Shown here piece after piece: positions 1 to 44,052 of a stretch of 44,052 bases of DNA. Position 1 is the first letter of the stretch. Every line of letters starts with the position of its first letter. Under the pieces are notes generated by a model. The model searched no databases, was not told the origin of the DNA, and saw nothing but the letters and a program-made list of their open reading frames with translations. Source of the stretch: an uncultured Bacteroidota bacterium. GTDB lineage: Bacteria; Bacteroidota; Bacteroidia; AKYH767-A; JABDAW01. A program made the translations under genes and the position numbers. The DNA lies in the NCBI GenBank assembly GCA_903911135.1, contig CAIWCG010000214.1, positions 1 to 44,052 of the forward strand. Reading direction: 5' to 3'.

Positions 1-58
1 GACCTGGTTCAATCAATCGGCGACCTGGTTCAATCAATCGGCGACCTGGTTCAATCAA
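1..58. repeat. 21-bp tandem repeat array A1 (cut by window edge)
   Basis: Two full copies and most of a third of a 21-bp unit beginning GACCTGGTTCAATCAA lie head to tail and identical. The array starts at or before the window edge, so its real length is unknown. It ends about 150 bases before the first gene. It shares only its period with the six other arrays in the window. Confidence 0.9.
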
Positions 59-206
59 TGAGGTCTCCGCCACTCCATTTTTAAGTATAAAAAGTCCCGT
101 TTCCCGTATAAAACTCCCCCAAGCCTGCCTTTTTGCATGTTTGATAACAAAACTGTTTTTGCATGAGGAATATGATTATTGAATAAGAAAATATTATTTT
201 CGCGCC

Positions 207-602
207 ATGGCATTATCAGAAGAAGTAAAAAACAACATCTTTTCCAAGCTTAAGAAAGCCTTGGAAGATTGCTGCCCACCCATGGTCATCGTCAAGCAAA
301 GCGATATGGGCATGGAACTGATGGGCAACAAACCCGTCCCTTATGGCTACAGCAAAAAGATGGTTCCGGGCATGTATTTCTCCTCGGCGGTAGTGCGCAA
401 GGACATGATAAGTTTTTATTTCTTTCCCATCTATGGCAATGTGGAAGCCTTCAGTGGATTGGCCCCTACCCTATTCAAATCCTTGAAGGGAAAGACCTGT
501 TTCAACTTCAAAAAAGCAGAGCAGGTGGATGAAAAAGAACTGGCCGCCCTCTTGAATAAAGGAGTAGAAGTCTGGATAAAAATGGGATATATGAAGGATT
601 AG
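207..602 (+). CDS. Small cytoplasmic protein, possibly DUF1801-like
   Basis: This 131-residue protein has no signal peptide or membrane segment. Its centre holds alternating strands (VVRKDMISFYFFPIYGN, about residues 62-78). The C-terminal part reads LKGKTCFNFKKAEQVDEKEL and is followed by an amphipathic helix. The pattern of a short N-terminal helix, a hydrophobic sheet, GKxCFNFK and a final helix resembles DUF1801 (YdhG-like) proteins, but I cannot confirm this by eye. The start at 207 is chosen because ATGG follows a GCGCC spacer directly after an AT-rich, box-like stretch, the arrangement used by neighbouring genes. It is convergent with the receiver gene, with a 26-bp gap. Function unknown. 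Confidence 0.75.
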   Translation: MALSEEVKNNIFSKLKKALEDCCPPMVIVKQSDMGMELMGNKPVPYGYSKKMVPGMYFSSAVVRKDMISFYFFPIYGNVEAFSGLAPTLFKSLKGKTCFNFKKAEQVDEKELAALLNKGVEVWIKMGYMKD

Positions 603-628
603 GGAGGAATTCCGTTCGGCAGGAAAAC

Positions 629-1147
629 CTACATCCAACCTACATTATTGGTGATGTGTCCGGTAAAATAAAGGATGGCAATCAATATGACAAGTGCTAC
701 AAATGCAATGGCAAACATCACCGCCAGCATCTTGAACAGCTTGGCTTCCTTTACCAGCTTGAATCTTCTGATGATATTGAACAAGGCATTTTCGGCCCTG
801 TGAAACGAACTCTCATTCTTCACCACATAGTCGAAAGCGCCATATTTCATCGTGTTTACCGCCACCTCTATCTTCTCCTGGCCTGACAGCATGATGACCT
901 CTACATCGGGTGCATCCTTCTTGATGATTTTCAACACCTCGATTCCGTTCATGGCATTTTTGTTCACGCCATTCAGGTTGAAATCCAAGATGATGATATT
1001 CGGTTTTTCATTCAAATGCTCCAGACATTCCTCTCCGGTAGGAAACACTTTTACCTCAAAGTTATGGAACTTGGAAAGATGGTCTTTCAGCATCTCCAGC
1101 TGCATCGGATCGTCATCAACGATAAACAGGGTGTATTCTTTTTTCAT
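629..1147 (-). CDS. Membrane-tethered response regulator receiver protein
   Basis: The protein has 172 residues. Residues 5-125 form a receiver domain: acidic pocket D11-D12-D13, phospho-acceptor D55 in IIILDFNLNG, S88 in MLSGQE and K110 in YVVKN. There is no DNA-binding or enzymatic output domain. A basic linker (RRFKLVKEAKLFK) is followed by one strong transmembrane helix, about 139-161, and a short tail. The domain therefore sits in the cytoplasm, anchored by its C-terminus. It is the last gene of a three-gene minus-strand set, 44 bp after the HPt gene, so it is the likely final phosphate acceptor of that relay. The output is unknown; it may be a phosphate sink or act by protein contact at the membrane. 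Confidence 0.9.
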   Translation of the reverse strand: MKKEYTLFIVDDDPMQLEMLKDHLSKFHNFEVKVFPTGEECLEHLNEKPNIIILDFNLNGVNKNAMNGIEVLKIIKKDAPDVEVIMLSGQEKIEVAVNTMKYGAFDYVVKNESSFHRAENALFNIIRRFKLVKEAKLFKMLAVMFAIAFVALVILIAILYFTGHITNNVGWM

Positions 1148-1191
1148 CTTTATTTACAATTATTTTATCAGGGCAAATATAGAAAAGATAA

Positions 1192-1542
1192 TTAACTTAT
1201 GGTTTTCAAGGCCTCTTCGAGCTCCTTCATCGCCATCCCGCATTGTTCCCTCAAGTGGGCAATCATCTCTGGCATCTTATCCAGCTGCATTTGATGACCG
1301 GCATTGAATTCAATGGTTTTTATGGCCTCTTCCAATGATTTTATGCCCATGTATGACAATTGCGGTTTCAAGGAATGGGCCGTAACCCTCAACGATTCCC
1401 AATCTTTTTCAGCATAATATTTATCCAGGTTGTTCAGCATGTCGGGGGTTGCCTTCAAGAACATGTTGATGTATTTGGTCAGTTTGGCAGCATCTCCATT
1501 GGTCAATCCTCTTAGGAAAGTCAGGTCTGTTAAGTTACTCAT
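1192..1542 (-). CDS. Histidine phosphotransfer (HPt) domain protein
   Basis: This 116-residue, all-helical protein is the size of a single HPt domain. The phospho-accepting histidine is H56 in the motif AHSLKPQLSYMG, which matches the AHxLKG-type HPt signature. Its usual job is to move phosphate between the receiver of a hybrid kinase and a separate receiver. The context fits: the hybrid kinase gene ends 11 bp upstream and a stand-alone receiver gene follows 44 bp downstream, all on the minus strand. There is no signal peptide or membrane helix, so it should be a soluble cytoplasmic shuttle. Confidence 0.9.
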   Translation of the reverse strand: MSNLTDLTFLRGLTNGDAAKLTKYINMFLKATPDMLNNLDKYYAEKDWESLRVTAHSLKPQLSYMGIKSLEEAIKTIEFNAGHQMQLDKMPEMIAHLREQCGMAMKELEEALKTIS

Positions 1543-1553
1543 CGTTTAATTGT

Positions 1554-3908
1554 TTAGTTTGTTATTAAAGTATTTATCTTTTTCAGCAGTTCATTCGGAT
1601 CAAATGGCTTCGAGATGTAATCGTCCATTCCGGAGGCAAAGCATTTATCCACTTCAGGTTTCGTAGCACTGGCAGTCATGGCCATAATCTTTATCTTATT
1701 CAGCGGCGAAGATAATTTTTCGCGAATAAACATGGTGGCATCGTAGCCATTCATTTGCGGCATCTGGATATCCATCAAGATAATGTCGTAAGGTTTTTGC
1801 TGCACCATCTCCACTGCTATCTTGCCGTTTTCTGCAATATCTATCTGTACACCTTCTATCAAGGATTCCAAAGTATCGGTGGCCACCATCTGGTTCATTG
1901 CATTATCTTCTGCCAATAATATCCGCAAGTTCTTGAGTTTATCTTTCGATCCCATATCCGTCTTTTGAACTTCGCTTGTTCTGGCTTCCCCCTCAAAAAT
2001 TTCATAAGGAATGGTGGCAGTAAAAGTTGTTCCTTCGCCCATTTTACTCTTCACTCCTATCGTTCCGCCTTGCATGGCTACCAATTGTTTGGAAATGGTC
2101 AACCCCAAACCTGTGCCGCCATAAAGTCGGGTGGTATCGGTGCTGGCCTGTGAGAAACTCTCGAATATCTTATCGAACTTATCCTCAGCTATTCCAATTC
2201 CTGTGTCGATAACATCAAAAACAAGCGTAGCCTTTTTATCTGTTGTTTCCTTCAGGTGGCAATTGATGGTTACACTTCCTTTCGAGGTAAACTTAATGGC
2301 ATTGCTAACCAAGTTCAGCAGCACTTGGCTAAGCCTAACTTGGTCTCCTACTAGCATTCGAGGTGAATCGTCGCTAATTGATAAAACAAGCTTCAAGCCC
2401 TTTTCTTCCGCTCTGAACTTCATCGTTGTTATTACGCCATCAAGCACTTCCTTCAGGTTGAAAGGTACATGCTCGAATTCCAGTTTACCCGCTTTTATTT
2501 TCGACAAGTCCAGAATATCATTGATGATGACCAGCAGATTCTCTGAAGATTGTTTCACAGCCTTCATGTATTTTATCTGCTGCTCATCCATTTGTGTGTT
2601 CAGCACCAAATTGGTAGCACCTATGATGGCATTCATTGGAGTTCTGATTTCATGGCTCATGTTCGCCAAAAACTGGTCTTTGAACTGCTCCGCTTCTAGG
2701 AGTTTATCTCTTGTGGCCTGCAGTTCCAGGTGGGCTTTTTCAAGCTCTATGAAATCCTTCTTTTTGGTTCTATAACGGATATAAACCACCAACGACAACA
2801 AGATAAATATCACCCCTGCCAACAAGGACCATAGTCTTTGACGGGCAGCATTGCTCAACTCCAATTGCTTCACTAGCAGGGCTTTGTTGGCATTGTTTAT
2901 TTTATTTTCAAGATACTCTATTTGCTGTGCACGTTTTGCATCCGCAATCGAATCTTCCTGTGCAGAAAGGTTTACGTCATTCACCTCATGTTCATTCTTA
3001 AGCCGCTGAACTTCCATCGAATCCTTCTTCATTTTCAATAGCAGCTCATCCTCGGTCAAGGTCAGGTTATGCTGGGCGTTATCGGCTATCAGATGTTCTA
3101 TGTTCTGCTGACCATATCCCGATTCATAGCGATGTTTGCGTGGCAAGAAATTGGTATTGCGCTGGTTCTTCTGCAAGGTGTCATTGCCTAATGCATCGGG
3201 CTGCACATCCGTTGCTGCAGGCTGGCTTTTTATCTTGTCCTGAAACTCTTTCGACACCACCAGATCCACATTTCGCTTCATCCTGTCCTCTTCTTTGGCG
3301 TTGCCCAAAGAATGCCAAAGGTTCTTCGCTGTCAAAAAGAACGCCTTGGCCGATTTATAGTCCTTGGCTTCATATTCTGCCTGCCCCGAAAAATCATTGA
3401 CGATGGCCAATCCCTGCGTATAGTTCACTTCATTCAAAATCTTCATGGAAGTGGAAAAATATTCTGCGGCCTTATCCAGATCGCCGGTCAATACGGTTGC
3501 AAATCCGATATTGGCCAGCACCACTCCCATGCCCTTTTTATCGCCCAGACTTTTGCGGTCCATCAAGCAGTTATTGAAATATTCCAATGCCTTGGCAGGC
3601 TTGCTGTATCGGAGGTAAATAAGTCCCAAATTGTTCAAGGCGGATGCAATCATTTTGGTGTTGTCAAGTTTCTGCGCAACCTCCAGTTCATGTTCCGTTA
3701 TCGACCTTGCCCGGTCGTTTGCCATGGCTCGAAAAACCACGGGCACCTCATTCAAATCGGAGATGTTTCGGGTGTTGTCATAAGGGTTGATGATGGCAAG
3801 CAGAATGGTGTCCTTATCTTGCGAAAACACGCTTCCATTAGCCACAAAAACAAAAAATATCAACCAAGCAAATCGTCCCATAGTCCTTTTATAACTCCAA
3901 AAAAACAT
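1554..3908 (-). CDS. TPR-sensor hybrid histidine kinase
   Basis: This protein has 784 residues. A signal-anchor or signal peptide (about 1-30) precedes TPR repeats (about 80-215, for example ALNNLGLIYLRYSKPAKALEYF), then a charged coiled coil (about 285-355) and a membrane helix (about 359-377). HisKA follows with H419 in NMSHEIRTPMN. The HATPase domain shows N532/N536, DTGIGI (568-573) and GGTGLGL (597-603). A C-terminal receiver (about 660-782) has D668, phospho-acceptor D713 in ILMDIQMPQMNG and K767. The TPR sensor should face the periplasm and the kinase the cytoplasm. It is the first gene of the operon with the HPt and tethered receiver genes. A promoter with a 17-base spacer lies just upstream. 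The ligand is unknown. Confidence 0.95.
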   Translation of the reverse strand: MFFWSYKRTMGRFAWLIFFVFVANGSVFSQDKDTILLAIINPYDNTRNISDLNEVPVVFRAMANDRARSITEHELEVAQKLDNTKMIASALNNLGLIYLRYSKPAKALEYFNNCLMDRKSLGDKKGMGVVLANIGFATVLTGDLDKAAEYFSTSMKILNEVNYTQGLAIVNDFSGQAEYEAKDYKSAKAFFLTAKNLWHSLGNAKEEDRMKRNVDLVVSKEFQDKIKSQPAATDVQPDALGNDTLQKNQRNTNFLPRKHRYESGYGQQNIEHLIADNAQHNLTLTEDELLLKMKKDSMEVQRLKNEHEVNDVNLSAQEDSIADAKRAQQIEYLENKINNANKALLVKQLELSNAARQRLWSLLAGVIFILLSLVVYIRYRTKKKDFIELEKAHLELQATRDKLLEAEQFKDQFLANMSHEIRTPMNAIIGATNLVLNTQMDEQQIKYMKAVKQSSENLLVIINDILDLSKIKAGKLEFEHVPFNLKEVLDGVITTMKFRAEEKGLKLVLSISDDSPRMLVGDQVRLSQVLLNLVSNAIKFTSKGSVTINCHLKETTDKKATLVFDVIDTGIGIAEDKFDKIFESFSQASTDTTRLYGGTGLGLTISKQLVAMQGGTIGVKSKMGEGTTFTATIPYEIFEGEARTSEVQKTDMGSKDKLKNLRILLAEDNAMNQMVATDTLESLIEGVQIDIAENGKIAVEMVQQKPYDIILMDIQMPQMNGYDATMFIREKLSSPLNKIKIMAMTASATKPEVDKCFASGMDDYISKPFDPNELLKKINTLITN

Positions 3909-3921
3909 CTTAATTATCTTG

Positions 3922-3949
3922 CAAACATACTAAAGCTAAATAAAATCAA
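3922..3949 (-). promoter_or_regulatory. Promoter of the phosphorelay operon
   Basis: On the minus strand a TTG (3949-3947) is followed after 17 bases by TATGTTTG (3929-3922), a perfect match to the Bacteroidota -7 consensus TAnnTTTG. The kinase start codon is 13 bases further on. Confidence 0.7.
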
Positions 3950-4177
3950 GATAAGGATGATTTTTCTATCCATTTATAAATTATACTTCATCATTAATAA
4001 TAAATTCAGGTTGGAAATAGCCTTTTCTCTTATCATTCACCTTCTGTCAACTATCAATTATCTGCCAGTAAACCCTAAGGCCTTCATAATTGGAGGGAAA
4101 GGTACTAATTATATAATCCGCAGTAGGTTTAACAATTGGTATTTATAATGCAAATTACTATCATTTCAGGAATTTTT

Positions 4178-4429
4178 GTCGGGGCAAGGGGAAATTTTGT
4201 CGGGGCAAGGGGAAATTCGGTCGGGGCAAGGGGAAATTTGGTTGGGGCAAGGGGAAATTCGGTCGGGGCAAGGGGAAATTCGGTCGGGGCAAGGGGAAAT
4301 TCGGTTGGGGCAAGGGTAAATTCGGTTGGGGCAAGGGGAAATTCGGTCGGGGCAAGGGGAAATTCGGTCGGGGCAAGGGGAAATTCGGTTGGGGCAAGGG
4401 GAAATTCGGTCGGGGCAAGGGGGAATTCA
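4178..4429. repeat. 21-bp tandem repeat array A2, 12 units
   Basis: Twelve contiguous 21-bp units start with GT(C/T)GGGGCAAGGGGAAA and end with a variable TTT, TCG or TTG trinucleotide. Purine-rich on the plus strand and G-rich, it differs sharply from its AT-rich surroundings. It occupies the region between the divergent kinase and beta-synthase genes. Because 21 is divisible by three, several frames stay open on both strands (VGARGNS on the plus strand), but there is no gene-like sequence outside the array. The rest of 3909-4594 is AT-rich and holds only the two promoters. Confidence 0.95.
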
Positions 4430-4582
4430 GTACCAAAGTTTCATTAACACAGATATTAAATTTCATGATTTAGAATTTTCACCTTATAAAACCCCAACAT
4501 TCTATTTTATCATTTCTGCAATAATAGCTTTGCATTTTTGCGAGCTATTGTGGCTGGAGGAGCGGGTGTAAAATTATTTTTT

Positions 4583-4590
4583 TAGTTTTG
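4583..4590 (+). promoter_or_regulatory. -7 box of the beta-synthase gene, near-leaderless
   Basis: TAGTTTTG matches TAnnTTTG and ends only four bases (CGGC) before the ATG, so transcription should begin at or within a base or two of the start codon. No clear TTG is seen at the usual upstream distance. A second TAGCTTTG lies about 60 bases upstream. Confidence 0.55.
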
Positions 4591-4594
4591 CGGC

Positions 4595-5959
4595 ATGTAT
4601 CACGAAAATATTCTTGGCGCAATCGGCAATACGCCGATGGTCAAATTAAACAGAGTGTGCGAAGACGTTAAAGCCACAGTCTTGGCCAAAATTGAAACAA
4701 CCAACCCTGGAAATTCCATCAAGGACCGGATGGCATTAAAAATGGTGGAAGATGCCGAAAAGGCAGGGCTGCTGAAACCGGGAGGAACCATTATAGAAGG
4801 CACCAGCGGAAACACTGGAATGGGATTGGCGATAGCTGCGATAATAAAGGGTTATAAATGTATCTTCGTAACCACCGACAAGCAGTCGAAGGAGAAGGTG
4901 GATGCGCTGAAAGCCTTCGGTGCCGATGTGGTTATTTGCCCCACGAATGTGGAACCTGAAGATGAACGAAGCTATTATTCGGTGGCTGCAAGGCTGAATA
5001 GGGAAATTCCGAATTCGTATCATCCGAACCAATATGACAACCCGTCGAATGCGATTGCACACTACGAGCAGACCGGTCCCGAAATTTGGGAACAGACCGA
5101 TGGGAAGATAACGCATCTGGTGGTGGGTGTGGGGACAGGAGGCACCATAAGCGGAACGGCAAAATACCTGAAGGAGCAAAATCCAAACATCAAGATTTGG
5201 GGGATTGATACTTATGGCTCCGTTTTCAAGAAGTATAAGGAGACGGGAATATTCGACAAGAAAGAAATTTATCCATACGTTACAGAAGGAATCGGAGAAG
5301 ACTTCCTGCCCAAGAATGTGGATTTCTCGCTTATAGACCTGTTCGAAAAAGTAACTGATAAGGATGCTGCATTGATGACTCGGGAGATAGTCCGGAAGGA
5401 AGGAATCTGGGTAGGAAACTCGGCAGGAAGTGCCATAGCGGGCATCAATCAGTTGAAAGACAAGTTGTCGGAAAATGATTTGGTGGTGGTTATCTTCCAT
5501 GATCATGGCAGCAGGTATTTAGCCAAGATTTTCAATGACGACTGGATGCGAATGAAAGGATATATCGACAAAAAAGGCATGACTGCAATGGATTTGGTAT
5601 CGACCCTTCAGCAAAGTGAACTGATAACGTTGAAAAGTTCAGATAAGATTTCTGAGGCCATTAAAATCATTACAGAGATGGATATTTCACAGATTCCAAT
5701 CACTCATAATGACCGAATAGTTGGCTCCGTTAGCGAGAGTTGGGTGTTTCAGAAATTCCTGGAGGACCCTAATATCAAGGATAACAACATCGAGAGCATC
5801 ATGCAGCCGGCATTCCCTTTTGTAGATTCTACCACCCCGATAGATGTCCTTTCGAAAATGGTCAATCCCGAGAACAGTGCAGTGCTCATCAAGGATTTTA
5901 AACAGAACAAGACATTTATCATTTCCCTCAATGACATCATTGAGGCCTTGGCAAAATAA
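4595..5959 (+). CDS. cbs: Cystathionine beta-synthase / PLP-dependent enzyme with CBS domain pair
   Basis: The protein has 454 residues. The N-terminal two thirds (about 1-325) is a fold-type II PLP enzyme of the cysteine synthase family: IGNTPMVKLN at 10-19, the PLP lysine K43 in NPGNSIKDRM, the substrate loop EGTSGNTG and the phosphate loop GVGTGGT. The C-terminal part (about 333-454) is a pair of CBS domains, a regulatory module absent from simple CysK. This layout matches cystathionine beta-synthase (serine plus homocysteine to cystathionine), though O-acetylserine sulfhydrylase activity cannot be excluded. It is cytoplasmic and stands alone between a repeat array and the patatin gene. 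Confidence 0.92.
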   Translation: MYHENILGAIGNTPMVKLNRVCEDVKATVLAKIETTNPGNSIKDRMALKMVEDAEKAGLLKPGGTIIEGTSGNTGMGLAIAAIIKGYKCIFVTTDKQSKEKVDALKAFGADVVICPTNVEPEDERSYYSVAARLNREIPNSYHPNQYDNPSNAIAHYEQTGPEIWEQTDGKITHLVVGVGTGGTISGTAKYLKEQNPNIKIWGIDTYGSVFKKYKETGIFDKKEIYPYVTEGIGEDFLPKNVDFSLIDLFEKVTDKDAALMTREIVRKEGIWVGNSAGSAIAGINQLKDKLSENDLVVVIFHDHGSRYLAKIFNDDWMRMKGYIDKKGMTAMDLVSTLQQSELITLKSSDKISEAIKIITEMDISQIPITHNDRIVGSVSESWVFQKFLEDPNIKDNNIESIMQPAFPFVDSTTPIDVLSKMVNPENSAVLIKDFKQNKTFIISLNDIIEALAK

Positions 5960-6030
5960 ACAACCTCCATTTTCGGCTTTCATGGCAGCAGTTTGGAAAG
6001 GGTTAAACCGGACATTTTTGTGTTTCAGCG

Positions 6031-6059
6031 TTGGTCCTTTTAAACAATTCCTAACTTTG
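6031..6059 (+). promoter_or_regulatory. Promoter of the patatin-barrel gene
   Basis: TTG (6031-6033), 18 bases, then TAACTTTG (6052-6059), 17 bases before the ATG at 6077. Both elements and the spacing fit the Bacteroidota consensus. Confidence 0.65.
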
Positions 6060-6076
6060 CGCATCATACAAAACAA

Positions 6077-8371
6077 ATGAAGGCAACAAGAAATCTAGTT
6101 CTATTGGCAATGATGCTGTTCCTGCAAAGCGGTTTTGCGCAAAAGGTAGGGGTAGTATTAAGCGGAGGAGGAGCCAGAGGATTGGCGCATATTGGTGCTA
6201 TAAGGGCCTTGGAAGAAAATGGAATACCGATAGACTATGTTGTCGGAACATCTATGGGAGCACTTATAGGTGGAATGTATGCCCAAGGCTACTCCACCGA
6301 AGAGATGGAAAGGCTGGTGAGCAGCGATGAATTCTATAATTGGGCTTTTGGCGTCATTGCTGAAAAGGATGATTATTATTTCAAGAAGAAAGATGACAAT
6401 GCCTCATGGATTACGCTGCGGTTTCACCGTGATTCCATCTTTCAGACATCCTTGCCTACCAACCTCATCAACTCCATGCCCATGGACTTCTCCATGATGG
6501 AACATACCGCTCCTTCCATTGCCAAGGCAAGGTATAATTTCGATAGCCTTTTCGTTCCTTATAGATGTGTGGCGGCTGATATTGAAGACAAGAAGCAAGT
6601 TATCTTCCGATCTGGCGATTTAGGTGAAGCGATACGTGCTTCCAGTGCATTTCCATTCTATTTCAAGCCGGTGGTATATAATGGAAAGATATTGTTTGAC
6701 GGTGGTTTATACAATAACTTCCCTGCCGATGTGCTGGACAATGAATTCAAGCCGGATTTCATCATTGGCATTGACGCGGTAGATGGTGGTTCTATGGATA
6801 CCCCCCCTGACGAGGACAATATCATATCCCAGGTTAGGGCAATGTTCATGACCAAGACGAATTACAAGATCAGTTCCAAGAATTCCATAACCCTGAAACC
6901 TAAAACCGGCAAGGTAGGCCTCTTGGACTTCGATCAGGTTCATAATGAGATAAAGGCCGGTTATGAAGAAGCCATGCTTAAGATGGATTCCATCAAGGCA
7001 AGCATTGCAAGAAGGGTTGACTCTGCTGCAATACACCAACGAAGGTTCGACTTTGTAAAGGATATGCCAAAACTGATCATCACCGACATTGAAGTGAAGG
7101 GTGTAAACGCAAGGCAGGCGTTTTATGTCAGGAAAATATTGATGCCTACCCGTGACCCCATATCCATTGAGGATTTAAGAAGGAATTTCTATAAGCTGAT
7201 AGCCGATGACAACATAAAAAGCATCATTCCGAAGCTGGTATACCACCCTGAAACCGGCTATTACGTCATGCAAGTTCAGGTAAGGCAACAACGCGACCTC
7301 AAGGCCCAGTTTGGTGGCGACTTTGCCTCCTCTCCCATCAGCGAAGCCTTCATTGGAGTGCAGTATAACATATGGGGAAAGAACTCACTCTCCATCAATG
7401 CCAACTCATACTTCGGTAAGTTATACAGTTCGGTGCAGGCAAAAGCGAGATTGGATGTTCCTTCCTCGGTGCCCTATTATCTCGAGAGCGGTTTCACCAT
7501 CAATTCTTGGGATTTCTTCAAGAGCAGCAGCTCATTCCTGGAGGATGTCAAGCCGCCCTACCTCACTCAAACCGACAGAAAGTTTTATCTTGATGCAGGC
7601 CTGCCTCTTGGCAACCAACAGAAGATTTCCGGCGGCATATCCTATTTTTCTTTGACTGACAACTACTATCAAACCAGCAAATTCAAGGTTACGGATACGG
7701 TGGACATAACCAATTTTTATGGATACAGCCCCGAATTGGCCTTCGAGAGGAATACCTTGAACAAAAAGCAATATGCTACTGCCGGAAGCATGGTTTCGTT
7801 TACTCAAAGATATGTCAATGGGCGCGAACATGCCATTCCCGGCTCCACTTCGGTGAATAAGGTTGAGACGTTTCAGCCACATGCCTGGTACCAGGGCAAT
7901 TTGACTGTGGATAACTACTATAAACAGCGTGGAACCTTGCGTTTTGGCGTGTATATGGAGGCCAATTATTCGTCGCAGGACTTCTTTTCGAACTATACCT
8001 CCACCGTTTTATCCTCGCCGGCCTTTGAGCCTGTGCCAGAGAGCCAGACTATCTTCTTGGGCCAATATCGTGCCCACACTTATGGCGCTTTTGGGCTGAA
8101 AAACATCGTCAGTACCAAGATAAACGTGGATTTAAGGTTCGAAGGCTACGTTTTTCAGCCGTATAAATCCATTGTGGAGCAGGCCGACCTCACTGCCACC
8201 TACACGCCCATCATTGCCCGCAGGCTATACATAGTTATGGTTGCGGCGGTTTACAATACCCCCGTGGGGCCCGTCAGTTTAAGCCTGAACTACTACTCTT
8301 TGAAGGAGCAGCCCTACAGTGTGCTCTTTCATTTTGGGTATATTCTCTTCAACAAGAAGGCTTTGGATTGA
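6077..8371 (+). CDS. Patatin-like phospholipase fused to POTRA and outer-membrane barrel (type Vd)
   Basis: The protein has 764 residues. A signal peptide (1-21, ending GFAQ) is followed by a patatin domain (about 22-320) with oxyanion loop GGGARG (30-35), nucleophile S59 in GTSMG and catalytic D208 in DGGLYNNFP. A POTRA-like domain (about 331-405, IITDIEVKGVNARQAFYVRK) leads into a beta-strand-rich region of about 355 residues, typical of a 16-strand barrel. This is the order of type Vd autotransporters such as PlpD, which display or release a lipase through their own barrel. No cleavage site can be judged. The catalytic residues are intact, so an active phospholipase A at the cell surface or in the periplasm is likely. 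Alternating high-GC and low-GC repeat DNA follows directly. Confidence 0.92.
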   Translation: MKATRNLVLLAMMLFLQSGFAQKVGVVLSGGGARGLAHIGAIRALEENGIPIDYVVGTSMGALIGGMYAQGYSTEEMERLVSSDEFYNWAFGVIAEKDDYYFKKKDDNASWITLRFHRDSIFQTSLPTNLINSMPMDFSMMEHTAPSIAKARYNFDSLFVPYRCVAADIEDKKQVIFRSGDLGEAIRASSAFPFYFKPVVYNGKILFDGGLYNNFPADVLDNEFKPDFIIGIDAVDGGSMDTPPDEDNIISQVRAMFMTKTNYKISSKNSITLKPKTGKVGLLDFDQVHNEIKAGYEEAMLKMDSIKASIARRVDSAAIHQRRFDFVKDMPKLIITDIEVKGVNARQAFYVRKILMPTRDPISIEDLRRNFYKLIADDNIKSIIPKLVYHPETGYYVMQVQVRQQRDLKAQFGGDFASSPISEAFIGVQYNIWGKNSLSINANSYFGKLYSSVQAKARLDVPSSVPYYLESGFTINSWDFFKSSSSFLEDVKPPYLTQTDRKFYLDAGLPLGNQQKISGGISYFSLTDNYYQTSKFKVTDTVDITNFYGYSPELAFERNTLNKKQYATAGSMVSFTQRYVNGREHAIPGSTSVNKVETFQPHAWYQGNLTVDNYYKQRGTLRFGVYMEANYSSQDFFSNYTSTVLSSPAFEPVPESQTIFLGQYRAHTYGAFGLKNIVSTKINVDLRFEGYVFQPYKSIVEQADLTATYTPIIARRLYIVMVAAVYNTPVGPVSLSLNYYSLKEQPYSVLFHFGYILFNKKALD

Positions 8372-8390
8372 TGAAGGCGGGTTTTTAATG

Positions 8391-8600
8391 GGTGAAAGCG
8401 CAATTGATTTTGGTAAAAGCGCAATTGATTTTGGTGAAAGACATTTGGATTTGGTGTAAATCAAAATGGTTTTAGGCTAAATCAAAATGGTTTTGAGTGA
8501 AAACCAAATTGATTTGGGCCAAATCAAAATGGTTTTAGGCTAAATCAAAATGGATTTGAGTGAAAGCGCAATTGATTTGGGTGAAAGCCAAATGGATTTT
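8391..8600. repeat. 21-bp tandem repeat array A3, 10 diverged units
   Basis: Ten consecutive 21-bp units start 20 bases after the patatin stop. Units carry either AAATCAAAATGGTTTT or AAAACCAAATTGATTT (or GCGCAATTGATTT) as core. The first two are near reverse complements of each other, so the core occurs in both orientations while the flanking G(G/T)TG and TTTG positions stay fixed. Neighbouring units can pair into hairpins. Confidence 0.9.
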
Positions 8601-8642
8601 GGGGTTTACGGGTTGAGTTTAAGCTGTGGTGAGTTCGGTTGG

Positions 8643-8852
8643 GTGTAAAAGGACTTCTTTTTTGGCAAAAAAGACTTCTTGATGGGCAAAAAAGAAGTCT
8701 TGATGAGTGAAAAAGACTTCTTGGTGGGCAAAAAAGAAGTCTTGGTGAGTGAAAAAGAAATCTTGATGGGCAAAAAAGAAGTCTTGGTGAGTGAAAAAGA
8801 CTTCTTGGTGGGCAAAAAAGAAGTCTTTTTTGGTGAAAAGGAAATCCTTTTT
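8643..8852. repeat. 21-bp tandem repeat array A4, 10 units with flipped cores
   Basis: Ten 21-bp units, 42 bases after array A3. The constant part is A-rich (GGCAAAAAA or AGTGAAAAA) and ends in TTG(A/G)TG. The core alternates between AAGACTTCTT and AAGAAGTCTT, which are exact reverse complements, so adjacent units can form perfect 10-bp stems. Two A-rich segments per 42 bases fall on the same helical face. Confidence 0.92.
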
Positions 8853-9160
8853 AAGGGGATTAAGGTTTGTTTTTGAGTTTTTGATGGCTGTGGAGAGGGA
8901 ATTGAAGGTGGTTTTGGCTGATGGCATGGTACGCAGCGTTGGGCGAGGGAGCGAAAGGGAGCCGAAGGCTGTGCGTAGCACGGAGCGAAGCGACCCCCTG
9001 TAGCACCCCGACCCCTTGCAGCAAGGTGGTGGCCTTCTTTTTGCCTAAGGCTGCTGCTGGGGACGCCCCCAGAAGATAATTATAAATGATGGATTATGAA
9101 TTATAAATGAGAGGAAGGGAGATTTGGGGAGAAGGAGGTTTTTTTGATGAAAGGTGCTAT
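8853..9160. other. Non-coding stretch with GC-rich block and AATTATAAAT motifs
   Basis: No credible gene is seen. It holds a GC-rich block (about 8935-9075) with repeated GAGCGAA and CCCCGACCCC words, and a 6-bp hairpin CTGGGG/CCCCAG at 9057-9072. Two direct copies of AATTATAAAT follow near 9080 and 9099; the same word recurs at 17383-17430. It looks like assembled intergenic repeats. Confidence 0.5.
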
Positions 9161-9177
9161 TTGTTAAAATTAAATTG

Positions 9178-9185
9178 TATGTTTG
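9178..9185 (+). promoter_or_regulatory. -7 box for the secreted-protein pair
   Basis: TATGTTTG is a perfect -7 match 22 bases before the ATG at 9208. A TTG lies 14 bases upstream (9161-9163), slightly closer than usual. Confidence 0.5.
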
Positions 9186-9207
9186 TCGCCGAAAAAAATA
9201 TTGAGAT

Positions 9208-9876
9208 ATGAAGAAATTGATGATTGTTTTGGTGATAGGCCTCGCAAAAATGGGGTTTGCACAGACGGATGCGGCCATTTCGCATGCCACTTACAAGAAT
9301 GTGACGAGCTTTGATGACTATGAAAGCATCACGGTGGTGAATACGACGGATGAAACGGAGGGACTGGTGAAGATTGGGCACATTAGTGCAATGGTTTTGG
9401 GCTCGAAGATATACACCAACAAGGCGGAGGTGGAGAAAAAGGCGTTCAACAAGCTGAAGATGGCTGGCGCGATGATCGGTGCGAGCGTTATAAGAATGCC
9501 AAACATGGTGATAAAGAGCAAAAGTGGTGGTGCATTGCTTGATTTCAGTGCCGACCAGGAGCTTACGGGGATTGCTTATGCCATTACTCCGCTCGATATG
9601 GAGGCTTTCAAGAAAGTGGTTAGTGCCAATGCGGAATACCAAAGCGTAAATCAGATAAAGATAAACAATCGTGACGCCAAATTCTCGACTATGGACAGAA
9701 ACGTTAAGTTTCGGGTAAATAGCATCAAGAAAGAGGATAATGCAATCATGATTGCCGGCGATTTGAAGGGCGAATCGGTAAAAAAGTTTCAGGTAGTGGC
9801 CTTCGACCATGACACGTTCGATGTTTACTTCTTCGATGCGTTCGCAACATATAGGATGAAATTCAAAATAAACTAA
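9208..9876 (+). CDS. Secreted protein of unknown function
   Basis: This 222-residue protein has a signal peptide (about 1-19, ending GFAQ), so it is exported to the periplasm or beyond. The mature part is mixed alpha/beta, with a hydrophobic helix (FNKLKMAGAMIGASVIRMP, about 80-98) and a C-terminal half rich in short strands. There is no cysteine pair, lipobox or sorting domain. I do not recognise the family. It is followed 13 bases later by another secreted unknown on the same strand, and a strong terminator lies after that one, so the two probably form an operon. Confidence 0.75.
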   Translation: MKKLMIVLVIGLAKMGFAQTDAAISHATYKNVTSFDDYESITVVNTTDETEGLVKIGHISAMVLGSKIYTNKAEVEKKAFNKLKMAGAMIGASVIRMPNMVIKSKSGGALLDFSADQELTGIAYAITPLDMEAFKKVVSANAEYQSVNQIKINNRDAKFSTMDRNVKFRVNSIKKEDNAIMIAGDLKGESVKKFQVVAFDHDTFDVYFFDAFATYRMKFKIN

Positions 9877-9889
9877 TAATTATAAAAAC

Positions 9890-10810
9890 ATGAAGAGTAA
9901 AAAAATCATTGCCCTTTCGTTGGGCATGGCACTTGCTTCGATTACGGCATTTGCACAGGTAACGGTGGGCTTCAAGACCTCGCCACAGGACAAAGAGGCC
10001 ATCATTAAGCCCGAAGATATGGCTGCCTTGAAACAAAGCACTACGGTGTTCATATTGCCAGCCGATGTGGAGTCGAGCGATGTGAAGGTTTATGAACAAA
10101 TATTCAAGGAAGTGTGGACGTTTACCCCTTATAAGGTAATCACGGATGAACAAATAGGGAAGTATTCCGGCAAACCTGGATACTCTTATATCACTATCGG
10201 AGGGATAACCATGTCAGGGCAGAATTATAGTTTCACTTTGTGTTTTTATGAGTTGCAGATGCTGAATGGCAAGAAGAACAACAAGGTGTTTGCCCAGATT
10301 AACATACCATCTAAGTTCTGTACCGACAGCAAAAGCAAGACTATGGTACCAATCAACATGCTTCCGGGATACTTGAAGGTTTATTTGGCAATATGGAACA
10401 ATTGCTTGAGCAATGGAGTCTATTTGAAGAACAAGGATGATTATACCGACAAGGAACTGTTCAAGAATCTGGAAAATGAAACGCTTTGGATTCCAGATGA
10501 AAACTTGAGTTATATATCCAACTGGGGTGGCAAGACAAAAACATACAGCGATGATGAATTCTTCAAGAAGTATCCATACCCACACAAGGTGGCTACCGGA
10601 AAAGAAATCAGTGATGAGATAATGTCATCGAGCAAACCGGTATATTTCATGGGGCCTACGGTAAACATATACGGGCATAAGGTAATAAGCATCTATTCAT
10701 CAAAAAGCAACATGCCGGTTTTTTATGATGTAGAGACTCATCAGGAATTATCGCCTTCCGATATGAAATATGTAGCCAAGCAAATAGAAAAAGCAGGTAG
10801 AGGAAAATAG
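9890..10810 (+). CDS. Secreted protein of unknown function
   Basis: This 306-residue protein has a clear signal peptide (about 1-22, ending TAFAQ). The mature region begins VTVGFKTSPQDKEAIIKPED and later contains alternating aromatic and charged segments. No catalytic motif, lipobox or sorting tail is visible. It lies 13 bases after the preceding secreted protein, likely in the same transcript, and is followed by a 15-bp-stem terminator. The paired, exported, terminator-bounded layout suggests a small periplasmic or outer-membrane-associated unit, but no function can be named. Confidence 0.75.
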   Translation: MKSKKIIALSLGMALASITAFAQVTVGFKTSPQDKEAIIKPEDMAALKQSTTVFILPADVESSDVKVYEQIFKEVWTFTPYKVITDEQIGKYSGKPGYSYITIGGITMSGQNYSFTLCFYELQMLNGKKNNKVFAQINIPSKFCTDSKSKTMVPINMLPGYLKVYLAIWNNCLSNGVYLKNKDDYTDKELFKNLENETLWIPDENLSYISNWGGKTKTYSDDEFFKKYPYPHKVATGKEISDEIMSSSKPVYFMGPTVNIYGHKVISIYSSKSNMPVFYDVETHQELSPSDMKYVAKQIEKAGRGK

Positions 10811-10827
10811 AAAGACAAACACATATA

Positions 10828-10871
10828 CCAAACAAAGACGGCTCGAATTTATTCGGGCCGTCTTTGTTTGG
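10828..10871 (+). terminator. Strong intrinsic terminator-like hairpin
   Basis: CCAAACAAAGACGGC (10828-10842) and its exact reverse complement (10857-10871) form a 15-bp perfect stem with a 14-base loop; CGAA/TTCG inside the loop can extend it. The 3' arm is T-rich (TCTTTGTTTGG). It starts 18 bases after the second secreted gene. Confidence 0.85.
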
Positions 10872-10945
10872 TGCAATTTGAAGTTCGAGACAAGTAAAAA
10901 CCAACCGAAAAAATAGGCTTGAAAGTTCAATTATGAAAAAAATAT

Positions 10946-10953
10946 TACTTTTG
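10946..10953 (+). promoter_or_regulatory. -7 box of the polysaccharide chain-length operon
   Basis: TACTTTTG, a perfect TAnnTTTG match, lies 23 bases before the ATG at 10977. The nearest upstream TTG (10919) is rather far (24 bases). Confidence 0.5.
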
Positions 10954-10976
10954 CCCGAATAAATGAATATAATGTG

Positions 10977-12095
10977 ATGAATGAAAATGCAAACAGCGTA
11001 AGAAGAGCAAACTATCTGGATGCCTCCAATTTGTTTATTTTTATAATAAAATGGAAATGGCATTTATTGATAATAGGGGTATTGGCCGCCTTGTCATCCT
11101 TGATATTTTCTGGGCCAACCTTTATAAAACCAAAGTTCAAATCAACGGTTATCTTGTTCCCTTCAAGTACCAACTCCATCTCTAAGGCGCTTTTAGGTGC
11201 ACCAGATGAAGAATCAGATGTATTGAAGTTCGGAAAAGAGGAACAAGCCGAACAACTGCTTCAAATCTTGAATTCAGATGAAATTAGGGAACGGGTAATA
11301 AAACAGTTTGACCTGATGAACCATTATCATATCGAAGCCAACTCTAATTATCCGCTCACTAGGGTAATGAAGGAATTTGAAAGCAATGTATCTTTTGAAC
11401 GCACAGAATTCATGTCTGTTAAGATTGAAGTGATGGATGAAGATCCTGAAGTTGCTGCAAACATGGCAAACACCATTTCGGATTTGGTAGATTCCATGAA
11501 AACAAAAATACAACACGAACGAGCATATCAATCATTCATTATCGTAGAGGCGGCATATAAAGACAAATTGAAAAGGATGAATGAAATAGAAGACTCCATG
11601 CAAAACCTGCGTGCTCATGGAATTTTTGATTATGAATCCCAGTCAGCGATGTATAATGAAGAATATACCAAGGCTTCATCAATATATGAGAATGAAAAGG
11701 CGAGCTTGCCAGTTTTGGAAAAGTATAGAAAGGAAGATGATACTCTCGTTATAACTACCAAAGCAAGAATTAAAGGTGCTGAAGCAAAGATGAAAACCAT
11801 GAAAGCACAATTGGACAATGTAGCAAAGTATGGTGGAGCAAATGTTACCATGGCACAAGAAATGGGTTGGCAACGAAAGGCGCTGGCAGACCTTCGTGAG
11901 AAATATGCCAAGGCAAGGATTGACTTGGACCAAACCTTATCTAATAAATTTGTCGTAAATAAAGCATTAAAAGCAGAGAAGAAATCATATCCAATACGTT
12001 GGCTCATTGTTGTATTTTCAACTTTATCAGCGTTATTCTTGAGTGTCATATTATTGATTGGAGTAGAGAGTTACGCACAGTTTAAACGTTCATAA
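10977..12095 (+). CDS. Wzz-like polysaccharide chain-length determinant, copy 1
   Basis: The protein has about 372 residues, with a membrane helix near each end (about 28-46 and 340-362) and a long charged helical periplasmic domain between them. This is the layout of polysaccharide co-polymerases (Wzz family). After the first helix it has IFSGPTFIKPKFKS, and the C-terminal helix is preceded by YPIRWLIVVFSTLS. No kinase domain is attached. A GTG at 10974 is in frame just upstream; the ATG at 10977 is preferred. It is followed 18 bases later by a shorter paralogue and then an O-antigen ligase-like protein, so it should set the length of a surface polysaccharide. Confidence 0.88.
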   Translation: MNENANSVRRANYLDASNLFIFIIKWKWHLLIIGVLAALSSLIFSGPTFIKPKFKSTVILFPSSTNSISKALLGAPDEESDVLKFGKEEQAEQLLQILNSDEIRERVIKQFDLMNHYHIEANSNYPLTRVMKEFESNVSFERTEFMSVKIEVMDEDPEVAANMANTISDLVDSMKTKIQHERAYQSFIIVEAAYKDKLKRMNEIEDSMQNLRAHGIFDYESQSAMYNEEYTKASSIYENEKASLPVLEKYRKEDDTLVITTKARIKGAEAKMKTMKAQLDNVAKYGGANVTMAQEMGWQRKALADLREKYAKARIDLDQTLSNKFVVNKALKAEKKSYPIRWLIVVFSTLSALFLSVILLIGVESYAQFKRS

Positions 12096-12113
12096 ATAAA
12101 AATATAATCAGCC

Positions 12114-13067
12114 ATGATACCATTTATGAATGCAACTAGTTTGCTTGATTTATTGAACAAGTGGAAAGCCCATCTTTTTACAATTGGAATTATTACGATT
12201 ATTGCTTCGATAATTTTTTCTGGTCCTACTTTTATACAACCAAAATATAAATCCTATGCCATAATATATCCTTCTAACATTATCCCTTATGCTGGCGAAA
12301 GTCCAACGGAGCAAATGCTTCAGGTTCTGCAGTCGGATGATATAAGAAGGGACATGTTCAAGAAATTCAATCTTGCCAAGCATTATGATATCGATACTTC
12401 CAAGGACAAATATTACATGTCTCATCTTATCAACTCATATAATGAAAATGTAACGTTTGACAGAAATGAATTCCAGTCCGTTCAAGTTGATGTTTTGGAT
12501 GTGGATCCGTTTATGGCCGCAGCAATGGTTGATACAATCATTGATTTGATGAACAAAAAGGCAAAGAGTCTGCAGCGCGAGAAATCGGAAGAAATAGTCA
12601 AGATACTAAAGATTCAGTTGGACAGGAAGAAATCTGAAATGGATTCGATGGAAAATGTGGTGAAGAATTTAAGAACCTCCTACGGAATCATCAGTTATGA
12701 CAATCAGGCTAGGGAAATTACCCGCGAATATTACCAGATTTTGGGTAGCCGTGGTAACCCTCAAGCTTTGACAGAAGCTCATCAACTGATGCAAAACCTT
12801 CAAGAGCATGGTGGCGAATTCGTTTCAATCAATGAACATCTGTGGAGGGTAAGAGGTATGTATAACGACATCAAGTCGCAATATGAAAACGCCATCAAGG
12901 ATGTGGAAAAGATACTTACTTATTCAAACATAATAACCAGTCCATACCCTGCCGACAAAAAGACTTATCCCATCAGATGGCTTATTGTGGTGATATCAAC
13001 GCTTTCTACGGTTCTTCTAAGTTTCATCGTCCTTGGAATAATCGATAGAAAGAAAAATTCGCTTTAA
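12114..13067 (+). CDS. Wzz-like polysaccharide chain-length determinant, copy 2
   Basis: This 317-residue protein has the same plan as its upstream neighbour: helix at about 19-38, IFSGPTFIQPKYKS right after it, a coiled periplasmic region, then YPIRWLIVVISTLS and a C-terminal helix (about 287-309). The shared segments show the two are paralogues from an old duplication. This copy is shorter by about 55 residues, mostly in the N-terminal part of the periplasmic domain. It sits 18 bases after copy 1 and 14 bases before the ligase gene. The two may form mixed oligomers or set two length classes, which is inference. Confidence 0.85.
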   Translation: MIPFMNATSLLDLLNKWKAHLFTIGIITIIASIIFSGPTFIQPKYKSYAIIYPSNIIPYAGESPTEQMLQVLQSDDIRRDMFKKFNLAKHYDIDTSKDKYYMSHLINSYNENVTFDRNEFQSVQVDVLDVDPFMAAAMVDTIIDLMNKKAKSLQREKSEEIVKILKIQLDRKKSEMDSMENVVKNLRTSYGIISYDNQAREITREYYQILGSRGNPQALTEAHQLMQNLQEHGGEFVSINEHLWRVRGMYNDIKSQYENAIKDVEKILTYSNIITSPYPADKKTYPIRWLIVVISTLSTVLLSFIVLGIIDRKKNSL

Positions 13068-13081
13068 TTCATAACGAAGCA

Positions 13082-14527
13082 ATGGTCGACCAGATAAAAC
13101 TAAAGTGGCTATATGGTATCAGTGCCTTATTCATTGCATTGAACCTATTCTTTATTGCCAACGAAATATTTTGGATGCCGCTTTTGCCTATTGCTGCCTT
13201 GATTGTCATCCTTGCCATTTTCGCCATCGATATCTTGATGTTCATCATCGTGTTTCTTACCCCATTGGCTGTAAATCTCACCAATTCCGAGTTCAATGCA
13301 GGCTTGAGTTTGCCGGTAGAACCATTGATGTTCGGCTTGATGATCATCTTTTTGGTGAAGCTGCTATACGAAAGAAAGTTCGACAAGAACATCACCAATC
13401 ATCCGATTTCGATATTCATCATCATCAATCTGGTTTGGATGTTCATCACCAGCATCAGCAGCACCATGCATTTGGTATCGTTCAAATTCCTTTTGTCACG
13501 TTTATGGTTTGTCATCCCTTTCTATTTCTTGGCCACCCAGCTATTCATCAATTACAAGAACATCAAAAAGTTCATCTGGATATACACCATATCCCTCATC
13601 ATCGTCATCTTCTACACCATGTTTCGCCATCACGAATTCGGCTGGACAGAAAAATCGGCGATATGGGTAATGAGTCCTTTCTATAACGACCATACCGCCT
13701 ATGCAGCCGTCATCTGTCTTTTTGTTCCGGTATTCATCGGCTTCATTTTCAATAAGAACTACACCCCCATCATCCGCATATTTGCCGCGTTCATTTCCAT
13801 GCTCTTCATCGTGGCACTGCTGCTTTCCTATACCCGGGCTGCATGGGTAGGTTTGGCCACCGCCATAGGCGTTTACCTCATCTTCCTGTTCAGGGTAAAG
13901 ACTTCCATCATCATCACCGGAATCATCGCATTGATAACGATATTCTTCATCTTCAAAACCGACATCCTGATGAAACTGGAACGAAACAGGCAAGATTCCT
14001 CCACCGACATCAAGAAGCACGTGCAGTCCATATCGAACATCTCTACCGATGCCTCCAATGTGGAACGAATCAACCGATGGAACTGTGCCATTCGAATGTT
14101 CAAAAAGAAACCCTTTCTTGGTTGGGGACCGGGCACCTATTCCTTCAAATACGCCCCATTTCAGCACTCCACCGAAAAAACCATCATCAGCACCAATGCC
14201 GGAAACAAGGGCAATGCACACAGCGAATACCTGCAGCCATTGGCCGATTCAGGCATCATCGGTTCCTTGTCGTTCATCCTCATCGTCATCGCCATCATCT
14301 ATCGCTCGTCGCGGCTATACATCCGAACCAAAGACAAAGAAATACGCATGCTCACGCTCGGATTATTGCTCGGCTTGATAACCTATTTCGTACACGGAAT
14401 CATGAACGATTTCCTCGACACCGACAAAGCCTCCGTACCATTCTGGGGCTTCGTAGCCATACTCGTAGCCTTGGATGTATATCATTCGAAACAGGAAAAG
14501 GAAACCCCTGAAACACTCGAAACATAA
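13082..14527 (+). CDS. O-antigen ligase / polymerase family membrane protein
   Basis: This 481-residue protein has about 11-12 membrane helices across its length. The conserved Wzy_C/WaaL region is present: a large periplasmic loop with LGWGPGTYSFKYAPF (about residues 346-360), NAHSEYLQPLADSGIIG (about 379-395) and further helices up to FWGFVAILVALDV. Such proteins polymerise or transfer lipid-linked glycans at the periplasmic face. Placed directly after two chain-length determinants, it is most simply the polymerase or ligase of that pathway. No glycosyltransferases are in the window, so the glycan cannot be inferred. Codon use is C-rich compared with the very AT-rich genes that follow. Confidence 0.88.
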   Translation: MVDQIKLKWLYGISALFIALNLFFIANEIFWMPLLPIAALIVILAIFAIDILMFIIVFLTPLAVNLTNSEFNAGLSLPVEPLMFGLMIIFLVKLLYERKFDKNITNHPISIFIIINLVWMFITSISSTMHLVSFKFLLSRLWFVIPFYFLATQLFINYKNIKKFIWIYTISLIIVIFYTMFRHHEFGWTEKSAIWVMSPFYNDHTAYAAVICLFVPVFIGFIFNKNYTPIIRIFAAFISMLFIVALLLSYTRAAWVGLATAIGVYLIFLFRVKTSIIITGIIALITIFFIFKTDILMKLERNRQDSSTDIKKHVQSISNISTDASNVERINRWNCAIRMFKKKPFLGWGPGTYSFKYAPFQHSTEKTIISTNAGNKGNAHSEYLQPLADSGIIGSLSFILIVIAIIYRSSRLYIRTKDKEIRMLTLGLLLGLITYFVHGIMNDFLDTDKASVPFWGFVAILVALDVYHSKQEKETPETLET

Positions 14528-14552
14528 GTTTCAATAACAATCATCATTAGCC

Positions 14553-14613
14553 CTTTCTTGATGACCTTATTGCTTTTATGAGTGCTCCGAAACGGATGCA
14601 ATTATAGAAGCAT
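14553..14613 (+). repeat. Dispersed hairpin element, copy 1
   Basis: Begins 25 bases after the ligase stop. It contains TTATTGCTTTTATGA, then a small hairpin CTCCGAAACGGA, then ATTATAGAAGC, so GCTTTTAT can pair with ATAGAAGC around an inner CCG-AAA-CGG stem. Nearly the same sequence recurs at 26973-27034, also just after a gene. Confidence 0.75.
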
Positions 14614-14667
14614 GATAATAATGAAATAAACAGGTAGAAACGCCTAAATGAATGGTTGGTAGTTTAG

Positions 14668-15537
14668 TTAAAACTTAAAACTTATTCCAGAATCTAATAA
14701 TATTGTTCCTCCTAAATTTTGAATGCCTAAACGTGCAAATGCACCAATATGATTGCTAAAATAATGAATAACTGTTCCATTTAATCTATAGCTAAAACTA
14801 GTAGTACTTGTAGCTATTGGAGTACTTAAAACATCCGTTTGTCCAGAGGCAGAAACAAATGCTAACCCTAATACAATCCCAGCACTTATATCATAACTTT
14901 CATTATGATAAACATAATAATTACCCACCAATCCTAAGGACAAAATACTTTCATCTATTGTTGTCGTTGCTAAATTTAACTCATATTGTCCTGTTAAACT
15001 ATTATAAGTTGAGGTAAAATATGAATAGTCTCCTGAACCACGAGTGTATAGTAGCATCCCACCAAAACTAATATTATTAACTTTTCTTTCATAGGAAAAC
15101 ATTAAAGGGTCAATACTGGATGTATTTGTAAGTCCTAAATCTTTAAAAACACTCATCCAAGGATAAATCCAGCCTACACCGAATTGAATAAGGTTTAAAT
15201 TTTCAGTTACTATATTATTTTGCTCCTTGTTTGCAACCAAAGGGGTATTTACTTTCGTTTCTTTATCAATAGGTTTCTTTTGTTTTGGTTGATTGATAAT
15301 ATCAATAGTGCCATTCTTATAGTGAATAACTGTAACTTCGGACCTATTAATTGAATAAGTAGGACCATTTTGATTTTCCCATTTTTTATATTCAATTTCC
15401 GAAGAACCTACTTTTATAACATTACATTTAATAGAATCGGTGTCTGATTTTTTAATAAAATCTTGGCCATAAGTCAGAAAGTTAAATTGACAAAAGGCAA
15501 TTAGGATTAAAGCGATTTTGGTTACTAAATTTTTCAT
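14668..15537 (-). CDS. Secreted protein with probable outer-membrane barrel
   Basis: The protein has 289 residues. A signal peptide (about 1-24, ending LTYG) is followed by a small strand-rich domain (about 25-80: VIKVGSSEIEYKKW, EVTVIHYKNG). The latter half (about 105-289) consists of alternating strands and ends in phenylalanine (GISFKF), as outer-membrane barrels do. Eight to ten strands are plausible. It is translated just 2 bases after the zinc-ribbon gene on the same strand. Base composition is much more AT-rich than the polysaccharide genes to its left. No family name can be given with confidence. Confidence 0.75.
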   Translation of the reverse strand: MKNLVTKIALILIAFCQFNFLTYGQDFIKKSDTDSIKCNVIKVGSSEIEYKKWENQNGPTYSINRSEVTVIHYKNGTIDIINQPKQKKPIDKETKVNTPLVANKEQNNIVTENLNLIQFGVGWIYPWMSVFKDLGLTNTSSIDPLMFSYERKVNNISFGGMLLYTRGSGDYSYFTSTYNSLTGQYELNLATTTIDESILSLGLVGNYYVYHNESYDISAGIVLGLAFVSASGQTDVLSTPIATSTTSFSYRLNGTVIHYFSNHIGAFARLGIQNLGGTILLDSGISFKF

Positions 15538-15539
15538 AT

Positions 15540-15833
15540 TTATTTATTTTTGGTTATTTTATTTATTTCTTTTACAGCTAATAATACATCTTTTTCAGTA
15601 TCTATTTCCTTATCAAACTTCCTTAAAATCTCACCACCAGAAACTAGGCTTGAATCATTAACATCCCGTCCAACATAGATTTGAAAAATAAACCCACATT
15701 TTTCACATTTAACAATCCACCAACCATAATCATTTATTCCACCTTTATGAACTACTTGATGACCTTTAAAATCATTGTAGCAATTAGGGTTCTCACATTT
15801 AAACATAAATGTTTCTCCGTTTACTGTAATCAT
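15540..15833 (-). CDS. Small zinc-ribbon protein
   Basis: This 97-residue cytoplasmic protein carries two cysteine knuckles, C-x4-C in KCENPNCYND (C13, C18) and C-x2-C in VKCEKCGF, about 30 residues apart, as in a zinc ribbon. The remainder is a charged C-terminal helix (KEIDTEKDVLLAVKEINKI). It ends 2 bases before the barrel-protein gene, so the two are co-transcribed. The leader upstream contains a 150-nt imperfect hairpin and a good minus-strand promoter. Function unknown; nucleic-acid or protein binding is possible. Confidence 0.7.
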   Translation of the reverse strand: MITVNGETFMFKCENPNCYNDFKGHQVVHKGGINDYGWWIVKCEKCGFIFQIYVGRDVNDSSLVSGGEILRKFDKEIDTEKDVLLAVKEINKITKNK

Positions 15834-15896
15834 ATTTTTTTAATTTGTTAATATATTTTTTATTTAGTCTATTCTCTGGGTATATATAAAAACAGC

Positions 15897-16046
15897 GGCG
15901 TGAGCTAATCTTGCTAATCATCTAAGAGGTTCGACCAAGAACCCGTGATACGATTAAACAAATGCTCACGCCTGTCGTGAGCGTCTTTGCTTTATCCAGT
16001 ATCACTTTAAAATTGGTCGATTTCTTAGATCGGATTGCTAAACGCC
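15897..16046 (-). ncRNA. Long imperfect hairpin, candidate structured RNA or leader
   Basis: Successive perfect helices stack along one axis: GGCGT/ACGCC (closing), AATC/GATT, ATCTAAG/CTTAGAT, TCGACCAA/TTGGTCGA, GTGATAC/GTATCAC, and the tip GCTCACG/CGTGAGC with a 5-base loop. They are separated by internal loops of 2-7 bases, the largest being GAACCC opposite TTTAAAA. A consensus promoter on the minus strand lies about 50 bases away, so a transcript from it would carry the hairpin and continue into the zinc-ribbon gene. The strand is therefore tentative. It resembles a 6S-type rod in shape only; an element-like DNA hairpin is the alternative. Confidence 0.55.
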
Positions 16047-16095
16047 TATATTTTATATGTCTTAATTCTACATAATCTTAATTATTTTATCGCCA

Positions 16096-16122
16096 CAAAA
16101 TTACTGATTATTTATAAAACAA
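16096..16122 (-). promoter_or_regulatory. Minus-strand promoter upstream of the long hairpin
   Basis: TTG (16122-16120), 16 bases, then TAATTTTG (16103-16096) on the minus strand. A transcript from here would begin about 45 bases before the hairpin and give a leader of roughly 260 bases for the zinc-ribbon and barrel genes. Confidence 0.55.
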
Positions 16123-16200
16123 GAGATAGTACCAATAAAACATACCTATATATATAGTATCTTTTCATCTTTAAAAAAGAAACTTTTGGAGGCTTTTGTT

Positions 16201-16228
16201 TTGATGTTATATTTATTGTTTAGCTTTG
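16201..16228 (+). promoter_or_regulatory. Consensus promoter upstream of array A5 and the FN3-like gene
   Basis: TTG (16201-16203), exactly 17 bases, then TAGCTTTG (16221-16228). It is among the best matches in the window. It points toward a 35-codon ORF, array A5 and the FN3-like gene at 16694, so the array may be transcribed. Confidence 0.65.
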
Positions 16229-16237
16229 CGGCTCTAA

Positions 16238-16345
16238 ATGGATACAAATAACCAAATATCATTTATAAGCCCAATTGCGATCCCTAACAAAGATTTCACT
16301 TCCGCCCAGGTAGTAATAGTCTTTGTGGCATGCAATCAGGATTAA
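16238..16345 (+). CDS. Possible 35-residue peptide or gene remnant
   Basis: ATG lies 9 bases after a consensus -7 box and opens 35 codons (MDTNNQISFISPIAIPNKDF, then a short hydrophobic VVIVFVAC segment). It ends 50 bases before array A5. It could be a leader peptide, or the surviving start of a gene whose remainder was replaced by the array. I recognise no family, and chance cannot be excluded at this length. Confidence 0.3.
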   Translation: MDTNNQISFISPIAIPNKDFTSAQVVIVFVACNQD

Positions 16346-16395
16346 ATCATACTACATTTTACTTTCGTCAAGCGTCAGATGTCCGGATTTTGAGT

Positions 16396-16642
16396 TTGGA
16401 AAGTCGTTTTCCCTACTGGAAAAGTTGTTTTTCCTACTGGGAAAGTCGTTTTCCATCTTGGAAAATCATTCCGCCAGTTGGGAAAGTCATTTTTCCACCT
16501 TGGAAAATCGTTTTCCCGTCTTGGAAAGTCATTTTTCCACCTTGGAAAGTCATTCCGCAAGCTTGGAAAGTCGTTTGCCATCTTGGAAAGTCGTTTTTCC
16601 TACTGGGAAAGTCATTTTTCCTACTGGGAAAATCATTTTCCA
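16396..16642. repeat. 21-bp tandem repeat array A5, about 12 units
   Basis: About twelve units of 21 bp, with one of 20 bp near 16563-16582, built on TTGGAAAGTC(G/A)TTTTCC plus a variable 5-base end (CTAC, ATCT, ACCT). Each unit is itself quasi-palindromic (GGAAA...TTTCC) and can form a hairpin. The array ends 52 bases before the FN3-like gene. The 20-bp unit changes reading frame, so it is not under selection as coding sequence. Confidence 0.93.
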
Positions 16643-16693
16643 AACACCGAATTCAATTATTAAAGTATATATAAACAATTAAAAACAAAGATT

Positions 16694-17356
16694 ATGGGAA
16701 CGAAAAAAAGAGAAATCAAGAAATCGAACAAGAAGGCTAAGCCGGCTACAAACAAGGCGAAATTTTTTACCGTAGGCACTAATGCTGCTGCAAGTGCGAA
16801 TGTAAAAGTGGCTGCTGCGGGTGCCATTGTAGTAACAGGCTCGAATGACATGGGCACCGCCATTACTGCCCGAACAAATGCAAATGTGGTTTTGCACTCG
16901 GCGGTACTCGCTGAAAATGCGAAGAACAAAACGGGCTGCGAAAAATTTGATTCTTTGGTAGTGGTGATGATGCAGGAATACCCTAATGCTCCTGACACTT
17001 GGGAGGGTTATGGTATGGATGTTACGACTGGAGAAATCCATGATGCAACCACTCCGGGAGAGGTGTTGCATGGCTCCATGAGTCAGGGAGATTTTCAGGG
17101 AACGGCAGATATTCATCATGATCCTTTGGAGGCGGCTGATGATTATTTGGTGTTCGTTACCAAAGGCAATCCTACCCTTCCTGATTGTATTTATATTGAT
17201 GTTACAAACAATGATGAATCTACTGCGAAAAGCAATACTACTGTCAGGATTCCTAATGATTATCTGAATGTACCTTTATTCTTTAAACTTCAAGCTCATA
17301 ATGCAGCCGGTTTGGGTCCGAAAAGTCCTCCTTTCGGCGGAAGACCAATCAATTAA
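16694..17356 (+). CDS. FN3-like cytoplasmic protein downstream of array A5
   Basis: This 220-residue protein has no signal peptide. A lysine-rich start (MGTKKREIKKSNKKAKP) and an alanine/asparagine/threonine-rich segment (about 30-70) lead into LAENAKNKTGCEKFDSLVVV and WEGYGMDVT. The C-terminal half is strand-rich and closes with FFKLQAHNAAGLGPKS, which matches the last strand of a fibronectin type III domain (usually VxAxNxAGxGxxS). The same plan occurs in the 34698-35357 protein, and both lie directly downstream of a 21-bp array. It resembles the small, unsecreted FN3-containing proteins of Bacteroidota, for which I know no function. Confidence 0.8.
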   Translation: MGTKKREIKKSNKKAKPATNKAKFFTVGTNAAASANVKVAAAGAIVVTGSNDMGTAITARTNANVVLHSAVLAENAKNKTGCEKFDSLVVVMMQEYPNAPDTWEGYGMDVTTGEIHDATTPGEVLHGSMSQGDFQGTADIHHDPLEAADDYLVFVTKGNPTLPDCIYIDVTNNDESTAKSNTTVRIPNDYLNVPLFFKLQAHNAAGLGPKSPPFGGRPIN

Positions 17357-17379
17357 AGATGCAAATCTAAATTGTGAGT

Positions 17380-17430
17380 CATAAATTATAAATTCCAATC
17401 ATTTATAATTTATAATTCCTAATTTATAAT
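17380..17430. repeat. AATTATAAAT palindromic intergenic repeat
   Basis: ATAAATTATAAAT (17380-17392) and ATTTATAATTTAT (17400-17412) are exact reverse complements with a 7-base loop. A third related word, TAATTTATAATT, follows. Situated 23 bases after the FN3-like gene, it may help end the transcript. The same word occurs twice near 9080-9110. Confidence 0.65.
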
Positions 17431-17514
17431 TACATCTGATGATTCCTTAATAATTGCCCCCTTTCAGGGCCATCATGAAGGTATCATCACCATGCTCAAT
17501 AGTATGATAATTGG

Positions 17515-17522
17515 TATTTTTG
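17515..17522 (+). promoter_or_regulatory. -7 box of the copper ATPase gene, near-leaderless
   Basis: TATTTTTG is followed by four bases (CAGC) and then the ATG at 17527, the same geometry as at the beta-synthase gene. No TTG is seen at the usual distance. No copper-responsive operator is recognised. Confidence 0.5.
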
Positions 17523-17526
17523 CAGC

Positions 17527-19737
17527 ATGAAAAAGACATTTCCGGTAACGGGCATGAGCTGTGCCTCTTGCGCCATGAGTTCGCAATCGATTTTGGCAGC
17601 GCAAAAAGGGGTCATCAGTGCCTCCGTAAATTATGCAAACGGAGAGGCAACGGTGGAATATTCGCCCGAAATCATTGGCCTCAACGAAATGAAAACCGCT
17701 TTGCAGTCGGTGGGTTATGATTTGATTTTGGAAGAGGAACAGGGCACGGATTTGAAGGATGAAATCAAACAAAATCTATATCATGAACTGAAGCGGAAGA
17801 CCATCTGGGCCATCGTCTTTACCTTGCCTGTGGCTGTGCTTGGAATGTTTTTCATGGATGTGGAATATGTGAATTACCTCCTGCTGGTGCTTGCCATTCC
17901 GGTGCTGTTTTGGTTTGGCCGAAGTTTCTTTTTCAATGCCTACAAACAGGCGAAACATGGCAAAGCCACGATGGATACCTTGGTGGCCATGAGCACCGGA
18001 ATAGCTTTTCTGTTCAGCCTTTTCAATACTTTCTTTCCTGAATTTTGGCATAGCCGAGGCATGCACCCGCATGTTTATTATGAGGCATCATCGGTGGTCA
18101 TTTCATTCATATTGTTGGGAAAAGTATTGGAGGAAAAGGCAAAATCGAATACCTCATCAGCCATTAAGAAACTGATTGGCCTGCAACCGAAAACGGTTAG
18201 GGTCATTGATGACAAAGGTTTAGAAAAAGAGATTCCCATTGCGCAAGTATTGGTTGGCGACCTGCTGTTGGTGAGGCCCGGCGACAAGATTCCGGTAGAT
18301 GGAACGGTGCATGAGGGCAATTCTTTTGTTGATGAAAGTATGATAAGCGGAGAACCCATGGCGGTTGAAAAAACAACGACGGATAAAGTCTTTGCCGGAA
18401 CCATCAACCAGAAGGGAAGTTTCAAAATCATTGCCGATAAGGTAGGAGGCGATACGGTGCTGGCGCAAATTATCAAGATGGTTCAAGAAGCCCAAGGAAG
18501 CAAGGCACCTGTTCAGAAATCAGTTGACAAAATAGCCGGAATATTTGTTCCGGTAGTGATGGGAATTTCCATTTTTAGTTTCATCATCTGGATGGTGTTT
18601 GGAGGAGAACATGCATTATCTCAAGCCTTGTTGTCGATGGTTACGGTGTTGGTCATCGCCTGTCCTTGCGCTCTTGGCTTGGCCACTCCCACTGCCATCA
18701 TGGTTGGTGTCGGCAAAGGTGCCGAGAATGGAATTTTAATCAAGGATGCTGAAAGTCTGGAACTGGCCAAAAAGATTAATGTCATCATCTTCGATAAAAC
18801 AGGAACCATTACCGAAGGCAAACCAACCGTAACCGACATGATGGTGATTGATGAAACAACAGATATTGTAGAGCTTAAACAAATTTTGCTGTCGATAGAA
18901 TCACAGTCAGAACACCCCTTGGCAGAAGCGGTAGCCATCAAATTAAAAGCAGACGGAATCAAGCCCATTGCATTGAATCAAATAGAGAGTGTGACTGGCA
19001 AAGGTGTTAAGGCTATTGTCAATGATAAAATCTATTTTGTAGGAAACAAATCATTACTGAACGAAAATGGAACTGTACTTTCTGCTGAAGAAGAGACAAG
19101 TTCGAACCTGTTGCAAAAGGAGGCGATGACGGTAATTTATTTCTTTGATAAAGAAAAACTATTGATGATGCTTGCTGTTACTGATAAGGTCAAGGATTCA
19201 TCCATCAAAGCGATTGAGCTGCTGCAAAAACAAGGAATTGAAACCTATATGCTCACTGGAGACAATGACCAAACGGCCAAAGCAGTAGCCAAACAAGTTG
19301 GATTGGACACTTATAAAGCTGAAATGCTGCCATCGCAAAAAGCGGAATTTATAATTGAACTTCAAAAGAAAGGCAGGATTGTAGCCATGGTTGGTGACGG
19401 AATAAACGACTCTCATGCTTTGGCCCAGGCAGATGTAAGCATCGCTATGGGCAAAGGTTCCGACATTGCAATTGATGTTGCCAAAATGGCGATAATATCT
19501 TCCGATTTATTATTGATTCCGAAAGCGATACGGCTGTCGAAACTTACCGTTAATACCATTAACCAAAATCTTTTCTGGGCTTTCATCTATAACGTAATCG
19601 GCATACCCATAGCTGCAGGGGTTTTATATCCCATCAATGGTTTTTTATTGAATCCGATGATTGCCGGCGCTGCCATGGCACTGAGTTCTGTCAGTGTGGT
19701 GAGCAATAGTTTATGGTTAAAATTCAAGAAAATTTAA
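17527..19737 (+). CDS. copA: Copper-translocating P1B-type ATPase
   Basis: This 736-residue protein exports monovalent copper from the cytoplasm using ATP. An N-terminal heavy-metal domain (about 3-68) has GMSCASC with C12 and C15. About eight membrane helices follow, with the ion-site CPC at 379-381 (IACPCALGLATP). The actuator has SGEP (about 274-277), the phosphorylated aspartate is D423 in DKTGTITEGK, and the nucleotide domain has SEHPLAEA. The hinge MVGDGINDSHALAQADVSIA is intact. CPC and the metal domain point to Cu+ (or Ag+) rather than zinc. There is one metal domain, within the usual range. No copper regulator or chaperone gene is adjacent. Confidence 0.95.
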   Translation: MKKTFPVTGMSCASCAMSSQSILAAQKGVISASVNYANGEATVEYSPEIIGLNEMKTALQSVGYDLILEEEQGTDLKDEIKQNLYHELKRKTIWAIVFTLPVAVLGMFFMDVEYVNYLLLVLAIPVLFWFGRSFFFNAYKQAKHGKATMDTLVAMSTGIAFLFSLFNTFFPEFWHSRGMHPHVYYEASSVVISFILLGKVLEEKAKSNTSSAIKKLIGLQPKTVRVIDDKGLEKEIPIAQVLVGDLLLVRPGDKIPVDGTVHEGNSFVDESMISGEPMAVEKTTTDKVFAGTINQKGSFKIIADKVGGDTVLAQIIKMVQEAQGSKAPVQKSVDKIAGIFVPVVMGISIFSFIIWMVFGGEHALSQALLSMVTVLVIACPCALGLATPTAIMVGVGKGAENGILIKDAESLELAKKINVIIFDKTGTITEGKPTVTDMMVIDETTDIVELKQILLSIESQSEHPLAEAVAIKLKADGIKPIALNQIESVTGKGVKAIVNDKIYFVGNKSLLNENGTVLSAEEETSSNLLQKEAMTVIYFFDKEKLLMMLAVTDKVKDSSIKAIELLQKQGIETYMLTGDNDQTAKAVAKQVGLDTYKAEMLPSQKAEFIIELQKKGRIVAMVGDGINDSHALAQADVSIAMGKGSDIAIDVAKMAIISSDLLLIPKAIRLSKLTVNTINQNLFWAFIYNVIGIPIAAGVLYPINGFLLNPMIAGAAMALSSVSVVSNSLWLKFKKI

Positions 19738-19767
19738 ACTTAAATAACTGAATATTGATATAATTAA

Positions 19768-19775
19768 TAGTTTTG
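19768..19775 (+). promoter_or_regulatory. -7 box of the T9SS propeller gene
   Basis: TAGTTTTG, a perfect -7 match, lies 23 bases before the ATG at 19799. A TTG 10 bases upstream is too close to be convincing. Confidence 0.45.
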
Positions 19776-19798
19776 CAATCATTAATAATCGCTATCCG

Positions 19799-21415
19799 AT
19801 GATAAAACAATTCCTTTCAATTCTTTTTTGCATAATTGTTGGTTACGCCTATCCACAAACAGCCTTTCAAAAAGTATTTGGAGGAGGCAATGCTGATATA
19901 TGCAATGATGCCATTCAAACTTCTGACGGTGGATTTGTTATGGTAGGACAAACAAACAGTTTTGGAGCAGGTGCAGGTGATGTTTATGTAGTTAAATGTG
20001 ATTCAACAGGATCTATTTTATGGACAAAAACTTATGGAGGGTCTCAAGATGAATCTGGAGCAAGTATCCAACAAACCAACGACCATGGATTTATAATTAC
20101 CGGATATACTTTTAGTTTTGGCAATGGAGGAGAAGATGTGTATTTAATCAGGACAGATTCTGTAGGAGATACTTTATGGACCGCTGCTTTTGGTGGACCA
20201 AATCATTATGACGAAGGAACTTGCATTCAACAAACCAATGACGGGGGATTTATTTTTACTGGTACTACCTATTCGTTTGGACAGGGTATTTCCGATGTAT
20301 ATTTAGTAAAAATGGATTTCGCTGGAAATATAACTTGGGTAAAAACTTTTGGAGACACCCTTCTAGACGAAGGCAATTATGTGCAGCAAACAAGCGATGG
20401 TGGCTATATTATAATAGGAAATACTTCCAGTTTCAGACCATACAACACCGATATTTATCTTATTAAAACTGATGGATTGGGTAATCTTCAATGGAGCTAC
20501 GCTTATGGTGGGAACAATATTGATTATGGCTATTGTGTGAAACAAACTTCAGATGGAGGTTTTATTCTTGTTGGTACTACATATAGTTTTGGCTATGGAA
20601 ATGGGGACATTTATTTAATAAAAACAGATGCAAACGGACTTGTTACATGGAGTCGTACTTATGGAGGGACTAATTTTGATGATGGAAAATCTGTTATCCA
20701 AACATCTGATGGCGGCTATTTGATTGGTGGAACAACGTCAAATTATATTGGTGGTAATGAATACGTATGTTCGGTTAAAACTGATGGATACGGCAATGCA
20801 CTTTGGGCAAAGTCTTATGGTGGGAATCAATCGAGCAATGGCAATTCTATCAGCCAAACAAATGAAGGAGGTTATCTAATTGGTGGAAATACAAATAGCT
20901 ATGGCTCTGGTAATTCTGATTTATTCTTGATAAAAATTGATCCTTGGAATAATGATTTGTGTAGTAATGGGAATTTAAATCTTGGTAATACTTTTCCTTC
21001 TACTGCTTTAACATTTTGTTTTACCATTTCTGGTCCACCTGCCCAGCAAATGCCAGGTGGTGCAAAAGTGCATGCTGCAACAATCGTTGGAAACGGAGGG
21101 GAGGATAATTCAATATGCTATCATGTTGGCATAGATGAATTAAATGGAAATAAAATCAAGGTTCTAATATATCCTAATCCAGGTAATAACAACGCAACAA
21201 TTAATATTTCGAATACATTGATAAATTCTTCTTCCTCCATCCTCATTCAGATGTTTGATGTGTATGGAAGAGAATGTCCAATCGAATTTTCAAAAGACAA
21301 ATCAAATTTCAGTTATAACTTAAATGTCAGCGAATTACCAAACGGTCCATACATTTGCAAGGTAACTGAAAGCGGGATAATAATTGCTGAAACAAAAGTT
21401 ATCATACAAAAATAG
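19799..21415 (+). CDS. Secreted seven-repeat propeller-like protein with T9SS sorting tail
   Basis: The protein has 538 residues. A signal peptide (about 1-20) is followed by seven repeats of about 53 residues (about 27-390). Each repeat runs GGxxxDxG, xQTxDGGFIxxGxTxSFGxG, DxYLIKTDxxGNxxWxxxYGG. Seven such four-strand units suggest a complete seven-bladed beta-propeller. A short linker follows, then a T9SS type A sorting domain from about residue 450 (VLIYPNPGNNNATINIS, MFDVYGRE, LNVSELPNGPYICKV). The protein should be exported by Sec, moved across the outer membrane by T9SS and anchored or released. The next gene begins 12 bases later, so the two are likely co-transcribed. Composition is AT-rich. 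Confidence 0.9.
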   Translation: MIKQFLSILFCIIVGYAYPQTAFQKVFGGGNADICNDAIQTSDGGFVMVGQTNSFGAGAGDVYVVKCDSTGSILWTKTYGGSQDESGASIQQTNDHGFIITGYTFSFGNGGEDVYLIRTDSVGDTLWTAAFGGPNHYDEGTCIQQTNDGGFIFTGTTYSFGQGISDVYLVKMDFAGNITWVKTFGDTLLDEGNYVQQTSDGGYIIIGNTSSFRPYNTDIYLIKTDGLGNLQWSYAYGGNNIDYGYCVKQTSDGGFILVGTTYSFGYGNGDIYLIKTDANGLVTWSRTYGGTNFDDGKSVIQTSDGGYLIGGTTSNYIGGNEYVCSVKTDGYGNALWAKSYGGNQSSNGNSISQTNEGGYLIGGNTNSYGSGNSDLFLIKIDPWNNDLCSNGNLNLGNTFPSTALTFCFTISGPPAQQMPGGAKVHAATIVGNGGEDNSICYHVGIDELNGNKIKVLIYPNPGNNNATINISNTLINSSSSILIQMFDVYGRECPIEFSKDKSNFSYNLNVSELPNGPYICKVTESGIIIAETKVIIQK

Positions 21416-21427
21416 TATTTTGATCTG

Positions 21428-23281
21428 ATGATTAAAATTAATATACAGAATCAGCCTTCATTCATAGTAATGATACTGATTTGTTTGATTCTGATTTTTT
21501 TTAACTTGTCATTTCCACCAGGCAATATTATTTCATGGGATTTCTTTGGATATTACTTATACTTACCTTTCACATTCATTTATCATGATTTAGGATTCAA
21601 GAACCAGGAAATCATCCATGAAATTATTGATAAATATCATAACACGGCATCTATCTATCAAATTTTCATAAGCCCAAATGGAGAATGGATAGACAAATAC
21701 CCTATTGGAATTGCAATTCTAAATATTCCTTTCTTTTTTATTGGGCATTTATGGGCAATTTCCTCAAATTATCCCCTTGATGGATTTTCACATCCATATC
21801 AGTATTCAATATTTATAGGAACCATATTTTATACTGTTGTTGGTGTATATTTTTTAAGGAAATTGCTGCTTCAGTTTTTAAATGAAAGAACGACGATTGT
21901 TACTTCGTTAATTGTAGTTTTCGGCAGCAATTATTTTTTTCATACCTCTTTTGATGGAACTGGTGCAATGCCGCATAATTACTTGTTTACACTGTATGCG
22001 ATAATAGTTTGGAGTACCATTCGATGGCATCAGGATTTTAAATTAAAACACGGTATAATCCTTTCGATAATAATTGGGCTTTCCATAATAAGCAGAGGAA
22101 GTGAAATTATATGTCTAATAATCCCTTTGTTATGGGGGATTAAAAATAAGGATACATTGATTCAAAAAATACACATTGTTAAGAAATACTATCTTCAAAT
22201 AATATTATTTACAATTATTATAATTATTATTTGTTATCCACAATTGGCATATTGGAAAAAATATGCAGGAAGATATTTGTTTAACAGCTATGGAAACAAT
22301 GCTGGAGAAGGCTTTGAATTCCTTCATCCGTTTATATTTCAATTTTTATTTAGCTTTAGGAAAGGATGGTTTATATATACTCCAATTATGATTTTTGCCT
22401 TCATCGGATTTCTTAATTTATTCATTAAAAACAGATCTATCTTTTTGCCATTAGCAATGTTAATTTTCGTTGGTATATTTTTTGCAAGTAGCTGGTCCTG
22501 TTGGTGGTATGCTGAAAGCTTCAGTCAACGCTCTGTAATTCAATATTACCCGATTCTAGCATTGCCTTTAGGATACTTCATCCAATATATCATTGAACGA
22601 AAATTTATTATTAAGCTATTTTGTATGCTTTTATTTTCTATTCTTATAGTAATTAATTTATTCCAAACATATCAATACAAAATAGGTATAATTCATGGAT
22701 CTAGAATGACAAAGGAATATTATTTTTCGATTTTAGGCAAGACAAGTAAAGATGAATCATTAGAAAAACTTTTACTAATAAATAGATCTTTTGATGGCAA
22801 AGAGTCGTTTAAAAACGAAGTAGATTATACTAATAAGACCATTTCCAATTTAGATTTTGAGAATATCAATGATAATAAGAACCTATCAGATTCTATTTTT
22901 CATACTGGGCATCATAGCTATGTAATGGATAGTGTCATAGAATTCAGCCCTTCCATCCTATGTGCTTATGACCAAATAACGAAAAAACCATTTGCTTGGA
23001 TTCGCGCTTCTGCTTATATCTATTCCTCAACAGATTTAAAAGAAAATCCTGTTTCGATGGTTATCTGCTTCAACCATAAAGGATTTGCCTACAAATATAG
23101 TTCATTCGATTTGGGAAAAATGAACTTCGAAACAAATAAATGGAATAAATTTTCATTTGATTATCTTACACCTGAAGTTCGAAGAACATCTGACGAATTA
23201 CAGGTTTATATTTGGCATAGAGGTAAAAAGGCCATTTGCATTGATGATTTTAAAGTTGAAGCTTTCGAACAAAAAAAATAA
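21428..23281 (+). CDS. Large multi-spanning membrane protein, possible GT-C glycosyltransferase
   Basis: This 617-residue protein has about 11 membrane helices in the first 420 residues and a soluble strand-rich C-terminal domain (about 440-617) that resembles a carbohydrate-binding or jelly-roll sandwich. After the first helix comes SWDFFGYYLYLPF; an aspartate in the first outside loop is typical of GT-C transferases that use lipid-linked sugars. A further loop has WWYAESFSQRSV. I see no exact family match, so the enzyme call is inference. It begins 12 bases after the T9SS propeller gene and converges with another multi-spanning gene. Such enzymes could glycosylate exported proteins or add sugars to surface polymers. 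Confidence 0.7.
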   Translation: MIKINIQNQPSFIVMILICLILIFFNLSFPPGNIISWDFFGYYLYLPFTFIYHDLGFKNQEIIHEIIDKYHNTASIYQIFISPNGEWIDKYPIGIAILNIPFFFIGHLWAISSNYPLDGFSHPYQYSIFIGTIFYTVVGVYFLRKLLLQFLNERTTIVTSLIVVFGSNYFFHTSFDGTGAMPHNYLFTLYAIIVWSTIRWHQDFKLKHGIILSIIIGLSIISRGSEIICLIIPLLWGIKNKDTLIQKIHIVKKYYLQIILFTIIIIIICYPQLAYWKKYAGRYLFNSYGNNAGEGFEFLHPFIFQFLFSFRKGWFIYTPIMIFAFIGFLNLFIKNRSIFLPLAMLIFVGIFFASSWSCWWYAESFSQRSVIQYYPILALPLGYFIQYIIERKFIIKLFCMLLFSILIVINLFQTYQYKIGIIHGSRMTKEYYFSILGKTSKDESLEKLLLINRSFDGKESFKNEVDYTNKTISNLDFENINDNKNLSDSIFHTGHHSYVMDSVIEFSPSILCAYDQITKKPFAWIRASAYIYSSTDLKENPVSMVICFNHKGFAYKYSSFDLGKMNFETNKWNKFSFDYLTPEVRRTSDELQVYIWHRGKKAICIDDFKVEAFEQKK

Positions 23282-23296
23282 ACACCTATTAATACT

Positions 23297-25099
23297 TTAA
23301 TCTTTTATAAGTCTCAATCTTGTTTTTGTATTCCACCAACGTATGCCTTCAGTTTTAAAATCTACTTCAATTATATATGTTCCATTTTTCTTTGGCAAAT
23401 AAATAAAAAGACCTTGTGTATAATCTTTATCAATGTCAACTTCAAGAGTTGTGTTTGCATTATCCCAAGACAATAAATTTCCGGATCTATCATACACATG
23501 ATAAGAAAGATAAGCAGGATGCAATGAATTTAAGGTAGAGGAAAGCACTTTGCCAGAGGTGTTAATAATCCGTATTGGTGCCACGACAAAATTATACACT
23601 CCTGAATGAATTTCTTCATTCAGTGGTGAAATGAAAATATTCTTGTCGTTAAATAACGATTCATTAAAGGTACTATCCGATTGGGGGGTATTCAATTTCA
23701 AATAACCTGTTGAAGGTAATTTATAAAAATCCCATTTGATGTTATTTGAGGTATAGGCCGTTGGATCCCATGGAGTTCCCAAAAATATATTCTTTACATT
23801 CAAGAGCGTATCAACACTTGCATTATTATCAGATGGAAAGATGGTAATGGCATTATCTGGTGATGAAATGGAAGAATACAATAACGATTCAAAAGCTAGA
23901 AACTGGCTGAAGAAAACGATATCATGGGGAATATTCCTTGTACTGATTACACATTTCCTTGCATTCAATTTATGTGCATAATCTGTTAGTCTTGCAACAT
24001 AGCGCAACCGTTCTGTTTGGATAAAATGAGCCTTTTCAATGCCACGTACATTTATTACCAATAAAACTGAGACTACCAACAAAACCAATCCCTTAGGGAA
24101 CCTGTCATAAATTAGAAATAAAATAATAATTGCAACCATAAATCCCAATAAAGTAGAATATGACTGCATGAATAATTCATCAACCCCTTTGGCATGAATC
24201 AATACGATAAAAGAAAATACGCCAACGAAGAATGATAAAACATAGAGCAGCAAGAACCATTGCTTTCTTCTGATTAATATGAACAGGCAGACAATAAATG
24301 TTATGTATAAGGATTTTAGTGATGACAGGAAAAAGCTCTTTAAATAGAACCAACTTTTCAAGCTGAAAAAGTCAGGAAGGTAAAATAACATATCATCCTG
24401 CTGGTCCATTCGCGCAATCTCATAAGATGAATTCGAAAGGAATTTCATCCTGATAAAATACCAAGTACAACAAAAAGCAAAAACAATCCATAGATGCAAA
24501 TCCTTCCATCTTTTATTGGCAATCATTTCAAACATTATCACGAACAGAAGGATGAACAATGTCAATTGCTGGCAATAGGATTCGGTATAAATCAAAACTA
24601 TTGCGAAACAAGTTGCCACCCATTGTTTTGCTTTTGATGAATAAGGGTTTACTGGAGCGATTACTGCCCAAAAAAGTGCAGTCAATGCAATCCCAAAGTA
24701 TAATTCGGCGGAGGGATAATAAAATACCCAACGGAAACCAAGGCACAACGCCAACATCAAGGCCAATGCAGCCTTATAGTTTCGGAAAACCATGGTGATG
24801 ATTAAAAAAACTGCATAATAAACAAGAATGAACGAAACCGAGTAGCACCTTAAAAAGGTTTCTAATGAACAATGTGCCTTAAGAAACATTAGCGGTAAAA
24901 ACTGTGAAAAAACGGCACCCCATCTTCCACATGCAATGGCATAGGTTTTTGTCTCAATCATCAGGAAAGACAAGTATGCCGGGTCGAAACTTAAAATCCG
25001 TTCCTTATAATAAACATATGCCAAGTAGGACAAGGAACTGAAGAACAATAGCCCGATGAGATGAACTATGGAACGTAAAGAATGGTCTTGGTTTTTCAT
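23297..25099 (-). CDS. Large multi-spanning membrane protein with C-terminal beta-sandwich
   Basis: This 600-residue protein has an N-terminal helix (about 10-28), then about ten more up to about residue 360. A soluble region follows, and the last 130 residues are strand-rich (VYNFVVAPIRIINTSGKVL, GLFIYLPKKNGTYIIEVDFK). The first outside loop contains SFDPAYLSF, loosely reminiscent of GT-C enzymes. The overall plan, many helices then a beta-sandwich, parallels the convergent neighbour 15 bases away, though the sequences do not obviously align. Function unknown; a role in the same surface glycan or glycosylation process is a guess from position and shape. Confidence 0.7.
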   Translation of the reverse strand: MKNQDHSLRSIVHLIGLLFFSSLSYLAYVYYKERILSFDPAYLSFLMIETKTYAIACGRWGAVFSQFLPLMFLKAHCSLETFLRCYSVSFILVYYAVFLIITMVFRNYKAALALMLALCLGFRWVFYYPSAELYFGIALTALFWAVIAPVNPYSSKAKQWVATCFAIVLIYTESYCQQLTLFILLFVIMFEMIANKRWKDLHLWIVFAFCCTWYFIRMKFLSNSSYEIARMDQQDDMLFYLPDFFSLKSWFYLKSFFLSSLKSLYITFIVCLFILIRRKQWFLLLYVLSFFVGVFSFIVLIHAKGVDELFMQSYSTLLGFMVAIIILFLIYDRFPKGLVLLVVSVLLVINVRGIEKAHFIQTERLRYVARLTDYAHKLNARKCVISTRNIPHDIVFFSQFLAFESLLYSSISSPDNAITIFPSDNNASVDTLLNVKNIFLGTPWDPTAYTSNNIKWDFYKLPSTGYLKLNTPQSDSTFNESLFNDKNIFISPLNEEIHSGVYNFVVAPIRIINTSGKVLSSTLNSLHPAYLSYHVYDRSGNLLSWDNANTTLEVDIDKDYTQGLFIYLPKKNGTYIIEVDFKTEGIRWWNTKTRLRLIKD

Positions 25100-25110
25100 T
25101 TTATAGTGGA

Positions 25111-25118
25111 CAAATCTA
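25111..25118 (-). promoter_or_regulatory. -7 box of the minus-strand membrane protein gene
   Basis: TAGATTTG on the minus strand, a perfect match, ends 11 bases before the ATG at 25099. A TTG lies 12 bases upstream, shorter than usual. Confidence 0.45.
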
Positions 25119-25204
25119 CTATTTTGTTTTCAAATCTGACCATTTGCAGTTCATTATTTATTGATTTCTGTACTTTTACGCTCGCAAAATAAATTATTTC
25201 ATTG

Positions 25205-26956
25205 ATGGATGTCTTGTTAGAAATTAAAAACCTTGTTACCGAATTCATGTCGGAGGAAGAAAAAGTGACTGCCGTAAACGACATCACATTTTCATTAAAC
25301 AAAGGTGAAACGGTTGGAATTGTTGGCGAATCGGGCTCTGGAAAATCGGTAACAGCTTTATCGATCATGCAATTGATTCCAAATCCTCCTGGTAAAATTG
25401 TTTCTGGCCAGATCATCATTCATTCTAAAACGAAGGGAGCAGTTGATCTGGTGAAACTTTCTGACAAGGAAATAAGACACTATCGGGGCAATGAAATAGG
25501 GATGATATTCCAAGAACCCATGACCTCACTAAACCCTGTATTTACTTGTGGCTATCAAGTGATGGAAGCCATATTGGTTCATCAAAAGATATCAAAGAAA
25601 GAAGCCAAACATAAGACCATCGAGCTCTTCAAGAAGGTGCAGTTGCCGAGGCCTGAAAACATGTTTGATTCTTACCCGCATCAATTGTCGGGTGGACAAA
25701 AGCAGCGCGTGATGATAGCCATGGCGATAAGCTGCAACCCCTCCGTTCTCATTGCAGATGAGCCAACCACTGCACTCGATGTAACGGTTCAATCCACTAT
25801 TCTAAAGCTCATGAAAGACTTGCAAAAGGATACAGGCATGGGCATCCTATTCATCTCTCACGACCTGGGTGTAATTGCGGAATTAGCGGACAGAGTGGTG
25901 GTGATGTATAAAGGTAAAATTGTGGAGCAAGGCACCGTGGACGAATTGTTTTCTGACCCAAAGCATCCTTATACAAAAGGCTTGCTGGCCTGCAGACCAC
26001 CTCTTGACAAACGCATGAAAGTGCTGCCTACCATGATTGATTTCATGCAGGAAAATTTGGATGGAAGCATGACGGAAACAAAGAAATCGGTGGATGAAAC
26101 CATCAACCAATACGTCATTACTAAAGAGGAAACGCAACAAAGACATGAATTGCTCTATAAGCAAAAACCGATTCTTGAGGTTAAGAATCTGAAGACTTAT
26201 TTTCCGATAAGAAAAGGTGTTTTCGGCAGGACCAAGGGATATGTGAAGGCAGTGGATGATGTGTCGTTTGATGTGTATCCGGGCGAAACGCTGGGACTTG
26301 TAGGAGAGTCGGGATGTGGAAAAACCACTTTGGGAAGAACCATCATCAGGTTGATAGAACCAACATCGGGACAAGTTATCTTTGATGGAAAAAACCTGTT
26401 GAACCTTCCTCAAAACGAGATGCGCGAGATGCGGAAACACATACAGATCATCTTTCAAGACCCTTATTCCTCGCTCAATCCTCGCATGACGATTGGCAGC
26501 GCCATTTTGGAGCCGATGCATGTTCATGGGCTGCACAGCAACGACAAGGAACGCAAGGAAAAGGTGATGGATCTGTTGAAAAAAGTGAACCTGAAAGAGA
26601 ATTTCTACAACCGCTATCCTCACGAATTTTCCGGTGGTCAGCGCCAGCGTGTCTGTATAGCGCGCGCCTTGGCTTTGGAGCCCAAATTCATCATTTGCGA
26701 CGAATCCGTTTCGGCTTTGGATGTATCCATTCAGGCGCAGGTTTTGAATTTATTGAACCAACTGCGACAGGATTTCAACTTCACTTATATTTTCATTTCT
26801 CACGATCTTTCGGTGGTGAAATTCATGAGCGACCGCATGATAGTGATGAACAAAGGCGTGATAGAAGAGGCCGGAGATGCCGATGAAATCTACAACAATC
26901 CGCAATCCGAATACACACGGAATCTCATCAACTCCATACCGAAACACAAACTGTAA
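25205..26956 (+). CDS. Fused oligopeptide/dipeptide ABC transporter ATPase (two domains)
   Basis: The protein has about 583 residues, with two ABC ATPases of the DppD/DppF type fused in one chain, as in YejF or GsiA. Domain 1 has Walker A GESGSGKS (about 42-49), signature LSGGQKQR (about 162-169), DEPTTALD and the oligopeptide-specific tail HPYTKGLLACRPPLDKR. Domain 2 has GESGCGKT (about 368-375), FSGGQRQR and DESVSALD, where the second Walker B acidic pair is retained. It energises uptake of peptides or related solutes with permeases and a binding protein that are not in this window. A TTG at 25202 is in frame, but the ATG at 25205 is preferred. A TACTTTTA box lies about 30 bases upstream. 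Confidence 0.93.
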   Translation: MDVLLEIKNLVTEFMSEEEKVTAVNDITFSLNKGETVGIVGESGSGKSVTALSIMQLIPNPPGKIVSGQIIIHSKTKGAVDLVKLSDKEIRHYRGNEIGMIFQEPMTSLNPVFTCGYQVMEAILVHQKISKKEAKHKTIELFKKVQLPRPENMFDSYPHQLSGGQKQRVMIAMAISCNPSVLIADEPTTALDVTVQSTILKLMKDLQKDTGMGILFISHDLGVIAELADRVVVMYKGKIVEQGTVDELFSDPKHPYTKGLLACRPPLDKRMKVLPTMIDFMQENLDGSMTETKKSVDETINQYVITKEETQQRHELLYKQKPILEVKNLKTYFPIRKGVFGRTKGYVKAVDDVSFDVYPGETLGLVGESGCGKTTLGRTIIRLIEPTSGQVIFDGKNLLNLPQNEMREMRKHIQIIFQDPYSSLNPRMTIGSAILEPMHVHGLHSNDKERKEKVMDLLKKVNLKENFYNRYPHEFSGGQRQRVCIARALALEPKFIICDESVSALDVSIQAQVLNLLNQLRQDFNFTYIFISHDLSVVKFMSDRMIVMNKGVIEEAGDADEIYNNPQSEYTRNLINSIPKHKL

Positions 26957-26972
26957 AGTATTGTTCTTTTCT

Positions 26973-27034
26973 CTTTCATTGATGATATTATTGCTTTTAT
27001 GATGGCACCGAAACGGATGCAATTATAGAAGCAT
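26973..27034 (+). repeat. Dispersed hairpin element, copy 2
   Basis: Starts 16 bases after the ABC ATPase stop. It shares CTTTC-TTGATGA, TTATTGCTTTTATGA and CCGAAACGGATGCAATTATA with copy 1 at 14553-14613. GCTTTTAT/ATAGAAGC and GCACCG/CGG-A-TGC form nested stems, and flanking CTCTTTC/GAAAGAA can lengthen the stem. The unpaired-base differences between copies preserve pairing around the CCG-AAA-CGG tip. Confidence 0.75.
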
Positions 27035-27092
27035 TATGAGAAAGAACCGAACACGCTGGTTGGAAATTGTAATCCCTACCTTTATATTATTT

Positions 27093-27273
27093 TAAGGATT
27101 TAAAATCACTACTGTTCGAAACCTTGTAAAAGAACATTTTCTTCTAAATAATGGATCAATTTTATATTTAGCAATTAGATAATTCGAGTTATAAAATGAA
27201 AGTTTTTAGGCATTTTTGTAAGTGTCAAAACTTGATAAGTCATGTTTCGAACAGTAGTGATTTAAAATCCTTA
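27093..27273. mobile_element. MITE-like element with 30-bp terminal inverted repeats
   Basis: The arms at 27093-27122 and 27244-27273 are inverted repeats matching at 29 of 30 positions (arm core ATCACTACTGTTCGAAAC). The 121-base centre is AT-rich with no gene. No clear target duplication is visible at the edges. A miniature transposable element whose transposase is elsewhere is the simplest reading; a very large hairpin with another role is the alternative. Confidence 0.6.
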
Positions 27274-27282
27274 GTGATATGG

Positions 27283-27303
27283 TGAAGGATAGCAAATCCT
27301 TCA
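27283..27303. other. Perfect 8-bp hairpin
   Basis: TGAAGGAT (27283-27290), loop AGCAA, ATCCTTCA (27296-27303). It lies 10 bases outside the MITE-like element and repeats its AATCCTT word. It has no T-run, so it is not a typical terminator. Confidence 0.5.
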
Positions 27304-27428
27304 TGACGGGGAATATTATTTTCTAAGTTTCATGATGGAAATAAATCCTCATAAATTTTAACATTTAAAGCCCCCAACACGAATTTTTGCCTGTTCAAAG
27401 CGTCCTGACAAGCTAAAACTCGATTTTT

Positions 27429-27617
27429 TATGCCATTGGGTAATAACCTTGAGGCATATTCTACGCAGTTTATGCCATTGGGTAATAACCTTGGGGCATA
27501 TTCTGCGCAGTTTATGCCATTGGGTTATAACCTTGGGGCATATTTTAGGCAATTTATGCCATTGGGTAATAACCTTGAGGCATATTCTGCGCAGTTTATG
27601 CCATTGGGTAATAACCC
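27429..27617. repeat. 42-bp tandem repeat array A6, 4.5 units
   Basis: TATGCCATTGGG recurs at 27429, 27471, 27513, 27555 and 27597, exactly 42 bases apart (twice the 21-bp period). The fifth copy is truncated. Within each unit TATGCC and GGCATA bracket a GGT-AATA-ACC mini-stem, so every unit can form a hairpin of about 30 bases, separated by a spacer TTCT(G/A)CGCAGTT. It lies in the convergent gap between the ABC ATPase and porin-like genes. Confidence 0.93.
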
Positions 27618-27979
27618 AATTGTTAAAATTTTAAGATTTTTAAGGCTCAAAAGAAAGGTAAAAAGGTTTCAAGAAACCCAAACGGATATTAGTAATTCGT
27701 TTAAATTATTTGATTTTTATTGGTTGGTATTTATCTTTTCTCCATAATTTCTGCTCCTTATGGTGAAAATTTTTTCAAGTGTTATACGCTATATTGATTA
27801 TGGGGGGGAGGATTAAATATATCATCGACCATCATCAGCATCAATAAATAATCTTTTCAATACAGTTTCTTTTGTTCCAAATTTTTATTGATGACCATAT
27901 AATTGCTCCGCGTTCGGCGAGCTATCATACAATCATCAGCATCCTGATAACTGATATGGATGAGTTTTTCGGGTTGTTT
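27618..27979. other. Gene-poor stretch after array A6
   Basis: No credible coding sequence or terminator is seen. ATCATCAGCATC occurs twice (near 27832 and 27934). One run of seven G (near 27803) breaks the AT-rich composition. Confidence 0.4.
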
Positions 27980-28678
27980 CTATAAATACACGGGTGGACA
28001 TTTGTCGCTGCCGCTGGAATGGAAGTTGAACTTGAAGCCGATGCGTGCCTCGATGCCTTTGGCGCGGATGTGCAAGTTTTGATAGGCAGGCACGGTGTAG
28101 GATTCGAAAAATGGAATTGGCAAATCGGTGAAATATTGCACCTCCACAAATGGGCTGACCACCGAATGGATGAAAAATTCGTAGCCCACACCGCCCGAAA
28201 TGCAGGCATGTATGGAGGTGAAGTTGGCGATGGAAACACGAGGTGAATCAACGAATCCGCCTGCTATGGTGGATAGCTTGTATTCGAGCCTGCCACCCAC
28301 TATGGCATAAGCCGTGGTGTTGTCGTATTCCTTCCTGAACTTTGCATAATTATTGAAGGAGATGTAGGTGATTTCATTGTTTTTCATGACGAAATAGGGG
28401 AATTCATCACGAGCGCCTTTGCGGTTATATTGTAGTTCTGATATCCAACGGATGTTGTAATAATCGCCCATTTCGAGGAAAGCGCTGGCATTCATCCCGA
28501 GGTGGAAAAACTTTGTTTCGGTTTGGCTCACTTCCTTATAATTCCATCGTTGTGTGCCATACGTTCCGCCGATGGTGATGCCGTAACCCTGTATGAACTG
28601 GGCGTTGCAGAGGTTCGAGCCGATGACAGTGACGAAAATCGCCAGGATTATCCTAATAGATATTATTGATTTATTCAT
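27980..28678 (-). CDS. Outer-membrane beta-barrel protein (porin-like)
   Basis: This 232-residue protein has a signal peptide (about 1-26, ending CNAQ). The mature part alternates strands rich in aromatic and glycine residues (YGITIGGTYGTQRWNY, MGDYYNIRWISELQYNRKG, ISGGVGYEFFIHSVVSPFVEV, GIEARIGFKFNFH), typical of a small eight- to ten-strand outer-membrane barrel. A short tail (SSGSDKCPPVYL) extends past the final strand, unusual because barrels normally end at a terminal aromatic. The start is fixed by a -7 box 4 bases upstream. It has its own transcript; the next gene upstream is divergent. Confidence 0.82.
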   Translation of the reverse strand: MNKSIISIRIILAIFVTVIGSNLCNAQFIQGYGITIGGTYGTQRWNYKEVSQTETKFFHLGMNASAFLEMGDYYNIRWISELQYNRKGARDEFPYFVMKNNEITYISFNNYAKFRKEYDNTTAYAIVGGRLEYKLSTIAGGFVDSPRVSIANFTSIHACISGGVGYEFFIHSVVSPFVEVQYFTDLPIPFFESYTVPAYQNLHIRAKGIEARIGFKFNFHSSGSDKCPPVYL

Positions 28679-28682
28679 TGAG

Positions 28683-28690
28683 CAAAATTA
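28683..28690 (-). promoter_or_regulatory. -7 box of the porin-like gene, near-leaderless
   Basis: TAATTTTG on the minus strand is followed by four bases (CTCA) and the ATG at 28678. A TTG lies 21 bases upstream (28714-28712). Confidence 0.55.
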
Positions 28691-28704
28691 CACTTTTATG
28701 GGGT

Positions 28705-28735
28705 GAAAAAACAACAGCCCCAATTCGCAGGGCTG
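28705..28735 (-). terminator. Minus-strand intrinsic terminator
   Basis: On the minus strand CAGCCC pairs with GGGCTG around a 9-base loop, followed by TTGTTTTTTC. It would stop minus-strand transcription running antisense through the RidA gene from the LuxE-like gene, and insulate the porin promoter that starts just beyond it. Confidence 0.6.
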
Positions 28736-28875
28736 CCGCAATCAAAAATTGAAAAAACAAAATTTCACCTAACAAAGTTACGGATTATTTCTTTCAATCC
28801 AAATTTTATTTCTTGGTGAGCCATTTTACCGGCCAATGTCTAATTTTATCGCCTTAATCAAATCATAACAAGCTC

Positions 28876-29298
28876 ATGAACGATTCAAATGACAAAGTAT
28901 ATTCGTCGAAAGCCCCCGAACCGGTAGGGTTATACCCTCATGCCCGTAAGGTTGGTAACCTCTTGTTCCTTTCCGGCGTAGGTCCGCGTGAGGCAGGAAC
29001 AAAAAAGATTCCAGGTGTGGAACTGGATGCCAATGGGGGCATCGTTTCCTACGACATTGAAGCACAGTGCCATTCGGTTTTCAGGAACATCCGTTTTATT
29101 TTGGAAGAATCGGGTTCTAGTTGGGACAAGATAGTGGATGTTACGGTTTTCCTCACCAACATGAAAGATGATTTTAAAACCTATAACCGAATCTACGCCG
29201 AATATTTCAAGGAAAACCTCCCCTGCCGCACAACTGTCGAGATAAATTGTTTGCCCACACCCATAGCCATCGAGCTAAAGGTGATAGCCACCATTTAA
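28876..29298 (+). CDS. RidA-family protein, possibly 2-aminomuconate deaminase-like
   Basis: This 140-residue protein is the usual length of the RidA/YjgF/UK114 family of small trimeric enamine or imine deaminases. The family signature region NCLPTPIAIELKVIA is at the C-terminus, and R118 in LPCRTTVEI is the expected carboxylate-binding arginine, with E133 nearby. The N-terminal PHARKVGNLLFLSGVGPRE and DIEAQCHSVFRNIRFILEESG are closer to the subgroup called 2-aminomuconate deaminase (tryptophan/kynurenine breakdown) than to classical RidA. No other gene of that pathway is in the window, so substrate is uncertain. It is cytoplasmic and converges with the LuxE-like gene with a 5-base gap. Confidence 0.85.
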   Translation: MNDSNDKVYSSKAPEPVGLYPHARKVGNLLFLSGVGPREAGTKKIPGVELDANGGIVSYDIEAQCHSVFRNIRFILEESGSSWDKIVDVTVFLTNMKDDFKTYNRIYAEYFKENLPCRTTVEINCLPTPIAIELKVIATI

Positions 29299-29303
29299 AA
29301 GAC

Positions 29304-30299
29304 TTATCCCACCAGCAAATTACAGCCACGCAAGTCGCTGCTGTCGAACCGGCCAAGAACTTCGAATCCTCTATCGGTCATCTTTCCCAAATCTTGTGTG
29401 GCAATGAAGGAGCAGGAATAAATATTCGCCAGATCAATGATGTTGATGCCTCCGGTTTTATTGTTTGCAATGATTTCATAAGGATCATTGACGTTTCGGA
29501 TGAGGATTTTCATCCATGGTGGAGTATTGAAAATACCATCACCTTTCGAATAAGCCTGTGACATTAATTCTGTCATGGAATATTCAGAGTGAATGGACTT
29601 TACATGAAAGCGGCTGCATAAAATTTCATGTAGTTCCGTCCTTACCAGCTCTTCCCGTTTGCCTTTCATTCCGCCAGTTTCCATTATGATGGTATTCGGA
29701 ATATCGAGTTCATTTAGTTCGGCAAGATCAAGCAATGAATAAGTTACGCCTATCAGTAATATCTTCTTGCCAAATGAAGAAAGGCCCAATAACTTATCCG
29801 TTAGTTCGTCCAGATTATTGAGATAGAAGCCACTGTCATCGCTTTCGCTTTGTCTGATCAAATCATCAACCATGAATACTAAGGAAGAGTTTCCACGTTC
29901 AAGATAAGAAGGCAAAAGGGCAAGAATAGTATAGTCAGCAGGTTTTCCATAAAACAATTGGAAGGCTTTATTAAAGCTTTTTCGGTATAAATCTACTTTT
30001 GCAACAAAATGCTTGCTGGCAACAGTTCCAGTGGTGCCACTGCTCTCAAAAATAATTTCCTTCTGCGTATTATTAGCAATTATTTGATGAGATTTAAAGA
30101 ACTCGATGGGAAGAAAAGGAATATCTTCAATACGTCTTACTTTGTTGGGATCGATCTTTAAAAGCCTAATGAATTCAGCATAAACATCGCAGTTTACAGA
30201 TTGCAATCGAAACACCTCCAAAGCCACATCTATAAAACCATTTTCATCATTAATATTAAAAATTTTATCCTCCATTTCCAATGTTATATTCCAATTCAT
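29304..30299 (-). CDS. LuxE-like acyl-protein synthetase / acyltransferase
   Basis: The protein has about 331 residues. FESSGTTGTVASKHF (about 85-99) is the adenylate-forming P-loop of LuxE and related acyl-activating enzymes; YSMTELMSQAYS and ATQDLGKMTDRGFEVLGR correspond to later conserved motifs. Such enzymes activate a carboxylate with ATP and hand it to a protein thiol. LuxE serves luciferase, but here there is no lux gene, so the substrate is unknown. The reading frame extends to 30344, but a TATTTTTG -7 box (30312-30305) lies inside that extension. The ATG at 30299, 5 bases after the box (MNWNITLE), is therefore the better start. Confidence 0.8.
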   Translation of the reverse strand: MNWNITLEMEDKIFNINDENGFIDVALEVFRLQSVNCDVYAEFIRLLKIDPNKVRRIEDIPFLPIEFFKSHQIIANNTQKEIIFESSGTTGTVASKHFVAKVDLYRKSFNKAFQLFYGKPADYTILALLPSYLERGNSSLVFMVDDLIRQSESDDSGFYLNNLDELTDKLLGLSSFGKKILLIGVTYSLLDLAELNELDIPNTIIMETGGMKGKREELVRTELHEILCSRFHVKSIHSEYSMTELMSQAYSKGDGIFNTPPWMKILIRNVNDPYEIIANNKTGGINIIDLANIYSCSFIATQDLGKMTDRGFEVLGRFDSSDLRGCNLLVG

Positions 30300-30304
30300 C
30301 TTGG

Positions 30305-30320
30305 CAAAAATATAACTTTG
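30305..30320. promoter_or_regulatory. Back-to-back divergent -7 boxes
   Basis: TATTTTTG on the minus strand (30312-30305) and TAACTTTG on the plus strand (30313-30320) abut with no spacer. The first serves the LuxE-like gene; the second would give a leader of about 40 bases to the LapA-like gene. Two polymerases could not open both at once. Confidence 0.55.
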
Positions 30321-30366
30321 CATAATTGTTCTAAAGAAAAACACCGCTAATTAATTATAAAATATC

Positions 30367-30621
30367 GTGAAAAGATTAATCATTGTCCTAATAATTGCAC
30401 TATTGGTAGTCATTTATGCCCTGCAAAATTCAGATACCATCAGCTTTAAATTCCTGTTTCTTCATTTCGAATGTCCCGAATCATTAATGCTGATTGGAGT
30501 ATTGCTGATTGGGGTACTTCTTTCCTTATTTTATTACATCCCGGAGCTTTCAGCCAAGAACAAGTCCGTTAAAATGCTAGAACAAAAAATAAAGGAATTA
30601 GAGGCAAAAAATAAAGGTTAA
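30367..30621 (+). CDS. LapA-domain (DUF1049) small membrane protein
   Basis: This 84-residue protein has two membrane helices: about 4-20 (LIIVLIIALLVVIYALQN, with the typical ALQN end) and about 40-57. They are followed by a cytoplasmic coiled coil (KMLEQKIKELEAKNKG). This is the layout of LapA proteins, associated with lipopolysaccharide assembly. The start is GTG at 30367. It lies 94 bases upstream of the MlaE-like gene on the same strand, consistent with a shared envelope-lipid theme, though the gap leaves room for a separate promoter. Confidence 0.85.
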   Translation: MKRLIIVLIIALLVVIYALQNSDTISFKFLFLHFECPESLMLIGVLLIGVLLSLFYYIPELSAKNKSVKMLEQKIKELEAKNKG

Positions 30622-30715
30622 AAACCATGAAGGTCATGGAGTTGAATAATAACCTTATCAATTTTCATCCTCTTACAATTGAAATTATTACTTTTACCGC
30701 CGATAAAATCAAAGA

Positions 30716-31456
30716 ATGAAGACACTTTATAGCATTGGACATTATTGTTTGTTTATGAAAGGACTTTTCCTTAAACCAGAAAAGTTTTCTGTTTACCTAC
30801 GTCAGATAACGATGGAAATGATTGATATCGGTTACGGTTCATTGGGAATTTCAGTGCTTATTTCTGTGTTTATGGGTGCTGTGCTTACTATTCAAAGCGT
30901 ACATAATTTGGTTAGCCCATTGGTTCCGATATATGCCATCGCGATTGTAACCAGAGATGCAGTAATCCTTGAATTCTCTCCGACTGTTGTTAGTTTGGTT
31001 TTAGCAGGAAAGGTAGGGTCGAGCATTGCCTCACAATTAGGCACCATGCGAGTAACCGAACAAATTGATGCTTTGGAAATAATGGGCATTAACTCTTCAG
31101 GATATTTGGTATTGCCAAAAATCATCGCTGCCATATTAATTCTTCCATTCCTAATAACAATTACCATGTTCGTTGGCATTGGTGGTGGCTGGGCTGCAGG
31201 AGCTGTTACGGGGTTAATCAATTCACATGAATTCAGAAGAGGATTATTAAGTGGTTTTGATACTTTTAATGCAACATTTGCCTTGATAAAAGTAGTCGTA
31301 TTTGCATTTACAATTACATCCGTTTCTTCTTATCATGGATATTATACTCAAGGCGGTGCACTAGAAGTTGGACAGTCTAGTACAAAAGCAGTTGTTTGGT
31401 CTAGCGTACTTATCTTATTCCTTGACTATGTATTGACTCAATTGTTGTTGATATGA
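30716..31456 (+). CDS. mlaE: MlaE-type lipid ABC transporter permease
   Basis: This 246-residue inner-membrane protein has about five helices. The conserved MlaE/YrbE segment reads VSLVLAGKVGSSIASQLGTM followed by RVTEQIDALEIMGINS. It works with an ATPase and a periplasmic MCE protein to move phospholipids between the membranes. Its last four bases overlap the ATPase start (ATGA at 31453), so translation is coupled. A TACTTTTA box lies about 20 bases upstream. No MlaD/MCE gene follows in this window. Confidence 0.92.
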   Translation: MKTLYSIGHYCLFMKGLFLKPEKFSVYLRQITMEMIDIGYGSLGISVLISVFMGAVLTIQSVHNLVSPLVPIYAIAIVTRDAVILEFSPTVVSLVLAGKVGSSIASQLGTMRVTEQIDALEIMGINSSGYLVLPKIIAAILILPFLITITMFVGIGGGWAAGAVTGLINSHEFRRGLLSGFDTFNATFALIKVVVFAFTITSVSSYHGYYTQGGALEVGQSSTKAVVWSSVLILFLDYVLTQLLLI

Positions 31457-32202
31457 AAATTGAAGTTAAAAATATCTCAAAATCATTTGGAGACAAAAAA
31501 GTCCTTGATGATGTTTCAGTAAATTTTGAAAAGGGAAAAATCAATTTGGTTATCGGCGGAAGCGGAAGTGGAAAGACTGTTTTGATTAAATGCATGGTAG
31601 GTTTATACGAAGTTGATAAAGGTCAGGTAATCTATAACAACCGTAACTTTTCTGACATGAATTTCAAGGAACGAAAGCATATTAGAAAAGAGATTGGAAT
31701 GGTTTTTCAGGGGGGTGCTTTGTTTGATTCTTTGAATGTAGAACAAAATATTTTATTTTCTTTGAACATGTTCTCAACGATCTCTAAAGAGGAAAAAAAG
31801 GACCGTGTAAATTTTTGCTTGAATCGAGTAAATCTGCCCAATGTAAACAAACTATTTCCATCCGAGTTAAGCGGTGGAATGAAGAAAAGGGTTGCGATAG
31901 CAAGAGCCATTGCCATGAATCCGGTTTATCTATTTTGTGATGAGCCCAACTCGGGATTGGATCCTAAAACATCCATTCTAATCGACAATCTCATTGATGA
32001 AATAACGAAGGAATTCGACATCCTGACAATCATCAATACTCATGACATGAATACGGTAGTTGAGATGGGCGAAAATATCGTATATATCCACAAAGGAAAA
32101 GTGTGGTGGGAAGGCACGAACCAGGAGATTTATGATGTCGACAATAAGGAATTCAATGACTTCATTTTCGCGTCGAGGATCATGAAGAAACTCAAGAAAT
32201 AA
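31453..32202 (+). CDS. mlaF: MlaF-type ABC transporter ATPase
   Basis: This 249-residue ABC ATPase partners the upstream permease. Walker A is GGSGSGKT (35-42), the Q-loop is MVFQGGALFDSLNV (typical of MlaF, which has QGGALFDSL), the signature is LSGGMKKR (139-146), Walker B is LFCDEPNSGLDP, and the switch histidine is in NTHDMNTV. The GGMKKR form of the signature is characteristic of the lipid-transport subgroup. It overlaps mlaE by four bases. The next gene, a helicase, is unrelated and starts 60 bases later, so the MCE component must be encoded elsewhere. Confidence 0.93.
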   Translation: MKIEVKNISKSFGDKKVLDDVSVNFEKGKINLVIGGSGSGKTVLIKCMVGLYEVDKGQVIYNNRNFSDMNFKERKHIRKEIGMVFQGGALFDSLNVEQNILFSLNMFSTISKEEKKDRVNFCLNRVNLPNVNKLFPSELSGGMKKRVAIARAIAMNPVYLFCDEPNSGLDPKTSILIDNLIDEITKEFDILTIINTHDMNTVVEMGENIVYIHKGKVWWEGTNQEIYDVDNKEFNDFIFASRIMKKLKK

Positions 32203-32263
32203 GGTTCGATTAATTTTTATCAAGACCTTATTAACCAACTTACTATTAAATAAAAAAACAGTG

Positions 32264-34429
32264 ATGGAAGAATCTGAAAACACTGTCTTTCAAACCGCAT
32301 GGGATGTGGTTAATTATACCGGAATCAATGTATTTCTTACTGGGAAAGCAGGCACAGGAAAGACTACCTTCCTAAGGAAATTGGTTAAGGAAACAACTAA
32401 GAAATGTATCGTGATAGCACCCACCGGTGTTGCTGCGATAAATGCAGGTGGAGTTACCGCACATTCATTCTTTCAACTGCCTTTCAATCCGTATTTGAAG
32501 CATGCCGGGTATTCGCATGGAGAGGTGCAATTTACCAATAGGAATGAGCTTATCAGGAACATAAGGGTCAATAAAAACAAGCGCGATCTAATCAATGAAT
32601 TGGAGTTGTTGGTGATTGATGAAGTAAGTATGCTTAGGGCTGATTTGCTTGATGCAATAGATGAGATTTTAAGGGTAATTAGAAAGAACAAATTCGCAGC
32701 TTTTGGTGGGGTTCAGGTGCTTTTCATCGGGGATTTGTTTCAATTGCCTCCGGTGGTTCAGGATATGGAAAAGGATTTGCTGAAGGACCATTATGATACG
32801 CCATTTTTCTTTAGTGCAGAGGTGCTGAAGGAGAACCCTCCTGTCATCATTGAACTGAAGAAAATCTATAGGCAGACGGAAGAAAAGTTCATTGGGCTGC
32901 TCAATAATATTCGGAACAACACCATGGAGAAAAGGGATTTTGAAATGCTCGAAATGCGTTATGATCCGATGTTCAAGAATGGCGATGAAAACAGCATTAC
33001 ATTGACCACACATAATTTTGTGGCGGATAAAATCAATCAGGATGAGTTAAGGAAACTGAACAAACCGTTGGTGAAATTCCATGCTGACATTGATGGAGAT
33101 TTCAATGACAAGTCGATGCCGACAGAACGGGTTTTGGAGCTGAAAGAGGGTTCAAAAATCATGTTCATAAAGAATGACACAAAGGGTGGCGGCAGGTATT
33201 TTAATGGCAAACTGGCAACGATCATCAAGCTGGACCAGGAGGAAATAGTGGTTCGGCTTTCGGGATCGAACATTGAATTTAGGGTGGAGAAAGAGAAGTG
33301 GGAGAACATAAAATATGTGTTCAACAAGGAGGATAACAGCATCAATGAACATCCGCTTGGGAGCTTTTCGCAATACCCTATACGGTTGGCATGGGCGATA
33401 ACGATTCATAAAAGCCAAGGGCTGACTTTTGATAAAATGGCGGTAGATGCGGGTGCTTCTTTTGCTGCTGGGCAGGTGTATGTGGCCTTGAGCCGATGCA
33501 GTTCTTATGAAGGCTTGACCTTGCTGACGAGGATTACGGAACGAAGCATTTCGACGGACAAGAACATCATCGAGTTTTCGAAGAGGGAAACGGATCTTTC
33601 GAGCATCGATATGGTGCAGGAAAGGTTCATCTATTCGCTGATGAGGCTGGGAAAGATATTCCAGTGGACTTCGGTGGTGGATATGATGGATGAGGCGTAT
33701 GAATATACGGCTACGAAGAAATTTGAGGGGAAGGATGAGGTGGCGGATCAATTCAGAAGGATGACTGTGAAGGCCAGGGAACAGGAGGATATAGCTGCGA
33801 AATTCATTGAAAAAGTTCATGAGATAACGAATGTGAAGCCTTTCAATTCGGGACTGATGACGGAGCGTGTGAAGGCTGCCAAAATGTATTTTATAGAGCG
33901 GCTGCATGAGGAGCTGGTGAAGCCGATTCAGCATTTCATCGTTGATTACAAGCCGAAGAAAAACACGAAGCAGTTCATTACCTATGTGAAGGAGCTGGAG
34001 CTGGATTTATGGAAAAAAATTAGGGATATAGAACGGGCTAATGTGGATGGTTTGGATTTGACGATAAAGCTGAACATAATGGGACGGGTGGATGAAAAGA
34101 AGGATAAAAAGGGGGTGAGAAAACCGCAGGATGATTCGACAAGTGGATTCAGTTTTAGGTTTTTTAAGGAGGGGAAGACGATAGCGGAAATAGCGGACTT
34201 GAGGAACCTGACGGTTTCGACGATAGAGGGGCATTTGGGGATGTATGTGGAGCGGGGTGAGTTGAGCATTTCGGAGTTTTTGACGGACAAGGAATTGGGT
34301 GACATAAAGTTGCTGACGGATGAATTTGGGTTCGATAATCTTACGGAATTGAAGAAGAAAATAGGTGACGGTGTTTCTTGGGGGAGGTTGCGGATGGCGG
34401 TGAATCATCTGCGGAAGAAACAGGTTTAA
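32264..34429 (+). CDS. PIF1-like ATP-dependent helicase with C-terminal HTH domain
   Basis: The protein has about 721 residues. Superfamily 1B helicase motifs: Walker A GKAGTGKTT (about 27-35), APTGVAAINAGGVTAHS (motif Ia), Walker B VIDEVSM (about 117-123), GDLFQLPPV (motif III), and ITIHKSQGLTFDK followed by YVALSRC (motifs V/VI). These match PIF1/RecD2-type 5'-to-3' DNA helicases. The C-terminal third is lysine-rich and ends with FFKEGKTIAEIADLRNLTVS, then TIEGHL, a helix-turn-helix of the HTH_40 type also seen in RecQ-like proteins. Roles in replication-fork or G-quadruplex handling are family knowledge. A GTG at 32261 is in frame; the ATG at 32264 is preferred. Confidence 0.92.
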   Translation: MEESENTVFQTAWDVVNYTGINVFLTGKAGTGKTTFLRKLVKETTKKCIVIAPTGVAAINAGGVTAHSFFQLPFNPYLKHAGYSHGEVQFTNRNELIRNIRVNKNKRDLINELELLVIDEVSMLRADLLDAIDEILRVIRKNKFAAFGGVQVLFIGDLFQLPPVVQDMEKDLLKDHYDTPFFFSAEVLKENPPVIIELKKIYRQTEEKFIGLLNNIRNNTMEKRDFEMLEMRYDPMFKNGDENSITLTTHNFVADKINQDELRKLNKPLVKFHADIDGDFNDKSMPTERVLELKEGSKIMFIKNDTKGGGRYFNGKLATIIKLDQEEIVVRLSGSNIEFRVEKEKWENIKYVFNKEDNSINEHPLGSFSQYPIRLAWAITIHKSQGLTFDKMAVDAGASFAAGQVYVALSRCSSYEGLTLLTRITERSISTDKNIIEFSKRETDLSSIDMVQERFIYSLMRLGKIFQWTSVVDMMDEAYEYTATKKFEGKDEVADQFRRMTVKAREQEDIAAKFIEKVHEITNVKPFNSGLMTERVKAAKMYFIERLHEELVKPIQHFIVDYKPKKNTKQFITYVKELELDLWKKIRDIERANVDGLDLTIKLNIMGRVDEKKDKKGVRKPQDDSTSGFSFRFFKEGKTIAEIADLRNLTVSTIEGHLGMYVERGELSISEFLTDKELGDIKLLTDEFGFDNLTELKKKIGDGVSWGRLRMAVNHLRKKQV

Positions 34430-34499
34430 GATTTGTTTTTATAATCGGTTTTGGGATGAAATGTGAAAGGGGGCAGAAAACGTGGGGCCTAGCCCTGAC

Positions 34500-34628
34500 A
34501 TGCCCAAGGTTATCCTCTTGTGCGAAGGCATTTTTGTGCGTTTGGCAGAGATAACTGATGGCTGGCAGGTGGTGACCATGGTGGCGAGAGGAGGTATTAG
34601 GCTTCAAAAAATCATCAGGCATGATTAA
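34500..34628 (+). CDS. Possible 42-residue peptide
   Basis: ATG at 34500 opens 42 codons (MPKVILLCEGIFVRLAEITD, then GWQVVTMVARGGIRLQKIIR), ending 4 bases before the terminator stem. It is in the helicase-to-FN3 gap on the helicase strand, with a mixed hydrophobic and basic composition. There is no recognised family and no strong start signal. The region is also GC-rich, which favours chance ORFs. Confidence 0.2.
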   Translation: MPKVILLCEGIFVRLAEITDGWQVVTMVARGGIRLQKIIRHD

Positions 34629-34632
34629 AATG

Positions 34633-34672
34633 AAAAAGCAGCTGATTCAGGGTTAGTGAATGGCTGCTTTTT
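34633..34672. terminator. Bidirectional terminator between helicase and FN3-like gene
   Basis: AAAAAGCAGC (34633-34642) and GCTGCTTTTT (34663-34672) form a perfect 10-bp stem around a 20-base loop, with T-runs on both strands. It lies between two convergent genes, 204 bases after the helicase stop and 26 before the FN3-like stop. Confidence 0.75.
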
Positions 34673-34697
34673 TGGGGATTCTGACGGTTGTCAGGGC

Positions 34698-35357
34698 TTA
34701 GATGGTATAGACTTTTTTTAGTGTGGAGAGGGGCGATAGTCCGGCTGCATTCATGGCGATGAGGCCTACGTGGACTTCTGTCATGGGTGGTAGTCCTGCG
34801 AATGTTTCGATGCTTCCGCCCATGGGGATGATGATGGCGCCGGAGTTTAGTGGGAGGCGGATTTGGCCGTCGATGATGGTGATTTCGAAGACTGTGGAGG
34901 TGAATGCTATCCAAAAATATTTGTCGGCTCCTTTGATTTTCACTGTTCTTGCGTCGATGAAACCACCGGATCGGGCTACTGCTGCTGGGGTAGGTGGTTG
35001 GTCGAGTTTTACTGCTGGATGACCTTCTCCGAGTGTTGGTTCGAAGCCGGCTTCTACGATGATTATTGGGTCGCCAAGGGCTATTCCATCGGTGTATTTT
35101 GCCCAGGAGTTGAGGAGGGTTTGAGAGGCACTTTTAGCTGCTTTGAGTTCCAATTCGGCTTCGGGGCCTAGGTTTCGATTTCTCCATGCAAGGTCGAGAC
35201 GGTCGGCAGCGACGGTCATGTCTGCAATTGGGTGTGGATATCCTAGTGGAGGAAATCGGACGGCATGTGTTGAGATTCCGGTGTGTACATCTCGGATGGT
35301 GATGACGATGTCGGTGACGGTGTCATGATTCCAGGTGTGTTTTGCTTCTTGATACAT
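34698..35357 (-). CDS. FN3-like cytoplasmic protein downstream of array A7
   Basis: This 219-residue protein has no signal peptide. The N-terminal half is helical (MTVAADRLDLAWRNRNLGPE, then AKSASQTLLNSWAKYTDGIALGDPIIIVEAGFEPT), where a helix is followed by a GD..I..AGF turn. The C-terminal half is strand-rich and ends MTEVHVGLIAMNAAGLSPLS, the typical last strand of a fibronectin type III domain. It shares this plan and the NAAGLxPxS ending with the protein at 16694-17356. It starts about 72 bases downstream of array A7 on the same strand, mirroring the other locus. I infer a common family; no function is known to me. Confidence 0.82.
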   Translation of the reverse strand: MYQEAKHTWNHDTVTDIVITIRDVHTGISTHAVRFPPLGYPHPIADMTVAADRLDLAWRNRNLGPEAELELKAAKSASQTLLNSWAKYTDGIALGDPIIIVEAGFEPTLGEGHPAVKLDQPPTPAAVARSGGFIDARTVKIKGADKYFWIAFTSTVFEITIIDGQIRLPLNSGAIIIPMGGSIETFAGLPPMTEVHVGLIAMNAAGLSPLSTLKKVYTI

Positions 35358-35428
35358 AATTATTTATTATTAAAAGGGTTTAGAAAATTCATTTTATACT
35401 TGAAAATCGGCATTTTAAAGGTAATTTT

Positions 35429-35638
35429 GAGAACCACCTGTATGTTGGTGAAAACCACCTGTATCCTGTTGAGAACCACCTGTATCCTGCTGGGAACCAC
35501 CCGGATTCGGATGAAAACCACCCGGATTTGGATGAAAACCACCCGGATTTGGATGAGATACACCTGGTTTTGAATGGGAACCACCTGGATTCGGATGAGA
35601 TACACCTGGATTTGAGTGAGATACAGGTGGATTTGAGA
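35429..35638. repeat. 21-bp tandem repeat array A7, 10 units
   Basis: Ten 21-bp units built on GA(G/A)AACCACCTG or GA(A/G)AACCACCCGGATT, with a variable 3' end. The last unit carries CAGGTGG where others carry CCACCTG, an exact reverse complement within the same flanks. Read on the minus strand the frame stays open as a proline/glycine/histidine repeat, but no start signal supports translation. It separates the giant adhesin gene from the FN3-like gene. Confidence 0.93.
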
Positions 35639-35702
35639 AAAGGTGGCTTAGGTTCATTTTGGGTGGTAATTATTATTGGAGATAAAGAATATTTAGGGGT
35701 AT

Positions 35703-35733
35703 AAAAGACAAAAGGCCGGTAAAAGTACCGGCC
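35703..35733 (-). terminator. Intrinsic terminator of the giant adhesin gene
   Basis: On the minus strand GGCCGGTA, loop CTTT, TACCGGCC is followed by TTTTGTCTTTTAT. The 8-bp GC-rich stem lies 30 bases after the adhesin stop. Confidence 0.88.
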
Positions 35734-35763
35734 TCTTGTTTTTTGATTTTAAAACTTATTTAG

Positions 35764-38700
35764 TTATTGTACACTGACTTTGAGTTTACTTGAGATACCG
35801 TCTTTGTCGAGTATCACGATGTAAATGCCTTTGGCGATGTTGTCGAGATTCATTTCTAATTGGTTGTCACCTTCGACAGTGTTTCCATCCAGTGTCATCA
35901 CTGTACGACCTGCGAGGTCAGTCAAGCGGATGGAGAATGGTACACTTTCTTTTGTAGAGCTGAATTTAACAGTAGCGTGATCGCTGGCTGGGTTTGGATA
36001 TACGCTGAACTCGTTTGCTGCAGTAGCACCTCTAGGACCGCTGGTAGTGAAGTTTTGGATAGCGGAGAAGTTAGAGAATGAGGATGCAGTGGAGTTACAA
36101 TTGCTTCTTACGTTCCAGTCGTAGGTAGTATTTGCGGTGAGTGCACCTGGGGCAAATACACGGCTGGTAGTAGGTGCAAGGACAGCGAATACTGACCAAG
36201 TGGTAGTTCCGTGAACTCTCCACTGAACTCTGTAGCTGTATGCGCAAGGAACGGCAGCCCAGCTGATGGTAGCACCTGTAGAAGTGATTGCTGAAGAAGC
36301 TTCACCTGTTGGAGTGTTACAAGCTTGGGTTATTACTTGCGAAGAAGTAGAAGTACAGACACCGCCGAGAGTAGCTGTTACGGTGTATGTTCCTGGAGCG
36401 GAATTGATGATGCTTTGAGTGGTAGCACCTGTTGACCAAGTCCAAGCGTCGAAGTTACCGGTAGCAGTTAATGTATCGGTTACTGGGCCAGGGCTGGCAG
36501 GAGAAACTACAGGACATAACACGGTGTAAGTCAAGGTATTGATAGCCAAAGAGCTGCAATTAGTAGTAGTGAATGTGTTGAATGCGATTGGGTAACCTGC
36601 ATTCAATACGTTAGCGCAATTTGGTTTCACTTGCCAGTAGTAAGTGGTGTTGGCAGTCAAGCCAGTGATGGTTACGGAGTCAGGTGAGCCACCGTTTGGA
36701 GTAGTCACTTGAGTGAACGGACCTGTTTGGCTAGTAGCCCAACGAACTGTGTAGTTAGTTGGAGTTCCACCACCGCTTACCCATCTTACTTTAGCAGTAG
36801 TATTGGTAATGTTTGTGGTAGTTATGCTAACCACTTCAGGGCACTGAGAAGCTTGAACACAGATATCATCAATTGCCATATCGTTACCACCACCTGCAGA
36901 AACTGCGTCGAAGGCAAGAACGATGTTAGAAGTGTTTCCATAAGGAGACAAGTCAATAGCCCAAGTAGTCCAAGTTGGAGTTGAGTAGCTTACCAAGTAA
37001 CGATAAGCGGTACGCATGAAGGTGAATGAAGAACCACCGTTGGTAGAGATGCTCACCTTAACGGAGTCATTAGAACCTGAATGGCCATTTTCATTTGCGA
37101 AGCTCCAAGACACAACTGGATCGGCAACACCAGTGAAGTCAAGAACTGGAGATTGCAATCTAGAGCTTGTTCCGGCACCCAAAGTAGAAGATGAGAACAC
37201 GAACATGTTAGCAGACTGAGGAGTCAAGCCGGTGTTCATAGAATTCGTTACTGTCCAATTACCCACACCGCTTAATTGAGATACTGTCCAACAATCATTA
37301 GTGATGAAGTTAGTGCAATAAGGAATTGCAATTTGTCCAGCACTTGGTTGAGCTATTGAAACTGAAGCGCTAGAAGTACAATTGTTGGCATCCTTAACCA
37401 CTACGGTATAAGAACCAGCAGTTAAAGAACTTAGGGTATTGGAAGCTTGATAGTTTGCACCACCATCTTTCGAGTAAGTATATCCAGGAGTTCCACCGGT
37501 GGCTGTAATTGTATCGGAACCATTATTACCACCGTTGCAAGTAGCACTAGTAGTAGAACTTGTGAATGAAACAGCTGTAGGTTGAGACACTGCAACGTTT
37601 GAAGCAGCGCTTGTGCAACCGTTTACATCTCTAACAACCACTGAATAAGTACTAGCAGACAAGCCACCTAAGATATTGGAGCTTTGGAAAGTGCCACCGT
37701 TATTGCTTGAGTAGTTATAAGGAGAGTTACCACCTGCAGCAGTTACGGTAATTGTTCCGTTGGTACCACCATTACAAGAAGTATTAGCAGAAACACTTGT
37801 GAAAGTTACGGCAACAGCTTGAGAGATAACAACATTTCCAGCAGCGCTAGTACAGTTGTTAGCATCTTTAACCATAACCGCGTAAGTACCTGCGGCTAAT
37901 GCTGTAAAGCTATTAGAAGATTGGTAAGTACCACCGTTATTATTCGAATAAGTGTAAGGAGATGTACCACCAGCACCAGTAACCGTTATCGAACCATTTG
38001 AACCACTGTTACAACTTACATTCGTACGAGAAGAAGTAAATGTTACGGCAGAAGGCTGAGAAACAACCACGTTAGAAGTATTGCTTACACAGTTGCTTGC
38101 ATCCTTAACGATTACTTGATAAGTACCGGCAACCAAACCTGTAAATACGTTACCACTTTGGTAAGTGCTACCGTTATTATTGGAATAAGTGTAAGGTGAA
38201 ATACCACCTGAACCAGTTACTGTAATAGTACCATTGCTTCCACCATTACAACTTACATTAGTACGAGTAGAAGTAAATGATACATTAGCCACCTGATTTA
38301 ATGTTACATCAGTAGGAGAACTTGTACAGTTGTTATGGTCTTTAACGATGATTGTATAAGTATCTACTGTTAAACCACTAAATACATTTGAAGATTGGTA
38401 ATTGTTACCACCATCATTTGAATAAGTATAAGCAGTCGTTCCACCAGTTGCGCTTACAGTAATACTACCTACACCTGCACAACCAATATCAACTTGAGTA
38501 GTTGAGAATGTAACAGCATCAGGTTGAGAAACTGTAACGTTTACACTTCCAGTAGTACAGTTATTTGCATCTTTAACAACGATTGCATAAGTACCTGCAG
38601 GTAAATTGTTGAACGTTACACCTGCTTGATAGCTGCTTCCACCATTATTTGAATATGTATAACCACCAGCACCGCCAGAAGCACTTACTGTGATACGTCC

Positions 38701-41700
38701 ATTGTTACCACCATTACAACTTACATTCAAATGTGTTGTTGTAAATGTAATGCCAGATGGTTGAGAAATAGTAACTGAGGCAGTTGAAGTACAAATGCTG
38801 CCGTCTTTTACAACTACAGAATAATTACCTGCAGACAAGCTAGCAAAAACATTACTTATTTGGTAGTTTGATCCACCATTATTTGAATAAGTGTATGAAC
38901 CTGCACCACCAGAAGCAGTAACTATAATTTGACCATTATTGCCGCTATTACAACTAATATTTGTTTGATTAATTACAACACCAATTGAAGTAGGTTGTGT
39001 AATTGAAATATTTGCTGGTGTGCTAACGCAATTATTACCATCTTTCACAATGACGGAATATGTTCCTTGAATTAATCCAGAGATAATATTTGATCCTTGG
39101 TAAGAATTTCCACCATCATTTGAATATGAATATGAACCAACACCACCTGTTGCAGTAACAGTAATTGTTCCATTGTTTCCATTATAACATGAAACATTGG
39201 TAGAAGTTGAAGTAAAAGTAACAGCTGAAGGTTGAGTTATAGAAACATTAGTTGAAGAACTTAAACAGTTGTTTGCATCCTTAACCACAATTGTATAACT
39301 ACCTGATCCAATATTGCTAAATGCCGCGCCTGATTGATAATTTCCACCTCCGTTATCTGAATATGTATAAGGAGATGTTCCACCGGCTGCAGATACGTTA
39401 ATTGAACCATTAGATCCACCATTACAAGCAACATTAATGTTAGTTGTTGAGAATGTAACAATTGCTGGTTGTGTAACGACAGCATTTGAAACAGAACTCA
39501 AGCAATTATTGGCATCCTTAACGATAACAGGATAAGTACCTATTGATAAATTATTGAACACAGCCGATAATTGATAGCTACTACCATTGTTATCTGAATA
39601 ATTATATGGAGTAGCACCACCTGATGCGGTAACAACAATACTACCATTATTACCACCATTGCAACTAACACTATTTACAACAGGTGTAAAGGCAAGAACC
39701 GCAGGAGTTGTAATAATAACGGATGAATTTGCTATACAATTATTAACATCTTTAACAACAACTGAATAATTACCACCTGTCAAATTACTAAATACTGTTG
39801 AACCCTGATAATTATTTCCTCCATCATTTGAATAAGAATAACCAGAGGTTCCACCTGTAACTGAAGTTATTGTTATGCTACCGTTATTATTGTTGTAGCA
39901 AGTAGTAACATTAATTTGCGATGTTGTAAAGGTAAGTATAGCTGGTTGAGTCAACGTAATATCATTAGATACTGCAGTACATCCATTGGCATCACTAACA
40001 GTTACATTATATGTTCCAATTTGTAAACCTGAAAGTGCTGAAGTAGTAGCAGAATTGCTCCAATTATAAATAAATGGTGAAGTTCCACCAGAAACACTAG
40101 GAGAAACAGACCCACTAGCATTACCATTACAAGTCAGATTAAAGCCGATTATATTTACTGTCAACAATTGTGGTTGATTTAAATTAATACTTGAAGATGA
40201 AGTACATCCATTGGCATCAGTAACTGTAACAACATACGTTCCAGAAGATAAACCATTTTGAACTGAAGTAGTTGCAAGATTACTCCAGGAATAACTGAAA
40301 CCACCTGTACCACCAATCTGACTTGCTGTAATAGTTCCTGTTCCATTTCCATTACAAGTTAAATTTGATCCAGTCACACTGGCTACAAATGTATTTGGTT
40401 GTGTAAGTTGGATACTATTTGTTGTTGTACATCCATTGGCATCTGTAACTGTTAAATTATAAGTGCCTGCACATAATCCACTTGGATTTTGGGATGTGGA
40501 TGTAAAGCCACTTGGTCCTGACCATGAATAACCGTATCCGAATGTTCCACCTGTAGCTGAAAAGCTGATGCTACCATTGCACGCTCCATTGCAGGTTACA
40601 TTATAGCCTCCATTATATTGATGTGCTCCAATACTCAATGTCGTCAATACATTTGGTTGGGTCAATTCAATATTGGTTGTTGTTGTACAGCCGTTGGCAT
40701 CTGTAACTGTTAAATTATAAGTGCCTGCACATAATCCACTTGGATTTTGGGATGTGGATGTAAAGCCACTTGGTCCTGACCATGAATAACCGTACCCTAA
40801 TGTTCCACCTGTAGCTGAAAAGCTGATGCTACCATTGCACGCTCCATTGCAGGTTACATTATAGCCTCCATTATATTGATGTGCTCCAATGATCAATGTC
40901 GTCAATACATTTGGTTGGGTCAATTCAATATTGGTTGTTGTTGTACAGCCATTGGCATCTGTAACTGTCAAATTATAAGTGCCTGCACATAATCCATTTG
41001 GATTTTGGGATGTGGATGTAAAGCCACTTGGTCCTGACCATGAATAACCGTATCCTAATGTTCCACCTGCAGCTGAATAGCTGATGCTACCATTGCACGC
41101 TCCATTACAGGTTACATTATAGCCTCCATTATATTGATATGCTCCAATGCTCAATGTCGTCAATACATTTGGTTGGATCAACGTAAAATTACTTGATGCA
41201 AAACAACCATTATTGTCTGTTAATGTAACATAATATGTTCCAATTGGCAATCCACTTTGACTTGAATTTGTATTATTATTATCCCAAATATATGTAAAAG
41301 GTGAAGTCCCACCAACTGCAATTGCCGTAACGGAACCGTTGTTATCACCGTTACACAATAAATTAGTTCCACTTGTGACGGCAACCAAAACATCAGGTTG
41401 GGTGATACTAATACTTGTAGTTGATGTACATCCGTTATCATCTGTTACAATAACAGAATAAACTCCAGCAGACAAGAAATCAATATCCTGAGTATTGTAT
41501 AAACTATTATTCCAATCAAATGAATAATTACCTGTACCTCCAGAAACAAACAAAGTAATATTTCCTGAAGCATCGCCATTGCAAAGCAAATTATAACCAG
41601 TAGCATTAGAAATAAGAAGATCAGGCTCTGTAATTGAAACGATTGAAATTGCAACACAATGATTATTATCTGTAATAGTTACAGAATATGATCCAGAAGA

Positions 41701-44052
41701 AAGCCCTGATTGAATAGCTGATGTAGAATTATTATTCCAATGATATGAATATGGAGAAGTTCCCCCTGTTTGATTTGCAATTACTACTCCAGTACTATTA
41801 TGGTAACAAGACAAATTACTTCCACTTGCATCAGCTACTAAAATATTTGGTTGTGTTAAAATTACTGTTGAACTTGAAGAGCAACCATTAAAATCAGATA
41901 CAGTTACAATATAAGTACCAATTGAAAGACCTATTTGAGATGCAACAGTTAAACTATTGTTCCAAAGATAACTATATGGCCCTGTTCCTCCAATAGCAGA
42001 TGCTATTACAGAACCGGAGTTATCATTGTTACATAATAAATTTGAGCCTACAACACTAGATTCCAGAATAGCAGGTTCAGTAATTGTAACACTACTAATT
42101 GCAACACATAGATTGGCATCAGTGATCGTTATGTAATATGTTCCTACAGACAAATTATTTCTATTATAATTTGTCGAATTGTCATCCCAAAGAATAGCAT
42201 ATGGTCCTGTACCACCATTTACTATTACTTGAACTGTACCAGTTCCATTTCCATTACATGTCAAATTAGTTCCACTTGTAGTTGCAGTTAAAACGTCAGG
42301 TTCGGTTACAGTAATGCCTGACATGATTGAACAACCATTATTATCTGTAATAGTAACCTCATAAACACCTGCAGCTAACCCCGAAATATTTGAATCAAAA
42401 GAGCCAGTATTCCATTCAAAATAATAAGGCGAAGTGCCACCAGATACACTATTAACACTTGCAGAACCTGTATAATTACCATTACATGTTAAATCAATTC
42501 CAGAGGTGGAAATAATAATTGCATCTGGTTGAAGAATAGTAGAAGATGTTGAAACTGAACATCCATTATCATCAGTAATAACTACTGAATAGTTTCCTGC
42601 CTCGAGATTATTAATGTCGGATGAGGTATTTGCATAATTATTAGGTCCAGTCCAATTGTAATTGACACTTGGATAATCTCCGCCTGAAACTGAAAGGGAA
42701 ATAGATCCAGAATAATCGCCATTGCAAAGCAAATCAACCCCACTTGCCACAACTGATAAAACATAAGGTTGGGTTAAAGTAATTGAAGTTGTAGCAATTG
42801 GACAATTATTAATATCGGTAACAGTTACTGAATAAAAACCAATACTTAAATTATCGATGTTTTGAGTTATTGCTGAATAGCTATTTGGTCCATTCCAAAC
42901 AAAAGAATATGGAGCGGTGCCACCAGTTACACTTAGGTCAATCAGACCGTTGCTTAATCCATTACATGAAATATTATACCCACCATTATAAGCAAATGCC
43001 GTTGCAACTGGAATTAAAACACCAGGTTGTGATATTACAACAGATACAGTAGCAGTACAATGGTTCGCATCCCTAACCACCACAGTATAAGTTCCAGCTG
43101 TAATATTATTAAAATTAGGTGATATTTGATAGTTTGAGCCATTATCCTTAGAATAAACAAGCGTACCAGTACCACCAGAAGCCGAAACACTTATAGATCC
43201 ATTACTTCCACCGTTACAAGTAACATTATTATGTGAAGTACTATAAATAATTTGCAATTGTTGAGTAAGAGTTACATCAACTATTGGGCTTAAACACGCA
43301 AGGAAATCTCTAACTCGTAGATGATATGTACCAGCAAACAATGAATTAAAAACTTGAGATGCCTGAAAATCATTAAATGCTGTATCTTGCATACCAATTG
43401 CATCTATTTGATACCTATAAAAACTATGTCCACCTGAGGCTGTCATTATTATTTGTCCAGTGTTATCTCCATAGCATCCAATGATATTTGTCAAAGTATA
43501 ACCTGATATATCCATAGGAGCAGGTTCGCTTAAGGTAATAGAATGTGTAGTTGTACATCCATTTGCATCTATTACAACTACATTATAAGTTGAATCAAAT
43601 GGAGATATTGTTCGCCCAGATCCCCAAAGTCCAGATAATACACTCGAGTTCTGATAATTATTACCATTATCGCTTGAATATTGATATGGTGTTGAACCTC
43701 CGCTTGCTGTTACCGTATTTACACCATCATGTCCATTCCAACATGTTAAATTATAACCAGAAATAATAGTTTGTACAGAAGAAGCAGCTAAAACTGTCGG
43801 CTCGGTCAAGGTAATCGCATTTGTTATCGTACAGCCGTTCGCATCGGTAACAGCCAGGTTGTAGGTGCCTGCTCTAAGACCACTTGGATTCTGGCTGCTT
43901 GAACTGTAGCTGTTTGGGCCGCTCCAGCTGTAGCTGTAACCCGTTGATCCGCCTGTTGCACTGTAGCTGATGCTGCCGTTGCTCGCTCCATTGCAGGTGA
44001 TGTTGAAGTTGTCTGCATATTGGTGTGCGCTGATGCCTACACTGCTCAATAC
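35764..44052 (-). CDS. Giant SprB-repeat T9SS adhesin (N-terminus beyond window)
   Basis: At least 2,760 residues; the frame is open to the window edge and the first visible residues are already mid-repeat, so the start lies outside. I count 28 SprB-type repeats of 75-86 residues, each with a pattern like VTCNGGSNGSITVTASGGTSPYTY, then AGTYxVxVxDANxC, then a short linker. Three are almost identical (40393-41166). A MAM-like adhesion domain follows (VSWSFANENGHSGSNDSVKV, DDICVQ), then two fibronectin type III domains (GLTANTTYYWQVKPNC and ALTANTTYDWNVRSNC). The end is a T9SS sorting domain (EFSVYPNPASDHATVKF, LDNIAKGIYIVIL). SprB in Flavobacterium is a moving gliding adhesin; a role in gliding or attachment is inference. 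A terminator follows. Confidence 0.93.
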   Translation of the reverse strand, partial: VLSSVGISAHQYADNFNITCNGASNGSISYSATGGSTGYSYSWSGPNSYSSSSQNPSGLRAGTYNLAVTDANGCTITNAITLTEPTVLAASSVQTIISGYNLTCWNGHDGVNTVTASGGSTPYQYSSDNGNNYQNSSVLSGLWGSGRTISPFDSTYNVVVIDANGCTTTHSITLSEPAPMDISGYTLTNIIGCYGDNTGQIIMTASGGHSFYRYQIDAIGMQDTAFNDFQASQVFNSLFAGTYHLRVRDFLACLSPIVDVTLTQQLQIIYSTSHNNVTCNGGSNGSISVSASGGTGTLVYSKDNGSNYQISPNFNNITAGTYTVVVRDANHCTATVSVVISQPGVLIPVATAFAYNGGYNISCNGLSNGLIDLSVTGGTAPYSFVWNGPNSYSAITQNIDNLSIGFYSVTVTDINNCPIATTSITLTQPYVLSVVASGVDLLCNGDYSGSISLSVSGGDYPSVNYNWTGPNNYANTSSDINNLEAGNYSVVITDDNGCSVSTSSTILQPDAIIISTSGIDLTCNGNYTGSASVNSVSGGTSPYYFEWNTGSFDSNISGLAAGVYEVTITDNNGCSIMSGITVTEPDVLTATTSGTNLTCNGNGTGTVQVIVNGGTGPYAILWDDNSTNYNRNNLSVGTYYITITDANLCVAISSVTITEPAILESSVVGSNLLCNNDNSGSVIASAIGGTGPYSYLWNNSLTVASQIGLSIGTYIVTVSDFNGCSSSSTVILTQPNILVADASGSNLSCYHNSTGVVIANQTGGTSPYSYHWNNNSTSAIQSGLSSGSYSVTITDNNHCVAISIVSITEPDLLISNATGYNLLCNGDASGNITLFVSGGTGNYSFDWNNSLYNTQDIDFLSAGVYSVIVTDDNGCTSTTSISITQPDVLVAVTSGTNLLCNGDNNGSVTAIAVGGTSPFTYIWDNNNTNSSQSGLPIGTYYVTLTDNNGCFASSNFTLIQPNVLTTLSIGAYQYNGGYNVTCNGACNGSISYSAAGGTLGYGYSWSGPSGFTSTSQNPNGLCAGTYNLTVTDANGCTTTTNIELTQPNVLTTLIIGAHQYNGGYNVTCNGACNGSISFSATGGTLGYGYSWSGPSGFTSTSQNPSGLCAGTYNLTVTDANGCTTTTNIELTQPNVLTTLSIGAHQYNGGYNVTCNGACNGSISFSATGGTFGYGYSWSGPSGFTSTSQNPSGLCAGTYNLTVTDANGCTTTNSIQLTQPNTFVASVTGSNLTCNGNGTGTITASQIGGTGGFSYSWSNLATTSVQNGLSSGTYVVTVTDANGCTSSSSINLNQPQLLTVNIIGFNLTCNGNASGSVSPSVSGGTSPFIYNWSNSATTSALSGLQIGTYNVTVSDANGCTAVSNDITLTQPAILTFTTSQINVTTCYNNNNGSITITSVTGGTSGYSYSNDGGNNYQGSTVFSNLTGGNYSVVVKDVNNCIANSSVIITTPAVLAFTPVVNSVSCNGGNNGSIVVTASGGATPYNYSDNNGSSYQLSAVFNNLSIGTYPVIVKDANNCLSSVSNAVVTQPAIVTFSTTNINVACNGGSNGSINVSAAGGTSPYTYSDNGGGNYQSGAAFSNIGSGSYTIVVKDANNCLSSSTNVSITQPSAVTFTSTSTNVSCYNGNNGTITVTATGGVGSYSYSNDGGNSYQGSNIISGLIQGTYSVIVKDGNNCVSTPANISITQPTSIGVVINQTNISCNSGNNGQIIVTASGGAGSYTYSNNGGSNYQISNVFASLSAGNYSVVVKDGSICTSTASVTISQPSGITFTTTHLNVSCNGGNNGRITVSASGGAGGYTYSNNGGSSYQAGVTFNNLPAGTYAIVVKDANNCTTGSVNVTVSQPDAVTFSTTQVDIGCAGVGSITVSATGGTTAYTYSNDGGNNYQSSNVFSGLTVDTYTIIVKDHNNCTSSPTDVTLNQVANVSFTSTRTNVSCNGGSNGTITVTGSGGISPYTYSNNNGSTYQSGNVFTGLVAGTYQVIVKDASNCVSNTSNVVVSQPSAVTFTSSRTNVSCNSGSNGSITVTGAGGTSPYTYSNNNGGTYQSSNSFTALAAGTYAVMVKDANNCTSAAGNVVISQAVAVTFTSVSANTSCNGGTNGTITVTAAGGNSPYNYSSNNGGTFQSSNILGGLSASTYSVVVRDVNGCTSAASNVAVSQPTAVSFTSSTTSATCNGGNNGSDTITATGGTPGYTYSKDGGANYQASNTLSSLTAGSYTVVVKDANNCTSSASVSIAQPSAGQIAIPYCTNFITNDCWTVSQLSGVGNWTVTNSMNTGLTPQSANMFVFSSSTLGAGTSSRLQSPVLDFTGVADPVVSWSFANENGHSGSNDSVKVSISTNGGSSFTFMRTAYRYLVSYSTPTWTTWAIDLSPYGNTSNIVLAFDAVSAGGGNDMAIDDICVQASQCPEVVSITTTNITNTTAKVRWVSGGGTPTNYTVRWATSQTGPFTQVTTPNGGSPDSVTITGLTANTTYYWQVKPNCANVLNAGYPIAFNTFTTTNCSSLAINTLTYTVLCPVVSPASPGPVTDTLTATGNFDAWTWSTGATTQSIINSAPGTYTVTATLGGVCTSTSSQVITQACNTPTGEASSAITSTGATISWAAVPCAYSYRVQWRVHGTTTWSVFAVLAPTTSRVFAPGALTANTTYDWNVRSNCNSTASSFSNFSAIQNFTTSGPRGATAANEFSVYPNPASDHATVKFSSTKESVPFSIRLTDLAGRTVMTLDGNTVEGDNQLEMNLDNIAKGIYIVILDKDGISSKLKVSVQ
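40393..41166 (-). repeat. Three near-identical 258-bp repeats inside the adhesin
   Basis: The linker word ATTTGGTTG recurs at 40393, 40651, 40909 and 41167, exactly 258 bases (86 codons) apart. The three units differ at only a few positions, while all other repeats in the gene have diverged greatly. The protein unit contains VTCNGACNGSIS and WSGPSGFTSTSQNP. The unit at the right window edge is a diverged relative of the same type. Confidence 0.92.

Follow-up and report, generated by a model that had tools for sequence, protein, structure and literature searches.

The closest described systems are the type III toxin-antitoxin loci (ToxIN, CptIN, TenpIN), in which array and protein differ from one system to the next (criteria in PMC8860590), and CRISPR arrays with a boxA leader. 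In other settings, boxA acts on long RNAs that are not translated, among them rRNA and CRISPR arrays, and in the Legionella CRISPR leader it reads GTTCTTTAAAA (PMC7862264). Here we describe a conserved cis module composed of a leader, an untranslated tandem array (with units of 21 bp and, in one family, also of 22 bp) and a gene for a cytosol-type helical plus FN3 protein. The module was followed up from a 44,052-nucleotide stretch of DNA of an uncultured Bacteroidota bacterium; we refer to this whole stretch as the window.

The module resembles type III toxin-antitoxin systems in the variation of array and protein between systems and in having tandem repeats between promoter and gene, as seen for the first protein of the window, P1 (the promoter position is uncertain for the second, P2, and for others). 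In contrast, its units are shorter and more numerous, and its FN3 fold is not the ToxN-type endoribonuclease fold. With no consistent terminator and no nuclease fold, a type III toxin-antitoxin array is ruled out by the published criteria (PMC8860590). The likeness to CRISPR arrays lies in a boxA-like sequence (GTTCTTTAAAA / GTTCTTTGACA) a short distance ahead of a long array that is not translated (PMC7862264), whereas the module has neither spacers nor Cas genes, its units run head-to-tail and are not conserved between loci, and behind them stands a protein gene of the same orientation. The family shares a C-terminal FN3 fold with bacterial FN3 proteins (PF00041) but has a helical N-terminal half, a single FN3-like domain and an array in front. 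Direct repeats of about two helical turns whose copy number changes by whole units recall iterons and variable-number tandem repeats; the module arrays, however, are not at a replication origin, are replaced wholesale and always stand before one gene family. Finally, some orphan arrays of the window's genus lie between terminal inverted repeats of ~70-170 bp, as in MITE-like elements, whereas the arrays linked to FN3-like genes do not.

We found no description of 21-bp arrays paired with FN3-like genes in the literature searched (most subscription journals were not covered) or in family, defence, phage or plasmid resources. The module is therefore probably undescribed, although an earlier description cannot be excluded. 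Its conservation is unusual, in that the spacing of the array is kept and its sequence is not, in front of one protein family. Should each protein recognise its own array, environmental Bacteroidia that have not been studied would hold a natural set of orthogonal nucleic-acid-binding pairs; should the partner be the array RNA, the result would be a new RNA-protein module. In addition, the hundreds of 21-bp arrays with which some of these genomes are filled could have originated from the module.

The two array-gene pairs of the window

The sequence-only reading had placed an FN3-like gene directly behind a 21-bp array at two positions of the window, the second with an unrelated array sequence. 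Both pairs were confirmed, the second on the minus strand (Table 1). Tandem repeat detection with TRF assigned to the first array, A5, a period of 21/42/62 with 70-74% matches and some units of 20 and 22 bp. GGAAA...TTTCC had been attributed to each unit of A5, which was overstated: it is present in 9 of the 12. The protein was also described as lacking a signal peptide, and none was seen by eye in P1 or P2. P1 has a lysine-rich N-terminus.

Table 1. Features of the arrays and their neighbouring genes in the window
Feature	Position	Strand	Remark
End of a further 21-bp array	1..59	.	Contig edge
Orphan 21-bp array	4178..4428	.	Lacks an FN3-like gene; unit found again at two further sites in the genome sample
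Orphan 21/42/63-bp array	8389..8602	.	
Orphan 21/42/84-bp array	8664..8846	.	Same unit in L065
Promoter-like site, TTTG ... TAGCTTTG	16195..16228	+	5' of A5; Bacteroidetes-type
Leader segment	16229..16395	+	Stretch GCGATCYCTRACAARGATTTCACTTCCGC common to paralogue L002 by sequence comparison
Array A5	16396..16642	+	12 head-to-tail units of ~21 bp each
P1	16694..17356	+	ATG ORF, 220 aa; predicted helical N-half and FN3-fold C-half
Orphan 42-bp array	27427..27616	.	Between convergent genes
P2	34698..35357	-	219 aa; helical and FN3-fold (predicted), same family as P1
Second array, period 21/42/63	35428..35643	-	Upstream of P2; sequence unrelated to A5

The spacer between A5 and the ATG of P1 is 51 bp. 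A consensus promoter had been claimed before A5, and a promoter-like site was indeed found there: the only TAnnTTTG of positions 16101-16400 lies at 16221-16228, with TTTG at 16195 or 16200. Since this site precedes A5, the array would fall within the leader of P1, an inference made from sequence alone and without RNA data. Downstream of the promoter-like site, the P1 leader is partly alignable with other homologues of the genus; unlike other loci of the genus, it has no recognisable boxA core. There is no intrinsic terminator between array and ORF at P1 or P2. The two pairs had been taken to suggest a dispersed gene family, but alone they are weak evidence because arrays are so frequent in this genome, where ~18% of genes have an array within 450 bp upstream (68/386).

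A protein family preceded by arrays across the class

FN3-like proteins of this shape are common as 'hypothetical' proteins in Bacteroidota. P1 and P2 gave no meaningful match in Pfam, NCBIfam, PADLOC or PHROGs, and neither reached the Pfam fn3 model (PF00041); the best score of the family against this model was that of the divergent member L248 (E 3e-4, 21.2 bits), which is under the gathering cut-off of 25. P2 is clearly alignable with the proteins of the type found in genome G044, and profile-profile comparison of these with the P1 family indicates that P1 and P2 are related (hhalign probability 77%, E 2e-5, 135 columns); between the two types, plain BLASTP detected only a short stretch around NAAGL. 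The AlphaFold2 model of P2 (mean pLDDT 82) presents a helical N-terminal half and a mostly beta C-terminal half, and Foldseek matched the latter to FN3 domains in the PDB (E 1e-5, probability 1.0). The model of P1, whose input alignment consisted of P2-type rows, has the same layout with a mean pLDDT of 63 (~80 in the FN3 part) and also matched FN3 by Foldseek. For both proteins, the combination of a helical N-half and an FN3 C-half is a model prediction. ORF length is mostly 200-260 aa across the family. FN3 domains usually bind proteins or glycans, and we recognised no nucleic-acid-binding domain in the protein. The A3 alignment was too divergent for a pattern search.

Homology searches recovered paralogues and orthologues in the window's own genome, in two species of its genus and in families elsewhere in the class, with further homologues in freshwater and other Bacteroidota MAGs. 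By profile search, the family is present in 50 of 395 class genomes, or about one in eight of those sampled, and in 16 of 196 genera, with 1 to 7 or more copies each, and yet it has no curated family model in the databases searched. The phage and plasmid searches matched no homologue, and phage or plasmid cargo was rejected on this basis.

We restricted all counts to loci found by homology and excluded from the statistics those that had been noticed via their arrays (L011, L013:19289, L030, L034, L035 and L046). In the first set, an array with a period of 21n was found within 600 bp upstream of 40 of the 43 genes and downstream of 4. Class-wide, with one locus per genome, arrays were upstream of 21 of the 24 genes and downstream of 5 (6 of these 24 loci repeat loci of the first set), and of the three misses, two have a period of 22 bp instead (22/44/66), both in family f13. 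Another 22 paralogues had arrays upstream in 18 cases overall; TRF alone detected 16 upstream and 1 downstream. Across distinct homologues, ~75 of 83 have an array with a 21- or 22-bp period within 600 bp upstream and ~9 downstream, in about ten families of the class. Some arrays have decayed beyond detection by TRF: the lags 21, 42 and 63 give the top autocorrelation at L196, L205 and L082 (z 5.5-9.5). The array is absent at L006 and L135.

It could be argued that this association is a coincidence, such that any gene of an array-saturated genome could have an array upstream. The genome of the window (3.8 Mb in 296 contigs) lends some weight to this argument. In a 727-kb sample of it, we counted 110 arrays (TRF, period 21n, at least 80 bp), or one per 6.6 kb, and other periods were rare; from this density, the genome-wide total is likely several hundred arrays. 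These arrays are intergenic and are spread over tandem, divergent and convergent gaps (31, 25 and 16) in the proportions of all gaps of at least 100 bp (104, 71 and 48). Against coincidence, 15 of the 16 homologues of the window's genus, with the two seeds left out, have an upstream array versus a background of 17.6% (p = 7e-11), and the link persists where arrays are rare. In sparse-array genomes, arrays are upstream of 16/22 family genes versus 6/389 control genes (Fisher p = 2e-19). The closed genome G191 presents a single array in 220 kb sampled, and an array leads all three of the family genes examined. Because the class-wide comparison holds in array-poor genomes, coincidence is all but excluded, and the array is associated with this gene family across the class. 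The dispersed gene family with variable array leaders proposed by the sequence-only reading is thereby supported. It would have been refuted by homologues elsewhere without upstream arrays or by structurally unrelated P1 and P2; most homologues do have arrays, and the two proteins are linked by hhalign and by their shared predicted architecture.

Variants of side and period were also observed. At L130 (genome G027) and at L245 and L291 (both G225), a 21-bp array lies immediately 3' of the gene instead of 5'. In family f13, L242, L248, L251, L254, L290 and L292 have a 22-bp period (22/44/66), and L253, which is in the same genome as L248 (G191), has a 21-bp period.

Replacement and probable transcription of the arrays

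The array sequences of most paralogues are unrelated to one another. The loci L071 and L074, from two species, have homologous genes and homologous sequence before the array, whereas their arrays are not homologous; likewise, leader and gene are homologous and arrays are not in L138/L139 and in L079/L084, each pair from one genome. The array is the same in L202, L203 and L206, which are close orthologues; their upstream identity is 0.83-0.91 compared with 0.80-0.91 at fourfold sites, and L202 and L203 differ in length by exactly 42 bp, i.e., by whole units. L129 and L134 are recent copies of the whole module, 93% identical over leader, array and gene start, with unrelated outer flanks (L134 has an in-frame TAG). 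The pairs with replaced arrays, together with the close orthologues and the duplicate that retain theirs, show that the presence, side and period of the array persist while its sequence is replaced wholesale.

One possible explanation is that the array is merely an expression-tuning leader whose unit number shifts by slippage and alters translation or termination, without the protein ever touching it. The 5' position of the array, whole-unit copy changes such as that between L202 and L203, and a boxA that would protect a long untranslated leader are in favor of this view. It does not explain why a near-constant period of 21 (or 22) is maintained in unrelated sequences, nor why arrays are replaced wholesale between conserved flanks.

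Transcription of the arrays can be approached only by sequence resemblance. The boxA of the window's own genome, which we used for comparison, reads AAAGTTCTTTGAAGTATTG in the rrn leader. At seven loci of the genus, the P1-type leader ends in a sequence of the type GTTCTTTAAA, and in G044 and related MAGs the array is preceded by CGTTCTTTGACATATTGAAAA or a similar sequence. Both types resemble the boxA of rRNA leaders. A boxA core was found upstream of the array at 7/9 loci of G044 and 5/11 loci of other MAGs, versus 0.02 expected per locus, and it lies on the sense strand, 8-171 nt 5' of the array. Given this position and strand, the array is probably transcribed where a boxA-like element precedes it, in at least two families. 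The strict boxA pattern was not found in several families or in P1. At L007 and L008, both from the window's own genome, the array is separated from the gene by a promoter-like site, so that not every array need be in a leader; the idea that the array lies in the leader holds only in part as a general rule. That every array of the genome serves as a leader can be rejected: orphan arrays occur at background gap proportions, and no boxA core was found near any of ~97 of them.

It is also possible that the array RNA is the partner of the protein, i.e., that it is transcribed via the boxA leader and bound, or processed into units that inhibit or direct the protein in the manner of type III toxin-antitoxin systems. 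The order leader-array-gene, the presence of boxA, given its role in long untranslated RNAs (PMC7862264), and an array sequence particular to each paralogue are compatible with this explanation. Against it, a terminator is not consistently present between array and ORF (in 24 of 36 spacers there is not even a loose match), and the protein has an FN3 fold rather than an endoribonuclease fold, with no PADLOC match. RNA structure does not support it either: stems with one mismatch contain no excess of G-U over A-C (92 vs 98) and therefore no RNA strand bias, and although the window's genus is enriched in palindromic units (p 2e-6), other families are not (p 0.23). Hairpins of the sense RNA were consequently rejected as a shared feature, and the earlier suggestion that hairpin-forming units characterize the module failed. 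A coding array of heptad peptides was likewise ruled out, since several arrays contain stops in every frame and 22-bp periods occur; open frames across arrays are about as frequent as expected, and five arrays have none.

The array as a putative cognate site and the spread of orphan arrays

The mechanism that we propose is that the protein binds, as its cognate site, the tandem array that precedes its own gene. This is an inference without binding, expression or RNA data, and we consider it slightly more apt to be wrong than right. One protomer would occupy each unit, about two helical turns from the next, on the DNA itself or on the leader RNA as it is being made, and the protein bound to its own array would control the expression of its own gene. 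Paralogous protein/array pairs would diversify fast, such that they would not bind each other's arrays, and arrays copied elsewhere in the window's genus would represent additional, possibly selfish, sites. This proposal would explain why array and gene are strictly paired in cis, why the spacing stays almost constant at some two helical turns and why paralogues diverge quickly. A bolder reading is that each genome holds several mutually insulated protein/array pairs, each protein being specific to its own array, and that in some lineages the arrays escaped as hundreds of gene-less copies; it is equally inferred, and we would not yet bet on it.

Several observations favor a cognate site: the strict cis pairing and side (40/43 upstream vs 4/43 downstream), the survival of the period of 21 or 22 even where units have decayed (L196, L205 and L082), and arrays that are unrelated among paralogues, replaced between kept flanks and kept in close orthologues. 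The boxA core 5' of arrays, the missing terminator between array and ORF at P1 and P2, the lysine-rich N-terminus of P1 and the same-unit trans copies without a gene in the window's genome point in the same direction. Other observations speak against it. A period of 22 bp does not keep the units on one face of B-DNA, the rarity of trans arrays outside the genus leaves no general multi-site network, the protein has no recognisable nucleic-acid-binding domain, and boxA is missing by the strict pattern in several families and in P1. It is also possible that fast neutral turnover of tandem repeats gives the same sequence diversity.

Of the arrays sampled in the window's genome, 40/110 have a homologous array elsewhere. 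When its 13 FN3-linked arrays were compared with the whole genome, each had 0-4 additional arrays sharing its unit; these neighbour ordinary genes and lack the family gene. A general network of trans copies was considered and rejected: such copies are present in this genome, but G044 has only one trans array for its seven FN3-linked arrays. Because of this low number in G044, the spread of gene-less arrays is a feature of the window's genus and not of the module. Terminal inverted repeats were found on at least one side of 28/97 orphan arrays and on both sides of 8/97, and at none of the 13 FN3-linked arrays of the window's genome. The orphans C118 and C129, which have the same unit, share 754 bp around the array at 84%.

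These flanks raise the alternative of a recombination or insertion platform, in which modules and arrays would be mobile as cassettes, with the conserved leader and gene bordering a hot spot of array exchange. The clean replacement of arrays between homologous flanks, the whole-module duplicate with unrelated flanks and the frequent position of the genus's orphan arrays between long terminal inverted repeats would fit such a platform. We nevertheless consider it unlikely: the FN3-linked arrays of the window's genome do not carry those repeats, arrays in G044 and G191 are nearly confined to the gene family, and the protein has no transposase-like feature. The cognate-site proposal remains our preferred, if tentative, reading.

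Further repeats were noted around the arrays. Across L010-L069 and the orphans of the window, gene-less arrays form families of shared units, and many contigs break inside them. Orphan flanks at L048:8870-9228, at L018:106-465 and on both sides of L042:17613 consist of long, MITE-like terminal inverted repeats with CCCGCTATCCGCTGTAGCC...GCTACTATCGGGGCTA, and the flanks of L022 and L018 contain short dispersed palindromic or repeated elements, CCTTACAGGTCGGC...GCCGTCCTGTAAGG. Another such short element, AAACATACCTATATATATAGTATCTTTT, lies at ~16132-16165 of the window. An imperfect long inverted repeat (GCTAATCATCTAAGAGGTTCGACCAA ... TTGGTCGATTTCTTAGATCGGATTGC) occupies positions 15895-16050, 5' of the promoter-like site of P1; it has no Rfam match, nor does any other part of the window. 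Finally, positions 35764-44049 (minus strand) hold an ORF of 2761 aa with internal tandem repeats of 258 bp and 237 bp, which probably encodes a secreted adhesin of the repeat type that ends in a C-terminal sorting domain.
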